A stretch of DNA of 64,000 nucleotides from Candidatus Baltobacteraceae bacterium (GTDB lineage: Bacteria > Vulcanimicrobiota > Vulcanimicrobiia > Vulcanimicrobiales > Vulcanimicrobiaceae): positions 124,001 through 188,000 of the forward strand of contig DASXGW010000004.1 of assembly GCA_036488875.1 (NCBI GenBank), given 5' to 3'. Made by a program: the position numbers and the translations under genes. Positions 1-64,000 of the stretch are shown here, in pieces (within the stretch, counting starts at the first letter, position 1; the number at the start of each line of letters is the position of its first letter). The notes under the pieces were generated by a model. It was not told the origin of the DNA. It ran no database searches and saw nothing but the letters and a program-made list of their open reading frames with translations.

Positions 1-1056
1 TTGCTCGCGGTGGATTTGGGCGGTTCGTTCGGGATTCGCGCTCAAGTGTTCGCGTGGCCGCTCTTCGCGCTGCTGCTGCTCGCGCTCGACGCGCAAGGGC
101 CGGCAATTTTTGGGGTATTGCTGATCGTCGCCGCGTGGGCGAACGTTCACGCCAGCGTGATGCTGGCCATCCCCATCGTCTGGATCGATACCGCCGTTGC
201 GTGGTTCGGGAACGCGCCGCGCGACGAACGGTTGCGGCGCTTGGGGCTGGCCGTTGCCGTTCCCTTCGCGACGCTCGCAACGCCGCTGGGCATCCGTCTA
301 CCGGAATACGCGCTGATGCTTATCAACAGTCCGATCCGCAAATCGATCGACGAATGGCAACCGGTCGCGTTTTCTGGACACGACGCGTTTTTTTGGACCG
401 GCGGCCTGCCGTTGATCGTTCTCGCGGCGCTGTGCATTCGGATGCTCGCGAAGGAACGGCCGCGCGACGTCGTCGTCGGTGTGCTGCTGCTGACGATGGC
501 GATTGGTGCCGTCCGCAACGCATCGCTGCTCGGGATCGCCGTTGCACCTCTCGCCGCGCGCTCTATCGACGCGATCCTCGGACGCTTTGCATGGTGGCCG
601 CCCGACCTGTTGCGCGAGCGCGGGTTACGGATCGTGGCGCTGTGCGGAGCGGCCGTCGCGTCGGGGTTAGTTTTTGTCGCCAGCGTGCGCGCGCCGATCA
701 AACCGTCGACGTGGGTCCCGCCCGTCGCGACGTTCGAGCGCCTCGCGTCGCTGGGAACGGGCCGCCGCGTCTTTTGTTACGATTTCTCGACCTGCTCGAT
801 TGCGCTCGATTATCCGAACCTGCGCGTCTTCATGGACGGGCGCGCGGATCCGTATCCGATCTGGGTGTGGAACGATTTCAACGACGTTCGGGCGGCGAAA
901 CCCGATTGGATGTGGCTGCTCGACCGGTTCGCGGTCGATACGGTCGTTGCAAAAATGAACGACCCGCTCGATAAGGCGCTCAGGAAGCGGCGCGACTGGA
1001 GTCCGTTACCTCGCCTCGATCGCTGCTGCCGCGCGTACGTCCGTCCGCCGCGTTAG
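1..1056 (+). CDS. polytopic membrane protein, C-terminal part (GT-C-like)
   Basis: The reading frame is open from the first base, so the gene probably begins upstream and this is its C-terminal 351 residues; the TTG at base 1 need not be the true start. It shows several hydrophobic helices in the first 230 residues, then a soluble tail with a conserved-looking 'FMDGRADPYP' segment near residue 277 and 'FAVDTVVAK' near 308. This layout recalls large GT-C-type bacterial membrane proteins whose C-terminal domain faces the periplasm, but I cannot assign a donor or substrate. Its 3' end overlaps the convergent regulator gene by 77 bases. Confidence 0.7.
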   Translation: MLAVDLGGSFGIRAQVFAWPLFALLLLALDAQGPAIFGVLLIVAAWANVHASVMLAIPIVWIDTAVAWFGNAPRDERLRRLGLAVAVPFATLATPLGIRLPEYALMLINSPIRKSIDEWQPVAFSGHDAFFWTGGLPLIVLAALCIRMLAKERPRDVVVGVLLLTMAIGAVRNASLLGIAVAPLAARSIDAILGRFAWWPPDLLRERGLRIVALCGAAVASGLVFVASVRAPIKPSTWVPPVATFERLASLGTGRRVFCYDFSTCSIALDYPNLRVFMDGRADPYPIWVWNDFNDVRAAKPDWMWLLDRFAVDTVVAKMNDPLDKALRKRRDWSPLPRLDRCCRAYVRPPR

Positions 1057-2455
1057 CGCCCTCGATTGCTTCCAGACGGGCGCGCGCGTGTGCGAACGCG
1101 TCTTCGAGGCGCGCAGCGAACGTGACTTGAACGTCGTCGGCGTGATCGATCGACGGCGGTCCGCGCCGCAGCCGCAGCGCCGCGCGATAGTGCGACGCCG
1201 CCGAGTCGCTTCGTCCCTTTTTGTAGGCGTCGTCGCCGGAGTGCACGTGTGAGAGAAAGCGATGTCCGTCGAGCGACACGGAGTTGGGATCGAGCGTGAT
1301 GTCGGTGCCGCAGAAGAAGTAGCGGTCGACGCGGTGCGGACCTGCGACCGCCGCGATCGCTTTACGAACGTTCGAACACGACGTGCGCAGGCTTTGCTGC
1401 GCGGCGCGGCGTTCGCTATCGGGCCAAAACCGTTCCAGCAGTTCGCAACGCGTCGCCGTACCGCCGACGCGCACGGCCAAGGTGCGCACGATGTCGGCGT
1501 CGCGCCGCCGCAGCCACTTCACCGGATTGCCGCCGTAGCTGACTTCGAACTCGCCGAACAGCGAGACGCTCAGCCGCTGTGTCGCGCCGCCGACGACGAG
1601 CGGGCTCTGCGTGTAAATGGCGCCGACAGGATAGAGCAGACGCGGTGCGCCGACGTCGCCGGTAACGAACAACCCGGCGGCTTCGAGCAGCTGCCAATCC
1701 TCATCCAGCAATAGCTCGCCGGCAATCGCACGCGCGAACGCGGTGCGCGCTTTGGCCGACGCGCGATTGACCTCGGCTTCGACGAAACGTCGCAGCGTGT
1801 GCGCCGACGACGCGAGCCACATCTCGTATGCGCCCTGCAGCGACCGCCCGTCGGACGCGGCGGCGCGAACGATATCGCCGGCGACGGCGGGCCAGCCGTC
1901 GGAAAGCGCGATCACCGCGCGCATATCGGCCTCCGTCGCGTCGACGCCGAGCGACGCGCACAGCGCGGCGAGATCCTCGACCGAGAACGCGAGCACGCGC
2001 GAGACCATGAGCGCGGCAAGGCCCATGGAGAAGAGCCGCGGCGTACTGATCGTTTCGTTGCGGCATCCCGCAACGACGGTTCGCACCTGGGGCGGGCTGC
2101 CGATCGCAAACGACGCCGTTTCGAAGATGGCTTCGCGCGATGCTAGATCGACGGCGTCGATCGCAACGGTGCACGCGGGCATGGCCAGCAGGTGACGCCG
2201 CAAATCTTCGAAGGATCCGACCCCGTCGAGACCGAGCTCGGCGGCTAAGCGAGCTGCCAGGTACTCGGGCTTATCGCCGGGTTGAGCGCGAACGTACGCG
2301 TGGGGCTGATCGAGCTTCTGCAGGTAACGCACGAGCGCGGTCGTCTTTCCGTAACCCGCCGGAGCGATCAGCGCGCGCAACGGAAACGCCGCGTTACGCT
2401 CGAGCCACTCGATGACGCGCGGGCGCTCGATTGTTGCCGGCGAGATTTTCTCCAA
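980..2455 (-). CDS. ATPase / SARP-type transcriptional regulator
   Basis: A 491-aa predicted cytoplasmic regulator. The N-terminus carries a Walker A loop (APAGYGKTT, residues 31-39) of the MalT/STAND-like kind, followed by an ATPase-like region. From about residue 290 an OmpR-type winged helix appears ('ELLERFWPDSERRAAQQSLRTS') leading into the beginning of a bacterial transcriptional activation (BTAD) helical region, the layout of SARP-family regulators. The BTAD part is short and the last 30 residues are low-complexity, so the C-terminus may be decayed or lineage-specific. It lies 26 bases after the ABC permease gene and probably shares its transcript. The regulated target is unknown; the adjacent exporter is the obvious candidate. 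Confidence 0.75.
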   Translation of the reverse strand: MEKISPATIERPRVIEWLERNAAFPLRALIAPAGYGKTTALVRYLQKLDQPHAYVRAQPGDKPEYLAARLAAELGLDGVGSFEDLRRHLLAMPACTVAIDAVDLASREAIFETASFAIGSPPQVRTVVAGCRNETISTPRLFSMGLAALMVSRVLAFSVEDLAALCASLGVDATEADMRAVIALSDGWPAVAGDIVRAAASDGRSLQGAYEMWLASSAHTLRRFVEAEVNRASAKARTAFARAIAGELLLDEDWQLLEAAGLFVTGDVGAPRLLYPVGAIYTQSPLVVGGATQRLSVSLFGEFEVSYGGNPVKWLRRRDADIVRTLAVRVGGTATRCELLERFWPDSERRAAQQSLRTSCSNVRKAIAAVAGPHRVDRYFFCGTDITLDPNSVSLDGHRFLSHVHSGDDAYKKGRSDSAASHYRAALRLRRGPPSIDHADDVQVTFAARLEDAFAHARARLEAIEGANAADGRTRGSSDRGEVTDSSRAAS

Positions 2456-2481
2456 CGCTGCCCCCTTGAGTTATCTTTCGG

Positions 2482-3711
2482 TTAGCCGCGTAGGGTAGTC
2501 CAGACCTGGCGCAGGCTCGGCGGTCTTCCGTACAAGAGCATCCCGACCCGGTACAATCGCCCGGCGAGCAGTGTGATTCCCACCAGTGCGAGCACGTTGA
2601 TCCCTGCCGAAAGCCCTATCTGCCAGGAAGGCGGTTGGTCGGTTGCAATACGCGCGAACATCGTGAACGGCGCAAACAACGGAACGAAACTCGTCGCGAC
2701 CACGACGGGTGCGTTGGGTACGTCCAAGGCGATCATCGCCAGCACGAGCGCAGCGACGATCGGGAGGATCATCGCCGCATTGATGCTGCCGAGATCTTCG
2801 GGGCGGCTGATGAGCGAGCCGATCCCGGCGAACAGTGTTGAAAACTGCAGCAATCCTACGAGCAAAAAGAACAGGAACGCGCCGAAGATCGTGCCCGTCA
2901 GCGCCGACGCGGCGGGGCCTCCGAGATTGAACGGCGTTGCCGCCATTGCGCCGCCGGCGGCGTGCGGATTCGAAGCGCCGGCTGCGACCGCACACACTAC
3001 CCAGACGACCATCTGCATGAATCCGAGCGTGGCGCCGGCGAGAATTTTTCCGTAGAGCAGCGCGAGCGGATCGACCGACGCGACGAGCAGCTCGGCGATG
3101 CGATTGGTCTTTTCTTCGATCACGCCCGCCATCGTCAGCTGGCTGTTGAGGACGACGAGCAGATAGAGAAAGAAAATCAAGGTGAGCGCGATCCCGCGCT
3201 TGAGCTGCACCTGCGCGAGCGTCTCTTTCGCGCCGGCGGCGACGACGGTTATTCTAAACGCGGCCAGACGTTTTGCCGTCGCGGCGTCGACGTGCGCGCC
3301 GAGCTGGAGCTGGAGCGGCATCAGCAAACGCGCCATCGTGGCCGCTTCGACGCTGGCCGCGTCGGTGGAATAGACGGTCACGTGTAGGCCGTCGGCGCCG
3401 CTCTCGAGCGCGACGAAGCGTCCCGCTCGCAAGCGATGGAGTTCTGCCAGCGGCGGGGGGTCGGCCGAGGGCTGCGTGCCGGCAATATCGTAGCGATTTT
3501 CGAGCAGCCGCGCGGCGGTTGAGGTCAACCCCGGCGCTCCGCCTAGGACGATACGCGCTTGCTCGACCGCAACGTGCGCGCTCAAGAACGCCGGAAGTTT
3601 CGCGAGCCCCGCGATGCCCAGACCGCCGACGATCAGTCCGATGAGAAACGGACGCGATTGGACGCGGCGGATGATCTCCGCGCGATAGACGAGGATCAGT
3701 TCACGAAGCAA
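2482..3711 (-). CDS. ABC-2 type exporter permease (NatB-like)
   Basis: A 409-aa membrane subunit. It has one N-terminal helix (about residues 22-42), a roughly 130-residue extracytoplasmic domain, then a block of about six helices from residue 175 to 400, including the 'GVIEEKTNRIAELLVASV' segment typical of the ABC2_membrane_3 family (NatB/YhaP). It would form the pore of an efflux pump with the ATPase encoded just upstream; the genes overlap by 11 bases, implying translational coupling. In characterised relatives the cargo is sodium or toxic peptides/drugs; nothing here identifies the substrate. Confidence 0.85.
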   Translation of the reverse strand: MLRELILVYRAEIIRRVQSRPFLIGLIVGGLGIAGLAKLPAFLSAHVAVEQARIVLGGAPGLTSTAARLLENRYDIAGTQPSADPPPLAELHRLRAGRFVALESGADGLHVTVYSTDAASVEAATMARLLMPLQLQLGAHVDAATAKRLAAFRITVVAAGAKETLAQVQLKRGIALTLIFFLYLLVVLNSQLTMAGVIEEKTNRIAELLVASVDPLALLYGKILAGATLGFMQMVVWVVCAVAAGASNPHAAGGAMAATPFNLGGPAASALTGTIFGAFLFFLLVGLLQFSTLFAGIGSLISRPEDLGSINAAMILPIVAALVLAMIALDVPNAPVVVATSFVPLFAPFTMFARIATDQPPSWQIGLSAGINVLALVGITLLAGRLYRVGMLLYGRPPSLRQVWTTLRG

Positions 3712-4612
3712 TGCGCGGGCTGCCTTCGACGGTGTGAATGTAGATGTCGTGCAGCGACGGTTCCACCACTTCGAAGTGGGTCACCGCTTCCACCGCCACC
3801 AGCCGCGTGAGCACGTCGGGAAACGGCGTGGTCGACGGAACTTCGTATTGCATTGCACCGATGATGGCCTTGAGCGGTCGCGCGCCTTCGATCGCCTCGA
3901 GGACGCGACGGGTCGCACGCGACGCGGGCGAGACGCGAATGACGCGCGTCGGCCAGCGTTGGCGCAGCTCGCGCAGCGTTCCGGCGACGCGGTCTTCGCC
4001 GCCCGAGATGATGCAAAACGCGTCGCAGAGCTCTTCGAGCTGCCACATTTGGTGGCTCGAAAGCACGAGCGTCGTTCCGCCCGCCCGCAGCTCGCCGAGC
4101 ACGGCGAAGATCATCTCCGCGTTGACTGGGTCGAGGCCCGAAAACGGCTCGTCGAGGATCAAGAGTTCCGGTCCGTGGACGGCGGCACACGCCACCTGCA
4201 CCTTCTGCTGGTTGCCCTTGGAGAGCTCGCTGCAGGGACGGTCGGCGTTGGCCGCGAGATCGAGACGGCCGATCCATTCGGAGGTACGTTCCGCCGCGTC
4301 GCGTTCGCAGAGGCCGTGTAGCCGCCCGAAGTAGCGAATTTGCTCGCGCGCGGTCATGCGGCCGTACAGCCCGCGTTCTTCGGGGAGGTAACCGAAACGG
4401 CGGCGCATCGCGCCCGAAATCGGCTCGTCGTTCCACGCCACCATGCCGCCGTCGGGTGTGAGAATTCCCAAGATCATCCGCATCGTCGTGGTCTTGCCGG
4501 CGCCGTTGGGACCGATCAACCCAAATGTCGAGCCGCGATCGATGCTGAAGTTCACGTCGCTCACGGCAACGACGCTCCCGAACTCCTTGCGAAGGTGCCG
4601 CGCAACGAGCAT
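3701..4612 (-). CDS. ABC transporter ATP-binding protein (NatA-like)
   Basis: A 303-aa nucleotide-binding subunit with Walker A GPNGAGKTT (residues 34-42), a Q-loop region around residue 78, signature LSKGNQQ (130-136) and Walker B LLILDEP (150-156), followed by a C-terminal extension of the DUF4162 type found in NatA-like exporters. It powers the NatB-like permease encoded by the overlapping next gene. The start ATG gives a standard N-terminus (MLVARHLRKEFG). No strong Shine-Dalgarno is visible upstream. It is probably the first gene of a three-gene operon (ATPase, permease, SARP-type regulator). Confidence 0.9.
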   Translation of the reverse strand: MLVARHLRKEFGSVVAVSDVNFSIDRGSTFGLIGPNGAGKTTTMRMILGILTPDGGMVAWNDEPISGAMRRRFGYLPEERGLYGRMTAREQIRYFGRLHGLCERDAAERTSEWIGRLDLAANADRPCSELSKGNQQKVQVACAAVHGPELLILDEPFSGLDPVNAEMIFAVLGELRAGGTTLVLSSHQMWQLEELCDAFCIISGGEDRVAGTLRELRQRWPTRVIRVSPASRATRRVLEAIEGARPLKAIIGAMQYEVPSTTPFPDVLTRLVAVEAVTHFEVVEPSLHDIYIHTVEGSPRIAS

Positions 4613-4691
4613 CAGCCGATTCGTCTCACGATGAAGGATGTATTGGCTAAGGCCGCGCAGAGGCCCTTACATCTCGTTGGAGGCTTCGCCG

Positions 4692-4997
4692 ATGGATCAG
4701 TCTTCTTCTAACGCCGGACTTGCTGCGTTTGCCGTAGTCTTTTTCGTCTACGGGATCATCATTCTGGCGTGCATCGCGTTCTTTGTGTGGTGCTACTGGA
4801 AGATCGCCGCTAAAGCCGGATACAATCCGGCGCTTTCACTGCTCATGCTCGTTCCGCTCGGGAACCTGATCATTCTCGCGATTTTCGCGTTCGGACGCTG
4901 GCCGATCGAAGACCGGCTTGCGGCCCTCGAAGGCGGACAATCGTACACGCCGCCGCCATCTTCACCGGCTCCCGGAACCTCAGTCGCAACGCAGTAA
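4692..4997 (+). CDS. small two-helix membrane protein
   Basis: A 101-aa protein. The frame is open from 4638, but the ATG at 4692 is chosen because a GGAGG sits 8 bases upstream (4679-4683) and the extra upstream residues are unlike a protein start. Two hydrophobic helices occupy about residues 10-35 and 45-67, separated by 'KAGYNPALS', followed by a Pro/Ser-rich cytoplasmic or periplasmic tail. The helix-loop-helix pattern 'AGYNPALSLLMLVPLGNL' recurs in uncharacterised bacterial membrane proteins. No function is proposed. Confidence 0.75.
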   Translation: MDQSSSNAGLAAFAVVFFVYGIIILACIAFFVWCYWKIAAKAGYNPALSLLMLVPLGNLIILAIFAFGRWPIEDRLAALEGGQSYTPPPSSPAPGTSVATQ

Positions 4998-5002
4998 GCG
5001 CG

Positions 5003-6397
5003 TCAACTCCAGAGTTCGGAGATCCAAGCTTCGACTTCGTTCGATTTCGAAGGCAGGATCGCCGAAAAGTTCTCCCAGCCGGTTGCGGTAACGGCGATGT
5101 CGTCTTCGATGCGAACGCCGATGCCCCGAAAACGTTCGGGCACGGTTGTGTCGTCGGGCTGGAAGTAGAGTCCGGGCTCGACCGTGAGCACCATGCCTTC
5201 GCGCAGCCGGCCGTGCCGGTACTCCGTCGCGCGCGCTTTGGCGCAATCGTGCACGTCGATACCGAGCATATGGCTGACGTTATGGAGGCTGTAGCGGCGG
5301 TAGAACTGTCGCTCCGGATCGAGCGCTTCGTCGATGCTTCCGCGCAAGATTCCCAGCTCGATCAGCCCCGCGGCGAGCACGCGCATGGCGCGGCGGTTCG
5401 GTTCCAGGAAATCGTTGCCGGGCGCGACCGCTTCGATGCCGGCGCGCTGGGCGTCCCACACCAGTTCGTAAATCGCGCGCTGCTCGGGTGAAAAACGTCC
5501 ACCCACCGGAAGCGTACGCGTGATGTCGGCCGTGTAGAGCGAATCGCACTCGACGCCGGCGTCGAGCAGCAGCAGCGAATCGGGACGCAACGTTCCGTCG
5601 TTGCGGTTCCAGTGGAGCGTGCAGGCGTGCTCGCCCGCGGCGGCGATCGTGAGATAGCCGACGTCGTTGGCGTCGGTGCGCGCGCGACTCCAAAATGCCG
5701 CTTCGATCTCGCGCTCGCTCTGCGCGCGCCGCATCGTGCGGATCGCGTCTTCAAAACCGCGTTTGGTGATGGCGCACGCCTTGCGCAGCTCCCCGAGCTC
5801 GTACTCGTCTTTGATCAGGCGCATCTCCGAGAGATGCTCGGCCAGCTCTTGGTCTTCGTCAATGCGCAGCACGCGCGCCCCGGCGCGCCGCAGCTCGTCG
5901 AAGTAGGGGGACGCCGCCGGAATCGGGCGGCACGCGTCGACGCCGAAGTAGAGCTGACTCTCGTCGACGCCGCGATGACGGCCGACCCAAAGCTCGCCGT
6001 GAAGGCGATCGGTGAAGAACTCCGCTTGCCCGCGGTTGTGCTCGCGCGCGAAGAGCAGCGATCGATGCCCGGTTCCCTCGGGTTCGAGCACGAGTACGCC
6101 GCCGGATTCGCCGCCGCCCATGAGATATGCAAAATCGCTCGATGGGCGGAATCGAAAGAACGTGTCGTTGGCGCGCACGTGCTCCTCGCCGGCCGGGATG
6201 ACCAGATAGGCACCGGGGTACGCGCGGGACAGATCCTCGCGCCGGCGGCGGTAACGCGCAGCCTCGTCCTGCTTGCCGGCCGCCAGCGGACGCTCGGCCC
6301 AGCCGGTCGCCATGAAGTCGATCAGCGCTTCGGGCGTTTCGGGATCGTAGGCGTTTTGGGTGGGAGCCGGATCGCCGGCGCGTCGCTGCACGTCCAT
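5003..6397 (-). CDS. pepP: Xaa-Pro aminopeptidase (aminopeptidase P, M24B)
   Basis: A 464-aa dimetal peptidase that removes N-terminal residues preceding proline. An AMP_N domain (about residues 45-175) is followed by the pita-bread M24 fold with the expected metal ligands: Asp279 and Asp291 (LLLLDAG...TADITRT), His376 (SHMLGIDVHD), Glu407 (TVEPGL) and Glu431 (VRIEDDI). The frame extends upstream to 6598, but that would overlap the divergent DUF202 gene; the ATG at 6397 gives the usual family length. Predicted cytoplasmic enzyme of peptide turnover. Confidence 0.92.
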   Translation of the reverse strand: MDVQRRAGDPAPTQNAYDPETPEALIDFMATGWAERPLAAGKQDEAARYRRRREDLSRAYPGAYLVIPAGEEHVRANDTFFRFRPSSDFAYLMGGGESGGVLVLEPEGTGHRSLLFAREHNRGQAEFFTDRLHGELWVGRHRGVDESQLYFGVDACRPIPAASPYFDELRRAGARVLRIDEDQELAEHLSEMRLIKDEYELGELRKACAITKRGFEDAIRTMRRAQSEREIEAAFWSRARTDANDVGYLTIAAAGEHACTLHWNRNDGTLRPDSLLLLDAGVECDSLYTADITRTLPVGGRFSPEQRAIYELVWDAQRAGIEAVAPGNDFLEPNRRAMRVLAAGLIELGILRGSIDEALDPERQFYRRYSLHNVSHMLGIDVHDCAKARATEYRHGRLREGMVLTVEPGLYFQPDDTTVPERFRGIGVRIEDDIAVTATGWENFSAILPSKSNEVEAWISELWS

Positions 6398-6430
6398 GAA
6401 GGCGGCTTCGCCGCGTAGAATCCGGAGCCT

Positions 6431-6820
6431 ATGCAGCAAACGATCGAAGAGTCGCAGACGCCGGTTCGTGCCAACGACACGCTGGCAAACGAGCGAACCT
6501 ACTTGGCCTACATTCGAACGGCGCTGGCGTTTATCGCCTTCGGGTTTGTGATCGCGCGCTTCTCGCTCTTCGCCCGCGAGTTTTCGGCGTTCGTCCACGC
6601 GCCGGCGCCGGAGAAGGGGGCGTCGGTCGGTTTCGGTACCGCGATGGCCATGCTCGGCATCCTCATTGGGCTGCTGGGCAGCTGGCGTTACGCCGCAACC
6701 GATCGCGGGCTACGCCGCGGCGTCGTCGTGAGACTGTCGTCGGGCGGTGGCTACTTGATCGCGCTGTTCGTCACGGCCATCGGCGCGATCGTGGCGTTTA
6801 CGCTGCTGTCGTACCGCTAG
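6431..6820 (+). CDS. DUF202 family membrane protein (YidH-like)
   Basis: A 129-aa integral membrane protein with the DUF202 signature 'LANERTYLAYIRTALAFIAFG' near residues 18-38 and three predicted helices (about 30-50, 73-95, 105-128). The family's role is unknown. It is divergent from the aminopeptidase P gene with a 33-base gap; a TAGAAT hexamer (6416-6421) and a GGAG (6424-6427) precede the ATG, so the 5' leader must be very short. The stop overlaps the end of the convergent glycosyltransferase gene by 4 bases. Confidence 0.88.
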   Translation: MQQTIEESQTPVRANDTLANERTYLAYIRTALAFIAFGFVIARFSLFAREFSAFVHAPAPEKGASVGFGTAMAMLGILIGLLGSWRYAATDRGLRRGVVVRLSSGGGYLIALFVTAIGAIVAFTLLSYR

Positions 6821-8313
6821 ATAAACGTTTTGAGCTTGGGCCAATAGCGTGCGAGCGGTTCTTTGAGACCGTAGCAAACCGAGATCGGAACTCGGCTTTC
6901 CGCCGGCATTGCCCAGCGATCGTGCAGACGCGCGACGGCGACGCGCTGCGAACGGAAATCCGGTCCGCACCTCCCGTTGACTTCGACGACGACGCTGCCG
7001 TCGTATCCGCGGGGCCCCCAGATCCAGTAGTTGTTCTGACCCGATAATGCCGGCGGTAACCCGTAGGCTTTGCCGTACACGTCGATCGCGCCGGCTTCGC
7101 CGAAGTTGCGTGCGAGAATCGCGGCGCGCGCGCGTTGATCGGGGGGCAGCGCATCGTAGACGCGCGCCACCGTTGCGGTGAGCTGCGGCCAACCGTGCAT
7201 GTCGGCGAAGATTTGCGTGATCGGCGACTCGTCGTTACGCGTCGTATTGAGGTGCAGCGAGACCAGCCGCTGACCGGTTTCGATGGCGGCCGCAAGTTGC
7301 GCTTCGGCCATGACGGGAAAGACGAAGGGCAGCGTCAGCATTGAGATCACGGCGACGGCTGTGACGATCGCGGTACGGAACCGCGTCAGCGCGGCCGTTC
7401 GTTCGATCGCGAGCGCGCCGCAGGCAATCAATAGCGGGTACACGTCACCGGGATAGTAGTTGCGCGCGTGTCCCGCGATCATGCACGCGATCAACACGAC
7501 GTACGTCCAGCCGATCCAGCGCAGCTCGGGGCGTACGAACGCGTAGACGAGGCCGAAGATCCAAATCGCGGCGAGGATCGGATTGGTGATCAAAATCTGC
7601 TGCACGACGTAACCCAGCGGCGAATGGATCACCACTTCGGTTTGCTGCTGGTTATGAATCATCTCGAGGAACGGCCAGCCGTGCGCGGACTGCCAAACGA
7701 AGCTAGGCAACGCGATCGCGACCGCCGCCGCGACGCCGGCAGCGAACCACGGCGTCTTTACGATGCGGCGCGCCGGCGTCAACAGCAGTCCTGCGAGCAG
7801 GGCGGCACCGTAGAAGAACACGGTGTACTTTGCTTCCGCGCAGACGCCGAAAGCGACGCCGGCCCATATCCACAATCGCGGATTCGCCCCGTTGGCGATG
7901 CGCGCGATCAGCAATGCGATCAGCGGCCATAAGAAAAGTCCCGGCATATCGGTCGACACTTTGGTTCCGAATGCGTTGAGAATCGGCATGAGCGCCGCGA
8001 GCAGCGCGCTGAGCACCACGGCAAACGTACCGCCGCCCAGCTCGATCGCGAGCAAGCACGTCACGTAGACGCAGCCGGCGGCAAACAGCGCCGGAAGCGC
8101 GCGCAGCAAAAAGAGCGACGTTCCGAAGAGCTGCGATCCGGCCGAAAGCAGCGGAACCACCGGCGGCTGATCGACGTATCCCCAATCCGGGCGAAACCCG
8201 CAGACGATGAAGTAGAGCTCGTCGCGGAAAAAACCGTAGTGCGGATTGGCGACGAGATGCATTGCCAACGTCAGCAGCGCCGCAATCAGGGGAATGCGCT
8301 TCACTAATCCCAA
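6817..8313 (-). CDS. GT39/PMT-type membrane glycosyltransferase
   Basis: A 498-aa protein with about ten predicted membrane helices. It shows the PMT_2/ArnT-like signature of an acidic first loop, 'GFFRDELYF' (about residues 28-36), and 'GYVDQPPVVPLL' (about 46-57), then a C-terminal extracytoplasmic domain. Relatives transfer sugars from polyprenyl-phosphate carriers to proteins or lipids on the outer face of the membrane; donor and acceptor are unknown here. It overlaps the end of nadC by 10 bases, so it is probably the distal gene of the nad operon, though a metabolic link is not evident. Confidence 0.85.
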   Translation of the reverse strand: MGLVKRIPLIAALLTLAMHLVANPHYGFFRDELYFIVCGFRPDWGYVDQPPVVPLLSAGSQLFGTSLFLLRALPALFAAGCVYVTCLLAIELGGGTFAVVLSALLAALMPILNAFGTKVSTDMPGLFLWPLIALLIARIANGANPRLWIWAGVAFGVCAEAKYTVFFYGAALLAGLLLTPARRIVKTPWFAAGVAAAVAIALPSFVWQSAHGWPFLEMIHNQQQTEVVIHSPLGYVVQQILITNPILAAIWIFGLVYAFVRPELRWIGWTYVVLIACMIAGHARNYYPGDVYPLLIACGALAIERTAALTRFRTAIVTAVAVISMLTLPFVFPVMAEAQLAAAIETGQRLVSLHLNTTRNDESPITQIFADMHGWPQLTATVARVYDALPPDQRARAAILARNFGEAGAIDVYGKAYGLPPALSGQNNYWIWGPRGYDGSVVVEVNGRCGPDFRSQRVAVARLHDRWAMPAESRVPISVCYGLKEPLARYWPKLKTFI

Positions 8314-9182
8314 TCGAGCGCGACGTCGAGCGCGGGCGCGCTATGCGTCAGCGCACCGGAGCTGATAAGGTCGACTCCCGTGGCCGCGATAGCAGCCACG
8401 GTCTCCACCGTTACGCCGCCGCTGGCTTCGATGACCGCACGCCGGTTTACGATGCGTACGGCCTCCGCAAGCTGCTCCAGCGACATATTATCGAGCAGCA
8501 CGGCGTCGACTCCGGCGTCGAGCGCTTCGCGCAGCTGCGCAAGGGTATCGACCTCGACCTGGACTTTCACCATGTGTCCGATGCTTGCGCGAACGGCCTC
8601 CACGGCGGTTGCGACCGAACCGGCGGCGGCCACATGGTTGTCCTTGACGAGCACGGCGTCGTCGAGTCCGAAGCGGTGGTTTACCCCGCCGCCGCAGCGA
8701 ACCGCATACTTTTCGAGCACGCGCAAACCGGGCGTCGTCTTTCGCGTGTCGGTAATACGCGCCGACGTGCCCCGTGTGAGCAAGACGAAGCGATGAGTAA
8801 GCGTCGCAATGCCGCACAGCCTTCCGAGGACGTTGATCGCCGTGCGTTCGCCCGTGAGCAGCGCGCGCGCCCGGCCGCGCAGGTGCGCGATGGTAGCATT
8901 TGCATCGACGAGATCGCCGTCGGCGGCGTGCGGCGTTATCGCGACGTCACCGTCGAGCAGAGTAAACGCAAGCGACGCGGCATTGAAACCGGCAATCACG
9001 CCCGCAGTCCGAGCCACGATGCGCGCGCTCCCGCCCGCGCCGGCGTCGACGATCGCGTCGGTCGTAAGATCGCCCCCGTGTCCGATGTCCTCGAGCAGCG
9101 CGGCGCGCACGATCGGCTCGACGACGAGCCGCGAAGGCGCGTTAAGCGAGGCTGCGGAGGCGCGTAAACGAGCGTTTGGCAA
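8304..9182 (-). CDS. nadC: nicotinate-nucleotide pyrophosphorylase (quinolinate phosphoribosyltransferase)
   Basis: A 292-aa enzyme converting quinolinate and PRPP to nicotinate mononucleotide, CO2 and pyrophosphate, the last dedicated step of de novo NAD synthesis. Family landmarks include 'LLEDIGHGGDLTTDA' near residues 29-43, 'LNVLGRLCGIATLT', 'ARITDTRKTTPGLR', 'KYAVRCGGGVNHR', 'VKDNH' and 'EASGGVTVETV'. The start is a TTG preceded by GGAGGA at the right spacing; it lies inside the end of nadB (41-base overlap). It belongs to the nadA-nadB-nadC operon. Confidence 0.96.
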   Translation of the reverse strand: MPNARLRASAASLNAPSRLVVEPIVRAALLEDIGHGGDLTTDAIVDAGAGGSARIVARTAGVIAGFNAASLAFTLLDGDVAITPHAADGDLVDANATIAHLRGRARALLTGERTAINVLGRLCGIATLTHRFVLLTRGTSARITDTRKTTPGLRVLEKYAVRCGGGVNHRFGLDDAVLVKDNHVAAAGSVATAVEAVRASIGHMVKVQVEVDTLAQLREALDAGVDAVLLDNMSLEQLAEAVRIVNRRAVIEASGGVTVETVAAIAATGVDLISSGALTHSAPALDVALDWD

Positions 9183-10671
9183 AGGCTTCCTCCGTCTGCG
9201 GATAGTCGCTGCGATAGTGGCTTCCGCGGCTTTCGGGCCGCGCCAGCGCGGCTTCAGCGATCAGCCGCCCGACGACCAGCAAGTTGCGCAGTTCGTTCGC
9301 GGCCGCCGGGAACCCGGCATCGAGCTCGCCGATGCGCAGGAGCGCTTCGCGCAGGGCGCGTTCAGTGCGGACCAGCCCGACGTTGGAATACATGACGTTG
9401 CGCAGATCGCTCGTGGCCTGCGCTTGTTCGGGTGCCGGTGCGTTTGCCGCGGCGTACTGCGGCACCGGCGGCGTCCCCGCCGGGACCGGCGCATTCTTGA
9501 TATCGGTCGCCACGCGCGAGCCGTAGACCAGCGCTTCGAGCAGCGAGTTGCTGGCCAGCCGGTTTGCGCCGTGGACGCCGGTCGCGCTCGTTTCGCCGCA
9601 CGCCCACAACCGCGCGAGCGACGCGCGCCCCCATTCGTCGACCGCGATGCCCCCCATGTGGTAATGCGCGGCCGGGGCGACCGGAATGTTCTGCACGCGC
9701 GGGTCGATGCCGGCCGCTATGCAGAATCCGAAGACGGTCGGAAACATTTCGGGGAACTTCGCGCCGATCGCGGCGCGCGCGTCGAGGCCGACGGTGCGTC
9801 CGGCGGTGAGCTGTTCGAAGATTGCGCGCGCGACCACATCGCGCGGCGCGAGCTCGGCGTCGTGATGCAAGCCGAGCATGAAGCGCTCGCCCAAATCGTT
9901 GACGAGCACGGCGCCTTCGCCGCGCACCGCTTCGGTAACCAGCGGCATGGGGTCGCGTCCGATCGCAAGCGCCGTCGGATGAAACTGCACGAACTCCATG
10001 TCGGCGAGCAATGCGCCCGCGCGCGCGGCGATCGCGATGCCGTCGCCGGTCGCTTGCACGGGATTGGTGGTGTAGCGGTAGAGACGCCCTATTCCGCCGG
10101 TCGCGAGCACGACCGCGTCGCAACGAAACGCCATCGGCGTGCCGCTCCAGTTGTCGTGCGCGTAGACGCCGTATACGCGGTCGTCGTACACGATTGCGTC
10201 GTCGGCGGTGACGTCTTCGACGACGTCGATCGACGGGTGCGCGTGCACGGCCTCGATCAGCGTATTGAGAATCTCGTGGCCGGTCGCATCGCCGCCGGCT
10301 TTGACGATGCGGCGTCGCTGATGCGCGGCTTCGCGTCCTAGCGCGAGCTCGCCCGACGGGTGGCGATCGAATGCCGCGCCGAGCTCGAGCAGCTCTTCGA
10401 TCCGCGCGGGCGCGTCGTGCGTGAGAATCTCGACGATTTGCTGATCACTGATGCCGGCGCCGGCGAGCTGCGTGTCGATGGCGTGCAGGCTGGGCGAATC
10501 GTCTTTGCCGATCGCCGCGGCGATGCCGCCTTGAGCCCAATCCGTGGCGGCGCCTTTCCCGAGCCGCGTCTTGCACAGTACGGTCACGCGCATCGGTGCG
10601 AGTTTCAGCGCCGCCATCAAACCGGCAATACCGGCACCGACGACAATCACGTCGCTGCGATGTTCCTGCAT
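9142..10671 (-). CDS. nadB: L-aspartate oxidase
   Basis: A 509-aa flavoprotein oxidising L-aspartate to iminoaspartate, which NadA condenses with dihydroxyacetone phosphate. It has the N-terminal FAD-binding GAGIAG (about residues 12-17), 'ATDWAQGGIAA' (about 42-52), the succinate dehydrogenase/fumarate reductase-type 'VQFHPTAL', 'ARAIFEQL', 'HYHMGGI' and 'GLWACGE'-like 'RLWACGETSATGVHGANRL', and a C-terminal helical domain with a Pro/Ala-rich linker. Four bases separate it from nadA, and its end overlaps nadC. Confidence 0.96.
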   Translation of the reverse strand: MQEHRSDVIVVGAGIAGLMAALKLAPMRVTVLCKTRLGKGAATDWAQGGIAAAIGKDDSPSLHAIDTQLAGAGISDQQIVEILTHDAPARIEELLELGAAFDRHPSGELALGREAAHQRRRIVKAGGDATGHEILNTLIEAVHAHPSIDVVEDVTADDAIVYDDRVYGVYAHDNWSGTPMAFRCDAVVLATGGIGRLYRYTTNPVQATGDGIAIAARAGALLADMEFVQFHPTALAIGRDPMPLVTEAVRGEGAVLVNDLGERFMLGLHHDAELAPRDVVARAIFEQLTAGRTVGLDARAAIGAKFPEMFPTVFGFCIAAGIDPRVQNIPVAPAAHYHMGGIAVDEWGRASLARLWACGETSATGVHGANRLASNSLLEALVYGSRVATDIKNAPVPAGTPPVPQYAAANAPAPEQAQATSDLRNVMYSNVGLVRTERALREALLRIGELDAGFPAAANELRNLLVVGRLIAEAALARPESRGSHYRSDYPQTEEAFAKRSFTRLRSLA

Positions 10672-10675
10672 GTGG

Positions 10676-11701
10676 TTAGTCGCGGGGCTTGCCGCTGAAC
10701 TCGAGCATACGCTGCACGGCCTTACGCGCGCGCTCGGCGATTTCCGGCGCGATCGTCACTTCGTACTCCATCGCTTCGAGCGAGTGCAGCACCTTCGGCA
10801 GCGTGTTGCGCTTCATGTGCGGACAGAGATTGCACGGCCGCACGAACTCGACGCCGGCGTAGCGTCCCGAGACGTTGTCGGCCATCGAGCATTCGGTCAT
10901 CAAGAGAACGCGAGCCTTGGGCTTTGTGGCCAGCTTGCCGACGTATTCCACCATGCCTTGCGTCGAACCGACGAAGTCCGCTTCGGCGAGCACGTCGGGG
11001 GGACACTCGGGATGCGCGATGACGACCAGTGACGGATCGTCGCGGCGGAAACGCAGAATGTCTTCGCCGCTAAAGCGTTCGTGAACTTCGCAGTGCCCCT
11101 TCCACGCGACGATTTCGACGTCGGTCTTCGACGCGACGTACTTCGCGAGATATTCGTCGGGAAGAAAGATGACTTTGGGCGCGCCGAGCGCTTCGACGAT
11201 TTGCACGGCGTTGCCGCTGGTCACGCAAACGTCCGATTCGGCTTTGACCTCGGCCGACGTGTTGACGTACGTAACGACCGGAACGCTGGGGTACCGCTCG
11301 CGCAGCAAACGAACGTCGGCGCCCGTGATCGATTCCGCCAGCGAGCATCCCGCCGCGAGATCGGGAACGAGCACGGTCTTGCCGGGATTGACCAGCTTTG
11401 CGGTTTCGGCCATGAAGTGAACGCCGCACAACACTATGACGTCTGCATCGGTTTTGGCGGCTTGCATCGCCAGTGCCAGCGAGTCGCCGACGATATCGGC
11501 GACGGTGTAGAAGATCTCGGGAACTTGGTAGTTGTGCGCGAGAATGACCGCGTTGCGCTCGCGCTTGAGACGATTGATCGCTGCGACGTAGGGAGCGTGC
11601 AGCGGCCATTCCACCGGCGGGATGACGTGCGCTACGCGCTCGAAAATCGAGCGCGTCTCATTAGCGACGTCGCTGGTGTAGGGAAGGTCGAGGACGCTCA
11701 T
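10676..11701 (-). CDS. nadA: quinolinate synthase
   Basis: A 341-aa [4Fe-4S] enzyme condensing iminoaspartate with dihydroxyacetone phosphate to quinolinate. Diagnostic segments are '[13 protein letters not shown]' (51-63), '[10 protein letters not shown]' with Cys92, '[11 protein letters not shown]' with Cys204 and '[12 protein letters not shown]' with Cys290/Cys293, which supply the cluster ligands. It is the first nad gene. It starts 11 bases after the stop of the tiny lipoprotein gene; a TATAGT hexamer lies in this junction, so an internal promoter is possible but no good -35 is seen. Confidence 0.96.
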
Positions 11702-11712
11702 ACTCTTGTTAA

Positions 11713-11856
11713 CTATAACCCCATGACGCTGGACTGCGGCTGCACGACGATCGAGAGATCGATACCCAAGACGTGCAGGCGCAGCGTTGCCGGGTGACAG
11801 CCGGTTAAACCGAGTGCCAGCGCGAGCGCGGCTGCGCGTGCCAGGGTGCTAATCAT
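11713..11856 (-). CDS. 47-aa putative lipoprotein
   Basis: A short frame too small for most gene callers: [20 protein letters not shown] is a textbook lipoprotein signal with lipobox LTGC at residues 17-20, followed by only 27 residues rich in hydrophobic amino acids. The ATG lies 8 bases inside the end of the XRE regulator gene and the stop lies 11 bases before nadA, so it fits tightly into the operon. Signal and position support translation, but there is no homologue I recognise, and the mature part is very short. Confidence 0.5.
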
Positions 11857-12049
11857 CGGATCCCGGCTCGAAGATGTCTTCAACGGGCCTCGTGAAGAGC
11901 TTGCTGATCTTGAAAGCAAGCGGCAGACTAGGGGCGTATTTGCCGGCCTCGAGGGCCACGACGGTCTGACGCGCGATGCCGAGCTGGTCGGCGAGCTGCG
12001 CCTGCGACCAGTCGCGCTCGGCGCGAAGGACTTTGATACGGTTTTTCAT
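11849..12049 (-). CDS. small XRE-family regulator (YozG-like)
   Basis: A 66-aa helix-turn-helix protein: 'LRAERDWSQAQLADQLGIAR' then 'QTVVALEAGKYAPSLPLAFKI' form a complete Cro/C1-type HTH with '[15 protein letters not shown]' at the end, the form of the stand-alone YozG/YgzD-type regulators that are commonly encoded beside small membrane proteins. Its ATG overlaps the stop of the preceding membrane protein gene (ATGA), so the two are translationally coupled. It may autoregulate the operon promoter at 12461-12489 (inference). Confidence 0.9.
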   Translation of the reverse strand: MKNRIKVLRAERDWSQAQLADQLGIARQTVVALEAGKYAPSLPLAFKISKLFTRPVEDIFEPGSDD

Positions 12050-12453
12050 CGGCTGTAGTGCCGCCCGACGATCGGACGAACGATCGCCCACGTGACCATG
12101 AATACGGTCCACGTCCACCATGCCGACGGATTCGGCAAGCCGGCCAGTTCCAAGAAGCCGTAGGTGGCGCCGAGTACCGCGGTAATGCCGCCGGCAATCG
12201 CCAGCGATTCCGTCTGCATGCGGCGTTCGAACTCGTCGACGTTCCGGTAATACCCGATGAAAATCGGTACGAGAAGCGCGACCGGGACGAGCGGGACCAG
12301 AGCGATGAGGTAATGGAGCGTCCCCGTGTGGATGTGCCTGAGCTGGGTTACCGAGACGTAGAGAACGATCAGATAGACCACCGTCATGCCGGCCATCTGC
12401 CGCAGGTAACGGCGGCAGGCTAAGGTGGTGGGATTCGGAACTGTCTGGTTCAT
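12046..12453 (-). CDS. small integral membrane protein paired with XRE regulator
   Basis: A 135-aa protein with about four predicted helices (around residues 22-42, 47-69, 84-104 and 112-130). It has no clear catalytic motif. The frame extends 15 codons upstream, but the ATG at 12453 is preferred because the extra codons run into a near-consensus promoter. Coupling with an XRE gene by ATGA is the usual arrangement for this kind of pair, whose membrane partner may sense an unknown signal or hold the regulator (inference). It would be the first gene of the seven-gene nad operon. Confidence 0.8.
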   Translation of the reverse strand: MNQTVPNPTTLACRRYLRQMAGMTVVYLIVLYVSVTQLRHIHTGTLHYLIALVPLVPVALLVPIFIGYYRNVDEFERRMQTESLAIAGGITAVLGATYGFLELAGLPNPSAWWTWTVFMVTWAIVRPIVGRHYSR

Positions 12454-12460
12454 GTGACTT

Positions 12461-12489
12461 AAAGTAATGTACACGCGACATTTTGTCAA
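12461..12489 (-). promoter_or_regulatory. sigma70-type promoter of the XRE-nad operon, near-leaderless
   Basis: On the minus strand a perfect -35 TTGACA (12484-12489) and -10 TACTTT (12461-12466) are separated by 17 bases. Only 7 bases lie between the -10 and the ATG at 12453, so transcription should begin at or within a base or two of the start codon. The region also holds GACA-AAA-TGTC and ATGT-CGCGTGT-ACAT inverted repeats overlapping the -35 and spacer, plausible operators for the XRE protein (inference). Confidence 0.75.
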
Positions 12490-12658
12490 GCATACCATCC
12501 TTAATGTCGCCTAAAGGCGTCAGGGATAGTACCGAGGTCGAGGGCGAGCTAACCCCGCCTGACGAGCGTTTGCCGCGTAAAAAGGCTCGCTTGCGAGGGT
12601 AGGAGCGTGTGAGACATACCCCTGTCTCTTTTTCGTTCAGAGGAAGGAATGCGATTCA

Positions 12659-12793
12659 ATGAAAGGTTTGTTAGCTGCTTTGGCATTGATGGCCGTCGTC
12701 GCCGCCGCGGGCGCGAACATGGCAAAGGCACAAGCACAAACGACGCCCACGCCCACGCCCTCGCCGACGCCGATGTCGACGATGCAGCCCTAG
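12659..12793 (+). CDS. 44-aa secreted Pro/Thr-rich micropeptide
   Basis: A short gene with ATG at 12659, an AGGAAGGA ribosome-binding site ten bases upstream (12641-12648) and a stop at 12793. The product begins with a signal-peptide-like MKGLLAALALMAVVAAAGA and continues with a low-complexity tail QTTPTPTPSPTPMSTMQP. It is flanked by non-coding DNA and followed by a strong intrinsic terminator, so it looks like a free-standing, monocistronic gene. The cleavage point is probably around residues 19-25. No family is recognised. Confidence 0.65.
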   Translation: MKGLLAALALMAVVAAAGANMAKAQAQTTPTPTPSPTPMSTMQP

Positions 12794-12811
12794 AAGACGC
12801 ACGGGCAGAAT

Positions 12812-12843
12812 AACGCCGCATCGGTTTCTGGTGCGGCGTTTTT
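12812..12843 (+). terminator. intrinsic terminator after micropeptide gene
   Basis: A 9-bp stem AACGCCGCA (12812-12820) / TGCGGCGTT (12832-12840) with an 11-base loop is followed directly by a T run (12839-12843). It lies 19 bases after the stop codon of the 44-aa gene. On the opposite strand the stem is followed by ATTC, so it works mainly for plus-strand transcripts. Confidence 0.85.
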
Positions 12844-12844
12844 G

Positions 12845-14080
12845 TTATGCGGTTTGCAGGCTGTTGGACGCGGGTGGAGGCTCCCGAACCGGCGCGCACG
12901 CCACCAGCTTCACGCCTCCTCCGCCACTGCGCTTGACGGCGTACATCTCGTGATCGGCCATCGCGAGCAGTTCTTCAGGAACGGTCGAGCATCGCGGCAC
13001 GACGGCCACGCCGATGCTCGCACCGATCGAGACGTTCTGCGGACCGATGGCAAACGTGCGCGTTAGACTCGTCAGCAGTTTTTGTGCCGCGGAAACCGCG
13101 GCTTCTTCGCTGTACAAGTCTTCGACGACGACGACGAACTCGTCGCCGCCCAGGCGCGCGATCGTATCGGTGGGGCGGAAGTGCGACTGCAAGTGATCGG
13201 AAAGTTCTTGGAGCAGACGGTCTCCGGCATCGTGCCCGCACGTATCGTTGACGGTCTTGAATCCATCTAAGTCGATGAACAGCACCGCCGAGAGGGTCCC
13301 GTACCGGGCCGTCCGCGCTACGGCGGCTGCAAGCCGCTCGAGCAGCAGCGCCCGGTTCGCCAGCCGCGTCAGCGGATCGCAGAGCGCCAGGTCTGCGAGC
13401 TCGTCGACGCGCTCTTTAAGGTCGCTGATATCGACGAGCGTGCCCAGCCGCGCGACGGCCATGCCGCGCTGATCGACGATCGTGTCGAGCCGCTCGCGCA
13501 CGGCGCGCAGGCGGCTCTGGCCGAAGCACACCCGGTGGTCGCACGTGTACCGCTCCGACGCGTCGGGATCGGCCAGTGCGCGCGCGATCTCGGCGCGATC
13601 TTCGGGGTGATCGAAGGCACGGACGTCGAACGGCGCGGCCGGATCGATTTCCAGCATCGCCGCCAGCCCGCTCGAGATCGTGGTGCGGCCGGTGCGCAGG
13701 TCTTCGTGCCAGATGCCGACACCCGCACGGCGCTCGGCCGCCGCATAGATGCTGGGGGAGAACTGTCCGGTGTCGGGGTCGGCGACCGCTACCGCGCAGC
13801 CGCTGACCCCTACGACGCCTCCCTCGGGTCCGTAGAGGGGCTGCAAGTCGAACCGGTAGGTCGCGCCATGGGCCGGCGCCTCGAACGAGACGCACTCACC
13901 GTCGAGGGCCCACCGGTGGGCGAGAACCGGGACGCTGTAGGGGAGGTCTTCGCGCCAGAGATCGCTCACCGTGATGCGGCCACGCACCTCACCAATGCCC
14001 GCGAGCTCACGAAGCCGAGCCGTGAACGACGTGACCTCTAAGTTGGCATCAGTATTCCAGATGAGAGCCTGGTCGTGCAT
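12845..14080 (-). CDS. PAS-GGDEF diguanylate cyclase
   Basis: A 411-aa signalling enzyme predicted to make cyclic di-GMP from two GTP. The first 240 residues hold PAS-like sensor folds ('LIWNTDANLEVTSF...' and 'GVGIWHEDLRTGRTTISSG'), followed by a PAC-like linker and a GGDEF domain with 'DPLTRLANRALL', 'FIDLDGFKTVND', 'HDAGDRLL' and an intact GGDEF at 311-315. The inhibitory site RPTD (302-305) lies five residues before it, so product feedback is likely. No transmembrane helix is seen, so it is probably cytoplasmic. The ATG at 14080 is chosen over the longer frame because of a GGGAAAG ribosome-binding site and because the upstream part is non-coding in character. Confidence 0.9.
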   Translation of the reverse strand: MHDQALIWNTDANLEVTSFTARLRELAGIGEVRGRITVSDLWREDLPYSVPVLAHRWALDGECVSFEAPAHGATYRFDLQPLYGPEGGVVGVSGCAVAVADPDTGQFSPSIYAAAERRAGVGIWHEDLRTGRTTISSGLAAMLEIDPAAPFDVRAFDHPEDRAEIARALADPDASERYTCDHRVCFGQSRLRAVRERLDTIVDQRGMAVARLGTLVDISDLKERVDELADLALCDPLTRLANRALLLERLAAAVARTARYGTLSAVLFIDLDGFKTVNDTCGHDAGDRLLQELSDHLQSHFRPTDTIARLGGDEFVVVVEDLYSEEAAVSAAQKLLTSLTRTFAIGPQNVSIGASIGVAVVPRCSTVPEELLAMADHEMYAVKRSGGGGVKLVACAPVREPPPASNSLQTA

Positions 14081-14083
14081 GTC

Positions 14084-14140
14084 TTTCCCGCATCCTAGCG
14101 AGCGAATCTCTGGTCCCTCATAGGGTACCGTTCGCCCGCT
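14084..14140 (-). promoter_or_regulatory. hairpin leader upstream of the GGDEF gene
   Basis: In the minus-strand transcript a 10-bp stem (AGCGGGCGAA at 14140-14131 with UUCGCUCGCU at 14106-14097, one G-U pair) encloses an internal loop and an inner hairpin GGU-A-CCCU / AGGGACC (14129-14112) with one bulged A and a three-base AUG loop. It ends six bases before the GGGAAAG ribosome-binding site. The G-U pair becomes an A-C mismatch on the plus strand, which favours function in the GGDEF mRNA. It does not match the cyclic di-GMP riboswitch consensus. Confidence 0.4.
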
Positions 14141-14298
14141 GCCCCTTGGATCCGTAAAAACCCGTAACGAACCCGTATTTCGTCCATCCCCGGCGGGTGG
14201 CCTACTCCCTGAGGGGCCCGAGCGAGCCCTCTCTGTCGAGAACCTGTGGGCAATCGACATTTTCTTGTGGAGACGTTGTGGAGTGCGCCGAATTGCGC

Positions 14299-14328
14299 TT
14301 GCACGCGCCGGCTCGCCTTTGCTACCAT
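14299..14328 (+). promoter_or_regulatory. candidate promoter of the structured transcript
   Basis: TTGCAC (14299-14304) and TACCAT (14323-14328) with an 18-base spacer resemble a sigma70 promoter; the same TACCAT -10 is used in the TetR gene promoter near 28.8 kb. The predicted start (about 14335) coincides with the first base of a hairpin. Confidence 0.4.
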
Positions 14329-14333
14329 GCAAA

Positions 14334-14533
14334 CACTTCGGTGAACAACGAAGTGCGGAACGTGTAAGACCGCGATCCAAACACGTTGACGATTCGCACG
14401 CAAGTGCGCTTCCGAGTGGGACGATCGAATCTAGTCGAGAACGTCGGTGGGAGGTTGGACACGATCTCAAACAGGCGAGACATGACCGGAGACACGACAA
14501 AGCCCGTAGCCTCACGGCGACGGGCTTTGTTAC
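14334..14533 (+). ncRNA. candidate structured small RNA or leader
   Basis: An approximately 200-base non-coding stretch begins with hairpin CACTTCG (14334-14340) / CGAAGTG (14349-14355), continues with AACGTGT (14359-14365) / ACACGTT (14381-14387), and ends with a very strong terminator-like stem at 14497-14530. Codon use in every frame here is unlike the flanking genes, with many AGG, CTA, TCA and GGA codons. It may be an independent small RNA or the leader of the downstream hydrolase gene. No known RNA family was recognised. Confidence 0.35.
14497..14533 (+). terminator. strong terminator-like hairpin
   Basis: An exact 11-bp inverted repeat, ACAAAGCCCGT (14497-14507) and ACGGGCTTTGT (14520-14530), can be extended inward by GCC/GGC to a four-base loop. 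The T content after the stem is modest (TTTGTTA), so termination may be partial. It lies just before, or over, the start of the hydrolase gene. Confidence 0.6.
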
Positions 14534-15669
14534 ATGTCGAAAACGTTGCCGACCTGCGTGCGCCCGCGACGCGCGACGCGGCGGAAATCACGGCATCGGC
14601 TACGCCGCAGATTACCGAGCCCATTGCTGGATGGCACGCGTCGGGATCGCTATGGCCCGGCGAGCGATTCGTCCTGCGCGTTCCGTCGAACTGGAACGGA
14701 AGGCTCGTCGTCGCGGGATGTCCGGGCCAGCGCAGCGAGTTTGCTTGCGATCGCATCTTCGGCGACGTTCTGCTCGCGCGCGACTATGCGTACGTCTGCG
14801 GAAACAAAGGCAACGGCGACGGCGTAACGTTGCTCGAACCCGGCGCAAAACTCGCCGTCGACGACGTGGACCTTCCGCGTTTTCCGGTGGGCAACGGCTA
14901 CTCGATCGTCTTCTGGCAACACGCACCGGACCGCCGAATCGAACGATGGCGCGACGAAATGGTAGAACTCGCGCAAACGGCGCGCGAGTTTCTCGCGGAG
15001 CGTTGCGGTCGCGAGCCCGACGTGACGTACGCGATCGGTCTGTCGAACGGCGGTTACCAAGTTCGCCGCGCCGTCGAAACGTGCGATCTGTTTGACGGCG
15101 CGCTCACGTGGAATCCCGTTCTGTGGACGCCGGAGCATAACGTCTGCCGTGCGTTGAGCGACGCGATTGGGTCCGCGTCGGAAGGCCGGGAGTTATCACG
15201 GCTCGAGCAAAAGCACGCCGCGGTCTACTGGTACGTCACCTTATGGCTGCACGCGATGCACCTCGATCCCGAAACGTCGATTGCGTACGGCGACGTGCGC
15301 GATCCGGCGCCCGCGGAATCCTGGACGAGCCGAATAGGGGAGTGGAACCCGGATCGCTCGCCCGAGATCGGCTCGCGTATCGAGGGCTTTTCCAATACCG
15401 GGGAGATCCGGTGTAAAACTGTTGAGGTGGGGTCGGAGCTCGACTATCTCACGCCGCCCGCACTGCATTGCGATCGGTACCGCGCGCTCGTGGAACGCGC
15501 CGGCAAAGCGGCGCTCTATCGCTCGCGGGTCGTCGCGGGAGCTACGCACGTCGATGCGTGGGCCGACGATCCGAACTTCCCGGAGCTGCGTTCGGGGCAT
15601 GCGGAGATGATGGGCGCCTGGGACGAGCTGGTCGAGTGGGTCGATGGAGAGCAGGTTAAATCGCGGTAA
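14527..15669 (+). CDS. alpha/beta-hydrolase, esterase/depolymerase-like
   Basis: A predicted alpha/beta hydrolase with nucleophile motif GLSNGG (Ser173 if starting at the TTG used here), a 'GWHASGSLWPGERFVLRVPSNWNG' N-terminal strand region and a C-terminal 'GATHVDAWADD' that can supply the catalytic His. The overall look is tannase/3-hydroxybutyrate-oligomer-hydrolase-like, but the substrate is unknown. No signal peptide is evident. The start is uncertain: the frame is open from 14386 and has an ATG at 14482, but codon use becomes gene-like only after about 14540, so the TTG at 14527 is used provisionally; it falls inside the 3' arm of the hairpin. Confidence 0.75.
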   Translation: MLHVENVADLRAPATRDAAEITASATPQITEPIAGWHASGSLWPGERFVLRVPSNWNGRLVVAGCPGQRSEFACDRIFGDVLLARDYAYVCGNKGNGDGVTLLEPGAKLAVDDVDLPRFPVGNGYSIVFWQHAPDRRIERWRDEMVELAQTAREFLAERCGREPDVTYAIGLSNGGYQVRRAVETCDLFDGALTWNPVLWTPEHNVCRALSDAIGSASEGRELSRLEQKHAAVYWYVTLWLHAMHLDPETSIAYGDVRDPAPAESWTSRIGEWNPDRSPEIGSRIEGFSNTGEIRCKTVEVGSELDYLTPPALHCDRYRALVERAGKAALYRSRVVAGATHVDAWADDPNFPELRSGHAEMMGAWDELVEWVDGEQVKSR

Positions 15670-15712
15670 AACGCGCAGGTCGACGCTTCCTCATTCGAGC
15701 AAACAAGCCGCG

Positions 15713-17701
15713 ATGCATTCGGTCGACTCCCGAAAGGATGACGACCGCGTCGAACTGACCTGGCGGGCGCTGATTCTCGGAGGCGCCATTACCCTCGTCT
15801 TCACCGCGGCGAACATCTATCTCGGTTTAAAAGTCGGTCTTACGTTCGCGTCGACGATACCCGCAGCGGTCATCTCGATGGCGGTGCTGCGCGCGTTCAA
15901 GAACGCGAGCATCTTCGAAAACAACATCGTTCAGACCGTGGCGTCGGCGGCGGGAACGCTCTCGGCCGTCATCTTCGTGTTACCCGGTCTCGTGATGATC
16001 GGATGGTGGACCGGCTTTCCGTTCTGGGAAGGGTTCGGCGTCTGCGCGATCGGCGGTATCCTTGGCGTCATGTACAGCGTCCCGCTACGGCGCGCGCTCG
16101 TCGCACAGTCCGATTTGCCGTATCCCGAAGGCGTCGCCGCGGCCGAAGTTCTCAAAGTCGGAACGCAAGCGACCGCGGCCGACGCGGCCGAGCACAATCG
16201 GGCCGGTTTGCTCGCGCTGGTCGTCGGCAGTGTGGTTTCGGCGCTGTACGCCGTCGTCGTCAACATGCGGATTTTTGCTGCAACGATCGCGGGATACTTT
16301 CGCGCCGGCGGCGGCGCGACCGGATTCGGATTCGGGCTTTCGTTTGCACTCGTCGGGGCGGGACACCTCGTCGGACTTTCCGTCGGTATGGCGATCCTTG
16401 CCGGACTCGTGATCGCGTGGGGAATCGCGACGCCGATTCTCACGGCATTGCATCCGGTCGCGGGTGCGGCTGCAACCGTAGCGCTGGACGTATGGCAGCA
16501 CAAGGTACGCTTCATCGGAGCCGGCGCGATCGGGATCGCGGCAATCTGGACGCTCGCGAAGCTGGTCGTTCCCGTCTACAGCGGAGTCACCTCGGCGTTG
16601 GCCGCTTCACGGCGCCGGTCGGAAGTCGGATCGTCCGCGCTGCCGCGCACCGAGCGAGACATTCCAATCGGAATCGTGGCCGCCGTTTCGGTGATGTGCT
16701 TGATACCGCTCGGCGTGCTGCTCGCAACGTTCATCTGGGGCGGCGCGCTGCAATCGCTTGCCGTGCCGCTGATTCTGTGCACACTGGTCTACATCACGAT
16801 CGTCGGTTTTCTCGTCGCGGCCGCGTGCGGATACATGGCCGGCTTGATCGGCTCTTCGAACAGTCCGGTTTCCGGTTTGGGCATTCTCGGCGTGGTCGGT
16901 GCGTCGCTGATGCTGATCCTGCTTGCCGGACGCGGCAATCCGGCGGCGAGCAACGCCTTGATCGCGTACTCGCTGTTCATGACCGCCGTCGTGCTCGCGG
17001 TTGCAACGATTTCCAACGACAACTTGCAGGATCTCAAGACCGGTCAGCTCGTCGATGCGACCCCATGGCGACAGCAAGTCGCGCTGTGCGTCGGCGTCGT
17101 GATGGGTGCGCTCGTCATCCCGCCGATCCTCGATCTGCTCAACCACGCGTACGGTTTCATGGGCGCGCACAACGCCAACGTCACGCCGGGAGCGCAGCCA
17201 TTGCCCGCGCCGCAAGCGACGCTCATTACGGCTCTCGCTACCGGCATCATCTCGGGGCAGATTGATTGGAGCATGCTTGGCATCGGCGCGGTTGCCGGCG
17301 TTGCGATCATCGCGCTCGACGAGTTCCTCGGCTGGCGCGGCAAGCTTCGTCTACCGCCGCTCGCCGTTGGATTGGGGATCTATTTATCGTTCGTTACGAC
17401 CGCCGCGATCGTCGCCGGCGCCCTACTCGGCCATTTCTACAATCGATGGGCGACGACGCAGCGTAACGTCGAACGCGCCAAGCAGCTGGGCGTGCTCGTC
17501 GCGTCGGGTCTGATCGTCGGCGAGAGCATCTTCGGCGTGATCTTTGCCGGACTCATCGTGGGAACGGGCAATGCGTCGCCGATCGCCGTGGTCGGCGATG
17601 CGTTCAATAATGCATCGGTGGCGCTCGGCGGCATCGCATTCTTGGCGATCGTGCTCGGACTCTATCGATGGACGGCGGGGCTCGCCGCGAGGCGCTCTTA
17701 A
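15713..17701 (+). CDS. OPT family oligopeptide transporter
   Basis: A 662-aa membrane protein with about 15 predicted helices. The start 'LTWRALILGGAITLVFTAANIYLGLKVGLTFASTIPAAV' is typical of bacterial OPT/YSL-type transporters, which import oligopeptides or metal-chelate complexes using the proton gradient. The ATG at 15713 is preferred over the GTG/ATG codons overlapping the upstream gene. Its stop overlaps the end of the convergent oxidoreductase gene by 4 bases. Substrate unknown. Confidence 0.92.
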   Translation: MHSVDSRKDDDRVELTWRALILGGAITLVFTAANIYLGLKVGLTFASTIPAAVISMAVLRAFKNASIFENNIVQTVASAAGTLSAVIFVLPGLVMIGWWTGFPFWEGFGVCAIGGILGVMYSVPLRRALVAQSDLPYPEGVAAAEVLKVGTQATAADAAEHNRAGLLALVVGSVVSALYAVVVNMRIFAATIAGYFRAGGGATGFGFGLSFALVGAGHLVGLSVGMAILAGLVIAWGIATPILTALHPVAGAAATVALDVWQHKVRFIGAGAIGIAAIWTLAKLVVPVYSGVTSALAASRRRSEVGSSALPRTERDIPIGIVAAVSVMCLIPLGVLLATFIWGGALQSLAVPLILCTLVYITIVGFLVAAACGYMAGLIGSSNSPVSGLGILGVVGASLMLILLAGRGNPAASNALIAYSLFMTAVVLAVATISNDNLQDLKTGQLVDATPWRQQVALCVGVVMGALVIPPILDLLNHAYGFMGAHNANVTPGAQPLPAPQATLITALATGIISGQIDWSMLGIGAVAGVAIIALDEFLGWRGKLRLPPLAVGLGIYLSFVTTAAIVAGALLGHFYNRWATTQRNVERAKQLGVLVASGLIVGESIFGVIFAGLIVGTGNASPIAVVGDAFNNASVALGGIAFLAIVLGLYRWTAGLAARRS

Positions 17702-18651
17702 GGCCCGGTTGAATCGATCGTCAAAACGATCTTCCCGTCGATTCTCCCCGACTTGCTCTCTTCGAGCGCGCGTTGCGCATCCGAAAGCGCGTGTTCGACC
17801 GCGATCGGCACGCGCAAGCGCCCTTGTTCCACCATTTCCGCCAACGCGCGCAACCCCGCGTGCGACGATTGCGGCGTCTGGTTCATCACGAGATTGATCG
17901 CCGTCACGTTGCGTTTGGCAAACCATTCCGGATCGGCGGCGCCGATCGTCGAAACGATTCGTCCGCCTTCGCGCACGATATCCGCGGCCGAGCGAATGCG
18001 ATCCGAGTCGTCGACCAAGTCGAGGATTGCGTCGACGTCTTCGGGATGCGAGCGCTTGACCTCGGCGACCGGATCGTCGCGGTCGTACGCGACGAACTCG
18101 TCGACGCCGAAGGATCGCGCCAGCTCCTCGTTTTCGGCGCGCGCCGTGCCGATGATATGCGCGCCGCGATCGCGTGCGATCTGAACGGCGAAGCTTCCCA
18201 CGCCGCCGGTCGCACCGAGAATCAATACCTTCGTGCCGGATTGCACGCCGAGCGCGTCGAGCGAGGCCAATGCGGTCAACCCGGACGTCGGCAGCGCCGC
18301 GGCTTGGGCGTCGCCGAGCGAATCGGGAATCTTTGCAACCGGCTGCGTGTGGTCGTCTTCGGGAATCACGGTCAGCTGCGCGTACGCACCGTGCTCGCGG
18401 GCAATCCCGAACACGCGCTCGTCGAGGTTGTATTTCTGCGCGCGCTCGCCGGCACCGACGACGATCCCGGCAAAGTCTTGACCTAAGATGAAGGGAAGGC
18501 TGCGCTCGCCCGCATCGCGCGTCTTCCAATCGACGGGGTTGACGCCGGCAGCGGTGACGCGAACGAGGATCTCGCGTTCGCCGGGCCGCGGGTCGGCAAC
18601 GTCTTTGATCGCGGCGGTTTCACCACGATGTTCTATCATAGCGGCTTTCAT
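17698..18651 (-). CDS. zinc-independent quinone-oxidoreductase-like NADP-binding enzyme
   Basis: A 317-aa medium-chain dehydrogenase/reductase. The N-terminal GroES-like domain has 'VTAAGVNPVDWKTRDAG' and 'FILGQDFAGIVVGAG', and the Rossmann domain has 'ILGATGGVGSFAVQIARDRG' at about 147-166. The catalytic zinc ligands of alcohol dehydrogenases are absent, pointing to the quinone oxidoreductase branch. The ATG at 18651 gives the family-typical N-terminus MKAAMIEHRG; codons further upstream overlap the divergent cyclophilin gene's promoter region. Confidence 0.88.
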   Translation of the reverse strand: MKAAMIEHRGETAAIKDVADPRPGEREILVRVTAAGVNPVDWKTRDAGERSLPFILGQDFAGIVVGAGERAQKYNLDERVFGIAREHGAYAQLTVIPEDDHTQPVAKIPDSLGDAQAAALPTSGLTALASLDALGVQSGTKVLILGATGGVGSFAVQIARDRGAHIIGTARAENEELARSFGVDEFVAYDRDDPVAEVKRSHPEDVDAILDLVDDSDRIRSAADIVREGGRIVSTIGAADPEWFAKRNVTAINLVMNQTPQSSHAGLRALAEMVEQGRLRVPIAVEHALSDAQRALEESKSGRIDGKIVLTIDSTGP

Positions 18652-18711
18652 GCGTCCCGTTATTCCCGTTTCGTGGAGGAACCATCGCGGTGCGCTCGAT
18701 AACCCGGCCCT

Positions 18712-19326
18712 ATGATCAAAAGGGCTGCCGTCGCACTTCTTGCCCTCTCGCTGGCCGCTTGCAGCGGCGCGAAGCAGCAAGCGTCCTCGGACGCACCGGC
18801 GTCATCGGCCGCGCCCGGAACGTACCGGGTATTGATGAACACGTCGCGCGGACCCGTCACGATCGAGGTCGATCCGGCGCTCGCGCCCAACGGTGCGAAA
18901 CATTTCAAAGAGCTCGTGCAGGCGCATTTCTACGACGGAGCGCGTTTCTATCGCGTCGTGCCGGGGTTCGTCGTTCAATGGGGCATCGCCGCCGATCCGA
19001 AGGTGTCGAAGAAGTGGAACGCGCCGATTCAAGACGATCCGGTCAAGGCGTCCAACGTTCGTGGAACCGTTTCGTTCGCCGCAACGAATGCGCCGAACAG
19101 CCGAACCACGGATCTGTTCATCAACCTCGGAGACAACGCAAATCTCGACGGTGCGGGATTTGCAACGATCGGCCGCGTCGTCAGCGGAATGGAGAACGTC
19201 GACAAGATCTATCCCGGGTACGGCGAGCAGCCCGATCAAGGTGAGATCGACGCGCGCGGTAACGCGTATCTGCTTAAAGCATTTCCGAAGCTCGATTACA
19301 TTAAAACCGCGAAAGTCGAGAAATAA
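18712..19326 (+). CDS. cyclophilin-type peptidyl-prolyl isomerase, lipoprotein
   Basis: A 204-aa predicted lipoprotein: signal with lipobox LAAC (Cys17), a Ser/Ala linker, then a cyclophilin domain from about residue 36 ('TSRGPVTIEVDPALAPNGAKHFKELV', 'DGARFYRVVPGFVVQWG', 'NSRTTDLFINLGDNANLDGAGFATIGRVVSGM'). It would catalyse prolyl isomerisation during extracytoplasmic folding. It is the first of three close plus-strand genes, with only one base before the GTG of the next. Confidence 0.93.
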   Translation: MIKRAAVALLALSLAACSGAKQQASSDAPASSAAPGTYRVLMNTSRGPVTIEVDPALAPNGAKHFKELVQAHFYDGARFYRVVPGFVVQWGIAADPKVSKKWNAPIQDDPVKASNVRGTVSFAATNAPNSRTTDLFINLGDNANLDGAGFATIGRVVSGMENVDKIYPGYGEQPDQGEIDARGNAYLLKAFPKLDYIKTAKVEK

Positions 19327-19327
19327 C

Positions 19328-20131
19328 GTGCAAACACAAAGTGCAGCCGCCGCCTTTCGCGCCTTGCATCACGGCGACGAGGTTTTGCTTTTACCCAACG
19401 CGTGGGACGCGGCGTCCGCGGCGATTTTTCGGCAGCTCGGGGCGCGCGCGATCGCGACGACCAGCGCCGGCCTTGCGTGGGCGTGCGGCTTTGCCGACGG
19501 CGACGTCTTGCCGCGCGAAGATCTGCTCGCAGCAGTGCGCCGGATTCGGCGCGTCATCGGAGACCTGCCGCTCTCGATCGACGTCGAAGGCGGATATTCG
19601 GACGATCCGCAGGCTGTTGCCGAACTGATCGAGCGTCTCGTCGACCTCGGCGTCGCGGGTATAAATATCGAAGACGGAGGTCGCGACACGAGCTTGCTCG
19701 CGACGAAGATCGAGGCGATCGTGCAACGGTGCGACGTTTTCGTCAACGCGCGATGCGACGTCTATCTCCGCGAGCTGGCGGCCGGCGACGATGCCGTACG
19801 GGAAACGATTGCGCGCGGAAAGCGTTACGCGCAAGCCGGCGCCGGCGGGTTGTTCGTTCCCGGGTTAGACGACACGCAAGCGATGGCCGCGATTGCGCGC
19901 GACGTCACGATACCGCTCGGGGTCTTTGCGGTTCCGGGGCTGCCGGCCGCGAGCGAGCTGTTCGCGGCGGGTGTGCGCCGATTGAGCGCCGGCGAGTCAC
20001 TGGCCGCGTTGGCTTACGGTGCCGCGCGGGAAGCGGCTGAGGCGTTTTTGCGCGACGGCGACAGCGCCGTCGTGCGTACGGCGCGCAACCTGGACTACGG
20101 TCCGACCAACGCACTGTTTTCAGGCGATTAG
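19328..20131 (+). CDS. isocitrate lyase/PEP mutase family enzyme
   Basis: A 267-aa protein of the PEP mutase/isocitrate lyase superfamily: 'LLLPNAWDAASAAIF', 'IATTSAGLAWACGFADGD', 'LPLSIDVEGGYSDD' (metal-binding region), 'GINIEDGG', 'VFVNARCDVYL' and 'GAGGLFVPGL'. Members cleave or isomerise 2-oxo-acid/phosphonate carbon bonds; the exact reaction is unassigned. The GTG at 19328 is the first start after the cyclophilin stop; the open frame continues upstream only as an out-of-frame shadow of that gene. No strong ribosome-binding site is present. Confidence 0.87.
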   Translation: MQTQSAAAAFRALHHGDEVLLLPNAWDAASAAIFRQLGARAIATTSAGLAWACGFADGDVLPREDLLAAVRRIRRVIGDLPLSIDVEGGYSDDPQAVAELIERLVDLGVAGINIEDGGRDTSLLATKIEAIVQRCDVFVNARCDVYLRELAAGDDAVRETIARGKRYAQAGAGGLFVPGLDDTQAMAAIARDVTIPLGVFAVPGLPAASELFAAGVRRLSAGESLAALAYGAAREAAEAFLRDGDSAVVRTARNLDYGPTNALFSGD

Positions 20132-20142
20132 AGGAGACGATC

Positions 20143-20493
20143 GTGCCTACGGATTTTCGCGATGGGAAGACGTTTCCGCGCCGCGGCCGCGACGAAGCCG
20201 CCGGCGCGATGTGGCTGCTGCGCGTGTTCGATAAAGCCCGCGCCGCGGCCGACGGAACGATTCACGACTACATCTATCCGTGCCCAATGGATAAAGGCGT
20301 TCTTTCGCGGTGGGGCATCGATCCGGCGCGCTTCGAGGAAGCGATTCGCACCCGCCCCGACGACGAATCGATCGTCGCCTGGTTGAAAGCCACTATTTCG
20401 CCGGAAAAGATTCGCGCCGCCAACCAGTGGCTGCGCGATGAAAAGGTCGAGAACCTCGACCGTCAAGACCGCGAAGAAACCGGCGCCGTCTAA
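20143..20493 (+). CDS. DUF5069 family protein
   Basis: A 116-aa soluble protein matching the pattern of the DUF5069 family: 'FPRRGRDEAAGAMWLLRVFDKARAAADGTIHDYIYPCPMDKGVLSRWGI' then 'ESIVAWLKATISPEKIRAANQWL'. Function unknown. GTG start with GGAG eight bases upstream. It ends 4 bases inside the convergent DUF4139 gene. Confidence 0.82.
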   Translation: MPTDFRDGKTFPRRGRDEAAGAMWLLRVFDKARAAADGTIHDYIYPCPMDKGVLSRWGIDPARFEEAIRTRPDDESIVAWLKATISPEKIRAANQWLRDEKVENLDRQDREETGAV

Positions 20494-21932
20494 CCGCACC
20501 ACTTCACGCGCGCCGTGTAGGTGAGGGTCACGTGCGATTCCGCGGGCACACGGACGGCCCACGTCGCCGTCGACGAAGACGATTTCACGTGGTGCATGTT
20601 TTCGTCGAGGATCCACCATTGCGCCGGAATCGGTTCGATGACGAGAACGTCTTGCGGCTGCGGTTTCGCATTGCCGAGGCGAATCTCGTACGAACTCTCG
20701 GTCGCGCACGAGCCTCTGCCCGTGAAGTGAAAGCCGGTCTGCTTCTTTTTCGCGGTTACGTCGAACGAGTCGCCGAGATGGAGGCGAACCGTTTCGTTCT
20801 TGGGCGTATGCTCGATGGAGTCGGATCCTAAGAACTGCGAAAGTCCGCGCGAGTCGTTCTTATACAGCCGCACGACACCGCCGGGGAGCGGAATGCCGAG
20901 GTCGCCATTACGGTTTTCGAACGAGACGTACACGCCGATGGGTAATTTGTCGCCGAGATCGGCGTTTGCGTTTTCGTAATAGTCCGGGGAGCCCCGCAGC
21001 TCCAAAGTCTTATGGATCGGCACCTCGTGCGCGGCAAGCAAGGTCACTTGTTTGGTTTGATTGTTCTCGATCGTCGTACGGCGGCCGAGCGTGTAGAGGT
21101 GATACTCGAAGTAGTTCTCTTGCTGCGCGTTGACCGAGTAGAGATCGTTCACGGTACCCGATTTGACGAGCGCGCCGGCTCCCGCGGCCGTTTGAGGCTC
21201 GGCGATGTTGACGTTGCCGGCCACGAGCTGAACGCGTGCGTCGTCGTACGAGGCGCCGCTCTCGTTCGTGAGGGTCACCAGGCCGGTGAGATTCATGTGC
21301 TTTTCGTTGGTCGTGAGGGCGCCCACGTAGTCGGCGCGCCAGCTTAGGCCGCCGGTCATATAGCTCAAGTCGACCGTTTGCCGTCCCGCGCGCTTACTCG
21401 CTAGATCCAATACCAGGGTCGGCTGATCGCGGAATCGTCCGGTCGCGGTCGGAAAGATGATGTGTCCGCGAACCGCGGTTTCGATGCGATCCGGGTAGCG
21501 TAGGATGACGTTACCGTCGTTGGCGGCCAGAACTCGGGCGGTTTCGCGCGTTTCGCGCTGCCCGGCAAATTGCGGATCGTGAACCACGACCACGTCGCGC
21601 CCGACGTATTTCTGCAGTAGCGCGCTCGGGTTGAGCAAATCGTAATCGAGGTTCTGCTCGAGCACCTGCACGCCGCCGCCGTCGAGATCTTCGAGCAGGG
21701 CGGACGTCGCGTCCATCTGCGCGCTGACGTCGCGCCACGCGACGCGATTGAGTCCTTCGTCGAGCGAGAGTTTCCGCCGATCGTGCACGAGCGACATGGA
21801 GCCGTTATAGACGGTAACGTTGACGAGCTCGCGATCGTTGACCGTGCTCGTTCTTTCCGCGGGGTCGCCGAGCGTAGCCAGCGGCGATACGAGCGCGAGG
21901 AAGACAAACGTGGCCAAAAGCGCTTTGTTCAC
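20490..21932 (-). CDS. secreted DUF4139 protein, copy 2
   Basis: A 480-aa exported protein with an N-terminal signal (KALLATFVFLALVSPLATLG) and a long beta-rich region of the DUF4139 type ('LTGGLSWRADYVG'-like segment, 'LTGLVTLTNESGASYDDARVQLVAGNVN', 'NQTKQVTLL'). Function unknown; DUF4139 proteins are predicted cell-surface or periplasmic proteins. The GTG at 21932 is used, placing it 5 bases after the stop of a closely similar gene. Along its whole length it matches the upstream copy residue for residue at most positions, differing mainly around residues 255-275 and in the signal peptide, so the pair is a tandem duplication. Confidence 0.85.
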   Translation of the reverse strand: MNKALLATFVFLALVSPLATLGDPAERTSTVNDRELVNVTVYNGSMSLVHDRRKLSLDEGLNRVAWRDVSAQMDATSALLEDLDGGGVQVLEQNLDYDLLNPSALLQKYVGRDVVVVHDPQFAGQRETRETARVLAANDGNVILRYPDRIETAVRGHIIFPTATGRFRDQPTLVLDLASKRAGRQTVDLSYMTGGLSWRADYVGALTTNEKHMNLTGLVTLTNESGASYDDARVQLVAGNVNIAEPQTAAGAGALVKSGTVNDLYSVNAQQENYFEYHLYTLGRRTTIENNQTKQVTLLAAHEVPIHKTLELRGSPDYYENANADLGDKLPIGVYVSFENRNGDLGIPLPGGVVRLYKNDSRGLSQFLGSDSIEHTPKNETVRLHLGDSFDVTAKKKQTGFHFTGRGSCATESSYEIRLGNAKPQPQDVLVIEPIPAQWWILDENMHHVKSSSSTATWAVRVPAESHVTLTYTARVKWCG

Positions 21933-21937
21933 GATCG

Positions 21938-23368
21938 TTACCCGCACCACTTCACGCGCGCCGTGTAGGCGAGCGTCACGTGCGATTCTGCAGGCACGGT
22001 GACGGTCCAGGTCGCCGTCGCCGACGAGGTTTTCACGTGCGGCAGGCTTTCGCTGGGGATCCACCACTCGGCCGGTATCGGTTCGACGACTTGCACGTCC
22101 TGCGCTTGCGGCTTTGCGTTACCGAGCCGAACCTCGTACGAGCTATCGGTTTCGCACGAGCCGTTTCCAACGAAATGGAAAGAGGTCTGCTTCTTGTTGG
22201 CGGTCACGTCGAACGAGTCGCCGAGATGCAGGCGCACCGACTCGTTCTTGGGCGTATGTTGAATCGAGTCGGAACCCAAGAACTGCGACAATCCGCGGGA
22301 GTCGTTCTCGTACAATCTGACGACACCGCCAGGCAAGGGGATTCCGAGATCGCCGTCGCGATTTTCGAACGTGACGTACACCGCGACGGGGAGCTTATCC
22401 CCGAGGTCGGCGTCGGCATTATAGTAATAATTTGCGGAACCACGAAGCTCGAGCGTCTTTTGGATCGGCACGTCGCGAGCCGTGAGAAGCGTCACCTGCT
22501 TGGTTTGATTGTTTTCGATGGTCGTGCGGCGCCCCAGCGTGTAGAGGTGGTACTCGAAGTAGTTCTCTTGCTGCGCGTTAGGCGCGTAGGCGCTTCTCGC
22601 CGTGACGTGAGCGATCGTCCTGAGGGCGATCGGCGTCACGACGTTGACGTTGCCGGCAACGAGCTGCACGCGCGCATCGTCGTACGACGTGCCGCTCTCG
22701 TTCGTGAGGGTCACCAATCCCGTGAGATTCATGTGCTTTTCGTCGCCGTCGAGCGATCCGACGTAATCGGCGCGCCAGCTCAAGCCGCCGGTGAGATAGC
22801 TTAAATCGACCGTCTGCTTCCCTCCGCGCGAGCTCGCCAAGTCGAGCACGAGCGTCGGTTGATCGCGAAATCGCCCGGTCGCCGTCGGAAAGATGATGTG
22901 TCCGCGCACCTCGGTTTCGATGCGGTCGCGATAACGCAAAACGACGTTGCCGTCGCCGGCGGCGAGAACGCGGGCCGTCTCGCGCGTCGCGCGCTGCCCG
23001 GCGAACTGCGGATCGTGAACGACCACGACGTCGCGCCCGACGTATTTCTGCAACAGTGCGCTGGGATTGAGCAGATCGTAATCGAGGTTCTGCTCGAGCA
23101 CTTGCACGCTGCCGCCGTCGAGACTCTCCAAGAGCGCAGACGTTGCGTCCATTTGCGCGCTGACATCGCGCCACGCAATGCGATTGACCCCTTCGTCGAG
23201 CGAGAACTTTCGCCGGTCGTGCACGAGCGACATGGTTCCGTTATAGACCGTGACGTTCACGAGGTCGCGGTCGCGCACGGTGCTCGTGCGTTCGGGAGGC
23301 TCCGCGGTCGTACCGATTGGGGCGATGAGCGCAAGGAAGACGAGGGTGGCCCAAAGCGTTTTTTTCAC
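21938..23368 (-). CDS. secreted DUF4139 protein, copy 1
   Basis: A 476-aa paralogue of the following gene: signal peptide (VKKTLWATLVFLALIAPIGTTA), then the same DUF4139-type region. A GTG at 23380 is possible, but the GTG at 23368 has a GAGGTG ribosome-binding site just upstream and gives a normal KK-type signal peptide. Conserved landmarks shared with copy 2 are 'VYNGTMSLVHDRRKFSLDEG', 'GRDVVVVHDPQFAGQR' and 'YTLGRRTTIENNQTKQV'. Both copies end with the same 'YTARVKWCG' terminus. Confidence 0.85.
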   Translation of the reverse strand: MKKTLWATLVFLALIAPIGTTAEPPERTSTVRDRDLVNVTVYNGTMSLVHDRRKFSLDEGVNRIAWRDVSAQMDATSALLESLDGGSVQVLEQNLDYDLLNPSALLQKYVGRDVVVVHDPQFAGQRATRETARVLAAGDGNVVLRYRDRIETEVRGHIIFPTATGRFRDQPTLVLDLASSRGGKQTVDLSYLTGGLSWRADYVGSLDGDEKHMNLTGLVTLTNESGTSYDDARVQLVAGNVNVVTPIALRTIAHVTARSAYAPNAQQENYFEYHLYTLGRRTTIENNQTKQVTLLTARDVPIQKTLELRGSANYYYNADADLGDKLPVAVYVTFENRDGDLGIPLPGGVVRLYENDSRGLSQFLGSDSIQHTPKNESVRLHLGDSFDVTANKKQTSFHFVGNGSCETDSSYEVRLGNAKPQAQDVQVVEPIPAEWWIPSESLPHVKTSSATATWTVTVPAESHVTLAYTARVKWCG

Positions 23369-23422
23369 GCGGCACCTCACGAAAAGCGTTGGTTGAGGAA
23401 ACTCGAGATTACAACGCGCCGG

Positions 23423-23815
23423 CTAAGAACGGTGTGACGAATCGATCGAGCACTGACCGGAAATGCAGTAACGATTTCGCGCGAACGAACGATAAGCGTT
23501 TCTAAAAACCGCGTTAAAGCCCGGAAGCCGGCACACGGCGTAGAGCGGATACGCCCACCACACCCTGCGCATGACGTCGAGATAGACGTCGGCGCCGGAA
23601 ATCAGCGTGCCGTCCGGACGAATCAAGCGAATGTCGGAAAGCAGTTCGTCGACGTTCATGCCCAAGCGCTGTGCGACCCACGGCGCTTGCAGCGTGTCGA
23701 CACCGTAGCGATGGCGATGCAGTATCGGCGTCCAATGGCGTAGCCAATCGGTGCAGAATCCGCACGCGCCGTCGTAAAGCACGACGCCGTTTACGCTCGA
23801 ACGATGCTCGCCCAC
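23423..23815 (-). CDS. DCC family thiol-disulfide protein (DUF393)
   Basis: A 130-aa member of the DCC family, named for the N-terminal 'LYDGACGFC' (Cys pair CGFC) conserved here, followed by 'TLQAPWVAQRLGM' and 'GADVYLDVMRRVWWAYPLY'. The fold is thioredoxin-like; redox partners are unknown. The GTG at 23815 is a provisional start that overlaps the DUF2071 gene by 25 bases; a later GTG directly before LYDG is less likely. It probably shares a transcript with the DUF2071 gene. Confidence 0.85.
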   Translation of the reverse strand: MGEHRSSVNGVVLYDGACGFCTDWLRHWTPILHRHRYGVDTLQAPWVAQRLGMNVDELLSDIRLIRPDGTLISGADVYLDVMRRVWWAYPLYAVCRLPGFNAVFRNAYRSFARNRYCISGQCSIDSSHRS

Positions 23816-24522
23816 GATACCGATATCGGAGATCCTTCGGCTAAGAATGCGGAGTCGGGCGTTGCGTCGAGTACTCGCGCGAACTCCGTCCCGTACGCCG
23901 GTGCGGCGTTTCCGGAGAACGTTGCGTCGTGAGCTTTCCAGACGCGCCACGGATCGTGACGCACGCCGTACTCCAAACCTCGTCGCTTGCGGTCCACGCC
24001 GTACCCCCAATAATGTTCGGCGATGAACTCCTCGGCACTGCCGGGTGCCGGAAGTGCGGGATCGCCGAGCGCGCGTAAAGCAATGGTGCAGTCGCCGCCG
24101 CGATCGAGCCAGCCGTATGTGGCCGACACGCGTCGCGCGGAACCCATTCCCTCGTCGCGTACGTCGTGCCGCATCGTTACCGAAGCGTAGGGCTCGCAAA
24201 ATGCCAGCCGCGCGACGGTCGCAATCGCCGGCTTCGGAACGAGCTCCCGGACGAAGACGACGCCGCGGCGCCAGCCGTCTTCGGCGCGCCGCCGGACGTA
24301 AAAGCGGAGGTTGATCTCGTCGAAATCCTGATGCAGCGGCACCGCAACGCCCAGCACGCGCGTCTGCAGAAAGCGGAAGCCGACCACGCTGACGTAGGTG
24401 CGATCGCCGAAGAAATCGAGCTCCGTGCCGGGTGGAATGCGGGCTGCCAGCAGCGACGGATCGACGGCGTAGTTGAGCATCGCAAGATAGTGCCAGCGCG
24501 CGGTCAAGAACGATTCTGCCAA
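23791..24522 (-). CDS. DUF2071 (YqjF-like) protein
   Basis: A 243-aa protein recognisable as DUF2071/YqjF: 'ARWHYLAMLNYAVDPSLLAARIPPGTELD', 'YVSVVGFRFLQTRVLGVAVPLHQDFDEINLRFYVRR', 'GVVFVRELVPKPAIATVARLAFCEPY' and 'EFIAEHYWGYG'. The fold is related to acetoacetate decarboxylase; function unknown. The ATG at 24522 has no strong ribosome-binding site. It overlaps the DCC gene, a pairing that suggests a joint role. Confidence 0.87.
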   Translation of the reverse strand: MAESFLTARWHYLAMLNYAVDPSLLAARIPPGTELDFFGDRTYVSVVGFRFLQTRVLGVAVPLHQDFDEINLRFYVRRRAEDGWRRGVVFVRELVPKPAIATVARLAFCEPYASVTMRHDVRDEGMGSARRVSATYGWLDRGGDCTIALRALGDPALPAPGSAEEFIAEHYWGYGVDRKRRGLEYGVRHDPWRVWKAHDATFSGNAAPAYGTEFARVLDATPDSAFLAEGSPISVSWASIVRA

Positions 24523-24544
24523 TGAAGCTTCCTAAGCCGGCACG

Positions 24545-25300
24545 TCACAAGCAGTCGGGAATCGGCTGGCTCAAATCCATCTTGTCGAGCCTCTCGCTTG
24601 CGTCAAACGTCATCGTGACGTTGGTCGAAAAGTAGCAGCCCGGCTCAAACCGTCCAGGAAGCGACACCACGTCGCCCTTTGCTGCCAGGCCGTGCAACCG
24701 CAGCGCGCGATATACTTGGGCTCGGGGCATCCCCTCGGTAAGATTCGCGAACATCCATTGACGATTAGCCGCCGATATTGCCACGATCGCGGCGCTCATG
24801 TCGCGGATTGCGCCTTCGAGTTCCGCACCAAGTGCCGCCAATCGCGCCGGGTCGTTCTTGACGGTCGCATACACGCGCTGCCAGTTCGAGCTGGCTTTCC
24901 CCATGTCGAGCGTCGCGAGCATTGCGGATGCCTCCTCTTCGCGCTGCACCTCACGGTCGAACTCCGGCGGTTTCACGACGTGAGCGCTCACCGCACTCGA
25001 TATCCAAAGCACCGGTTTCCCGCCGGCGTCCTTGCCCGCGTAAAAGACATAGGGAAAGTCCTTGGGCATGTCCGCAGGCGCCTTCGTAATCGCATCGTGC
25101 ATCAGTTCGGTCGCCCCAAGCACGTACGCGGTCAGGTCGAGTATGTCTTGGTACGACATTCGTTGCCCTTCAACGGTGACGTACGGCGGCCCGTCGTTCG
25201 ATTGAGCTCGCGAAGGCGCCGATAGAGAAAAGAAAAGGAGCGATCCAGTCAGCATGAGCCCCAGGACCGAGCATGCGCGGCACGGTAACGGTCGTTGCAT
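24545..25300 (-). CDS. secreted hypothetical protein
   Basis: An exported protein of 251 residues (236 if the ATG at 25255 is used) with a signal segment 'LMLTGSLLFFSLSAPSRA'. The mature part is helical and charged, ending in 'LTEGMPRAQVYRALRLHGL...GCYFSTNVTMTFDASERL', which resembles the SmpA/BamE-type two-strand motif in outline only. The start is unresolved: the ATG at 25300 shares its bases with the ATG of the divergent TPR gene. Codon use is less biased than in neighbouring housekeeping genes. No family recognised. Confidence 0.65.
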   Translation of the reverse strand: MQRPLPCRACSVLGLMLTGSLLFFSLSAPSRAQSNDGPPYVTVEGQRMSYQDILDLTAYVLGATELMHDAITKAPADMPKDFPYVFYAGKDAGGKPVLWISSAVSAHVVKPPEFDREVQREEEASAMLATLDMGKASSNWQRVYATVKNDPARLAALGAELEGAIRDMSAAIVAISAANRQWMFANLTEGMPRAQVYRALRLHGLAAKGDVVSLPGRFEPGCYFSTNVTMTFDASERLDKMDLSQPIPDCL

Positions 25301-26687
25301 GTCCCTGCTATTCATCCGATTGGTGGCGGCAGCCCTTTGCATTGCCGCCGTGCTGGTTCAGTCTCGAGCGTACGCGACGGCGGGCCCGGCGCCGGCCGGA
25401 AATTGCGTGGTTCCCAAACGCCTTCATCTCACCGATATCATCTTCGCTGGAGTGCACGCTGATGCGACGCTCATAACGGCCCTAACCAAACGTCTGCAAA
25501 AAGAAGACTTTGACGCCGTTGGAAAATCCGTGCCCGATCACTTCTCCGATCTGGGCTGGCTGACCGTGGATGTACTGGAAAACTCGGGTTACGCGCCTGC
25601 GGCCGTGCTGGAAACCGGCGGTACGACCGGCCTGATCGATGAAGGCATCCGTCAAGAATTCTTGCACGCCGAGGAAGTACGTCCGCAGATGGAGTGCGAC
25701 CGAGCGATCGCGACGTACCCAAACGAAGCTCTTCCGCGTACCGCGCGCGCGGCAATCGAACTGAAAAGCGGTAATTTTTCTGCGGCCGCTTCCGACTATT
25801 CCGTGGCGATCGCTACGGAACCGGAGTCGAAGACGGCGCGGTACGGCCGAGCACTGGCGTATTACCGGCTAGGGAAGTATGCGCAAGCGCAGGAGGATGC
25901 AAATTACGCGGTGGGTTCCGACGTCGGCAATGCGTACACCCTGCGGGCTTTGATTCGTGAGGCGCTTGGTGATGACGACTTGGCGACCGCCGACGCTGCG
26001 AGTGCACTGAAACAGTTTAAGGCGAACCAAATCGACGGAAGTTCGGCGCAATATGCGCTCGCCGCGGCGTACTCAAATCTGGGGTACTTTTCGGCGGCGA
26101 TCGCGGCGTTTGATGCGGTGCTCCAACAGCAACCGTCGCAGCCGTACGTGCTGGAAGGACGCGGTGCAGCGTATTTTTCGAAGGGAGACTCAGCCAAGGC
26201 AATTCGGGACTTCACCGAAGCGTCGCGAGCTCCAAACGGGCAGCGAGCGTTTCTCGAGCTAGCGGTGGTGAAGTTCTCCATTGGAGATGTGTCGATGGCT
26301 TTAAAGAACGCAAAGCGCGCGTACGAGACCAATCCAAATGATGCGTACGCCGCTCTATGGTTGGTCGTTGCGAGCCGCTCACTCCACCTTCGGGCACCGG
26401 CCGTCGCTGCGAAAGCGGCGACGTTGCCGAAATGGCCGGCTCCAGTCATTCGAGCCTATCTGGGCGCGATGCCGTTTAGCGCGCTCGAGGCCGCTGCGGT
26501 ATCGTCCTCCCCTTTTACCGCCCGAATGCAGCTCTGTGAAGCCCGCTTTTATTCGGGCGTGCACGATTTGCAAAGCGGCCGGAACGATCGTGGGCGCGAG
26601 CTGCTGCGGCTGGCAAAAGCTCAGTGCCCCTTTGCTGAGGCTGAACGCGCCGCCGCAGCCGCGATCCTACGCAGCGAGTCACCGTAG
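25299..26687 (+). CDS. secreted tetratricopeptide-repeat protein
   Basis: A 462-aa protein with a signal peptide (MSLLFIRLVAAALCIAAVLV) and a solenoid of TPR-like repeats from about residue 140 to 400, for example 'ARYGRALAYYRLGKYAQAQEDA' and 'YVLEGRGAAYFSKGDSAKAIRDF'. Such repeats scaffold protein-protein contacts outside the cytoplasm; the partner is unknown. The ATG at 25299 is preferred to 25254 because it begins the signal peptide. Cysteines near both ends may form a disulfide. Confidence 0.75.
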   Translation: MSLLFIRLVAAALCIAAVLVQSRAYATAGPAPAGNCVVPKRLHLTDIIFAGVHADATLITALTKRLQKEDFDAVGKSVPDHFSDLGWLTVDVLENSGYAPAAVLETGGTTGLIDEGIRQEFLHAEEVRPQMECDRAIATYPNEALPRTARAAIELKSGNFSAAASDYSVAIATEPESKTARYGRALAYYRLGKYAQAQEDANYAVGSDVGNAYTLRALIREALGDDDLATADAASALKQFKANQIDGSSAQYALAAAYSNLGYFSAAIAAFDAVLQQQPSQPYVLEGRGAAYFSKGDSAKAIRDFTEASRAPNGQRAFLELAVVKFSIGDVSMALKNAKRAYETNPNDAYAALWLVVASRSLHLRAPAVAAKAATLPKWPAPVIRAYLGAMPFSALEAAAVSSSPFTARMQLCEARFYSGVHDLQSGRNDRGRELLRLAKAQCPFAEAERAAAAAILRSESP

Positions 26688-26691
26688 CCGG

Positions 26692-27630
26692 TCACAACGG
26701 CGATTCGTCCGTACGCGCGAGCGTCAGGCGAATTCCATCGTCGTAGCTGGTTTTAGGAAGCTCGCCGAGGAGACTGCTCAGCCTCGCGTCGCTGAGAACG
26801 ATCGGATTCGACATCAGGTAATTCATCTCGGCGAGGCGTCGCATTTGGGGGTTGAAGATGCCGAAGATTTGGAGCAAGGTTTTGTTCACGACGAAGTATC
26901 GCGGCTTATGGCCGCATGCGGCATAGATTTTGTCCGAAAACTGGCGCAGCGTGATTTCACCCGGACCTCCGTAGTTCCAAAACGTTCCGTAGCTGCGTGA
27001 ATCGTCGAGCAACCGGACGGCTACGGCAGCGCAATCGGGAATGAACGCCCACTCGTGGCGTACGTCCACGGGGCCGATCATCATCGAACGTTCTCCCTTC
27101 GGCGCGTTCGCGAATTGCGCGGTCAGATAACTCTTTTCCATGCCGGGTCCGTAGAGATCGGGTAGACGCAACTCCACCGTTTCGATACCGTGACCGTGGG
27201 CAGCTAGCAGCAGGTCTCCTTGCTGCTTCCGCATCCTCGCATTAAAGGTATGGGGTTCACGGGGATGCGTTTCGTCGACCGTATGCGTTCGCGGCAACCC
27301 GTACGGATAGACGGTGCCAATGAGCAACATCCGCTTGACGCCGGCCGCTATTGCGCCCTCGAGCGTTACACGCATCAAGAGCGGGTGGAGCTCGAAATGG
27401 TCGTAAGGGACGCCGACGAGATAGATCGCCGAATCAATGCCTTCGAGCGCCGTACGTGCCGACACGGCATCGGCGTTCCACGTCCTCAGCTCGGCTCGGG
27501 AATCGCTTCCGAAGACTTTCTCGAGCGATGGTTGGTTTCGACCGATCACTCGGTACGTGCGTCCCTGGTCGCGGAGCACGCGCGCAATTGCGCGCCCGAC
27601 CGCCCCCGTTCCACCGATGAGTGCTACCAC
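26692..27630 (-). CDS. NAD-dependent epimerase/dehydratase family protein
   Basis: A 312-aa Rossmann-fold protein of the extended SDR class: nucleotide motif GGTGAVG (residues 6-12), 'SAIYLVG' strand and 'LRLPDLYGPGM' substrate-loop region. The usual YxxxK is not clearly present; 'TVYPYGLPRTH' occupies its region, so catalytic competence is uncertain. It follows the NmrA-type gene by 34 bases and is probably co-transcribed and under the same TetR control. Confidence 0.82.
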   Translation of the reverse strand: MVALIGGTGAVGRAIARVLRDQGRTYRVIGRNQPSLEKVFGSDSRAELRTWNADAVSARTALEGIDSAIYLVGVPYDHFELHPLLMRVTLEGAIAAGVKRMLLIGTVYPYGLPRTHTVDETHPREPHTFNARMRKQQGDLLLAAHGHGIETVELRLPDLYGPGMEKSYLTAQFANAPKGERSMMIGPVDVRHEWAFIPDCAAVAVRLLDDSRSYGTFWNYGGPGEITLRQFSDKIYAACGHKPRYFVVNKTLLQIFGIFNPQMRRLAEMNYLMSNPIVLSDARLSSLLGELPKTSYDDGIRLTLARTDESPL

Positions 27631-27664
27631 CGAAAGTACCTCCGTGCGACATCATTCGCCGGAT

Positions 27665-28750
27665 TCATCCCTCCGCTTGCGCCCGTTGTCGATCGAACGG
27701 TTTGACGAGGTGCTCGCGCCGCCAGACTGCAGACTCCGGCGCAAACTCCGGCGCGGATGGAAACGGCCGGCGAAGCTCGCGATCGTAGCGCTCCAGGTTG
27801 TAACTAGGTCTGAAGGGGACGGTGAGAAATTGCGCGAGCTGACGAAGCCCGTTGCCAAAGGTGCGCCGATTGGCCGGCAGTGCCGCGTATCGGCGAGCGA
27901 TCGTCTCAAAGTCTTCGGGTGGGCGGCCGGTTACGTCGAGCACGTCATTGGTTGGCGCACCTAACTCGAAGGCGCCGAGTTCGTGATCGCGATTGTAATA
28001 GCGTATGCCGGCGAGGACGTCTATCGAAAGGCCCGCGGCTCGGGCGGTTTTGTAGAACAGCCACATCGGCGTCGGCACGACGCGCACCGATCGCCCGACG
28101 GCCCGGCCGATTGCCGCGGCCATCTCTTGCGGGCCGAGCAGTTCCGGCCCGGTAGGCCGGTAGGTTTTCCCAGAATGCCGATCGGGATCGATCAACGCCG
28201 CGACGGCAACGCGTGCGATGTCTTCGTTTGACGGCGGGGCGTTTCGGCTGTCGCCGTTGAGTCGAGGGAAGATGCCGAGATTGGCGGCGAGTCCGGTCAT
28301 CACGAGATACGCCTCGGCGAAGTAGCCTGGTCTGAGGATCGTATGTCCGACGCCGGGCGTCATCGAGAAGAGCCGGTCGACCAGCCAGTGCTGGCGGGTC
28401 ATGAGTGAGGGATGCGAGGGGCTCGCCAGCCATTGGGTAAGGCCGACGATGTGCTCGAGCCGCGCGGCCTTGGCGGCCACGGCGAATGCGACTGCGCCGT
28501 GGATCATGTACGGATCGAAGGGCGGGCAGTAATAGGCGCGCTGCACGTCCTTGAGCGCGTCGATGATTCGCTCGGCGTCGCTCAGGTCGGCGACGGCGAT
28601 CTGTGCTCCAAGCGCCTGCAGTCGCGCGCTGCGATGGTCGGCTCGATGCACCAAGGCGCGCACCGGATATCCGGCTTGCAGCAGCTCCGCAGCGACGACG
28701 CTGCCCGTCTTTCCGGTTGCGCCGGTCACGAGGATCCTCGGCTTGATCAT
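27665..28750 (-). CDS. NmrA-like NAD(P)-binding protein
   Basis: A 361-aa atypical SDR: GATGKTG dinucleotide motif (residues 10-16), 'VRALVHRADHRSARL', 'VADLSDAERIIDALKDVQRAYYCPPFDP' and 'TILRPGYFAEAYL', the pattern of NmrA/QOR2-type proteins that reduce quinones or sense NADP. The C-terminal 70 residues are an unassigned extension. GGAGGAG precedes the ATG. Its promoter lies under two palindromic operators shared with the divergent TetR gene. Confidence 0.85.
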   Translation of the reverse strand: MIKPRILVTGATGKTGSVVAAELLQAGYPVRALVHRADHRSARLQALGAQIAVADLSDAERIIDALKDVQRAYYCPPFDPYMIHGAVAFAVAAKAARLEHIVGLTQWLASPSHPSLMTRQHWLVDRLFSMTPGVGHTILRPGYFAEAYLVMTGLAANLGIFPRLNGDSRNAPPSNEDIARVAVAALIDPDRHSGKTYRPTGPELLGPQEMAAAIGRAVGRSVRVVPTPMWLFYKTARAAGLSIDVLAGIRYYNRDHELGAFELGAPTNDVLDVTGRPPEDFETIARRYAALPANRRTFGNGLRQLAQFLTVPFRPSYNLERYDRELRRPFPSAPEFAPESAVWRREHLVKPFDRQRAQAEG

Positions 28751-28769
28751 GTGCTCCTCCGTCTACGCT

Positions 28770-28787
28770 TGGTACCAGTCGGTACCA
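28770..28787. promoter_or_regulatory. TetR operator candidate, proximal to NmrA gene
   Basis: Inverted repeat TGGTACC-AGTC-GGTACCA. It lies just downstream of the predicted transcription start of the NmrA-like gene, where a bound repressor would block elongation. It shares the GGTACC core with the second site 15 bases away. Confidence 0.65.
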
Positions 28788-28793
28788 CAAGTA

Positions 28794-28822
28794 TTGCCTA
28801 TTATGGTACCGCATAGTACCAT
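28794..28822 (+). promoter_or_regulatory. TetR gene promoter, leaderless
   Basis: TTGCCT (28794-28799), 17-base spacer, TACCAT (28817-28822). Six bases separate the -10 from the GTG start at 28829, so the mRNA should begin at the start codon. Confidence 0.6.
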
Positions 28823-28828
28823 TGTCAA
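28800..28828 (-). promoter_or_regulatory. NmrA-like gene promoter
   Basis: On the minus strand TTGACA (28823-28828), 17-base spacer, CATAAT (28800-28805): a near-consensus sigma70 promoter. It completely overlaps the TetR promoter on the other strand and contains the operator 28803-28822. Confidence 0.8.
28803..28822. promoter_or_regulatory. TetR operator candidate between divergent promoters
   Basis: Inverted repeat ATGGTAC-CGCATA-GTACCAT, a perfect 7-bp palindrome with a 6-bp spacer. It occupies the spacer between -35 and -10 of the minus-strand promoter and covers the -10 of the plus-strand promoter, so one bound TetR dimer would shut both. Confidence 0.75.
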
Positions 28829-29458
28829 GTGAAGCGTCAAGAGAATATTGAAGCGACCGGACCGCGCGAACGCATCCTCGAGGCTGCGTTCGCGGCGTTC
28901 ATGGAGAGCGGCTATGCATCCGCAAGTACGCTGGACATCGCGACGCGCGCGCGCGTTTCGAAGCGCGAACTTTACGCGTTGATCGGCAACAAGCAAGAAA
29001 TCTTGACTGCCTGCATCAGTGAACGAGCCAAACGACTCCAGGCCCCGAGGGATTTACCCGTTCCCCGCGACCGGGCAACACTCGCGCGCGTGCTGGGTTC
29101 GCTCGGTGCGCAGCTCGTTCGCGAGGTTACCGATCCTGCGGTCGTCGCGGTCTTCCGTCTCGCAATCGCCGAGGCCGTGCGTGCGCCCGAAGTTGCGCAA
29201 GTTCTCGACGCAGTCGGCCGCGAGACGAGTCGCACGGCTGTACGGACGATTATGGCGCAGGCGAAAACGGCGGGACTGCTCGACGGCCGGCCTGCCGACC
29301 TCGCCGATCAGTTCGAAACCCTGCTCTGGGGAGACCTGATGATCGGCCTGCTCCTTGGCGTCGCCGAACGCCCTACGCGTTCCGAAATCGAGCGACACGC
29401 GCGAGGTGCCGCCGACGCATTTTTGCGGCTCCATCACTGCAGCGACGGCATTACCTGA
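28829..29458 (+). CDS. TetR family transcriptional regulator
   Basis: A 209-aa regulator with an N-terminal helix-turn-helix ('RERILEAAFAAFMESGYASASTLDIATRARVSKRELYALIGNKQEIL', about residues 13-59) and a C-terminal ligand-binding domain of the TetR_C_33/AefR kind. It likely represses both itself and the divergent NmrA-like/epimerase operon through the two GGTACC palindromes. Its ligand is unknown. The GTG start lies directly behind the -10. The 3' end overlaps the convergent comEC gene by 25 bases. Confidence 0.92.
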   Translation: MKRQENIEATGPRERILEAAFAAFMESGYASASTLDIATRARVSKRELYALIGNKQEILTACISERAKRLQAPRDLPVPRDRATLARVLGSLGAQLVREVTDPAVVAVFRLAIAEAVRAPEVAQVLDAVGRETSRTAVRTIMAQAKTAGLLDGRPADLADQFETLLWGDLMIGLLLGVAERPTRSEIERHARGAADAFLRLHHCSDGIT

Positions 29459-31728
29459 GCAGTCGTACCGTCGCTCGTCACGACGACGGCGCCGTTTTCG
29501 TCGGTCCGATAGATCGTGGCGCCGAATCGTTCGAGTGTCTCGATGGTCGAAGGCGCTGGATGTCCGAAAAGATTGTGGCGGCCAACCGAGATGATCGCGT
29601 AACGAGGCTGCACTGCCGCAATGAACGCAGGCGTCGACGAGTATGCGGAGCCGTGATGACCGACCTTCAGCACCTCGCATCGGAGGTCCGCGCCTTGCGC
29701 TAAGAAGCGCTCCTCCGCCGCGGCGCCGGCGTCGCCGGTGAAAAGCATGCAGAACGATTTGTAACGCAACGTGAACGCGACTGAGTTTTCGTTGATATCG
29801 TTGTGGGAGTTGGCGATCAACGGCAGCGATGGTCCGAGAAAGTGCAGCACGACGCCGTCGTCGGTGCGCCATTCGTCGCCGGCGCGCGGATAAACGATCG
29901 GCACGCGCTGCGCGTGCGCCGTCGCGAGAGAGTCTTGGTAGGCGTGGCCGCCGTAACGCTGACCGCCGTCGGCGAACTCTGTTACGCGCAGCTTGCGCAG
30001 GACCGGGGCGATGCCGCCGGCGTGGTCGCCGTGCGGATGCGAAAGCACGATGGCATCGAGGGCGTGGATGCCCTGGCGCAACAAAAATGGAACGACGACG
30101 CGTTCCCCGACGCGCTCGGCCAACGATTCGTCGTTTTGCGGACCGCGCTCGAGACGTCCGCCCCCGTCGACGAGCAGCGCGTGTCCGCGCGGCGTCCGTA
30201 CGACGATTGCGTCCGCCTGACCGACGTCGAGAACCGTGATTTTCAATCGGCGATCGTCGAGATGCGGCGGCCACAAGACGAGTCCGGCGGCGAACATCGT
30301 CGCCGTACACGCGGCGACGTACGCGCGCCGTTGGACGAGTACGGGCGCAGCGAGGAGCGCGGCGTCGTAGATCGCGATGCACCACGCCGGTGCGGGCGTC
30401 ATCGGGATTGCCGCATCGGGCAATGACGCAAACGTTCGTACCGCTCCGAGCATCCACGCGAGCGGCCACGAGTTGAGATTCGCGCACGCTTGCGCGAGCG
30501 GCGGGCACCACCACAGCAGCAGCTGCGCCGCTCCCAGCGCCATCGTGGCGGCGACGCACGGAACCACGGCAAGATTCGCAGGCAATCCAAACGTGCCGAA
30601 CTGCAGAAAGATTGCAGCGGTCAGCGGCCAGGTCGAGAGCTGCGTCGCCGTCGAGAGGACGAGCGCTTCGCGCGCCAGATGCGGCAGCGCGGCGATGCGG
30701 TCGATGACGCGCTCGACGAGCGGTGCCAGCGTGAAAATCCCAGCGACGCACGAAAACGAGAGCGCGAACGACGGCGTCGCGACGCTTTGCGGCCGAACGA
30801 ACACGATCGCGAGCGCCGCGAGTGCCAACGCGTTATACGAATAGGTCGCGCGGCCGCAGGCACGCGCCGTCAATGCCGCGGTCACCATGGTTGCGGCGCG
30901 AATCGCCGGGAGCTGCGCGCCGCTCCATACCGCGAACGTCCAAACGGCAAGTATCGTCAACACGCACGCGCTCCACCGCGGCAGCGACGCCGCCGAGAAC
31001 AGTGCCAGGCAAAGAGCGGCAACGGCGCCCGCGTGCAATCCCGCCGTCACCAGCACGTGTACCGTTCCCGTCTCCTGAAACTCGGCACGCAGATCCGGCG
31101 GCAGCGCCGAACGTTCGCCCCACAACTCTCCGGCGAGCACCGAGGCGTACGGCTCGCCCAATCGCGCACCCAGCTGTTCGTGCGCCCACGCGTGCGCTTT
31201 CGCAAGCCAAACCTCGACACTCTGCGTGGAAAAAGCCCGCACGACGAGCGTTCTCGCACTTTCCAGTCGTGCGTCGAAGCCGCGCTCTCGCTGCAGCGCG
31301 CGTTCGCTCGGTTCGCCCGGATTGCGTGCATCGTCGAACGGCTCGAGCCGTCCGCGTACGACGATGCTCGCACCGATCGGCGGTGCGGGATCCGGAAATC
31401 GCACGAGCACGCGCAAACCGTCGAGGCTCACGACCGTATCGCCGTCGCCGTTGCGGTCGAGGACCAGCGCGTCGTATTGCGCGGTACGCCGCTCGACGAC
31501 GTGCGGCTCCGCGCGCGCGTGCAGCCATCCGCTGAGGGCACCGAGGACCAGGACGGCGGCCAACAGCGTTCGAAACGCCGGAGGCACGCGCGCCTCGCCG
31601 AGGGTATAGACCAGCAGTCCCAGCGACGCGGCAGCGACCACGAGCCGCGCGTCCGTCGAAAGGGGCGCAACCGCGAGCGCGCCGAGCACGGCACCGCTCG
31701 CGCACAGAATCAGTCCCGAGGCCGGCAT
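29434..31728 (-). CDS. comEC: ComEC/Rec2 DNA-uptake channel
   Basis: A 764-aa membrane protein. An N-terminal DUF4131 region with an OB-like extracytoplasmic domain precedes the multi-helix Competence domain ('GELWGERSALPPDLRAEFQETGTVHVLVTAGLHAG', about 205-240), then a metallo-beta-lactamase-like domain from about residue 500 with 'DVGQADAIVV' and 'LSHPHGDHAGGI' (about 558-567). In natural transformation ComEC carries single-stranded DNA across the inner membrane, and the MBL domain is thought to degrade the other strand. Its DNA receptor ComEA is encoded about 6 kb away. Confidence 0.93.
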   Translation of the reverse strand: MPASGLILCASGAVLGALAVAPLSTDARLVVAAASLGLLVYTLGEARVPPAFRTLLAAVLVLGALSGWLHARAEPHVVERRTAQYDALVLDRNGDGDTVVSLDGLRVLVRFPDPAPPIGASIVVRGRLEPFDDARNPGEPSERALQRERGFDARLESARTLVVRAFSTQSVEVWLAKAHAWAHEQLGARLGEPYASVLAGELWGERSALPPDLRAEFQETGTVHVLVTAGLHAGAVAALCLALFSAASLPRWSACVLTILAVWTFAVWSGAQLPAIRAATMVTAALTARACGRATYSYNALALAALAIVFVRPQSVATPSFALSFSCVAGIFTLAPLVERVIDRIAALPHLAREALVLSTATQLSTWPLTAAIFLQFGTFGLPANLAVVPCVAATMALGAAQLLLWWCPPLAQACANLNSWPLAWMLGAVRTFASLPDAAIPMTPAPAWCIAIYDAALLAAPVLVQRRAYVAACTATMFAAGLVLWPPHLDDRRLKITVLDVGQADAIVVRTPRGHALLVDGGGRLERGPQNDESLAERVGERVVVPFLLRQGIHALDAIVLSHPHGDHAGGIAPVLRKLRVTEFADGGQRYGGHAYQDSLATAHAQRVPIVYPRAGDEWRTDDGVVLHFLGPSLPLIANSHNDINENSVAFTLRYKSFCMLFTGDAGAAAEERFLAQGADLRCEVLKVGHHGSAYSSTPAFIAAVQPRYAIISVGRHNLFGHPAPSTIETLERFGATIYRTDENGAVVVTSDGTTAQVMPSLQ

Positions 31729-31776
31729 TCGCAGTTCTACTGCGACGGTGCGTGCCGACGGCTAGAACGGAGAAGC

Positions 31777-32700
31777 GTGCGAATCATTGTCACCGGCGGA
31801 GCCGGCTTCATCGGCTCCCATATCGTCGACGTGTATCTGGCGGCGGGACACGACGTGCTCGTGCTCGATTCGCTCTGGGAACACGGCGGCGGCCGCCGGG
31901 CCAACGTTCCCGACCGCGCGTCGTTGGTTCACATGGATATCCGCGACGAAATGGTCGGGCGCATGTTCGCCGAGTTCAAACCGGAGATCGTCAGCCATCA
32001 CGCTGCCCAGCACTCGGTGGCAATCTCGTCCCGCGATCCCATTTACGACGCGCAAGTCAACGTCATCGGCATGCTCAACGTGCTCGAGAACGCCGTGAAG
32101 GCGGGAGTTCGCAAAGTGATCTTCGCGTCGAGCGGTGCGACGTTCGGCAATCCCGAGAAGTTCCCGATTACCGACGACACGCCGCAGTTACCGACGTCGC
32201 CGTACGGCATCACCAAGATGGTGACCGAGCATTATCTGCGCTTTTACAAAGCCGAAAAGGGCTTGGACTTTACGGCACTGCGCTACGGAAACGTTTACGG
32301 CCCGCGCCAAGATCCCAACGGCGAGGCCGGCGTCATCTCGATCTTCATCGGGAAGTTCCTCGAGAAACAAGGCATACGCATCGATTGGGACGGCGAGCAA
32401 ACCCGGGATTATGTCTACGTGGGCGACGTTGCGCGCGCGAACCTCGAGGCGCTCGAGCGCGGATCCGGCGGCTGTTACGTGATCGGCACCGGGGTGAAGA
32501 CGAGCGTCAACGCGATCTACCGCGCGCTGGTCGAGATCAGCGGCTTCGAAGCGCCGGTCACCCACGCTCCACGCCGGCCCGGGGATCCGCGCGACGCGCA
32601 GTTCGACGCAAGCCGCGCTCGCAAGGACCTCGGCTGGAGCGCGACCACGAAGCTGATCGACGGCATGCGCCTCACTTACGAGTATTTCAAGGCGCTCTGA
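31777..32700 (+). CDS. UDP-glucose 4-epimerase-like nucleotide-sugar epimerase
   Basis: A 307-aa extended SDR: GGAGFIG (residues 7-13), 'DSLWEHGGGRR', 'HHAAQHSVAISSRDP', catalytic Tyr143-x3-Lys147 (YGITK), and 'LRYGNVYGPRQDP'. It would interconvert nucleotide sugars (GalE or a close relative) for surface polysaccharide synthesis. The GTG at 31777 follows a GGAG; the much longer open frame upstream is antisense to comEC and is not coding. Confidence 0.93.
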   Translation: MRIIVTGGAGFIGSHIVDVYLAAGHDVLVLDSLWEHGGGRRANVPDRASLVHMDIRDEMVGRMFAEFKPEIVSHHAAQHSVAISSRDPIYDAQVNVIGMLNVLENAVKAGVRKVIFASSGATFGNPEKFPITDDTPQLPTSPYGITKMVTEHYLRFYKAEKGLDFTALRYGNVYGPRQDPNGEAGVISIFIGKFLEKQGIRIDWDGEQTRDYVYVGDVARANLEALERGSGGCYVIGTGVKTSVNAIYRALVEISGFEAPVTHAPRRPGDPRDAQFDASRARKDLGWSATTKLIDGMRLTYEYFKAL

Positions 32701-32736
32701 AGACTTTTTGACGCCTGGGCGTCTACGCTGGGCGGG

Positions 32737-33594
32737 ATGATTCTCGGAAGCGATCGGAAGCTGCGCCCGCTCTGGCGAGCCTTGCTCTTTTTCGCCTTAG
32801 GCAACTACGCGCTGCCAAAGATCCTCGAACAGCCCACGGCGGCCCTCGCCGCGGCGATGCACGTCCGTATGGACCTCTCGGCGGGGACCGTCGCCTTCTA
32901 CGAAGCGATGACGCTCGCGATCGCCCTTTTCTTGACTTGGGTCTTCGGATGGTACGAGGCGCGGCGCGTTGATTCGTACGGTCTTTCAGTGCGTCAAGCG
33001 TTCGGCGCACGGTTTTGGGAAGGTTTCGCGATCGGCGTCGTCAACGCGGGTGCGGTCGCCCTCGGCATGATGGCGTTGGGCGGCATGACGATTCACGGTC
33101 TCGCTCTCAGCGGGCCGCCGCTGATTTTTGCGGCGTTGGCGTGGCTTGGAACCAATCTTGTCATCGGGTTGGGTGAAGAGATGTGGTATCGCGGATACCT
33201 GTTTCAAACGCTCTGGAAATCGTTAGGGTTTTGGCCTTCCGCGATTGCCATCGCACTTCTTTTCGCTTACGACCACTACTTCTTCAAGCAAGGTGAGAAC
33301 GTGTGGGACGTGATTACTCTGGTTAGCTTGAGCATCTGGGTGTGTTACAGCGTGCTGAAGACCGGTACGCTATGGCTAGCCGTAGGTTACCACGTTGCGT
33401 TCGATTACATGCAGCTCTTCGTCATCGGCACGAAAAACGGCAGCCTCGTGCCGGTCGACCATTTGCTCGACGTGACGTTCAGCGGGCCGGCGTGGTTGAC
33501 GGGTGGCGTGCTCGGTACCGAAGCGAGTTTCCTGATGTATCCGCTGATCGTTGCCATGTACGTCTACGTTTGGTGGCGGTTCGCACCGCCGTAG
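32737..33594 (+). CDS. CPBP family intramembrane metalloprotease
   Basis: A 285-aa membrane protein with about seven helices and the Abi/CPBP motifs: EExxxR at residues 147-152 (EEMWYR), a downstream FxxxH ('FAYDH') and a later 'GYHVAFDY' His. The fold is related to Rce1 prenyl-protein proteases; prokaryotic members act in peptide processing or self-immunity, with the substrate unknown here. GGGCGGG directly before the ATG is a weak ribosome-binding site. Confidence 0.88.
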   Translation: MILGSDRKLRPLWRALLFFALGNYALPKILEQPTAALAAAMHVRMDLSAGTVAFYEAMTLAIALFLTWVFGWYEARRVDSYGLSVRQAFGARFWEGFAIGVVNAGAVALGMMALGGMTIHGLALSGPPLIFAALAWLGTNLVIGLGEEMWYRGYLFQTLWKSLGFWPSAIAIALLFAYDHYFFKQGENVWDVITLVSLSIWVCYSVLKTGTLWLAVGYHVAFDYMQLFVIGTKNGSLVPVDHLLDVTFSGPAWLTGGVLGTEASFLMYPLIVAMYVYVWWRFAPP

Positions 33595-33596
33595 AC

Positions 33597-34814
33597 CTAC
33601 GCGAAAGCGTCGCGCGTGTGAACGTGCTCCGGCCGCGCGCCCATTCCAATCAAACGCGCCGGCAGACGACGCAAGCGCGGAAACTCGTTGACCAGCCGCA
33701 TGACCGCGGGCGGCTGCGTGAGCGCGACCTCGCCTTTGAGAATGGGATCGATTCCGTGGTCTTGGATGAAGAGTTGCATGCCCTGCGTCACTTTGGTCGG
33801 AAACGTGCGGCGCGCTTGCACGCGCGCCAGGTCGCGATCGCTTACCGGTCCTCGCTGGAGAAGCGGACACAAGATGTTTGCCGTCGCGACCGCATCTTGA
33901 ATTGCCAGGTTGATGCCGACGCCGCCTATTGGGGACATTGCGTGCGCCGCATCGCCGATACACAGTACCCCAGGTTTGTGCCATAGCTTCAAACGGTCGA
34001 CGCGTACTTGCAGCAGCGAAATCTTCGACCAGTCGTCGAGTTCCTTCACGCGATCGGAAAGCTCTGGAACCACCGATGCGACGTCGCTTTGAAACGCCGC
34101 AAGACCGGCGCCTTTCAACTTTTCGAACGATCCCTTTGGAATGATATACGCGCACTGCCAGTAATCGCCGCGATCGATCATGACCAGCAGCCGTCCGCTC
34201 ACGAGCGTACCCAGCGGCCGTACCGGATCTCCGGGTTCTTTGGAGATGCGCATCCACAGGACGTCCATCGGCGCGCCGAGATTGTCGACCGAAAAGCCCG
34301 CGCGCTGACGGATCGTCGAGTGCCGTCCGTCCGTCCCTGCGACGAGCTCCGCGTCGATGGTCAGCCCGCTGCCGTCCTTGGTTCGAGCGCGTACGCCGCA
34401 GACGGTACCATCTTTCTCGGCGAGATCGAGGCCCTCGGTCTCCATGAGCAGATGAAACGTGGGATAGCACTTTCCTCGTTCGGCCAAAAAGTTCAGAAAG
34501 TCCCACTGCGGCATGAGCGCGATGAACTTGCAGTGCGTCGGTAAATGCGACAGGTCGCCGATGTGCATCGTTTGACCCGCGACCGACGCCGAAATCTGCG
34601 ACAGCTGGTTGTGCGGTAGTTTTAAGAAATCGTCGAGCCAGCCCAACTCATAGAGGAGCTGCAAAGTCGACGGATGGATTGTGTCTCCCCGGAAATCGCG
34701 AAAGAAATCCTTGTACTTCTCTAGGACGACAACCTCAATGCCGGCGCGCGCCAAGAGAACGCCCAGCATCATGCCGCACGGTCCGCCCCCGACGATGCAA
34801 ACGCGCGTAGTCAT
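33597..34814 (-). CDS. FAD-dependent aromatic-ring-type monooxygenase
   Basis: A 405-aa flavoprotein of the PHBH/UbiH family: GxGxxG-type 'VGGGPCGMMLGVLLARAG' at the N-terminus, a central 'AGTDGRHSTIR' (DG motif) and 'CIGDAAHAMSPIGGVGINLAIQDAVATANIL' (GD motif). It would hydroxylate an aromatic or polyketide-like substrate with NAD(P)H and O2. ATG 34829 and TTG 34835 are alternative starts; 34814 gives the normal short lead before the FAD motif. The end lies 2 bases from the CPBP gene. Confidence 0.88.
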   Translation of the reverse strand: MTTRVCIVGGGPCGMMLGVLLARAGIEVVVLEKYKDFFRDFRGDTIHPSTLQLLYELGWLDDFLKLPHNQLSQISASVAGQTMHIGDLSHLPTHCKFIALMPQWDFLNFLAERGKCYPTFHLLMETEGLDLAEKDGTVCGVRARTKDGSGLTIDAELVAGTDGRHSTIRQRAGFSVDNLGAPMDVLWMRISKEPGDPVRPLGTLVSGRLLVMIDRGDYWQCAYIIPKGSFEKLKGAGLAAFQSDVASVVPELSDRVKELDDWSKISLLQVRVDRLKLWHKPGVLCIGDAAHAMSPIGGVGINLAIQDAVATANILCPLLQRGPVSDRDLARVQARRTFPTKVTQGMQLFIQDHGIDPILKGEVALTQPPAVMRLVNEFPRLRRLPARLIGMGARPEHVHTRDAFA

Positions 34815-34879
34815 TGCGGCCGAGTTCATGCGCAAGTCTTCACCGAAGGTTGAACGAGCCCTATGCCGAAGCGCCCAGC

Positions 34880-35485
34880 ATGCTAGCTGCCGCTCTATTG
34901 ATGACGATTACCATCGAGTCTGCAATTCACACTGCGTATCCGATCGGCACGATCGCAGCGCCGGTGACGCACGGAGATTTGGCGATCGTATCCGTCGACG
35001 TCGTCATTGAGGGGAGTCGGACCAAGCGCGATATGCTCTTGCAGCGTTATCCGTTCGGGTGGCAAATGATCGAGCTCGGCAGGCCAAAACTCTTGCCGTG
35101 CCAGCTGAAGGCTCGCGCCGCCGATGCAGCGGCCGTTGCGTTTTTCGCGGGCGGCATCGGCCTCGGTAAAGACTCGCCGGAATACTGCAGCTCGCCGTCG
35201 CGCGACGTGGGGCACCTATCCGACGTTGTCGCGGTGCGCAGTTTGATGAACTCGGCCGCGACGACCCCGAAGGTGCACGCGATGATCCCTAGCGTGCACA
35301 TCATTGACGGTTACGCGCTCGGCGCATGGTATGGCGCCGGCGGCGGCGAAACGATTTTTGCTAAGCGTAATGGCGTTTGGAAAGAGATCGCCGGAGGCGG
35401 CGGCGCGTACGCCCCAAGTGACCTCACCAAACTGGGCGTTCCGCCTGCCGCGGCGGAGAAACTCGCGGAGCTCAACGCACCCTAA
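34880..35485 (+). CDS. hypothetical protein, possibly exported
   Basis: A 201-aa protein with a short hydrophobic N-terminus (MLAAALLMTITIESAI) that may act as a signal, then a mixed alpha/beta domain with four cysteines and Gly-rich segments (AGGIGLG, GAGGGETIF, AGGGGAYA). No family is recognised. The ATG at 34880 is chosen since upstream codons overlap the divergent monooxygenase start. It abuts the leuS stop without a gap. Confidence 0.7.
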   Translation: MLAAALLMTITIESAIHTAYPIGTIAAPVTHGDLAIVSVDVVIEGSRTKRDMLLQRYPFGWQMIELGRPKLLPCQLKARAADAAAVAFFAGGIGLGKDSPEYCSSPSRDVGHLSDVVAVRSLMNSAATTPKVHAMIPSVHIIDGYALGAWYGAGGGETIFAKRNGVWKEIAGGGGAYAPSDLTKLGVPPAAAEKLAELNAP

Positions 35486-37957
35486 CTATCCCACGACGAG
35501 ATTGAGCAGCTTGTCGGCGACGTAAATGCGCTTGCGGATCTGCTTTCCGTCGATCTGCGCGCGAACGTTCGCTTCCTCCATCGCCAGTGCCACCGCGGCG
35601 TCTTCGGAGAGGCCCGGTGCCGCGATGACGCGCGCGCGAATCTTCCCGTTCACCTGAACGACGAGCGTGATTTCGTCGATCGCCAGCACCGATTCGCTCG
35701 GCTGGAGATACGGCTGCAGATGCACCGATTTGCCGTGCCCCAAGCGATGCCACAGCTCCTCGGCGATGTGCGGTGCGAATGGCGCGAGCAATACCGGAAG
35801 CGCGTGCACGGCATAGATCGTTGCCGCCGCTTCGGGAAACTTGGCAACGGCTGCCGTGAGCGCGTTTACCAGTTCGTCGAGCCTCGCGATCGTCGTATTG
35901 TAATGAAACCGGCGCGACGTCGTTTCGTCGATCGCCGATTTTGCGACCACGTGAACCGCTCGGAGCAGCGCCTTCTCATCCGGAGTCGCTGCTTCCGGTA
36001 CGTCGTGCACGTGAGCGCCGCGCTCAAAAAACGACTCGCACGCGCGCCACACACGATTGACGAAACGCACGCGTCCGCTAATGCCTTCGTCGGTCCAGTC
36101 ACTGGTGTCCTCGGGCGGCGTGACGTACAGCAAGAACAGGCGCATCGCGTCGACGCCGTTGGTTTCGGCCGTCATGTCGATGCCGACGACGTTTCCGCGC
36201 GACTTCGACATCTTCTCGCCGTTGTACAGCAGCATGCCCTGGTGGAAGAGGCGCTCGAACGGCTCGTCGTGTCCGCTAACCCAGCCGCGATCGTGAAAGA
36301 ACTTATAGAAGAACCGCGAGTAGAGTAGGTGCAAAACCGTGTGCTCGGCGCCGCCGATGTATTGGTCGACGTTCATCCAGCGATCGGCGTGCGGCTTCGC
36401 CCACGGCAAACGCTCGCCGTGCGGATCGAGGTAGCGCAGATAGTACCACGACGACTCGAAGAACGTGTCCATGGTGTCGGTCTCGCGACGTGCGGGGCCG
36501 CCGCACGTCGGGCACGTCGTCTTGACGAAGCTCTCGACTTGTGCGAGCGGCGAGCCTTCCCCGGTGAACTGCACGTGTCCGGGAAGTAAAACCGGTAAGT
36601 CTTCGTCGCGTAGCGGTACTTCGCCGCAGTTGTCGCAGTAGACGATCGGAATCGGCGTTCCCCAATAGCGCTGACGCGAGATCAGCCAATCGCGCAGACG
36701 CGTGTTGACGACTTTTTTGCCGCTGCCCTGTGAGATCAAGCGCTGCGCGATTGCCTCGCGGGCGCGCGCGCTCGACATACCCGAGAAATCGTCGCTGGCA
36801 ATGAGCCGTCCGTCGTCGCAAAACGGCTGCGTCAGCGGTTCGCTCGGGTCGCGGTCAGGTGAAGCGATGACTTCGGCAATCGCGATGCCGTTGGCTTTGG
36901 CAAACTCCCAGTCGCGCTCGTCGTGCGCGGGAACGCCGCCGATGGCGCCGGTACCGTATTCCGCGAGCACGTAGTTGGTGACCCAGATCGGTATGTGCTC
37001 GTGCGACAGCGGATTGATCGCGTAGGCACCCGTAAAGAGTCCCTGTTTCTCCATCAAGCTCGTCCGCTCGAGCTCGGACTTCGATTTGAGGCTGTCGGCA
37101 AACGCATCGATCGCTGCCGCGTGTTTCTTCGAGACGATCGTCTTGATGGCACCGAGCACGGGGTGCTCGGCCGCCAACGCAACGTACGTGGCGCCGTAGA
37201 GCGTGTCGATGCGCGTCGTAAAGACTTCGAGCTTGTCGTCGAGTCCCTCGATTCCGAAGGCGAACTGCACGCCCTCGCTTCGGCCGATCCAGTTGCGCTG
37301 CATGGTGCGGGTGCGGTCGGGCCAGCCCGGCAGCGTTTCCAAATCGGCGAGCAGACGATCCGCGTACTCGGTGATCTTCAAGAACCACTGCGAAAGATTG
37401 CGCCGCTCGACCAAATGGTCGCAGCGCCAGCAGCGGCCGTCGATGACTTGCTCGTTCGCGAGCACGGTGCGGTCGTGCGGGCACCAGTTGACCGGCGCCT
37501 CGCGCTTGTATGCCAAGCCGTACTCGTATAACCGTAGGAACAGCCACTGATTCCAGTGGTAATACTCGGGCTCGCAGGTCGCGACTTCGCGCGTCCAATC
37601 GTAGCTGGTTCCCATCAGCCGGATCTGACGCCGCATGTTGATGATGTTCTCGGCCGTCCAGGTGGCGGGGTCGATGCCGCGCGCGATGGCGGCGTTTTCG
37701 GCCGGCAGACCGAACGCGTCCCATCCCATCGGATGCATCACTTCGTAGCCGAGCATGCGCGTCATGCGCGCGATGGCGTCGCCGAACGCATAGTTCTTCG
37801 CATGGCCGACGTGCAGATCACCCGACGGATACGGGAGCATTTCGAGCACGTAGTATTTCGGCCGGCCGCTGTCGCCGGTCGCTCGGTAAATGCCCTCGTC
37901 TTCCCAGCGCTGCTGCCACGTGCGCTCGACGGAACGAAAATCGTAGGTCTGGGCCAT
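35486..37957 (-). CDS. leuS: leucyl-tRNA synthetase
   Basis: An 823-aa class I synthetase that charges tRNA-Leu. The ATP-binding HIGH variant HVGH is at residues 49-52 ('[14 protein letters not shown]'), followed by the CP1 editing domain ('[19 protein letters not shown]'), zinc-type Cys clusters ('YCDNCGEV', 'TCPTCGG'), the KMSKS loop near 585 (KMSKSRGN) and the C-terminal domain ('[12 protein letters not shown]'). Length and domain order are normal. Transcription probably starts at the ATG itself (promoter at 37966-37994). Confidence 0.97.
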
Positions 37958-37965
37958 AGAGAGTA

Positions 37966-37994
37966 ATCCTACCGCCTTGTCATGGAGTCGGCAA
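37966..37994 (-). promoter_or_regulatory. leuS promoter, near-leaderless
   Basis: Minus-strand TTGCCG (37989-37994), 17-base spacer and TAGGAT (37966-37971). Eight bases separate the -10 from the leuS ATG and no Shine-Dalgarno is seen, matching the geometry of the 12.46 kb and 28.8 kb promoters. Confidence 0.6.
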
Positions 37995-38010
37995 CGCGGG
38001 AAGGAGCAGC

Positions 38011-38616
38011 GTGATCCAACGCATCGCTCTCGCGCTCGCCGGCGCCGCCATTGTGGCTATGGCCCTCTGGCACCCCGCACCCCACCCCGCCTTCACGAGC
38101 GCCGCCCCGTCGCCGGGCATGCGAACCGCGCCCTCGCGCCGCTTCGCGCATCATTCGCCCGCGGGCAATCGCGCGGTCGTATACGTTGCCGGCGCGGTTG
38201 TAAAACCGGGACTCTACCGCCTCGCTGCCGGAGCGCGAGCCGCCGACGCGGTCGCGGCAGCGGGAGGGATGCGCCCCTCGGCCGACGCGGCCGGCGTCAA
38301 TCTTGCCGAACCCGTCCGTGACGGCGACGAAGTCTTCGTTCCGGCGATCGGCGATGCGCCCCGGGCGCACTCGCGCGTGCGCTCGCGAAACGGCCGCCGC
38401 CGTACGCCCGGGCCTCCCGCACTTGCTTTGGACGTCAACTCGGCTGTGCCGGATCAGCTCGCGGCGATTCCGGGCATCGGTCGGGCGCTCGCGGCGCGCA
38501 TCGTCGCATTGCGTGAGGCCGACGGCGCGTTCTCAACGCTCGACGAACTCCTCGACGTTTCCGGAATGACGCAGTCGCGGTTGGAACGCGCGCGTCCCTA
38601 CTTGCTGGTGAGGTAA
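38011..38616 (+). CDS. comEA: ComEA-like competence protein (SLBB + helix-hairpin-helix)
   Basis: A 201-aa membrane-anchored protein: N-terminal hydrophobic segment (about 4-20), a SLBB domain ('[31 protein letters not shown]', about 56-110), a basic linker and a C-terminal double helix-hairpin-helix ('[46 protein letters not shown]') that binds double-stranded DNA. It should act as the DNA receptor for ComEC. GTG start with GGAAGGAG upstream. Confidence 0.92.
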
Positions 38617-38654
38617 GGGCAGGCTCGACACTAAGTCGGGCGAACTCGCCCACG

Positions 38655-40448
38655 ATGACACTGCCCGCGAAGGAGACGCTGCCGAACCTGATTCGGCGCG
38701 CGCTCGCGCAACCCAAGGACGAACTGTTGCTCGAGCGTGACGGCGCGAAGTGGACGCCGACGTCGAGTGCGCGACTGCTGGAGCGCAGCGAAAACGTCGC
38801 GTGTGCGATACGCGAGGTGGGACTCGTTGCCGGCGATCGCGTCGCGCTGATCGCGCACGACTGCGTCGATTGGATCGTCTGCGATTTTGCGACGTTCTTT
38901 GCCGGTTGCGTCGTCGTGCCGGTCTATCCGACGCAGGCGCTCGACCACACGGCGTACATTTTGAAGCACTCCGAGGCGAAGCTGCTCTTCATCGATTCGC
39001 CGGAAACGCTGGAACACGTGCGTGCGAGCGGAGCGCCGTTGCCGCGAACCGTCGTGTTCGACTCCGGCGGCGACGACGGGTTGCGCGCCTTCGAGGCGCG
39101 CGGTGCCGCCGTTCGCGCCGAGCATCCGGACGCGCCGGCACGTTACGAAACGCAAAACGCCGATGACTTGGCCGTGCTGATTTACACGTCGGGAACGACC
39201 GGCGATCCCAAGGGCGTCATGCTTTCGCACGACAACCTCGCGTTCAACGCGCAGTCGACGCGCGATTGCGCCGCCGGCCAAATGCATCCCGGCGAGGACG
39301 CGCTCTCCGTGCTGCCGTTCTCGCACATCTACGAGCATACGTTCATCTATATCTACTTGTTGGTGGGCGTAAGGTACTCCATTTGCCACGAGCCCAACGA
39401 GCTGCTCGCCGATCTGCTGGCCGTACGTCCCGCGATGATGACGTCGGTGCCGCGCATCTTCGACCGGGTGCTCGCCGGTATTAAAGGGCGCGCGCTCAAG
39501 GTTGGGGGCTTGCAGGGAAAGTTGATTTCATGGGGCATGCGCGTCGCGCGCGAGTGGGCGTACGCGCAGACGTTCGGCGGCGGCGCTTCTCCCGCGCTGG
39601 CTGCCGAATACGCGGTCGCCAAGCGTCTCGTGCTCGCGAAGATTCGCAAAAATCTCGGACTCGACCGGATGCGCACGTTCGCGAGCGGCAGCGCGGCGCT
39701 GCACATCGACACGGCCATGACGTTCTTGGGCTTGGGAATTCCAATCATGCAGGGGTACGGCATGACCGAAACCTCCCCGGTCATTACGGCCAGTTTGCTG
39801 AAGGACAACGAATACGGTGCGGTCGGAAAACCGATCCCCGGTGTCGAGGTGCGTATCGCCGACGACGGCGAGGTGCTCACGCGCGGGCGTCACGTGATGC
39901 ACGGTTACTATCGCGATCCCGAGGCAACGGCGGCGGTGCTGGATTCCGATGGCTGGCTGCACACCGGTGACATCGGCGAAATCGACGCCGCCGGATTTCT
40001 CCGCATCACGGATCGTAAGCGCGAAGTCTTCAAGACCGATGCCGGCAAGTGGATTTCGCCCGCGCGTGTCGAGTCTGCGATCAAACGCTCGATGTACGTG
40101 GCGCAAGCGATGGTCGTGGGCAACGGCAAGCCGTATCCGATCGCGCTCGTCTGCCCAAACTGGGAACTCGTGCGCGTTAAACTCGAGCTCGCCGCGCAAG
40201 CATCGCCCGACGACTTGGCGACAAACGACGACGTGCGTCAATTTCTGACGGCCGAAGTGCGCAAGCAAACGAACGATCTTGCGCCGTACGAGCAGATTCG
40301 ACATATTGCCATCGTTCCGCGCGAGTTCAGCGTTGAGGGCGGTGAGTTGTCGCCGGCCATGAAGGTCAAGCGCCGCGTCGTCGAAGGCCGCTACGGTGCG
40401 GAGATCGACCGCGCCTACGGTCCCGATCTGCACGCCGCCTCCGTGTAG
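38655..40448 (+). CDS. long-chain acyl-CoA ligase (AMP-forming)
   Basis: A 597-aa adenylate-forming enzyme of the FadD15/long-chain fatty acid-CoA ligase type. The P-loop-like motif YTSGTTGDPKG starts at about residue 177, 'QGYGMTETSPV' is the A5 motif, 'WLHTGDIGEID' is A7 and 'ITDRKREVFKTDAGKWISP' is A8/A10. It would activate fatty acids for degradation or lipid synthesis. Eight bases separate it from the PadR gene, with which it may be co-transcribed. Confidence 0.92.
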   Translation: MTLPAKETLPNLIRRALAQPKDELLLERDGAKWTPTSSARLLERSENVACAIREVGLVAGDRVALIAHDCVDWIVCDFATFFAGCVVVPVYPTQALDHTAYILKHSEAKLLFIDSPETLEHVRASGAPLPRTVVFDSGGDDGLRAFEARGAAVRAEHPDAPARYETQNADDLAVLIYTSGTTGDPKGVMLSHDNLAFNAQSTRDCAAGQMHPGEDALSVLPFSHIYEHTFIYIYLLVGVRYSICHEPNELLADLLAVRPAMMTSVPRIFDRVLAGIKGRALKVGGLQGKLISWGMRVAREWAYAQTFGGGASPALAAEYAVAKRLVLAKIRKNLGLDRMRTFASGSAALHIDTAMTFLGLGIPIMQGYGMTETSPVITASLLKDNEYGAVGKPIPGVEVRIADDGEVLTRGRHVMHGYYRDPEATAAVLDSDGWLHTGDIGEIDAAGFLRITDRKREVFKTDAGKWISPARVESAIKRSMYVAQAMVVGNGKPYPIALVCPNWELVRVKLELAAQASPDDLATNDDVRQFLTAEVRKQTNDLAPYEQIRHIAIVPREFSVEGGELSPAMKVKRRVVEGRYGAEIDRAYGPDLHAASV

Positions 40449-40456
40449 GGTATCTC

Positions 40457-40834
40457 ATGTCGCGCCGCGTCGACGAAGTCGTTCGAGGTCCGATCAAGAG
40501 CAAGACGGTGTTCCCCGTCTTGATCCTGCATTTGATCAAGGAGCAGCCCGACCATGGCTACGGTCTCATGCAGCGGATCGCCGAGGTTTGCGGCGATCTG
40601 GTTGCAGTGAACACGAATAAGATCTATCCGCTGCTGCGGCGGCTCGAAGAGCGCGGCTTCGTGACCGCATCGTGGGATCACCCGACCAAACGATCGAGGC
40701 GCGTCTACGCGATCACCGAAGCCGGCGATGACCGGCTGCGAGGCATCAAGATGTCGATGCTGCCGTATCTCGACTCGATCGAGCGCGCCGTCAAACGCCT
40801 CAAAGACGAGCTCTACGAAAAGATTCCCGGTTAG
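40457..40834 (+). CDS. PadR family transcriptional regulator
   Basis: A 125-aa winged-helix protein: 'VFPVLILHLIKEQPDHGYGLMQRIAE' and 'IYPLLRRLEERGFVTASWDHPTKRSRRVYAITEAG' define the PadR fold, ending in a dimerisation helix. PadR regulators respond to phenolic acids, drugs or membrane stress. The adjacent acyl-CoA ligase gene is a candidate target (inference). Confidence 0.92.
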   Translation: MSRRVDEVVRGPIKSKTVFPVLILHLIKEQPDHGYGLMQRIAEVCGDLVAVNTNKIYPLLRRLEERGFVTASWDHPTKRSRRVYAITEAGDDRLRGIKMSMLPYLDSIERAVKRLKDELYEKIPG

Positions 40835-40839
40835 GCGAC

Positions 40840-41118
40840 GTGCCGTTCCTCGCAGTCGTGCATCTACGCGAGCTCGTGTGTCAGGAATGCGGCACGAAGA
40901 TCGCCGACCCCGGCGCTCGTTCCTTCGTCGTGGATCCTACGGGCGAGCCGATCGGCTTCGACGCGGAGCACATGCCCGAGGAGATGACGCTGACGGTTGC
41001 GTGTCCCGGCGGTCACGTTGCGACGCTCCTGGTCCCCAACGAGGTCGCCGTCGAAGAGACGATGGCGATTCCCGACAGCGCGCCGATTGCCGCCGATGTC
41101 GTTTTGAGCGAAATTTGA
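40840..41118 (+). CDS. small Cys-containing hypothetical protein
   Basis: A 92-aa protein with GTG start, five bases after the PadR stop. 'CQECG' near residue 15 and 'CPGGH' near 56 could form a zinc site, suggesting a small zinc-ribbon-like fold. The remainder is acidic, with many Pro/Glu residues. No homologue is recognised; position suggests co-expression with padR. Confidence 0.7.
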   Translation: MPFLAVVHLRELVCQECGTKIADPGARSFVVDPTGEPIGFDAEHMPEEMTLTVACPGGHVATLLVPNEVAVEETMAIPDSAPIAADVVLSEI

Positions 41119-41198
41119 TTCCGCCGGGCGCCACCCGGTGCAGGGACGCTCGCGCTCGGCGACAATGAACGGCCTACCGTTCACGTGGAGGCTTTGCG

Positions 41199-42722
41199 TT
41201 GCGCTGTACGCCGTTACAGGCACTCGTACTCGTCATCTGCGCCGCGTTAGCGACGCCGGTTGCGGCACGAGCTGCCGATCCTAAGATTCCACCGCTCACC
41301 CCCGATGCGGTGACGCATCACACCATCTCCGTCGGCGGGCGAACGCTCGCCTATACCGCGCGTGCGGGCACGATCACGCTGCGAAACAACGACGAACAGC
41401 CGTTGGTGCGCGTGTTCTATACCGCGTACACGCTCGACGGTGCGAAAGCGCAGAGCCGTCCGGTGACGTTCCTCTATAACGGCGGCCCGGGCAGCTCGAC
41501 GATTTGGCTGCGCATGGGATCGTTCGGGCCGGTGCGCGTGGTGACGAAGGACGGCACGATGACGGGGCCGCCGCCGTACCACCTCGCCGACAACGCCGAC
41601 ACGCTGCTCGACCGTACCGACCTCGTCTTCATCGACATGCCGGGGAGCGGCTTCGGACGACTCATCGGCGCGGGCACGCCCAAGAATCTGTGGGGCGTCG
41701 ACGAGGACGCCGACGCGTTCGCTCAGTTCATCACGCGCTATATCACGAACTTTCATCGCTGGAACTCGCCGAAGTTTCTCTTCGGCGAGTCGTACGGCAC
41801 GACGCGCTCGGCGGTGCTCTCCAACGTGCTCGCGCAGCACGGCATCGCGCTCAACGGCATCGTGCTGCTGTCGTCGTTCCTCAACCCGACGGTCGACTAC
41901 AACGACGGCGCGCCGATCGGCGGCGGCGACTGGGGGTACGTCTTGTATTTGCCCACCGAGGCCGCAACGGCGTGGTACCATCACGCGGTCTCGGGCTACG
42001 GCTCGATCCACGACTTCATCGGGCAGGTCGAGAACTTCGCGCTGACCGAGTATCTCGATGCGCTCGCGCAAGGCGCGCGGCTGTCGCCGGATCGTTACGA
42101 CGACGTCGTGCGCAAGCTGCACCAGTACACCGGCCTCAACGAGCAATACATTCGCAACTCGGACTTGCGTATTCCGTACGATCGCTTCGAGAACGAGCTC
42201 GCGCGTCAGCGCGGCATCACGCTGGGACGCCTCGACTCGCGCTTCCAGACGTACACGTTGGACCGGCCCGGCATCTCGCCCGATTGGGACTCGACCGACG
42301 CGGCGGTCGATTCCGCGTTCGTTTCCACGGCAAACGAGTATCTGCGCGACGAGCTCAAGTACAACACACCGCTGCTGTACCGCTACGAAATCTACGACCT
42401 CATCTACGCCGACGGCAACAGCTGGGATTTCACCCACGGCAGCGACGCGCAAACCTTCAACGTCGCACGGGACCTCGCGCAGACGATGACCTACAATCCG
42501 CAGATGAAGGTCTTTTCCGCCAACGGCTACTTCGATTTCGCGACGCCGTTCTTCGAAACCGTCTACGTGCTCAACCACCTGTATCTCAATCCGTCGCTGC
42601 AGCACAATATCACGTTCGGCTTCTACCAATCCGGACACATGGTCTATCTGCATCCTTCGGCGTTAAACGCGTTCCACGCGGATCTCGAACGTTGGTATGC
42701 CTCCGTGCTGGGGAATCGCTAA
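41199..42722 (+). CDS. S10 serine carboxypeptidase, copy 1
   Basis: A 507-aa exported peptidase with signal peptide (RCTPLQALVLVICAALATPVAARA). S10 landmarks: oxyanion-hole 'YNGGPGSST', nucleophile GESYG with Ser198, and the C-terminal 'GFYQSGHMVYLH' with catalytic His; an Asp in 'FSANGYFDFATPF' completes the triad. It removes C-terminal residues from peptides outside the cytoplasm. The TTG start has GGAGG seven bases upstream (41187-41191). It is followed immediately by a paralogue. Confidence 0.9.
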   Translation: MRCTPLQALVLVICAALATPVAARAADPKIPPLTPDAVTHHTISVGGRTLAYTARAGTITLRNNDEQPLVRVFYTAYTLDGAKAQSRPVTFLYNGGPGSSTIWLRMGSFGPVRVVTKDGTMTGPPPYHLADNADTLLDRTDLVFIDMPGSGFGRLIGAGTPKNLWGVDEDADAFAQFITRYITNFHRWNSPKFLFGESYGTTRSAVLSNVLAQHGIALNGIVLLSSFLNPTVDYNDGAPIGGGDWGYVLYLPTEAATAWYHHAVSGYGSIHDFIGQVENFALTEYLDALAQGARLSPDRYDDVVRKLHQYTGLNEQYIRNSDLRIPYDRFENELARQRGITLGRLDSRFQTYTLDRPGISPDWDSTDAAVDSAFVSTANEYLRDELKYNTPLLYRYEIYDLIYADGNSWDFTHGSDAQTFNVARDLAQTMTYNPQMKVFSANGYFDFATPFFETVYVLNHLYLNPSLQHNITFGFYQSGHMVYLHPSALNAFHADLERWYASVLGNR

Positions 42723-44249
42723 ATGATGTCGATGAAACGAATCGGGCTCGCGTTGGCGGCCGTTGCGTGCATGGGGGCATCGCCGGCCGCGGCCACCGCA
42801 CCCGCCGCACCGGCTTCGAGTGACGGAGGATTTCCCGACGCGGTGACGCCGCACACCATAACCCTCGGCGGAAAAATACTGCCGTACACCGCGCGTGCGG
42901 GAACGATCGTTCTGCGGGATGCCAAGGGCGAGCCGGCGTGCCGGATGTTCTTCACGGCGTTTACGCTCGACGGTGGGGATCCGAGCGCGCGTCCGGTCAC
43001 GTTCTTCTATAACGGCGGCCCCGGCAGCTCGACGATTTGGCTGCGCATGGGATCGTTTGCGCCGATGCGCGTCTCGATACCCGACGCTGCCGTATCCAAC
43101 AACGCGCCGTTTCACTTAGTCGAAAATCAATACACTCTGCTGGACCGCAGCGACCTCGTGTTCGTCGATGCACCGGGCACCGGTTTCAGCCGGCTCGAGG
43201 GCTCCGGGAAACCTTCGGAATTCTACGGAGTCGATCAGGACATGCGAGCGTTTGGGCAGTTCGTCTCGCGATACCTCAGCACGTACAACCGTTGGAACTC
43301 ACCGAAGTTCCTGTTCGGAGAGTCGTACGGCACGCCGCGTACGGCCGTGCTATCGAACTATTTGGAGCGGCAAGGCATCGGGCTCAACGGCGTCGTGCTG
43401 CTCTCGTCGGTGCTCGACTTCAGCCTCGATTGGGACACGAACTTCCAGCCGGCCGCAATCGGCGGCGGCGATTGGGCCTACACGCTGTACCTGCCCACCG
43501 AAGCCGCTTCGTCGTGGTATCACAACGCGCTGCCCGGTCCGCAAACGACGCTCGCCGCGCTGCTGCCCGAAGTGGAGCAGTTTGCGATGAACGAGTACCT
43601 CAACGCGCTCGCGCAAGGGGCGAAGCTGTCGCCGTCGACCTATAACGACGTGGTTGCGAAGCTGCACCGCTACACGGGACTCTCGGAGCAGTACATTCGT
43701 CAATCGAACTTGCGCATTCCGTACTGGCGTTACACGACCGAGCTGCTGCGCAACTCGGGTCAAACGCTGGGGCGGTACGACGCGCGCTATACGTCGTACG
43801 CGCTCGACCGTATCGCCGATCGTCCGGAGTTCGACGCGACCGACTCGGCCATCGACGCGGCGTTCGTCGGTGCCGGGAACTATTACGTGCGTCAGATGCT
43901 GCATTACAATCCGCCGATCGAGTACACTCCGCTCAGCCGCACGATTTTCCCGCAGTGGGATTGGAAACACAACGGCAACTTGCCGACCAACACGGCGCAA
44001 GATCTCGCGCACGCGATGACGTTCAATCCGGGCCTGCACGTCTTTTCGGCGAACGGATATTACGACTTCGCAACGCCGTTCTTCGCGACCGTCTACACGC
44101 TCAACCATCTCAGCCTGGCACCGCAGCTTCAAGGGAATATCAGCTACGGTTTCTACGAGTCGGGCCACATGGTGTATTTACACCCCGCAGCCCTGTCGCA
44201 GTTCCACGACGACCTGGAGCGCTGGTACGGACAAGTCCTAGGGCGTTAG
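42723..44249 (+). CDS. S10 serine carboxypeptidase, copy 2
   Basis: A 508-aa paralogue of the preceding gene, starting on the base after its stop codon. Signal peptide (KRIGLALAAVACMGASPAAA), 'YNGGPGSST', GESYG with Ser201, 'FSANGYYDFATPF' and 'GFYESGHMVYLH' are all retained, so it should be active. Sequence between the motifs has diverged, consistent with different substrate preference. Ends 4 bases inside the convergent BNR-repeat gene. Confidence 0.9.
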   Translation: MMSMKRIGLALAAVACMGASPAAATAPAAPASSDGGFPDAVTPHTITLGGKILPYTARAGTIVLRDAKGEPACRMFFTAFTLDGGDPSARPVTFFYNGGPGSSTIWLRMGSFAPMRVSIPDAAVSNNAPFHLVENQYTLLDRSDLVFVDAPGTGFSRLEGSGKPSEFYGVDQDMRAFGQFVSRYLSTYNRWNSPKFLFGESYGTPRTAVLSNYLERQGIGLNGVVLLSSVLDFSLDWDTNFQPAAIGGGDWAYTLYLPTEAASSWYHNALPGPQTTLAALLPEVEQFAMNEYLNALAQGAKLSPSTYNDVVAKLHRYTGLSEQYIRQSNLRIPYWRYTTELLRNSGQTLGRYDARYTSYALDRIADRPEFDATDSAIDAAFVGAGNYYVRQMLHYNPPIEYTPLSRTIFPQWDWKHNGNLPTNTAQDLAHAMTFNPGLHVFSANGYYDFATPFFATVYTLNHLSLAPQLQGNISYGFYESGHMVYLHPAALSQFHDDLERWYGQVLGR

Positions 44250-47188
44250 CGAACGCGGCCCATCGCTCGCTTCGCAATCGCTTCGAGTTTCGTAAACGCG
44301 CTTTGCATGGCCGGCGTCGGAGCGGCATCGGCGCTCTCGACGGCCTGCTGCAACGCTTGCAGGGAGTTGTCGACGTACAGCAGCGACGTAAAGTCGTGCG
44401 AGTACGAGCCCACGGAGTCGTCCGGGTTATCGGGCGGTGCTTGTCCGGCGATTGGGTTGTGCGCTTTCTGCGCTCGCGTGCGGGCCGCTTCGACGTTGCG
44501 TGTCAAGGCGTCGATCTTCATGGCCAGCGCGTACTGCGCGTCGAGGTCGGCATTGGTTGCCGGTGCCCGCGGATCGCGGCGCACCTCGGCCGAACGCGAG
44601 TACGCGCGACCGTTCACGGATAACCGAATCGTGTAGCGCCCGGGCGGTACGAGCGGACCGTCGGGAGAGTCGCGATGGAAGTCCCACACGAAGCGATGGC
44701 CGCCGGCAGTCGTCGACGGTACCGTTCGAGATGGTAGCCAGTAGGGCAGGAAGCTGATGGACTTCGGATTCACCGGCTTGGGCGGCTGCGCGCTCGACCA
44801 ATGCCGGATAACCCTACCACCGGCGTCGAGCACGTCGAGCATCACGGTACTGGCGCTGTCGGCGAGATAGTAATCGACGTAGACGCCGCTTTCGGCATTC
44901 TTGGCTTGCGGCTCGTCGACCGGCAGCGGCGTTCCTTCCTCATTCGTCGGTCGAACGCGATACGCGAGCGCAGGCGCGAAGAGCGTCGTCGCGCCGCTCG
45001 CACCGGCCGCGAGTTGGCGCAGCGTTGAAACGTCGTCGAGAACCCAGAAGGCACGGCCGTGCGTTGCGACGATGACGTCGTCGTCGTGCACCGCAATGTC
45101 ACGGATCGAGGTCACGGGTAAGTTGAGTTGCAGCGGTTGCCAATCGTCGCCGTCATCGAACGAGACGTACACACCCTTTTCGGTGCCGGCATAGAGCAGC
45201 CCGCGCCGCTTGGGGTCCTCGCGAACGGCGTTGACAAACGAGCCGTCGGGAATTCCACGGGCGATGGGACTCCACGTGCGACCGCCGTCACGCGTGCGAT
45301 AGATATACGGTTTGTAGTCGTCGATACGGTGCCGGTCGACCGCGGCGTACGCGACGCTCTCATCGAAGTGCGACGCTTCGATGATGCCGACTTTACTCCA
45401 AGTGGTAACGGCGGGAGGCGTGACGTTACTCCACCGCTTGCCTCCGTCGCGCGTGACCCAGACATAGCCGTCGTCGGTGCCGGCCCAAATGAGGTCGGCG
45501 CGCAGCGGCGACGGAGCGATCGAATACACGACGCCGTGACGCTTCACGCCGTTGTCGTCGGCCGTCGTCGCCGGATCGAGATTCGGCGACGATCCGTCCG
45601 CGCTGCGCGACAGGTCGGGGCTCACGATTGCCCACGTTTTGCCGCCGTCGCGCGTGCGGAAGATGCGCTGGCGTCCGAAGTACAGCGTCCTGGGGTCGAC
45701 GGGTGAAAACGCGACCGGAAGCGTCCACGTACCACGCCACACGACACCCGGGTAATCGAGCGTCGGATCGATGTTCTGCTCCCACCCGGTGCTGGGGATT
45801 TCTTTGGTCACCGTTCCGCCGTACACCATGTCGCGATGTCGCGGATCGGGCGCGAGTGTCCCGCTTTCGCCACCCACGTCGAGCGGCCGAAAGTCTTGCT
45901 GCGAAATCGATCCATACTTCGAGAAGCTCGGCGTGGAGGCGGCGCCTGAGTCTTGCTGCGCACCGTAAACCCAATACGGAAATGCGTTGTCGGTGATAAC
46001 GTGATAGAACTGGCCCGTCGGCTGGTTGTACCACGAGCTCCAGCTCTTGCCGTAGTTGACGCTCACCACGACACCCTGATCGCTGCCGAGGATGATGCGA
46101 TTCGAATCGTTCGGATCGACCCACGCGATGTGGAAGTCCGGACCGGTCGGGTCGCCGATGAGCGCGTTAAAACTCTTGCCGCCGTCGGTCGACCGGTACG
46201 TGGTCGTGTTCATTGCGTAGACGACGTCGGGATTGTGCGGATCGGCGGTGATTCCGCAGAAATACCATCCGCGCTGCCAAATGCGCTCCTCGTTGTCGGT
46301 GTGCGCCCACGTTGCGCCGGCGTCGTCGGAACGCCACATGCCGCCGTTGGCCGGATCGCTGTCGATCATTGCGTAGATACGATGCGGCGCGGCGTTGGAA
46401 ATCGTGAGACCCATGTGCCCGACTTTAGCCGGCAATCCGCCGTGCAGCTGCGTCCACGTCTTGCCGCCGTCGGTCGTTTTGTAGAGACCGCTTCCGGGCC
46501 CGTTTGACGGCGGGTACACGTTCCACGGCGGACGGCGCGTCTGCCACAGCCCGGCGTACACGACGTTGGGATCGCTGGGATCCATCGCCAGCGAAAACGC
46601 CCCGGTGTTCTCGTCTTTGTAGAGCACTTTGCTCCACGTCTTGCCGCCGTCGGTCGTCTTGAAGACGCCGCGCTCGGCGTTGGGACCGTATTGATGTCCG
46701 CCCGCGGCGACGTACGCAACGTCGGCGTCGTGCGGATCGACGACGATCGCGCCGATTTGGCGCGAATCGTCGAGACCGAGATGCTGCCACGTCTTGCCGC
46801 CGTCGGTCGACTTGTACACGCCGTTGCCGTAGGCAATGTCGGAGCGCATGTCGGCTTCGCCGCTGCCGACGTAGATGACGCTCGGATTGCTGGGCGCAAC
46901 CGTAATCGCGCCGATCGACGCGATATCCTGACCGTCGAAGATCGGATTCCACGTCCGTCCGGCGTCGGTGGTCTCCCAAACGCCGCCGTCGACGGCACCG
47001 AAGTAGAAGTGATCGGGTTGGCCCGGAACGCCGGTCACCGCGATTTCGCGGCCCCCGCGGAAGGGTCCGATCAGCCGCCAGTGCAGGGCGTTGAGATGCG
47101 ACGGACTGACGCTTGCCGCGGCAGCGGAGACCGGAGCGGCGGTCAGCGCGACGAGCGTGGCGAGAAGTGCGCTCAACAAACGGTGCAT
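44246..47188 (-). CDS. secreted VPS10/BNR-repeat beta-propeller protein
   Basis: A 980-aa exported protein with a signal peptide and at least ten Asp-box motifs of the form S/T-x-D-G-G-x-x-W ('TTDAGRTWNPI', 'STDGGKTWQHL', 'TTDGGKTWSKV', 'TRDGGKRWSNV' and others) that build two beta-propellers across residues 30-700. The C-terminal third is a beta-sandwich plus a helical tail. This is the sortilin/VPS10-like 'WD40/YVTN/BNR' architecture widespread in soil bacteria; no sialidase catalytic site is evident. Its ligand may be a peptide, given the neighbouring S10 peptidases (inference). Confidence 0.87.
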   Translation of the reverse strand: MHRLLSALLATLVALTAAPVSAAAASVSPSHLNALHWRLIGPFRGGREIAVTGVPGQPDHFYFGAVDGGVWETTDAGRTWNPIFDGQDIASIGAITVAPSNPSVIYVGSGEADMRSDIAYGNGVYKSTDGGKTWQHLGLDDSRQIGAIVVDPHDADVAYVAAGGHQYGPNAERGVFKTTDGGKTWSKVLYKDENTGAFSLAMDPSDPNVVYAGLWQTRRPPWNVYPPSNGPGSGLYKTTDGGKTWTQLHGGLPAKVGHMGLTISNAAPHRIYAMIDSDPANGGMWRSDDAGATWAHTDNEERIWQRGWYFCGITADPHNPDVVYAMNTTTYRSTDGGKSFNALIGDPTGPDFHIAWVDPNDSNRIILGSDQGVVVSVNYGKSWSSWYNQPTGQFYHVITDNAFPYWVYGAQQDSGAASTPSFSKYGSISQQDFRPLDVGGESGTLAPDPRHRDMVYGGTVTKEIPSTGWEQNIDPTLDYPGVVWRGTWTLPVAFSPVDPRTLYFGRQRIFRTRDGGKTWAIVSPDLSRSADGSSPNLDPATTADDNGVKRHGVVYSIAPSPLRADLIWAGTDDGYVWVTRDGGKRWSNVTPPAVTTWSKVGIIEASHFDESVAYAAVDRHRIDDYKPYIYRTRDGGRTWSPIARGIPDGSFVNAVREDPKRRGLLYAGTEKGVYVSFDDGDDWQPLQLNLPVTSIRDIAVHDDDVIVATHGRAFWVLDDVSTLRQLAAGASGATTLFAPALAYRVRPTNEEGTPLPVDEPQAKNAESGVYVDYYLADSASTVMLDVLDAGGRVIRHWSSAQPPKPVNPKSISFLPYWLPSRTVPSTTAGGHRFVWDFHRDSPDGPLVPPGRYTIRLSVNGRAYSRSAEVRRDPRAPATNADLDAQYALAMKIDALTRNVEAARTRAQKAHNPIAGQAPPDNPDDSVGSYSHDFTSLLYVDNSLQALQQAVESADAAPTPAMQSAFTKLEAIAKRAMGRVR

Positions 47189-47218
47189 GAGCGCGAGTTA
47201 CTCGTATGGGTTGGAAAA

Positions 47219-47938
47219 CTACTGCTGCGTGAACTCGGAGTCCGCGATCGCGATGTTGATTTGGTACGTGCCGTACGCGATCCGCGCCTGACCGCTGTAA
47301 CCCGGAAAGCGCGCGGTCACGGCAATGCTCGTCGGCAAATGGTACGGCGAGAGACCGTGATGGCTAAACTCGAGCCCGAGGGCCGACCCGTTGGTGTAGG
47401 CAAAGGCTACCGACTCGATCGCGTAGGTGCGGGCGTTGACCCACATCGTGACCGTTTTCACGTTGCTAGGATGCTTCGGCGTGCCCACCAGCACATAGGC
47501 CGTGTGATTGCGATGCGGCGTGGTTCCCTGTAAAACGATATCGTAAGTCGCTTCCCACGTCTGCGGCGTGCCCATCGCGTTCATCGTGTTCGAGAAGCTC
47601 TTGGCTGCGCTCGGCACGTTGTTGAGACGCATCGCCTCCTTGTCGGGCGCTTTGAAGTACTCGGTGCCGTCCATGGCGACCGGCACCGAGAGAAAGCTCA
47701 CGCGAACGCTGCCGCGGATGGAAACCGGAACTTGATACGAGTGCAGCTCTTGCCGGCCCGCGACGGCTCGAGCGAGTACGTCGGAAGCGTTCTGCGGGGG
47801 ACTTGCGGTCGGCGCGGAAGCCGGCGCCGCCCCGAGCGCGACGAGAAGTACGAGGGGGCCCCAGCGGCTTTGCCGCGCGGGGGGCGGCGGAGCCGAAGGC
47901 GGAGCGCCGGTTAAGGGAATTCCGCGGCGGATTACCAC
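47219..47938 (-). CDS. exported LolA-like hypothetical protein
   Basis: A 239-aa protein with a Pro-rich N-terminus, a hydrophobic export segment (about 26-42) and a beta-rich domain ('YQVPVSIRGSVRVSFLSVPVAMDGTEYFKAPDKE', 'MWVNARTYAIESV') resembling LolA/outer-membrane-lipoprotein-sorting-like half-barrels. The assignment is by overall pattern. The GTG at 47938 overlaps the upstream TPM gene by 7 bases; the unusual N-terminus reflects read-through of the Gly/Pro-coding repeat area, so the true start could be later. Confidence 0.65.
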   Translation of the reverse strand: MVIRRGIPLTGAPPSAPPPPARQSRWGPLVLLVALGAAPASAPTASPPQNASDVLARAVAGRQELHSYQVPVSIRGSVRVSFLSVPVAMDGTEYFKAPDKEAMRLNNVPSAAKSFSNTMNAMGTPQTWEATYDIVLQGTTPHRNHTAYVLVGTPKHPSNVKTVTMWVNARTYAIESVAFAYTNGSALGLEFSHHGLSPYHLPTSIAVTARFPGYSGQARIAYGTYQINIAIADSEFTQQ

Positions 47939-48915
47939 CCGCCGCCCGAGTCTCCGCCCCCGCCGCCGAAATCGCCGCCGCCACCACCGGAGTCGCCAAA
48001 TCCGCCGCCGCTCCAGTCGCCGCCGCTGGCGCCGCCGAGACCGGCCTGCCCCGCGTCGCCCTGCCAGCCGCCGCCGTCGCTGCCGCCTTGAACCGCCTGC
48101 GACGCATCGGCGGGCGCGGCCAAGCCGCCGCCCCCGTGCTGACCGAACATCTCGTTACCGAGCCACGCGCCGCCCAAGCCGCCGAGCAGACCGCTGAAGA
48201 AGCTTCCGCCGCCGCCCCCACCGTAGCCGTAACCGCCGTATCCCGGCATCGGTCCCGGCGCGCCCGGACCCGGCATGCCGCCGTAATTGCGAGGTCCGGA
48301 CATCGCGCGCATAATCGAGCGCAAAATCATGAAACCAACGATTGCGATAATGATCCACCAAAACATCGAGATATGAAAACCTCCACCGCCGTAGGCGGTC
48401 GCGGGTGCGCCAGAATAGCCGGCGTTGGATTGCGACCGCAAACTGCCGGTGTGCGCGCGATACACGTTGAGAACGCCGTCGACTGCGGCCGCGATCCCGG
48501 CGTCGTAGTTTTCGGTGCGGAACTGCGCTTCCATCGATTGGCGAATGCCGCGCGTGACGTCGGGCGTAAACCATCCGGCCTGCACGCCCGCGTTATCGGG
48601 GACGATAATGTCGCGCCGGTCGGTTTTTGCGATGAAGATCAAGACGCCGTTGACGTTTTGCGATGAAAACGCCGAACTCGCCGCGCTCTGCAACGACGTG
48701 CCGTTGAGCGACGGCACGGTAACGACGACGATCTCTTTACCGGTCTGCGCGTTGAAGCTCGAAATGCGCGCATTGAGCTGCGAGATGGTCGAGGCCGAAA
48801 ACATGCCGGCCTGGTCTTGGACGAAGTCGCGCGCCGCAGCCGGCAGCGGCAGCAAGGCCGCGAATGCGAGCATGGCGGCCAGGGCGCGAAGGGTGGCAAT
48901 CGCTGGTGTTCTCAC
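47932..48915 (-). CDS. TPM-domain (YgcG-like) secreted protein with Gly-rich tail
   Basis: A 327-aa protein: signal peptide (to about residue 28), TPM domain (about 30-150, 'DFVQDQAGMFSASTISQLNARI', 'TGKEIVVVTVPS', 'DRRDIIVPDNAGVQ'), one transmembrane helix (about 182-200) and a long Gly/Ser/Asp-rich tail (about 205-327). This is the YgcG/DUF477 layout; plant relatives act in photosystem repair, but the bacterial role is unclear. It is divergent from the APC permease gene. Confidence 0.88.
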   Translation of the reverse strand: MRTPAIATLRALAAMLAFAALLPLPAAARDFVQDQAGMFSASTISQLNARISSFNAQTGKEIVVVTVPSLNGTSLQSAASSAFSSQNVNGVLIFIAKTDRRDIIVPDNAGVQAGWFTPDVTRGIRQSMEAQFRTENYDAGIAAAVDGVLNVYRAHTGSLRSQSNAGYSGAPATAYGGGGFHISMFWWIIIAIVGFMILRSIMRAMSGPRNYGGMPGPGAPGPMPGYGGYGYGGGGGGSFFSGLLGGLGGAWLGNEMFGQHGGGGLAAPADASQAVQGGSDGGGWQGDAGQAGLGGASGGDWSGGGFGDSGGGGGDFGGGGGDSGGGW

Positions 48916-48964
48916 GGTGGATTCTACCTATGACCCGGCGGGGTGTTTCGCCCTCTTGCCTAGG

Positions 48965-48976
48965 ATTGTCGACAGT
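48965..48976. promoter_or_regulatory. GntR operator candidate upstream of permease
   Basis: ATTGTCGACAGT, a one-mismatch copy of the perfect palindrome found upstream of the aminotransferase gene at 53682-53693. It overlaps a TAGGAT hexamer (48961-48966) that may be the permease -10, and precedes the GGAGGAG ribosome-binding site (48981-48987). Confidence 0.65.
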
Positions 48977-48995
48977 CGACGGAGGAGAGCAAGCC

Positions 48996-50342
48996 ATGGC
49001 CACGTCCCCTCAGTTGAAGTCGGGATCCCTGAGCTTTATCGAGGTCCTCGCGACGTCGGTTGCGCTGATCGGGCCAAGCATGACGCCGCTTTTAATTGCG
49101 CCCGGGATGTTCGCCCTGGCCGGCAATGCGACGTGGCTCGCCTACGTCTTCGGCGCCGCGATGCTGTTCTTCGTGGCGCTGAACATCAATCAATTTGCCC
49201 GGCGCTCGAGCGAGGCCGGCTCGATGTACGGCTACGTCGCCGATAACCTGGGTCGCACGACCGGCGCGCTCAACGGCTGGGCGCTGCTGTGGGCGTACGG
49301 ATTCACCGCGGCGGCCGTAGTCGGTGCGATGGCGCTGTTTGGCGATTTGCTTTTACGCGACGCCGGCATTCACGCACCGCTCGTCCTCATCGCTGCGGTC
49401 GTCGCGGCGATCGCATGGCAAGCCGCATATCGCGGCGTGCAGATCTCCGCGATCGTCATGCTCGTGCTCGAGGTCATTTCGGTGGTCATCATCTGCGCCG
49501 TGGTCGGCGTCGTGCTCTTCCACCAGGGGCCGCACCTCGACGTCAATCAAGTCACGCTCAAGGGCGGCTTTCCCGGCGGAATCGGAATAGCGTTAGCATT
49601 TGCGATGTTCAGTTTCGTCGGATTCGAAAGCGCGACGGCGTTCGGTGCGGAGGCGAAAAACCCGCTCGTGACGATTCCGCGTGCGGTTATCGGCAGCGTG
49701 CTGTTTGCGAGCGTGTTCTTCATCGTCGTAACGTATGCCGAGATCGTCGGCATGGCGCACGCGGCGCAGCCGCTCGACAAGCAGACGTTTCCGCTCGGTA
49801 CCCTCGTCGATCTTTTTGGCATCGGCTTCCTGCGCGTGCCATTGACGATCGGCGCGCTGTGCAGCGCCTTTTCGGTGTGCCTGGCCTGTATCACGACGGC
49901 GGGCCGTATCGCTTACGCGATGGCGACGGAAGGTTCGCTGCCGCCGGCCTTTGCACGCATCGAACCCAAGCACGATACACCGAACGTTGCGGTGACCGTG
50001 GTGACCGCAATCACGCTCGTGATTGCGGCGGCGTGCCTCATAGGCGGGATCGCGCCGATCGATGTATTCAACAATTGCGGCGTCCTGAGCTCATTTGGAT
50101 TCTTTCTCGCATACGCACTGATCTCGATTGCGGCGGCAGTGTTCGTGAAGCGCCGGGGCGAGCGCCGCGTAGGCGATCTGCTGATCTCGGGGGTCGCGGT
50201 CGCACTGTTGGTGTTTGCCGCCGCGATGGACTTCTTTCCGCTGCCGGCGCCCCCGCAGCGTTACTTTGCTTACTACTTCCTGGCGTTTCTGGTTCTGGGT
50301 TGGATGTGGTTTGCGCTGCGCCGCCGCAAGGCCGTGGCGTGA
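48996..50342 (+). CDS. APC family amino acid permease
   Basis: A 448-aa transporter with 12 predicted helices. The N-terminal 'LSFIEVLATSVALIGPSMTPLLIAPGMFALAG' and 'FVGFESATAFGAEAKNPLVTIPRAVIGS' are typical of APC-superfamily importers. The ATG at 48996 has a GGAGGAG site; the frame extends to 48864 but overlaps the divergent gene. Genomic context suggests a beta-amino acid, GABA-like or related amine as substrate. GTGA overlap with the GntR gene. Confidence 0.9.
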   Translation: MATSPQLKSGSLSFIEVLATSVALIGPSMTPLLIAPGMFALAGNATWLAYVFGAAMLFFVALNINQFARRSSEAGSMYGYVADNLGRTTGALNGWALLWAYGFTAAAVVGAMALFGDLLLRDAGIHAPLVLIAAVVAAIAWQAAYRGVQISAIVMLVLEVISVVIICAVVGVVLFHQGPHLDVNQVTLKGGFPGGIGIALAFAMFSFVGFESATAFGAEAKNPLVTIPRAVIGSVLFASVFFIVVTYAEIVGMAHAAQPLDKQTFPLGTLVDLFGIGFLRVPLTIGALCSAFSVCLACITTAGRIAYAMATEGSLPPAFARIEPKHDTPNVAVTVVTAITLVIAAACLIGGIAPIDVFNNCGVLSSFGFFLAYALISIAAAVFVKRRGERRVGDLLISGVAVALLVFAAAMDFFPLPAPPQRYFAYYFLAFLVLGWMWFALRRRKAVA

Positions 50343-50980
50343 AGCAGCAGGCGTTCGAGCGCGCGTCGACGGCCGTTCGCGTCGCAACCGTCTTGCGCGA
50401 GCGCATCGCGCGCGGCGAGCTGCGGCCGGGTTCGCGGCTCATCGAACTCGACATCTCGCGCGAGCTCGGCGTGAGCCGCAGCCCGGTGCGCGAGGCACTG
50501 CTGCATTTGGCCGAAGAAGGCCTCGTGGAAATTCTGCCCTATCGCGGCGCGATGGTCGTGCCCCTCGATAAAGTGCGTCTGACGGAGCTATTGGAGTTTC
50601 GCTTGGCGCTCGAGCACTTCGCGCTGGAACGGCTCGTCGAAAGAAGCGATCGCTCCGAGATTGCGCGGCTGCGCGAGCGGGTGGAGCCCCTGCGCGCCGC
50701 CATCTCGAGCGGCGATCGTCAAGCAACGATCGATGCCGATCTCGCGATGCACCGCGAGATGGTTGCAATGGCCGGCAACACGCTGGTCGAGCGCGCGTAC
50801 GAAAGTCTCATCGTACAGATACGCTTGTACATCGATCTCACGAGCGCGCACTACGAGCGTCCGGAGGATCTTGCGACCGAGCACGAAGCGTTCTTCGACG
50901 CGGTCGAACGCGGTGAGTTTTTGATGTCGCGCAAGCTCCTCGACGCGCACATCACGCACGGCTTCGAGGACGTCGGCTAA
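50339..50980 (+). CDS. GntR/FadR-type transcriptional regulator (FCD domain)
   Basis: A 213-aa regulator: winged helix 'LRERIARGELRPGSRLIELDISRELGVSRSPVREALLHLAEEGLVEI' (about 18-65) and a C-terminal helical FCD effector domain with the metal-type His ligands ('DADLAMHREMV', 'EHEAFFDAVE', 'HITHGF'). It starts at a GTG overlapping the permease stop. It most likely binds the TTGTCGACA palindromes at 48965 and 53682, thus controlling itself, the permease and the convergent catabolic genes. Confidence 0.92.
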   Translation: MKQQAFERASTAVRVATVLRERIARGELRPGSRLIELDISRELGVSRSPVREALLHLAEEGLVEILPYRGAMVVPLDKVRLTELLEFRLALEHFALERLVERSDRSEIARLRERVEPLRAAISSGDRQATIDADLAMHREMVAMAGNTLVERAYESLIVQIRLYIDLTSAHYERPEDLATEHEAFFDAVERGEFLMSRKLLDAHITHGFEDVG

Positions 50981-52365
50981 GGCCAGCGGCTGATGACGAC
51001 GCGCTGTTGCGTATAAAATGCGACGCCGTCTTTGCCGTGACAGCGTAAGTCGCCGAAGATCGAATCTTTCACGCCGCCGAACGGGAAGAACGACATCGGC
51101 GCGGCCACGCCGATATTGACGCCGACCATGCCGACTTCGATGCGATTCGAAAACGTTCGCGCGCTGCCGCCGTCCGACGTAAAGATCGACGAGGCGTTGC
51201 CGTAGCGCGATCGATTCGCTAAGTCGATCGCTTCGCCGAGCGTCGATACCCGCACGATCGCCAGGACCGGACCGAAAATCTCTTCCCGCGCCAGTTCGCT
51301 TTGCGGATCGACGCGATCGAAGATAACCGGCGAGAGAAACGAGCCTTTGGCTTCGCGAGCCGCCGGATCGGGAGCGAGCTCCAGCGTCGCTCCGCTCTTG
51401 CGCGCGCGCTCGACGTAACCGTCGATGCGCGCGATCGCGTCGTGACTGATGACTGGTCCCATGTCGGTGCCGGCATCGAGGCCGCATCCTAAACGCAAGC
51501 CGCGCGCCGCGTCGACCAGCATCGGCACGAGCCGTTCGCCCGCGTCGCCGACGGCAACCACGACCGAACCCGCCAGGCAACGCTGTCCCGCGCCGCCGAA
51601 GGCCGAGCTGACGATCGCGTCGATCGAGCTTTGCTTCACGCCGTCGGGCATCACGATCAGATAGTTTTTTGCGCCGCCCAACGCTTGAACGCGCTTGTGG
51701 GAGCGAACCGCGCGCTCGTGCACGAGCTGCGCGACGGTCGACGACCCTACGAACGACACGGCCGCAACGTCGGGATGGTCGATCAGCGCGTTGACGGTTT
51801 CGACGCCGCCGTGCACGACGTTGAGGACGCCGTCGGGGAACTTCGCTTCGCGCGCGACCTCGGCGAGCAAATTCGCCGTGAGCGGCGTCTGCGGCGACGG
51901 CTTGAGCACGAACGTGTTGCCGGCGGCCAACGCAATGGGAAACATCCACAGCGGGATCATCGACGGGAAGTTAAACGGCGTGATGCCCACGCAGACGCCG
52001 AGCGGGTAGCGCATCGAGATCGAATCGACGCCGCGCGCGATGTCGGGCAGCGCGTCGCCCATCATCAGCGACGGCATGCCGCACGCGAACTCGACGGCTT
52101 CGATGCCGCGCCGCGCTTCCGCGCGCGCATCGGCAATCGTCTTGCCGTTCTCGCGCGACACGCTGCGCGCGATCTCTTCGTGGCGCCGCTCGAGTGCGTC
52201 GGCGTAACGGAACATGAGCCGCGCGCGCTCGATCACCGGAACCTGCGACCACGTTATAAACGCGGCTTTTGCCGAGGTGACGGCCCGCGCGACGTCGTCG
52301 CTCTGCGCGACCGCAATGCTGCCGAGCTCGAGCCCGGTCGCGGGATCGGTGACCAGCATTTCCAT
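50977..52365 (-). CDS. mmsA: CoA-acylating (methyl)malonate-semialdehyde dehydrogenase
   Basis: A 462-aa aldehyde dehydrogenase of the MmsA/IolA branch: 'GVCVGITPFNFPSMIPLWMFP' (122-142), 'VQALGGAKNYLIVMPD' (226-241), catalytic Cys263 in 'GGAGQRCLAGSVVV' and the diagnostic C-terminal 'FFPFGGVKDSIFGD...HGKDGVAFYTQQRVV'. It oxidises malonate or methylmalonate semialdehyde to acetyl- or propionyl-CoA with NAD and CoA. It follows the aminotransferase gene by 2 bases, so substrate probably passes directly between the two steps. Confidence 0.92.
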   Translation of the reverse strand: MEMLVTDPATGLELGSIAVAQSDDVARAVTSAKAAFITWSQVPVIERARLMFRYADALERRHEEIARSVSRENGKTIADARAEARRGIEAVEFACGMPSLMMGDALPDIARGVDSISMRYPLGVCVGITPFNFPSMIPLWMFPIALAAGNTFVLKPSPQTPLTANLLAEVAREAKFPDGVLNVVHGGVETVNALIDHPDVAAVSFVGSSTVAQLVHERAVRSHKRVQALGGAKNYLIVMPDGVKQSSIDAIVSSAFGGAGQRCLAGSVVVAVGDAGERLVPMLVDAARGLRLGCGLDAGTDMGPVISHDAIARIDGYVERARKSGATLELAPDPAAREAKGSFLSPVIFDRVDPQSELAREEIFGPVLAIVRVSTLGEAIDLANRSRYGNASSIFTSDGGSARTFSNRIEVGMVGVNIGVAAPMSFFPFGGVKDSIFGDLRCHGKDGVAFYTQQRVVISRWP

Positions 52366-52367
52366 CG

Positions 52368-53666
52368 TTACCCTGCCTTCGGAAGCTTCGCGAACTCTGC
52401 GAACGCGGCGTCGAAAATCTCCATCGCCTCGTCGAGCTCGCTTTCGGCGACGGTCAGCGGCGGCGACACGACGATGACGTTATAACGGCCATAGATGTAC
52501 ATGCCGCGAGCGAGCAGGTCGCCGAAGAGCGATTGCAGCGTTCGGCCGCCTTGCCATTCGACCAGCGGCTCGCGCGTTTCGGGATTGGCGACCAGCTCGA
52601 GTCCGAAGAACGCGCCGACGCCGCGCGCCTCGCCCAGCATCGGATGCCGCGACCCGAGTTCTTCGAAGCGCTTGCGCAGCCACTCTTCGACGACGCGCGC
52701 CCGTGGGAAGAGATTTTCTTCCCGGTACGCCTTCACGGCGGCCAGCCCGGCTGCCGTTGCGAGCGGATGTCCGCTAAACGTGTGGCCGCTGGGCAGCGCG
52801 TGCGCGTCGAAAAACTTTGCCAGCGATTCGCGCACGGCGACGCCGCCGAGCGGAACGTATGCCGACGTCACGCCTTTGGCAAACGTGAACATGTCGGGCG
52901 CCACGCCGAATCGCTGCGAAGCGAACGCCTCGCCGGTGCGTCCGAATCCGGTCATGACCTCGTCGAAGATCAGCAGAATGCCGTAACGGTCGCACAACTC
53001 GCGCACGCGTTTGAGATAACCGTCGGGGAAGACGATGACGCCGTTAGAACCAATGACGGGCTCGATCATCAGCGCGGCGATCCGTTCGCCGCCTTCGTAG
53101 CGCACGATCTCTTCGAGATGCGCGATCGCGCGCTCGACCTCTTCGGCTGCGTCGCGCGTGTGGAACGGACTGCGATACGGAAACGGCGAGAAGAAGCGCA
53201 CGACGCCGGGAAGGCCCGGTTCGTTCGGCCAGCGCCGGTTCTCGCCGCTCAAACTGCCGGCGCCGGGTGCCGAGCCGTGAAACGACCGGTACGCGGTCAA
53301 CACTTTGTGCCGTCCGGTAATGGCGCGCGCGAACTTCACGGCGTCTTCGTTGGCTTCACCACCGCCGGTCGTGAAGAAGACGCGGCCGCCCTCATTCCAG
53401 GGACCGATTTCGACGATTGCCTTGGCCAGCGCGGAACGGGTGTCGTTGCCCAGGCTGGGCGGCGCATAGGCCAGCCGCGCCGCCTGTTCCCCGATGGCTT
53501 GCGCCATGCCGGCGTGACCGTGGCCGAGGTTGACGGCCACCAATCCCGCCGAAAGGTCGAGATAACGCTTCCCGGAGTCGTCGTAGAGGTAGGATCCCTC
53601 TCCGCGAACGATGGTCGGCACCGAACGGCCGGCCTGCGGAACCCACGGCGTCAAAACATGATCCAT
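52368..53666 (-). CDS. class III omega-aminotransferase
   Basis: A 432-aa PLP enzyme: 'VFFTTGGGEANEDAVKFAR' (96-114), 'LLIFDEVMTGFGRTG' with Asp235, and the Schiff-base Lys264 ('TFAKGVTSAYVPLG'). Class III members use omega-amino donors such as beta-alanine, taurine or GABA with pyruvate. Adjacent MmsA-type dehydrogenase favours beta-alanine or beta-aminoisobutyrate, giving (methyl)malonate semialdehyde (inference). ATG start with an AGAGG site; a GntR-type palindrome lies just upstream. Confidence 0.92.
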   Translation of the reverse strand: MDHVLTPWVPQAGRSVPTIVRGEGSYLYDDSGKRYLDLSAGLVAVNLGHGHAGMAQAIGEQAARLAYAPPSLGNDTRSALAKAIVEIGPWNEGGRVFFTTGGGEANEDAVKFARAITGRHKVLTAYRSFHGSAPGAGSLSGENRRWPNEPGLPGVVRFFSPFPYRSPFHTRDAAEEVERAIAHLEEIVRYEGGERIAALMIEPVIGSNGVIVFPDGYLKRVRELCDRYGILLIFDEVMTGFGRTGEAFASQRFGVAPDMFTFAKGVTSAYVPLGGVAVRESLAKFFDAHALPSGHTFSGHPLATAAGLAAVKAYREENLFPRARVVEEWLRKRFEELGSRHPMLGEARGVGAFFGLELVANPETREPLVEWQGGRTLQSLFGDLLARGMYIYGRYNVIVVSPPLTVAESELDEAMEIFDAAFAEFAKLPKAG

Positions 53667-53681
53667 GCGAGCCTCTTGTAC

Positions 53682-53693
53682 ATTGTCGACAAT
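53682..53693. promoter_or_regulatory. GntR operator candidate upstream of aminotransferase
   Basis: ATTGTCGACAAT is a perfect 12-bp palindrome located 15 bases upstream of the aminotransferase ATG, a position suited to repression. Its partner copy lies upstream of the permease-gntR pair. Confidence 0.75.
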
Positions 53694-53702
53694 TGTTCCC
53701 GC

Positions 53703-53843
53703 TTAGCGGGCAGCCAGGGTCGTACCCACGACGATGAGGCCGCCTGCGACGCTCAAGGCGAAGAAAACGATGAAGATCCAGACGCCCAGGCGTTTCCAGA
53801 AGTCGCGGCGGTTGCGCGACGCCCGCGTCTCAAGACGCGGCAT
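53703..53843 (-). CDS. 46-aa single-pass membrane microprotein
   Basis: A short frame that begins 14 bases inside the end of rsfS and ends in a CCCGC-TTA-GCGGG palindrome containing its stop codon. The product has a basic N-terminal stretch (PRLETRASRNRRDFWKRLG) and one hydrophobic helix ('VWIFIVFFALSVAGGLIVVG'), with positive charges predicting N-in topology. The amphipathic design and overlap with rsfS support real translation. No homologue is recognised. Confidence 0.6.
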   Translation of the reverse strand: MPRLETRASRNRRDFWKRLGVWIFIVFFALSVAGGLIVVGTTLAAR

Positions 53844-54159
53844 GGAGCGGCCCCCAGAGGCGTTCCAAATTGTAAAACGTGCGCTCCTCGGGCGTGAACA
53901 CGTGCGCGATGAGATTGCCGGCGTCGATGAGGATCCACGTGCCGTCGCTATAGCCCTCTACGCGCAACACGGCCGCATCGTTCTTTTTAAGCGCTTCCAC
54001 GATCGCGTCGGCGATGGCGCGGGTTTGTATCTTCGACCGTCCGGTGACGATGACGAACGCATCGGCCAAAATCGTGCGCGCGTGCACGTCCAAAACGGTG
54101 AAATCGATACCTTTTTTGTCGAGCGCAGCGTCGCGGACGACGTCGATTACATGGTCGAT
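53830..54159 (-). CDS. rsfS: ribosomal silencing factor RsfS, apparent AUC start
   Basis: A 109-aa RsfS/Iojap protein that binds uL14 and blocks subunit joining: 'KKGIDFTVLDVHARTILADAFVIVTGRSKIQTRAIADAIVEAL' and 'GYSDGTWILIDAGNLIAHVFTPEERTFYNLERLW'. No ATG, GTG or TTG is present in frame near the expected N-terminus. An ATC codon (54159-54157) lies seven bases after a perfect GAGGAGG (54173-54167) and gives the normal family length, so it is taken as the start. The first codons overlap the yqeK stop by 13 bases. Confidence 0.88.
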   Translation of the reverse strand: MDHVIDVVRDAALDKKGIDFTVLDVHARTILADAFVIVTGRSKIQTRAIADAIVEALKKNDAAVLRVEGYSDGTWILIDAGNLIAHVFTPEERTFYNLERLWGPLHAAS

Positions 54160-54737
54160 GCTCTTACCTCCTCGAGCGGAATGCCGAACGTGTGCGCGGC
54201 CGCGATGGTGGCGGGCGCGACGGCGAGTCCTTTGTGCGCCAAATGACGCACCGACGATTTGATGACCTCGCGCGTCGCTTCGGTCAAATCGTTCATCGCG
54301 AGCTCCCATAACGCGGCGCGTTCGGGAAAGTTGCGTTCCGGTTCCAAACCGTCGGCGAGAAAAACGACGCAATCCAACGGCGACATAGCCGCCGCCGCGG
54401 TGGTGTGTTTTTCGATCGCGGAGAGCACCTGCTCGTCGTGTACCCCGAAGGTTTCGGCGGCAATCGCGGCACCGAGCCGAGCGTGCAGCACGACCGGATT
54501 CGCTCGCTCGAAGCCGTCGATCGGCATGCCGCGCGCCTCACATTCGGTCAGCAGCCGCTGCGCCGGGTACAGGCGCGCGAGGTCGTGGAGCATGCCGGCC
54601 AGCCGAGCGCGCCGCGCGTCCAGACCGTGGCGCTGCGCGAGTATATCGGCACAGCGCGCGACGCGCACCGTGTGCTCGTACCGATGATCCTGCGCCAGGT
54701 GGTCGCGCACGCGCCGCGCGAGCTGCGTGAACGTCAA
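54147..54737 (-). CDS. yqeK: HD-domain diadenosine tetraphosphatase, YqeK type
   Basis: A 196-aa HD hydrolase: 'RYEHTVRVARCADILAQRHG' with His22, 'RARLAGMLHDLARLYP' with the HD pair, 'HARLGAAIAAETFGV' and 'IEKHTTAAAAMSPLDCVVFLADGLEPER' are the YqeK pattern. Bacterial YqeK splits Ap4A into two ADP. It sits between rimI (ATGA overlap) and rsfS, the common genomic position next to rsfS. Confidence 0.92.
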   Translation of the reverse strand: MTFTQLARRVRDHLAQDHRYEHTVRVARCADILAQRHGLDARRARLAGMLHDLARLYPAQRLLTECEARGMPIDGFERANPVVLHARLGAAIAAETFGVHDEQVLSAIEKHTTAAAAMSPLDCVVFLADGLEPERNFPERAALWELAMNDLTEATREVIKSSVRHLAHKGLAVAPATIAAAHTFGIPLEEVRASTM

Positions 54738-55273
54738 GCGTTATTGCGCGCCCGCAGCACGGCGATGCGGTTGCGGTAGAGCTCGCTTTTGAGATTTCCC
54801 GCCCACATCACCATCGCGCTCTCGTTATCGTCGCTGTAGTAGCCGCGGCGCAAGGTGACCGTCGTAAAACCGTACTTGCGATAGAGCTGCTGCGCGACGA
54901 CGTTGCTTTCGCGTACTTCGAGCGTCAGCCACGCGGCACCGCGTTCGATCGCCTCGTCGATCAAATGCAGCAGCATTACTTCGCCCAAACGTTTTCCGCG
55001 AAACGCCGGATCCACGGCCAGCGTCGTAACGTGCGAGTCTTCCAAAATCACCCAGATGCCGCCGTACGCGACGATCCGATCGCCGATTCTTCCCACGAAA
55101 TAGTGCGCCACTTTGTTGGTGCTGAGCTCGTTGTAGAAGGCGTCCGACGGCCAGACCGTCGAGAATGACGCGCGCTCGATTCGCGTGACCGCCGGTATGT
55201 CGCCGCTGATCATCGGGTCGATCGTCATGCGCTCGGGCAGTCCGGCGTCGTGCGGACTGAGGGTCATCTTCAT
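54734..55273 (-). CDS. rimI: ribosomal protein alanine N-acetyltransferase-like GNAT
   Basis: A 179-aa GNAT acetyltransferase: 'ISGDIPAVTRIERASFSTVWPSDAFYNEL', acetyl-CoA loop 'VTTLAVDPAFRGKRLGEVMLLHLI' and 'LTLEVRESNVVAQQLYRKYGFTTVTLRRGYYSDDNESAMVMW'. In Escherichia coli RimI acetylates the N-terminus of ribosomal protein bS18; RimI genes are often next to tsaB as here. The ATG at 55273 overlaps the tsaB stop (ATGA); the longer frame upstream reads through tsaB. Confidence 0.93.
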   Translation of the reverse strand: MKMTLSPHDAGLPERMTIDPMISGDIPAVTRIERASFSTVWPSDAFYNELSTNKVAHYFVGRIGDRIVAYGGIWVILEDSHVTTLAVDPAFRGKRLGEVMLLHLIDEAIERGAAWLTLEVRESNVVAQQLYRKYGFTTVTLRRGYYSDDNESAMVMWAGNLKSELYRNRIAVLRARNNA

Positions 55274-55926
55274 TTCAAACGCGGAACGCGCGCGGCGGGA
55301 AGCTCGCCATAATCCGCGCGCACGGCGTGCACGCTCGCGGCAGGCTTCAGCGCGGCTGCGGCCAGAGCGGCGGCGCAAGCGGCGGGGGCGATCGAAGGAG
55401 TGACCGGGCTCACTACAATGCCGCGTTCGGCGAGCGCGCTGAGCACGTCCTCCGGGGCGCCGAGTACTGCCAGAGGCGTCGAAGGGCGGAGGGCACCCTC
55501 GAGCTCCCCAAGCACGTCGGCGATCCAGCCCGAGGCACGCTCGATCCGCCCGCCGTTACGAAGCCGCGCCGAAATCACTCCGGTCCGTCCCACGACCACC
55601 GTCAGAACCCGGTCGAACGAGCCGCCATACTCCAGCAGGTCGAAAGAGTCGATTGCAACGAGCGGGGTGCGCCACGCCTGTGCCAGCGATTTGGCGTACG
55701 AGATCGCGATCCGAAGGCCGGTAAACCCTCCGGGGCCGCATCCGACGGCGATGCGCTCGATCTGCGAAGCGGAGACGCCGGCGTCGTCGAGCACGGCCGC
55801 TATGGCGGACAAACCGGCTTCGAGCGCGACGTTGCCCGGTTCGGAGCGCTTGCTGCGGATCGATCCGCCCGCGGCGACGGCCGCAGAAAAGCCGCCCAGC
55901 GCTCCGTCGATGCCCAAAACGTTCAT
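55270..55926 (-). CDS. tsaB: tRNA t6A synthesis protein TsaB
   Basis: A 218-aa ASKHA-fold protein: 'VLGIDGALGGFSAAV' at the N-terminus, 'IERIAVGCGPGGFTGLRIAISYAKSLAQAW' at about 57-86, then a divergent C-terminal domain. TsaB scaffolds TsaD and TsaE in threonylcarbamoylation of A37 in ANN-decoding tRNAs. The gene is linked to tsaE and rimI by 4-base overlaps; tsaD is not in the window. Confidence 0.94.
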   Translation of the reverse strand: MNVLGIDGALGGFSAAVAAGGSIRSKRSEPGNVALEAGLSAIAAVLDDAGVSASQIERIAVGCGPGGFTGLRIAISYAKSLAQAWRTPLVAIDSFDLLEYGGSFDRVLTVVVGRTGVISARLRNGGRIERASGWIADVLGELEGALRPSTPLAVLGAPEDVLSALAERGIVVSPVTPSIAPAACAAALAAAALKPAASVHAVRADYGELPAARVPRLK

Positions 55927-56360
55927 CGGCGGGTACAGTCCACGGTGCGCGGCGAGTCACCGGCGCCCTCAATATGAACGTCGTAACGAGCGGCCGGTAC
56001 GAGGTGCGGCGCTTTCTCCCACCACTCGACCAAAACGATCGAGCGTCCGTCGAACGCGTCGTCCAAGCCGAGCTCGACGGTTTCGCCCGGTTCCCCGATG
56101 CGAAAGAGATCCAGATGATCGATCGGCGGATCGCCCGAGTAGCGATGCCAAAACGTAAACGTCGGACTCGACGTCTGGTCGGCGCCGTGAAGCGCGCGGA
56201 CGACGGCTCTGACAAAAGTCGTTTTCCCCGCTCCCAGCGGTCCCGAAAGTGCGACGACGTCGCCCGGTTGCAGCCCGCGCGCGAACGCCGTTGCGAAATC
56301 GGTCAGCGCGGCCTCGTCGGAAAAAGTGCGCCGTAACGGAGCGGCGAAAGCATCGGGCAT
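55923..56360 (-). CDS. tsaE: tRNA t6A synthesis ATPase TsaE
   Basis: A 145-aa P-loop ATPase: Walker A GPLGAGKTT (40-48), 'TSSPTFTFWHRYSG', 'IDHLDLFRIGEP' and 'VLVEWWEKAP', the TsaE/YjeE pattern. It drives the cycle of the TsaBD complex. The ATG at 56360 gives the normal length; the open frame upstream antisense to the next gene is ignored. Its start codon shares bases with the ATG of the divergent small acidic protein gene. First gene of the tsaE-tsaB-rimI-yqeK-rsfS operon. Confidence 0.93.
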   Translation of the reverse strand: MPDAFAAPLRRTFSDEAALTDFATAFARGLQPGDVVALSGPLGAGKTTFVRAVVRALHGADQTSSPTFTFWHRYSGDPPIDHLDLFRIGEPGETVELGLDDAFDGRSIVLVEWWEKAPHLVPAARYDVHIEGAGDSPRTVDCTRR

Positions 56361-56607
56361 GAATGGCGACTTCGGCGCCGAGCTGGACGCGGCCCTGAAC
56401 GCTCGACTCGGCGACCTGCGCGCGGCTGCCGATGCGGCGCGCGCGCGGATCGACCAAGGGGTCGAGGCGATTCGGGTCGTCGAGCCCTCGCCCATCGTCT
56501 TCGGCGACGTGCCACACCCGGCCGCGGTATCGTTCGACCTTCCGGAGGACGAGTTCGAGGCGCCGGCCGACGCCGAGGGGATTCCACTACCGGAAGAAAA
56601 CCTATAG
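56359..56607 (+). CDS. small acidic hypothetical protein
   Basis: An 82-aa protein (93 aa from the GTG at 56326): a helical Ala/Arg-rich first half ('NARLGDLRAAADAARARIDQGVEAI') and an acidic Pro/Glu-rich tail ('FDLPEDEFEAPADAEGIPLPEENL'). Strong G/C bias at third codon positions supports coding. The gene is followed by a terminator and then gyrA. No family is recognised. The ATG overlaps the tsaE ATG on the opposite strand. Confidence 0.65.
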   Translation: MNGDFGAELDAALNARLGDLRAAADAARARIDQGVEAIRVVEPSPIVFGDVPHPAAVSFDLPEDEFEAPADAEGIPLPEENL

Positions 56608-56612
56608 TTAAC

Positions 56613-56642
56613 GGTTGGCCGTTCCGGCCAACCTTCGTTTTG
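56613..56642 (+). terminator. intrinsic terminator between small ORF and gyrA
   Basis: GGTTGGCCG (56613-56621) / CGGCCAACC (56625-56633) forms a 9-bp stem with a TTC loop, followed by TTCGTTTTG. It ends eight bases before the gyrA TTG, so it may either end the small gene's transcript or lie in the gyrA leader. Confidence 0.75.
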
Positions 56643-56649
56643 TGAAGCC

Positions 56650-59154
56650 TTGAATAACGATTTAGTTTTCCAAGTCAACGTCGAAGATGAAATGCGAGAG
56701 AGCTATCTCTCGTATGCTATGTCCGTTATCGCCTCGCGGGCGCTGCCCGACGTGCGCGACGGCCTCAAACCCGTCCAGCGCCGCATCCTGTACGCGATGC
56801 GCGAGATGGGAATGGAGCCGACCAAGCAGCATCGCAAAAGCGTCGGCGTCACCGGCGAAGTGCTCAAGCTGTATCATCCGCACGGCGACTCGTCGGTATA
56901 CGATGCGCTCGTGCGCATGGCCCAAGATTTTACGCTGCGCTATCCGCTGATCGACGGTCATGGCAACTTCGGTTCGATCGATCCCGATCCGCCGGCAGCC
57001 ATGCGCTACACCGAAGCGCGGCTCGCGCGCGTGGCGCTCGACGTGCTCGCCGACATCGATAAAGAGACCGTTGCGTTCGTCTCCAACTTCGACAATCAAA
57101 CCACCGAGCCGACCGTGCTGCCCGGCAAGCTGCCGCAGCTGCTGGTCAACGGTTCGTCCGGTATCGCCGTCGGGATGGCGACCAACATTCCGCCGCACAA
57201 TCTCAGCGAAATTGCCGACGCCATCGCGGCGGTGATCGACGACCCGAACATCAGCGACGACTCGCTATGCGACATCGTCAAAGGGCCCGATTTTCCGACC
57301 GGCGGCACGATTCACGGTCTAGAAGCCATCCGCGAAGCCTACAAAACCGGCCGCGGCTCGATTACGATTCGCGGCAAGGCCGAAATCGTCGAGGAAAAAG
57401 GCAAGCATAAGATCATCATTACCGAGATTCCGTATCAGGTGTACAAGAACCGCATCGTCGAGGCGATAGCCGAAGCGCACGCGGAGAAACGCATCACCGG
57501 AATCGCGCGCTTGGACGATCTTTCGAACCGCAAAGGGATGCGCGTGGTGGTCGAGCTGCAGCGGACTGCGACCCCGAAGGTCGTGCTCAACCAGCTCTTC
57601 AAGCATACGCCGCTCCAGTCGAGCTTCGGCTTCAACATGCTGGCGCTCGTGCCCGTGGGCGCGCCGCGTCCCGACGGATCGGCCGCGCTCGAGCCGCAAG
57701 TGCTCAATCTCAAGCAGCTCCTCGAGCATTTCATCGCGCACCGCAAAGACGTCGTTACGCGCCGCACGCGTTACGACTTGCGCAAAGCCGAAGAGCGCGC
57801 GCATCTACTCGAGGGCTATCGCATCGCCCTCGACAACATCGACGAAGTCATCGAAATCGTGCGCGGCAGCCAGACCACCGACGAAGCCAAGCAGCGGTTG
57901 TCGCAGCGCTTTTCGCTCAGCGAAGTTCAGGCTCAGGCCATCGTCGACATGCGACTGCGGACCCTGGTCGGTCTCGAGCGGCAAAAGATCGAAGAAGAGT
58001 ATGCCGAGCTGATCAAAACGATCGCCGAGCTGCAAGATATTCTCAAGAGCCCGCGCCGGATCGCCGGCATCGTGAGGTCCGAAACGCTCGACGTGCGCAA
58101 GCGCGTCGGCGACGAGCGCCGCACCTCGATCGAGGTGGCCGAAGACGAAATCTCGATGGAGCAGCTGGTGCCCAACGTCGACGTGGTCGTCACGTACACC
58201 GTCGGCGGCTACATCAAGCGCGTTTCCGTCGACACGTTCCGCACGCAAAACCGCGGTGGACGCGGAGTGACCGGTATCTCGAACCTCAAGCGTGAGGACG
58301 TCGTGCGCAACTTCTTCATGACCAAGACGCACGATCACGTGCTATTCTTCACGAATAAGGGTCGCGTCTATCGTCTGCGCGGTTACGAAATTCCGGATAC
58401 GACCCGTCAAGCGCGAGGCACCGCGCTGGTCAACCTGCTCACCCTGCCGCCGGGCGAAGAAGTCAGCGCGGTCTACCCCGTCGACAAGTTCACGGGCGAT
58501 CAGTACATGGTGATGGTGACCAAGCAGGGCGTCATCAAGAAGTCGAAACTCGAAGACTTCGCCAACGTGCGGCGCAACGGACTCATCGCGATCAACCTCG
58601 ACGACGGGGACGAACTGCTCGCCGTCGACCTATCGGACGGATCGCGCGACATCATCCTAGCCTCGACCAACGGCATGGCCGTGCACTTCAACGAAAAAGA
58701 CGTGCGCGCGATGGGCCGTCCGGCTCGCGGCGTCAAGGCGATGACACTCGAGAACGGCGACACGATCGTTGCGATGGACGTCATCGAAGACGAACGGCGC
58801 GAAGTGCTGCTGGTCACGTCGCTGGCCTTCGGAAAGCGCACGCCGATCTCGGAGTACCGTCACACGTCGCGTGGCGGCAAGGGCGTCAAGGCTTTCGCGC
58901 GCCAGCGCGACGACATCGGCGGCGTCGTGGATCAGATTCTCGTTGCGCCCGACGATCAAATCTTGATGATCACCTCGGGCAACCAGGTGATCCGGCTGAA
59001 GGTCGGCGACATTCGCAAGACCGGCCGCGATACGAAGGGCGTCCGGCTGCAGCGTCTGGGCGAAGGCGACGAGGTGATCGCCATTACCAACCTCGGCAAA
59101 CAGGCCAAACAGATCACCGACATCACCGGGGAACCCCAACAGCCGGAACTTTAA
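56650..59154 (+). CDS. gyrA: DNA gyrase subunit A
   Basis: An 834-aa type IIA topoisomerase subunit. The N-terminal breakage-reunion domain has '[30 protein letters not shown]' and catalytic Tyr120 ('[10 protein letters not shown]'); the positions equivalent to E. coli Ser83 and Asp87 are the quinolone-sensitive Ser and Asp (Ser81 or the neighbouring Ser, Asp85). The C-terminal beta-pinwheel contains the GyrA box QNRGGRG (533-539), which marks gyrase rather than ParC. TTG start with only a weak GAAG ribosome-binding site. No gyrB in the window. Confidence 0.96.
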
Positions 59155-59192
59155 CTGTCATCCTGAGCGTAGCGAGCGAAGTCGAAGGGCAG
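59155..59192. repeat. REP-like intergenic sequence
   Basis: The sequence CTGTCATCCTGAGCG...GAAGTCGAAGGGCAG, directly after the gyrA stop, has the form of the widespread 'CATCCTGAGCG...GTCGAAGG' intergenic repeat seen in many bacterial genomes, with partly complementary ends. Only this one copy is in the window, so repeat status rests on prior knowledge of the motif. Confidence 0.4.
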
Positions 59193-59241
59193 GCGCAACC
59201 CTAGGCCCGGCCAGCGCGGTCCCAGCGACCGGAGGAGTAAA

Positions 59242-59568
59242 GTGAGCACACTAAACGACGTAACTCAGACGAACTTTGACAGCGAGGTGCTGCAAAGCAA
59301 CCAGCCCGTGCTGGTCGATTTTTGGGCGCCATGGTGCGGACCTTGCAAAATGCTCGGCCCCGTCGTGGAAAAGGTCGCCAATGCCAACGCCGGCAAGGCG
59401 AAGTTCGTGAAGTTGAACACGGACGACAACCCGAGTCTGGCGGGTCAGTATCAGGTCTCGGGCATTCCGTGCTTGATTCTCTTCAAAGGCGGACAGCCCG
59501 TCGATCGCATCGTCGGCTACGTTCCCGAGAACGTCATTACGTCGATGCTCAGCAAGCACGTCGCGTAA
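59242..59568 (+). CDS. trxA: thioredoxin
   Basis: A 108-aa thioredoxin with the active site WCGPC (Cys32, Cys35), 'VLVDFWAPWCGPCKMLGPVVE' and cis-Pro 'SGIPCLILFKGG'. It is the general disulfide reductant of the cytoplasm. The GTG start follows GGAGGAG (59230-59236). The selA gene begins 3 bases after its stop, so the two are likely co-transcribed. Confidence 0.96.
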   Translation: MSTLNDVTQTNFDSEVLQSNQPVLVDFWAPWCGPCKMLGPVVEKVANANAGKAKFVKLNTDDNPSLAGQYQVSGIPCLILFKGGQPVDRIVGYVPENVITSMLSKHVA

Positions 59569-59571
59569 GCG

Positions 59572-60906
59572 ATGTCGCAAGCGTTGCGCAGCCTTCCGGC
59601 TGTGCACCGGCTGTTGGAAGAGCCCGCGGTTGCCGTATTCGCGGCGACCCTTGGAAGAGAAGGAATGAAAGGCGCGATCGAGCGAGTGCTCGATCGCGCT
59701 CGTGCTTCCGGCCAAGCGCACGGGTACGAAGATATCGTCGCCGCCGTAGTGGCGCAGCTCGATGCAATGCGCATGCGCGGCATGCTCTGCGTCATCAACG
59801 CGAGCGGTGTGATGCTGCATACCAATCTCGGACGCGCGCCGTTGGCGACCGAAGCGCTCGCCGCCGTCGATCGGCTCTCGCAGGGTTATTCGAATCTGGA
59901 ATACGATCTGGAAGCCGGCGAGCGCGGCTCGCGGTATTCGCGCGTTACCGACGCGTTGCGCGAAGCGACCGGCGCGCAAGACGCCGTCGTCGTCAACAAC
60001 TGCGCGGCGGCGGTGCTGCTCGTGCTCGACACGTTCGCGCGCGGCCGCGAGACCGTCGTCGCGCGCAACCAGCTCGTCGAAATCGGCGGCGGTTTTCGCA
60101 TTCCCGACGTGCTCGCGCGCAGCGGCACGACGCTCGTCGAAGTCGGCACGACCAATCGCGTCTACGCTCGCGACTTCGAAACGGCGCTGTCGCCGCGTAC
60201 CGCGCTGCTGCTGCGGACGCATCCTTCGAACTATCGTATCGAAGGGTTTACCGCCGACGTTTCCGGCGACGAGCTCGTCAAGCTCGGGCGTCGCTCCGGT
60301 GTTATGGTCGTCGAGGATTTGGGAAGCGGAGCGTTGGTCGATCTTGCGGAGTACGGTCTGCCGCACGAGCGCACGGTTGGGGAAGCGCTCGCCGAGGGCA
60401 TCGATCTCGTGACGTTTTCGGGAGATAAGCTGCTGGGTGGACCGCAATCGGGTATCGTCGTAGGCAGCGCGCGATTCGTAGCCGCGCTGCGTACCAATCC
60501 GCTCCTTCGCGCATTGCGCGTCGATAAAACGACGATCGCCGCGCTCGGTGCCACGCTCGCGCTCTATCGCGATCGTACGTCTCGCGAGCGCATCCCACTC
60601 TATCGAATGCTTGCGGCCACCATCGAGCATCTGCGCGCCCGGGCGCAGCCGTATATTACCGCGATACCGCAAGCGATGCTCGTGGAATCGGTGGCGTACG
60701 TCGGTGCGGGCACGCTTCCCGACGCGCGCGTTGCGTCGCTCGCGATTGCGATTCGCGTACCGCGTCCCGACCTCACGGCCGCAGCATTGCGGCGCGGCGA
60801 TCCCGCGATCGTGGGACGTATCGAGGACGGGCGGCTCCTGTTCGATCTGCGGACCATTGCGCCGGAAGAAGACGGCAGCGTTATCGCGAAGCTTCGCGCA
60901 TGTTGA
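59572..60906 (+). CDS. selA: L-seryl-tRNA(Sec) selenium transferase
   Basis: A 444-aa PLP enzyme converting seryl-tRNA(Sec) to selenocysteinyl-tRNA(Sec) with selenophosphate. SelA landmarks: 'VINASGVMLHTNLGRAPL' (about 75-92), 'VVNNCAAAVLL', 'RTHPSNYRIEGFTADV', 'DLGSGALVDL' and the PLP lysine Lys286 in 'FSGDKLLGGPQSG'. Length is normal. selB, selD and selC are not in this window. The end overlaps the S9 peptidase gene by 7 bases. Confidence 0.95.
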   Translation: MSQALRSLPAVHRLLEEPAVAVFAATLGREGMKGAIERVLDRARASGQAHGYEDIVAAVVAQLDAMRMRGMLCVINASGVMLHTNLGRAPLATEALAAVDRLSQGYSNLEYDLEAGERGSRYSRVTDALREATGAQDAVVVNNCAAAVLLVLDTFARGRETVVARNQLVEIGGGFRIPDVLARSGTTLVEVGTTNRVYARDFETALSPRTALLLRTHPSNYRIEGFTADVSGDELVKLGRRSGVMVVEDLGSGALVDLAEYGLPHERTVGEALAEGIDLVTFSGDKLLGGPQSGIVVGSARFVAALRTNPLLRALRVDKTTIAALGATLALYRDRTSRERIPLYRMLAATIEHLRARAQPYITAIPQAMLVESVAYVGAGTLPDARVASLAIAIRVPRPDLTAAALRRGDPAIVGRIEDGRLLFDLRTIAPEEDGSVIAKLRAC

Positions 60907-62861
60907 TAGCGGCGGTCGCACTCGCTGCGACTCTTGGAGAGAACGATTATCGTAGTCTGGCGACGTTGTCGTCCCCGGCGATATCACCCGACGGTAAGCA
61001 CGCCGTCACGATCGTCTCGCACGTCGTGTGGGATGAGGATCGTCGCGACGACGATTTGATCGTGGTCGACCTTGCGACCCATGCGACGCGCACGCTGACC
61101 TACCGGCGAAAAGATCTCTCGAGTCCCGCGTTTTCGCCCGACGGCTCGCGGCTCGCATTCATCGCAGCGGGCGCGGACGACAAGGATCAGGTCTTCGTGA
61201 TGCGGCTCGACGGCGGCGACGCTCGCCCGGTAACGCACGCAAAAAGCGACGTCGACGAGTTCGCGTGGCGCTCCGACGGCCGCGCGCTGGCGTACCTGGC
61301 GACCGACCCCGATCCGGATCGCAAAGGCTCCGACAAATTCCGTGACAGCTTCGTCTTTACGACCGAGCCGATCACCGCGCGCTCGCGCCCGCGCCCCGAT
61401 CATCTCTTCGTTCAATCGCTCGACGGCGGGGCGCCGACGCAGTTGACGTTCGGCGCGCAGAGCGCAACCTCGGATTATCCGATCTCATGGTCGCCGGACG
61501 GTAAGACGATTGCGTTCACGCTGGTTCCCAACGCGATCCTCAACGACGAGAGCTATTCGCACGTTGCGCTCGTCGACGTCGCGACGAAGAACGTGCGCGA
61601 TCTGACGGGTCGTACCCAGTGGGAGAGCTCGGCGATCTTTTCGCCGGACGGTAAACACATCGCGTACACGTACTCCGCCGGCGATTCGCAGATAACGCTG
61701 GTGCAGCTCTACGTAACGACGCCGGGGGGCGGCAAAGGAACGCCGGTCTCCGGAAAAATCGACGGCGACGTCACCGACTACGCATGGTCGCGGGACTCGA
61801 AGAGTTTGCTCGTTGCAACGCCGGAACGCACGACGATGGCACTGTACCGCGTGCCGCTCGAGGGTACGCCCGAAGCGCTCGATTTACACGGAACCGTGCC
61901 GGGAACGCCGGGTCAAACGACCGGAGCGGTCTCGGTATCGTCGCTGCAAAACGGCGTCGCCTCCGACGGAACGATGGTCTTTGTCGGGAGTTCTCCAAAG
62001 CAGCCGCCGGAGCTCTACGAACGCGCGATCGGCGGCGCGGTAGCCAAGCTCACGGATTTCAACGCGACCGTCGCGCGCTTCGATCTGGCGCCCGCGGAGC
62101 GCATGACGTTTCCTACGTCCACGGGCATCACGGGCGACGGCGTCGTGTATTATCCGCCGGGCTTTGGCGCCGGTCGCAAATACCCGCTGAGCGTCTACAT
62201 TCACGGCGGCCCCGACGATCCAACGGCGCTCGGATTCGATTTCTGGGCGCAAGTCATGGCGGCGCGCGGCTGGATCGTGCTGCGGCCGAACTATCGAGGC
62301 AGTCCGAATCTCGGCTTAGCGTACAAGCGCGCGATCCTCTACGATCCCGAAGAAGGGCCGGGCAAAGACATCGTCGCGGCAATCGACGTGTTGCGGTCGC
62401 GCGGCCTCGTCGACGAGTCGCGCATCGCAGTATCGGGCTGGTCGTACGGCGGCATCATGACCGCGTGGATGATTTCGAAGTATCATTTTTGGAAAGCCGC
62501 GGTTTCGGGCGCGTCGGTCAACGATTGGATCACCGACTACGGTACCGCCGACGATAGCCTAGCCGATCGCGACATGCTGCACGGCTCGCCGTTCGTCGGC
62601 GACAACGCGCCCGAGTGGCACCGCGTCTCGGCGATCTCGTACGCGCGCGACGTAACGACGCCGGTCCTGATCCTTTCCGACGTCGGCGACAATCGCGATC
62701 CCTTCGCGACGTCGTCGATGTACTGGCGAGCGCTGCGCGACAACGGCAAGGACGCGACCTTACGCGTCTGGCCCATCAACGGGCATTTTCCGAGCGATCC
62801 GGTGCGCATAGTCGACGTCTACCATTACTGGCTAGACTTCATCGCCCAACACTTCCGCTAG
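60900..62861 (+). CDS. S9 family acylaminoacyl/dipeptidyl peptidase
   Basis: A 653-aa serine peptidase. A seven-bladed propeller with TolB-like 'SPDGKHAVTIVSHV', 'FSPDGSRLAFI', 'WSPDGKTIAFTL' repeats (residues 20-400) precedes an alpha/beta hydrolase domain with Ser515 in GWSYGG, 'LILSDVGDNRDPF' and catalytic His in 'WPINGHFP'. It trims small peptides. A short hydrophobic N-terminus (MLIAAVALAATLG) may be a weak export signal. The ATG overlaps the selA stop. Confidence 0.9.
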   Translation: MLIAAVALAATLGENDYRSLATLSSPAISPDGKHAVTIVSHVVWDEDRRDDDLIVVDLATHATRTLTYRRKDLSSPAFSPDGSRLAFIAAGADDKDQVFVMRLDGGDARPVTHAKSDVDEFAWRSDGRALAYLATDPDPDRKGSDKFRDSFVFTTEPITARSRPRPDHLFVQSLDGGAPTQLTFGAQSATSDYPISWSPDGKTIAFTLVPNAILNDESYSHVALVDVATKNVRDLTGRTQWESSAIFSPDGKHIAYTYSAGDSQITLVQLYVTTPGGGKGTPVSGKIDGDVTDYAWSRDSKSLLVATPERTTMALYRVPLEGTPEALDLHGTVPGTPGQTTGAVSVSSLQNGVASDGTMVFVGSSPKQPPELYERAIGGAVAKLTDFNATVARFDLAPAERMTFPTSTGITGDGVVYYPPGFGAGRKYPLSVYIHGGPDDPTALGFDFWAQVMAARGWIVLRPNYRGSPNLGLAYKRAILYDPEEGPGKDIVAAIDVLRSRGLVDESRIAVSGWSYGGIMTAWMISKYHFWKAAVSGASVNDWITDYGTADDSLADRDMLHGSPFVGDNAPEWHRVSAISYARDVTTPVLILSDVGDNRDPFATSSMYWRALRDNGKDATLRVWPINGHFPSDPVRIVDVYHYWLDFIAQHFR

Positions 62862-62887
62862 TGCGATCTTGGCAAAGGAGACGTCCG

Positions 62888-64000
62888 TTGTATCGTACTT
62901 TTCGAGCGCTGAGCGCGATCGCGCTGTTGAGCGCTGCCGCTCTTTGCGCGAGCGTTGCCGAGCCGGTGCGCGCGCAGTCGGCAGACGCAGCACAAACGAC
63001 GGTTGCCAAAGCCTCGCCTGCGGCGCAGGACGGCCCCGACCCGTTTCTTTGGCTCGAGGAGCAGACCGGCGCACGCGCAATGCAATGGGTGAATCAGCAG
63101 AATGCGCGCACGCTGCCGGTTCTTCAGAGCGATCCGCACTACGCGCTGCTGTATAACGACGCCTATTCCGTCATTACCGCGAAGGGGCGCATTCCATATC
63201 CGTCCGTGCTCGACGGTGCCGTGTACAACTTCTGGACCGACGCGACGCATCAACAGGGCATTTGGCGCCGAACGACGTTCGCCGATTACGCGAGCGATAC
63301 GCCTCGCTGGACGACCGTGCTCGATCTCGACGCGCTAAGCAAAGCGGACAACAAAACCTGGGTCAATCACGGCGCCGACTGTAACTGGCCCAAAGAGTAT
63401 GACTGCTTGTTGCAGCTCTCAAACGGTGGCGAGGACGCCGACACGGTTCGCGAGTTCGACCTTCGCACGGACTCGTTCCGTCAAGGCGGCTTCATGCTTG
63501 CGCGCGGGAAGCAAGACGTGTCGTGGTTCGACGACGACACCATTGCGGTCGCACGCGAGTGGACGCCCGGACAGCTGACGAAATCGGGCTACCCGTACGT
63601 CGTGAAATTGTTGCGCCGGGGACGGCCGTTATCCAGTGCGCTCGAGATCTTCCGCGGCAAGCCGACCGACGTCTCCGATTCCGCCTCCCAGCTCTACGAC
63701 GCGCGAGGAGATCGGCTCACCCTGATCACTCGAGGCGTCGACTTCTTCCACACCCAGACGTATCTCTACAACGGTAACAAGGCAGTCCTCACCGGTTTGC
63801 CGCTGAAATCGAGCATCGACGGCATGGTCGACGGACGGATCGTCGTGTCGCTCAACGAGCCGTGGACTGCCGGCGGGAAAACCTTTCCCGAGGGCGCGGT
63901 CGTTGCTCTTGCGTACGCGCAGTTCAAGCGCGATCCGGCCCACCTGCATCCGACGCTCGTGCGCGCCGCCGGGCCTCGTGAAGCGATCGATTCCGTCGCG
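62888..64000 (+). CDS. prolyl-oligopeptidase-like S9 peptidase, N-terminal part
   Basis: An incomplete gene of 371 codons that runs off the window, absent from simple start-stop lists. TTG start with AAGGAG seven bases upstream (62875-62880). A signal peptide-like N-terminus (TFRALSAIALLSAAALCASVAEPVRA) precedes 'DPFLWLEEQTGARAMQWVNQQNART', the characteristic opening of prolyl oligopeptidases, then propeller strands ('RRTTFADYAS', 'NWPKEYDCLLQLSNGG'). The catalytic domain lies beyond the window. It forms a pair with the preceding S9 gene. Confidence 0.88.
   Translation, partial: MYRTFRALSAIALLSAAALCASVAEPVRAQSADAAQTTVAKASPAAQDGPDPFLWLEEQTGARAMQWVNQQNARTLPVLQSDPHYALLYNDAYSVITAKGRIPYPSVLDGAVYNFWTDATHQQGIWRRTTFADYASDTPRWTTVLDLDALSKADNKTWVNHGADCNWPKEYDCLLQLSNGGEDADTVREFDLRTDSFRQGGFMLARGKQDVSWFDDDTIAVAREWTPGQLTKSGYPYVVKLLRRGRPLSSALEIFRGKPTDVSDSASQLYDARGDRLTLITRGVDFFHTQTYLYNGNKAVLTGLPLKSSIDGMVDGRIVVSLNEPWTAGGKTFPEGAVVALAYAQFKRDPAHLHPTLVRAAGPREAIDSVA

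Follow-up and report, generated by a model that had tools for sequence, protein, structure and literature searches.

A conserved near-cognate start codon predicted for the ribosome silencing factor gene rsfS in Candidatus Eremiobacterota

Results

Sequence comparisons indicate that rsfS, the gene for the ribosome silencing factor in the window (i.e., the whole stretch of 64,000 nucleotides analysed here), is almost certainly translated from an AUC codon, and that its orthologues in most relatives start from CUG. The gene (53830–54159, minus strand, 109 aa) closes at a TGA (53832–53830), and its product matched the whole PF02410 domain (residues 9–102, E=1.4e-30) and the TIGR00090 equivalog model (E=2e-31, score 108.1 against a cut-off of 56.9). 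Proteins of the RsfS family bind the 50S subunit and block subunit joining. At the predicted start, the minus strand reads ...CTCGAGGAGGTAAGAGC ATC GAC CAT GTA ATC GAC..., where the start codon (54157–54159, minus strand) is assigned from its Shine-Dalgarno (SD) spacing, from the onset of the coding signal, which is no more than 4 codons away from the ATC, and from the CTG, ATC or ATT aligned with it in 87/92 relatives. The sequence is as the original prediction described it, with a GAGGAGG motif seven bases before an in-frame ATC that yields 109 residues. This SD (54167–54173, reading 54173–54167 on the minus strand) lies within the end of yqeK, and the 7 nt between it and the ATC are TAAGAGC.

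The same prediction had stated that rsfS has no canonical start codon (ATG, GTG, or TTG) nearby, and its frame has none in the 49 codons before the ATC or in the 21 after it. The first one downstream is a TTG at +22 codons, while the nearest one upstream is an ATG at −50 codons (54307–54309, minus strand), inside yqeK and judged not to be the rsfS start, beyond which the next is a TTG at 54372. The mRNA around the start folded no better than shuffled sequences (z=+0.78).

The upstream gene yqeK (54147–54737, minus strand) is read in a different frame and overlaps rsfS by its last 13 nt. The prediction had placed an out-of-frame ATG directly before TAA, the yqeK stop; these are indeed the last two codons of yqeK (TAA at 54147–54149, minus strand), but the ATG occupies 54152–54150 rather than 54153, a shift of one base. 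The start of yqeK has no SD and overlaps the stop of rimI within an NTGA (TTGA in the window, 54734–54737; relatives L001–L105), with TTG, GTG, or CTG as the start codon in most cleanly aligned loci. Because yqeK has CTG at this overlap in some relatives, CTG starts are apparently tolerated for other reasons too. At the opposite end of rsfS, a 46-aa open reading frame with one hydrophobic stretch (53703–53843, minus strand) starts at an ATG that overlaps the rsfS end.

Across the window's family, Candidatus Eremiobacterota (mostly uncultured bacteria, the relatives bearing names being Candidatus Eremiobacterota MAGs), rsfS was found in 92 of 99 genomes. Start positions were taken from a protein alignment; for 8 loci and the g9 group they were moved by hand by one to three codons, guided by SD and codon. 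The start codons were CTG (58 loci), ATC (28), ATT (1), GTG (2), ATG (2), and TTG (1). The comparison of related genomes that had been proposed as a check on the non-canonical start thus agreed with it, returning CTG, ATC, or ATT rather than ATG or GTG in 87/92 loci, although AUC is not the family rule, as CUG is commoner. An SD preceded 85 of the 87 non-canonical starts, mostly at a distance of 6–7 nt. The five canonical exceptions were L025 and L092 (GTG), L034 and L037 (ATG), and L096 (TTG), and the SD was missing in four of these five versus 2/87 non-canonical loci (Fisher p=2.6e-5). In the sister family f2, rsfS has ATG at the homologous position. In family f3 of the same class (L041–L050), RsfS is extended at its N-terminus, and the extension contains a conserved R.GIAST-like motif.

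The choice of codon at this position was narrow. Non-canonical rsfS starts that spell Leu were always CTG, while CTG made up 23% of the Leu codons inside rsfS, and the conserved Leu columns of the gene used four to six synonyms each, with CTG never above 43%. On a tree of YqeK and RsfS (94 rows), the start codon could be explained by just 7 changes: CTG appears to be the ancestral state and was held over deep branches, ATC was gained once or twice and then kept in the window's clade, and switches to a canonical start within the family numbered three or four. GTG and TTG, each one base away from CTG, were present in just 3/92 family loci. In a published survey, AUG-to-CUG switches amounted to 2 in 61,358 (PMC5622118). 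Judged from these patterns, the rsfS start codon is kept by selection; the sequences are related, hence we attach no exact probability to this statement.

As an internal control, we read the start of infC, with which the original prediction had drawn a parallel, at loci L110–L139 and L190–L216. The parallel extends to the window's own genome, where infC (L120, G000:C5:33683-34180) starts with ATA, as it does in all 38 family members read (the first 30, which include the window's genome, and eight further). The codon was ATC in f2 and ATT in f3, i.e., clade-specific and never canonical in the family, f2, or f3. In the first 30 genomes, the neighbouring genes rpmI and rplT started with GTG (29/30) and ATG (30/30), respectively, and the method therefore detects both non-canonical and canonical starts. 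By their codons, rsfS and infC share the class of start codons that IF3 rejects. In two loci from other classes of the phylum (L197 and L217), infC may start at a candidate ACG after a GGAGG-type SD.

To place rsfS in its genomic context, 464 kb (398 called genes) and then 1.66 Mb (1,489 called genes, ~45% of the genome) of the window's genome were scanned. In both, SDs were in excess before ATG, GTG, and TTG; no clear excess was found before CTG in these stretches, and the excess before ATC resembled that before the unrelated codons AGC, AAC, and GAC, on which grounds general use of CTG or ATC starts in this genome was rejected. Among the 1,489 genes, rsfS was the only one that combined an SD of at least 6 nt with ATC, ATT, ATA, ACG, or CTG at the coding onset and no canonical start nearby. 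Likewise, in 400 kb (352 genes) of G009, a genome with a CTG start, no case was better supported than the CTG of rsfS. Two further scan candidates, priA and rimM, were dropped because their start codons vary among relatives. One ordinary fMet initiator tRNA (CAU) was found; a special initiator tRNA was rejected, as the loci and stretches read held no fMet-like gene with another anticodon, and three tRNA pattern matches fell in protein-coding sequence and were not tRNAs. Separately, a ymdB-like phosphoesterase gene (G000:C1:45371, L388) has no in-frame ATG, GTG, or TTG for 85 codons upstream. In relatives (L389–L409) this gene has ATA, CTG, or CTA overlapping the upstream stop, and in f2 (L403, L404, L406, and L407) an SD-led ATC, so that it is possibly another case of a non-canonical start.

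Outside the phylum, rsfS starts with UUG in E. coli (PMC10917681), and TTG was read in 28/35 mostly Bacillota loci, which were picked by similarity and are mutually related, and which thus represent a lead rather than a survey. In two loci (L292, a Desulforudis MAG, and L294, a Bacillota MAG; near 2501), rsfS probably starts at an ATT after a 6–7 nt SD, and in L292 no in-frame ATG, GTG, or TTG occurs between the preceding stop and this ATT.

Discussion

The rsfS start site, its conservation, the near-exclusive use of near-cognate codons, the SD, and the AUA of infC are all obtained from sequence. As to mechanism, we lean slightly towards one in which IF3 acts as the discriminator at a weak AUC or CUG start and sets the level of RsfS by a rule that is shared with infC. 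The ordinary initiator tRNA would pair imperfectly with the AUC or CUG of rsfS, and the strong SD would make initiation at such a weak codon possible. Selection would keep the start weak and thereby the level of RsfS, a subunit anti-association factor, low, and IF3, which rejects codons of the AUC/CUG type, would in doing so set that level. As infC with its AUA would obey the same rule, both IF3 and RsfS should rise when IF3 activity falls. By analogy with known systems, an AUC or CUG start behind a strong SD should give rsfS a low and IF3-dependent yield. Weak initiation of rsfS in vivo, the role of IF3 as discriminator, and a function of the link in subunit anti-association are our inferences. 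Counting against this explanation, rsfS of f2 starts with ATG despite the ATC start of infC there, and CTG starts occur for other reasons too, as yqeK shows in some relatives.

Two other explanations concern the start site itself. RsfS might begin within yqeK, at the in-frame ATG or TTG upstream, and carry an N-terminal extension of at least 50 residues, for which the window leaves room, as its frame is open with the ATG at −50 and the TTG further up; but coding signal sets in at the ATC and the strong SD would be idle, and we regard such a start as very unlikely. In the relatives, 49 of the 87 non-canonical loci have no in-frame ATG, GTG, or TTG from the preceding stop to the start, and in 25 of these 49 the frame is closed by a stop no more than 12 codons before the start, leaving no canonical codon in between and excluding an N-terminal extension in those loci; an extended RsfS is thus refuted in relatives by closed frames upstream. 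The chance that a sequencing or assembly error turned an ATG into the ATC, a reading that draws on nothing beyond the rarity of AUC starts, is negligible, and we rejected it because 28 independent family genomes, including named MAGs of several projects, carry ATC at this position.

The remaining explanations accept the start site and differ on what it does. If rsfS were translated mainly by ribosomes coming from yqeK, its start codon would matter little and could have drifted among near-cognates, which would suit both the overlap of the rsfS start with the yqeK end in the window and the habit of yqeK itself to use TTG, GTG, or CTG starts within NTGA overlaps. Such coupling appears improbable to us, as drift predicts other Leu codons, TTG, GTG, and ATG, whereas the rsfS start column is limited to CTG and ATH, and as a conserved SD stands at 6–7 nt spacing before rsfS. 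The main rival, which we consider rather unlikely, is that the weak start sets merely a constant low dose of RsfS, such that any weak site would do and the IF3 level would carry no information for rsfS. That the canonical exceptions mostly lack an SD (4/5 vs 2/87) looks as if total initiation strength were balanced, and this fits a constant low dose as well as it fits IF3 sensing; a constant dose would also accommodate the ATG of f2 rsfS despite an ATC infC, and the UUG start of rsfS in E. coli and in most of the Bacillota loci read, a codon that is weak but outside the rejected class. It sits less well with the retention of CTG and AUC within the family, where GTG or TTG was nearly never taken (3/92), and with the presence of the same codon class in infC.

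Building on the proposed discrimination by IF3, we tentatively suggest, at somewhat less than even confidence, a small IF3-sensing translational regulon, in which the two anti-association factors, IF3 for the 30S and RsfS for the 50S subunit, would be co-controlled through start codons that IF3 rejects, with IF3 activity being read to set the pool of separated subunits. The rsfS starts of other phyla, with UUG in E. coli and in the majority of the Bacillota loci read and a candidate AUU in two more, would then be milder or independent versions. To our knowledge, few bacterial genes are known to use IF3-rejected starts, and few have been shown to retain such a codon across a whole family. A literature search of incomplete coverage found no published report of a non-canonical rsfS start. 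The conserved CUG, AUC, or AUU start points to a deliberate restriction of RsfS output, maybe in connection with IF3. As a ribosome-silencing factor with an IF3-rejected start, in genomes whose infC has one too, rsfS would allow a direct test of whether initiation fidelity and ribosome silencing are linked. On the practical side, gene finders restricted to ATG, GTG, and TTG would either overextend rsfS or overlook it in Candidatus Eremiobacterota.

Several known systems resemble the one proposed here. The closest is infC, which uses an IF3-rejected start for autoregulation (PMC5472188), with AUU in E. coli, ATC in Streptomyces, and AUA in S. aureus. Like infC, rsfS has a conserved, SD-led, near-cognate start of the IF3-rejected class and a product that acts on subunit association; unlike rsfS, for which the case is built on genomic comparison, infC has its autoregulation proven in E. 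coli, and RsfS is not itself the discriminating factor. The sigR gene of Streptomyces, which has a GTC start and is repressed by IF3 (PMC5472188), is likewise a gene other than infC with a conserved non-canonical start, one that keeps its product low; it encodes a sigma factor and comes with experimental proof, whereas rsfS encodes a ribosome factor and its CUG, AUC, or AUU is known from sequence. In S. aureus, the conserved AUA and AUU starts of ccpN and cvfC1, with their strong, extended SDs, yield, in poor medium, ~10% of the expression obtained with AUG (PMC13009471), and the combination of a conserved non-canonical start with a strong SD recurs in rsfS, although the genes and the phylum differ and the ~10% was measured for ccpN and cvfC1. 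For E. coli pcnB, the work of Binns and Masters 2002, as cited in PMC13009471, has an AUU start limiting expression; this resembles the proposal for rsfS, in which an inefficient start limits expression, in a different gene and lineage. Finally, the rsfS genes of E. coli and of most of the Bacillota loci read are orthologues with a weak start too, but their UUG is an ordinary alternative start outside the IF3-rejected class to which the CUG, AUC, and AUU of Candidatus Eremiobacterota belong.
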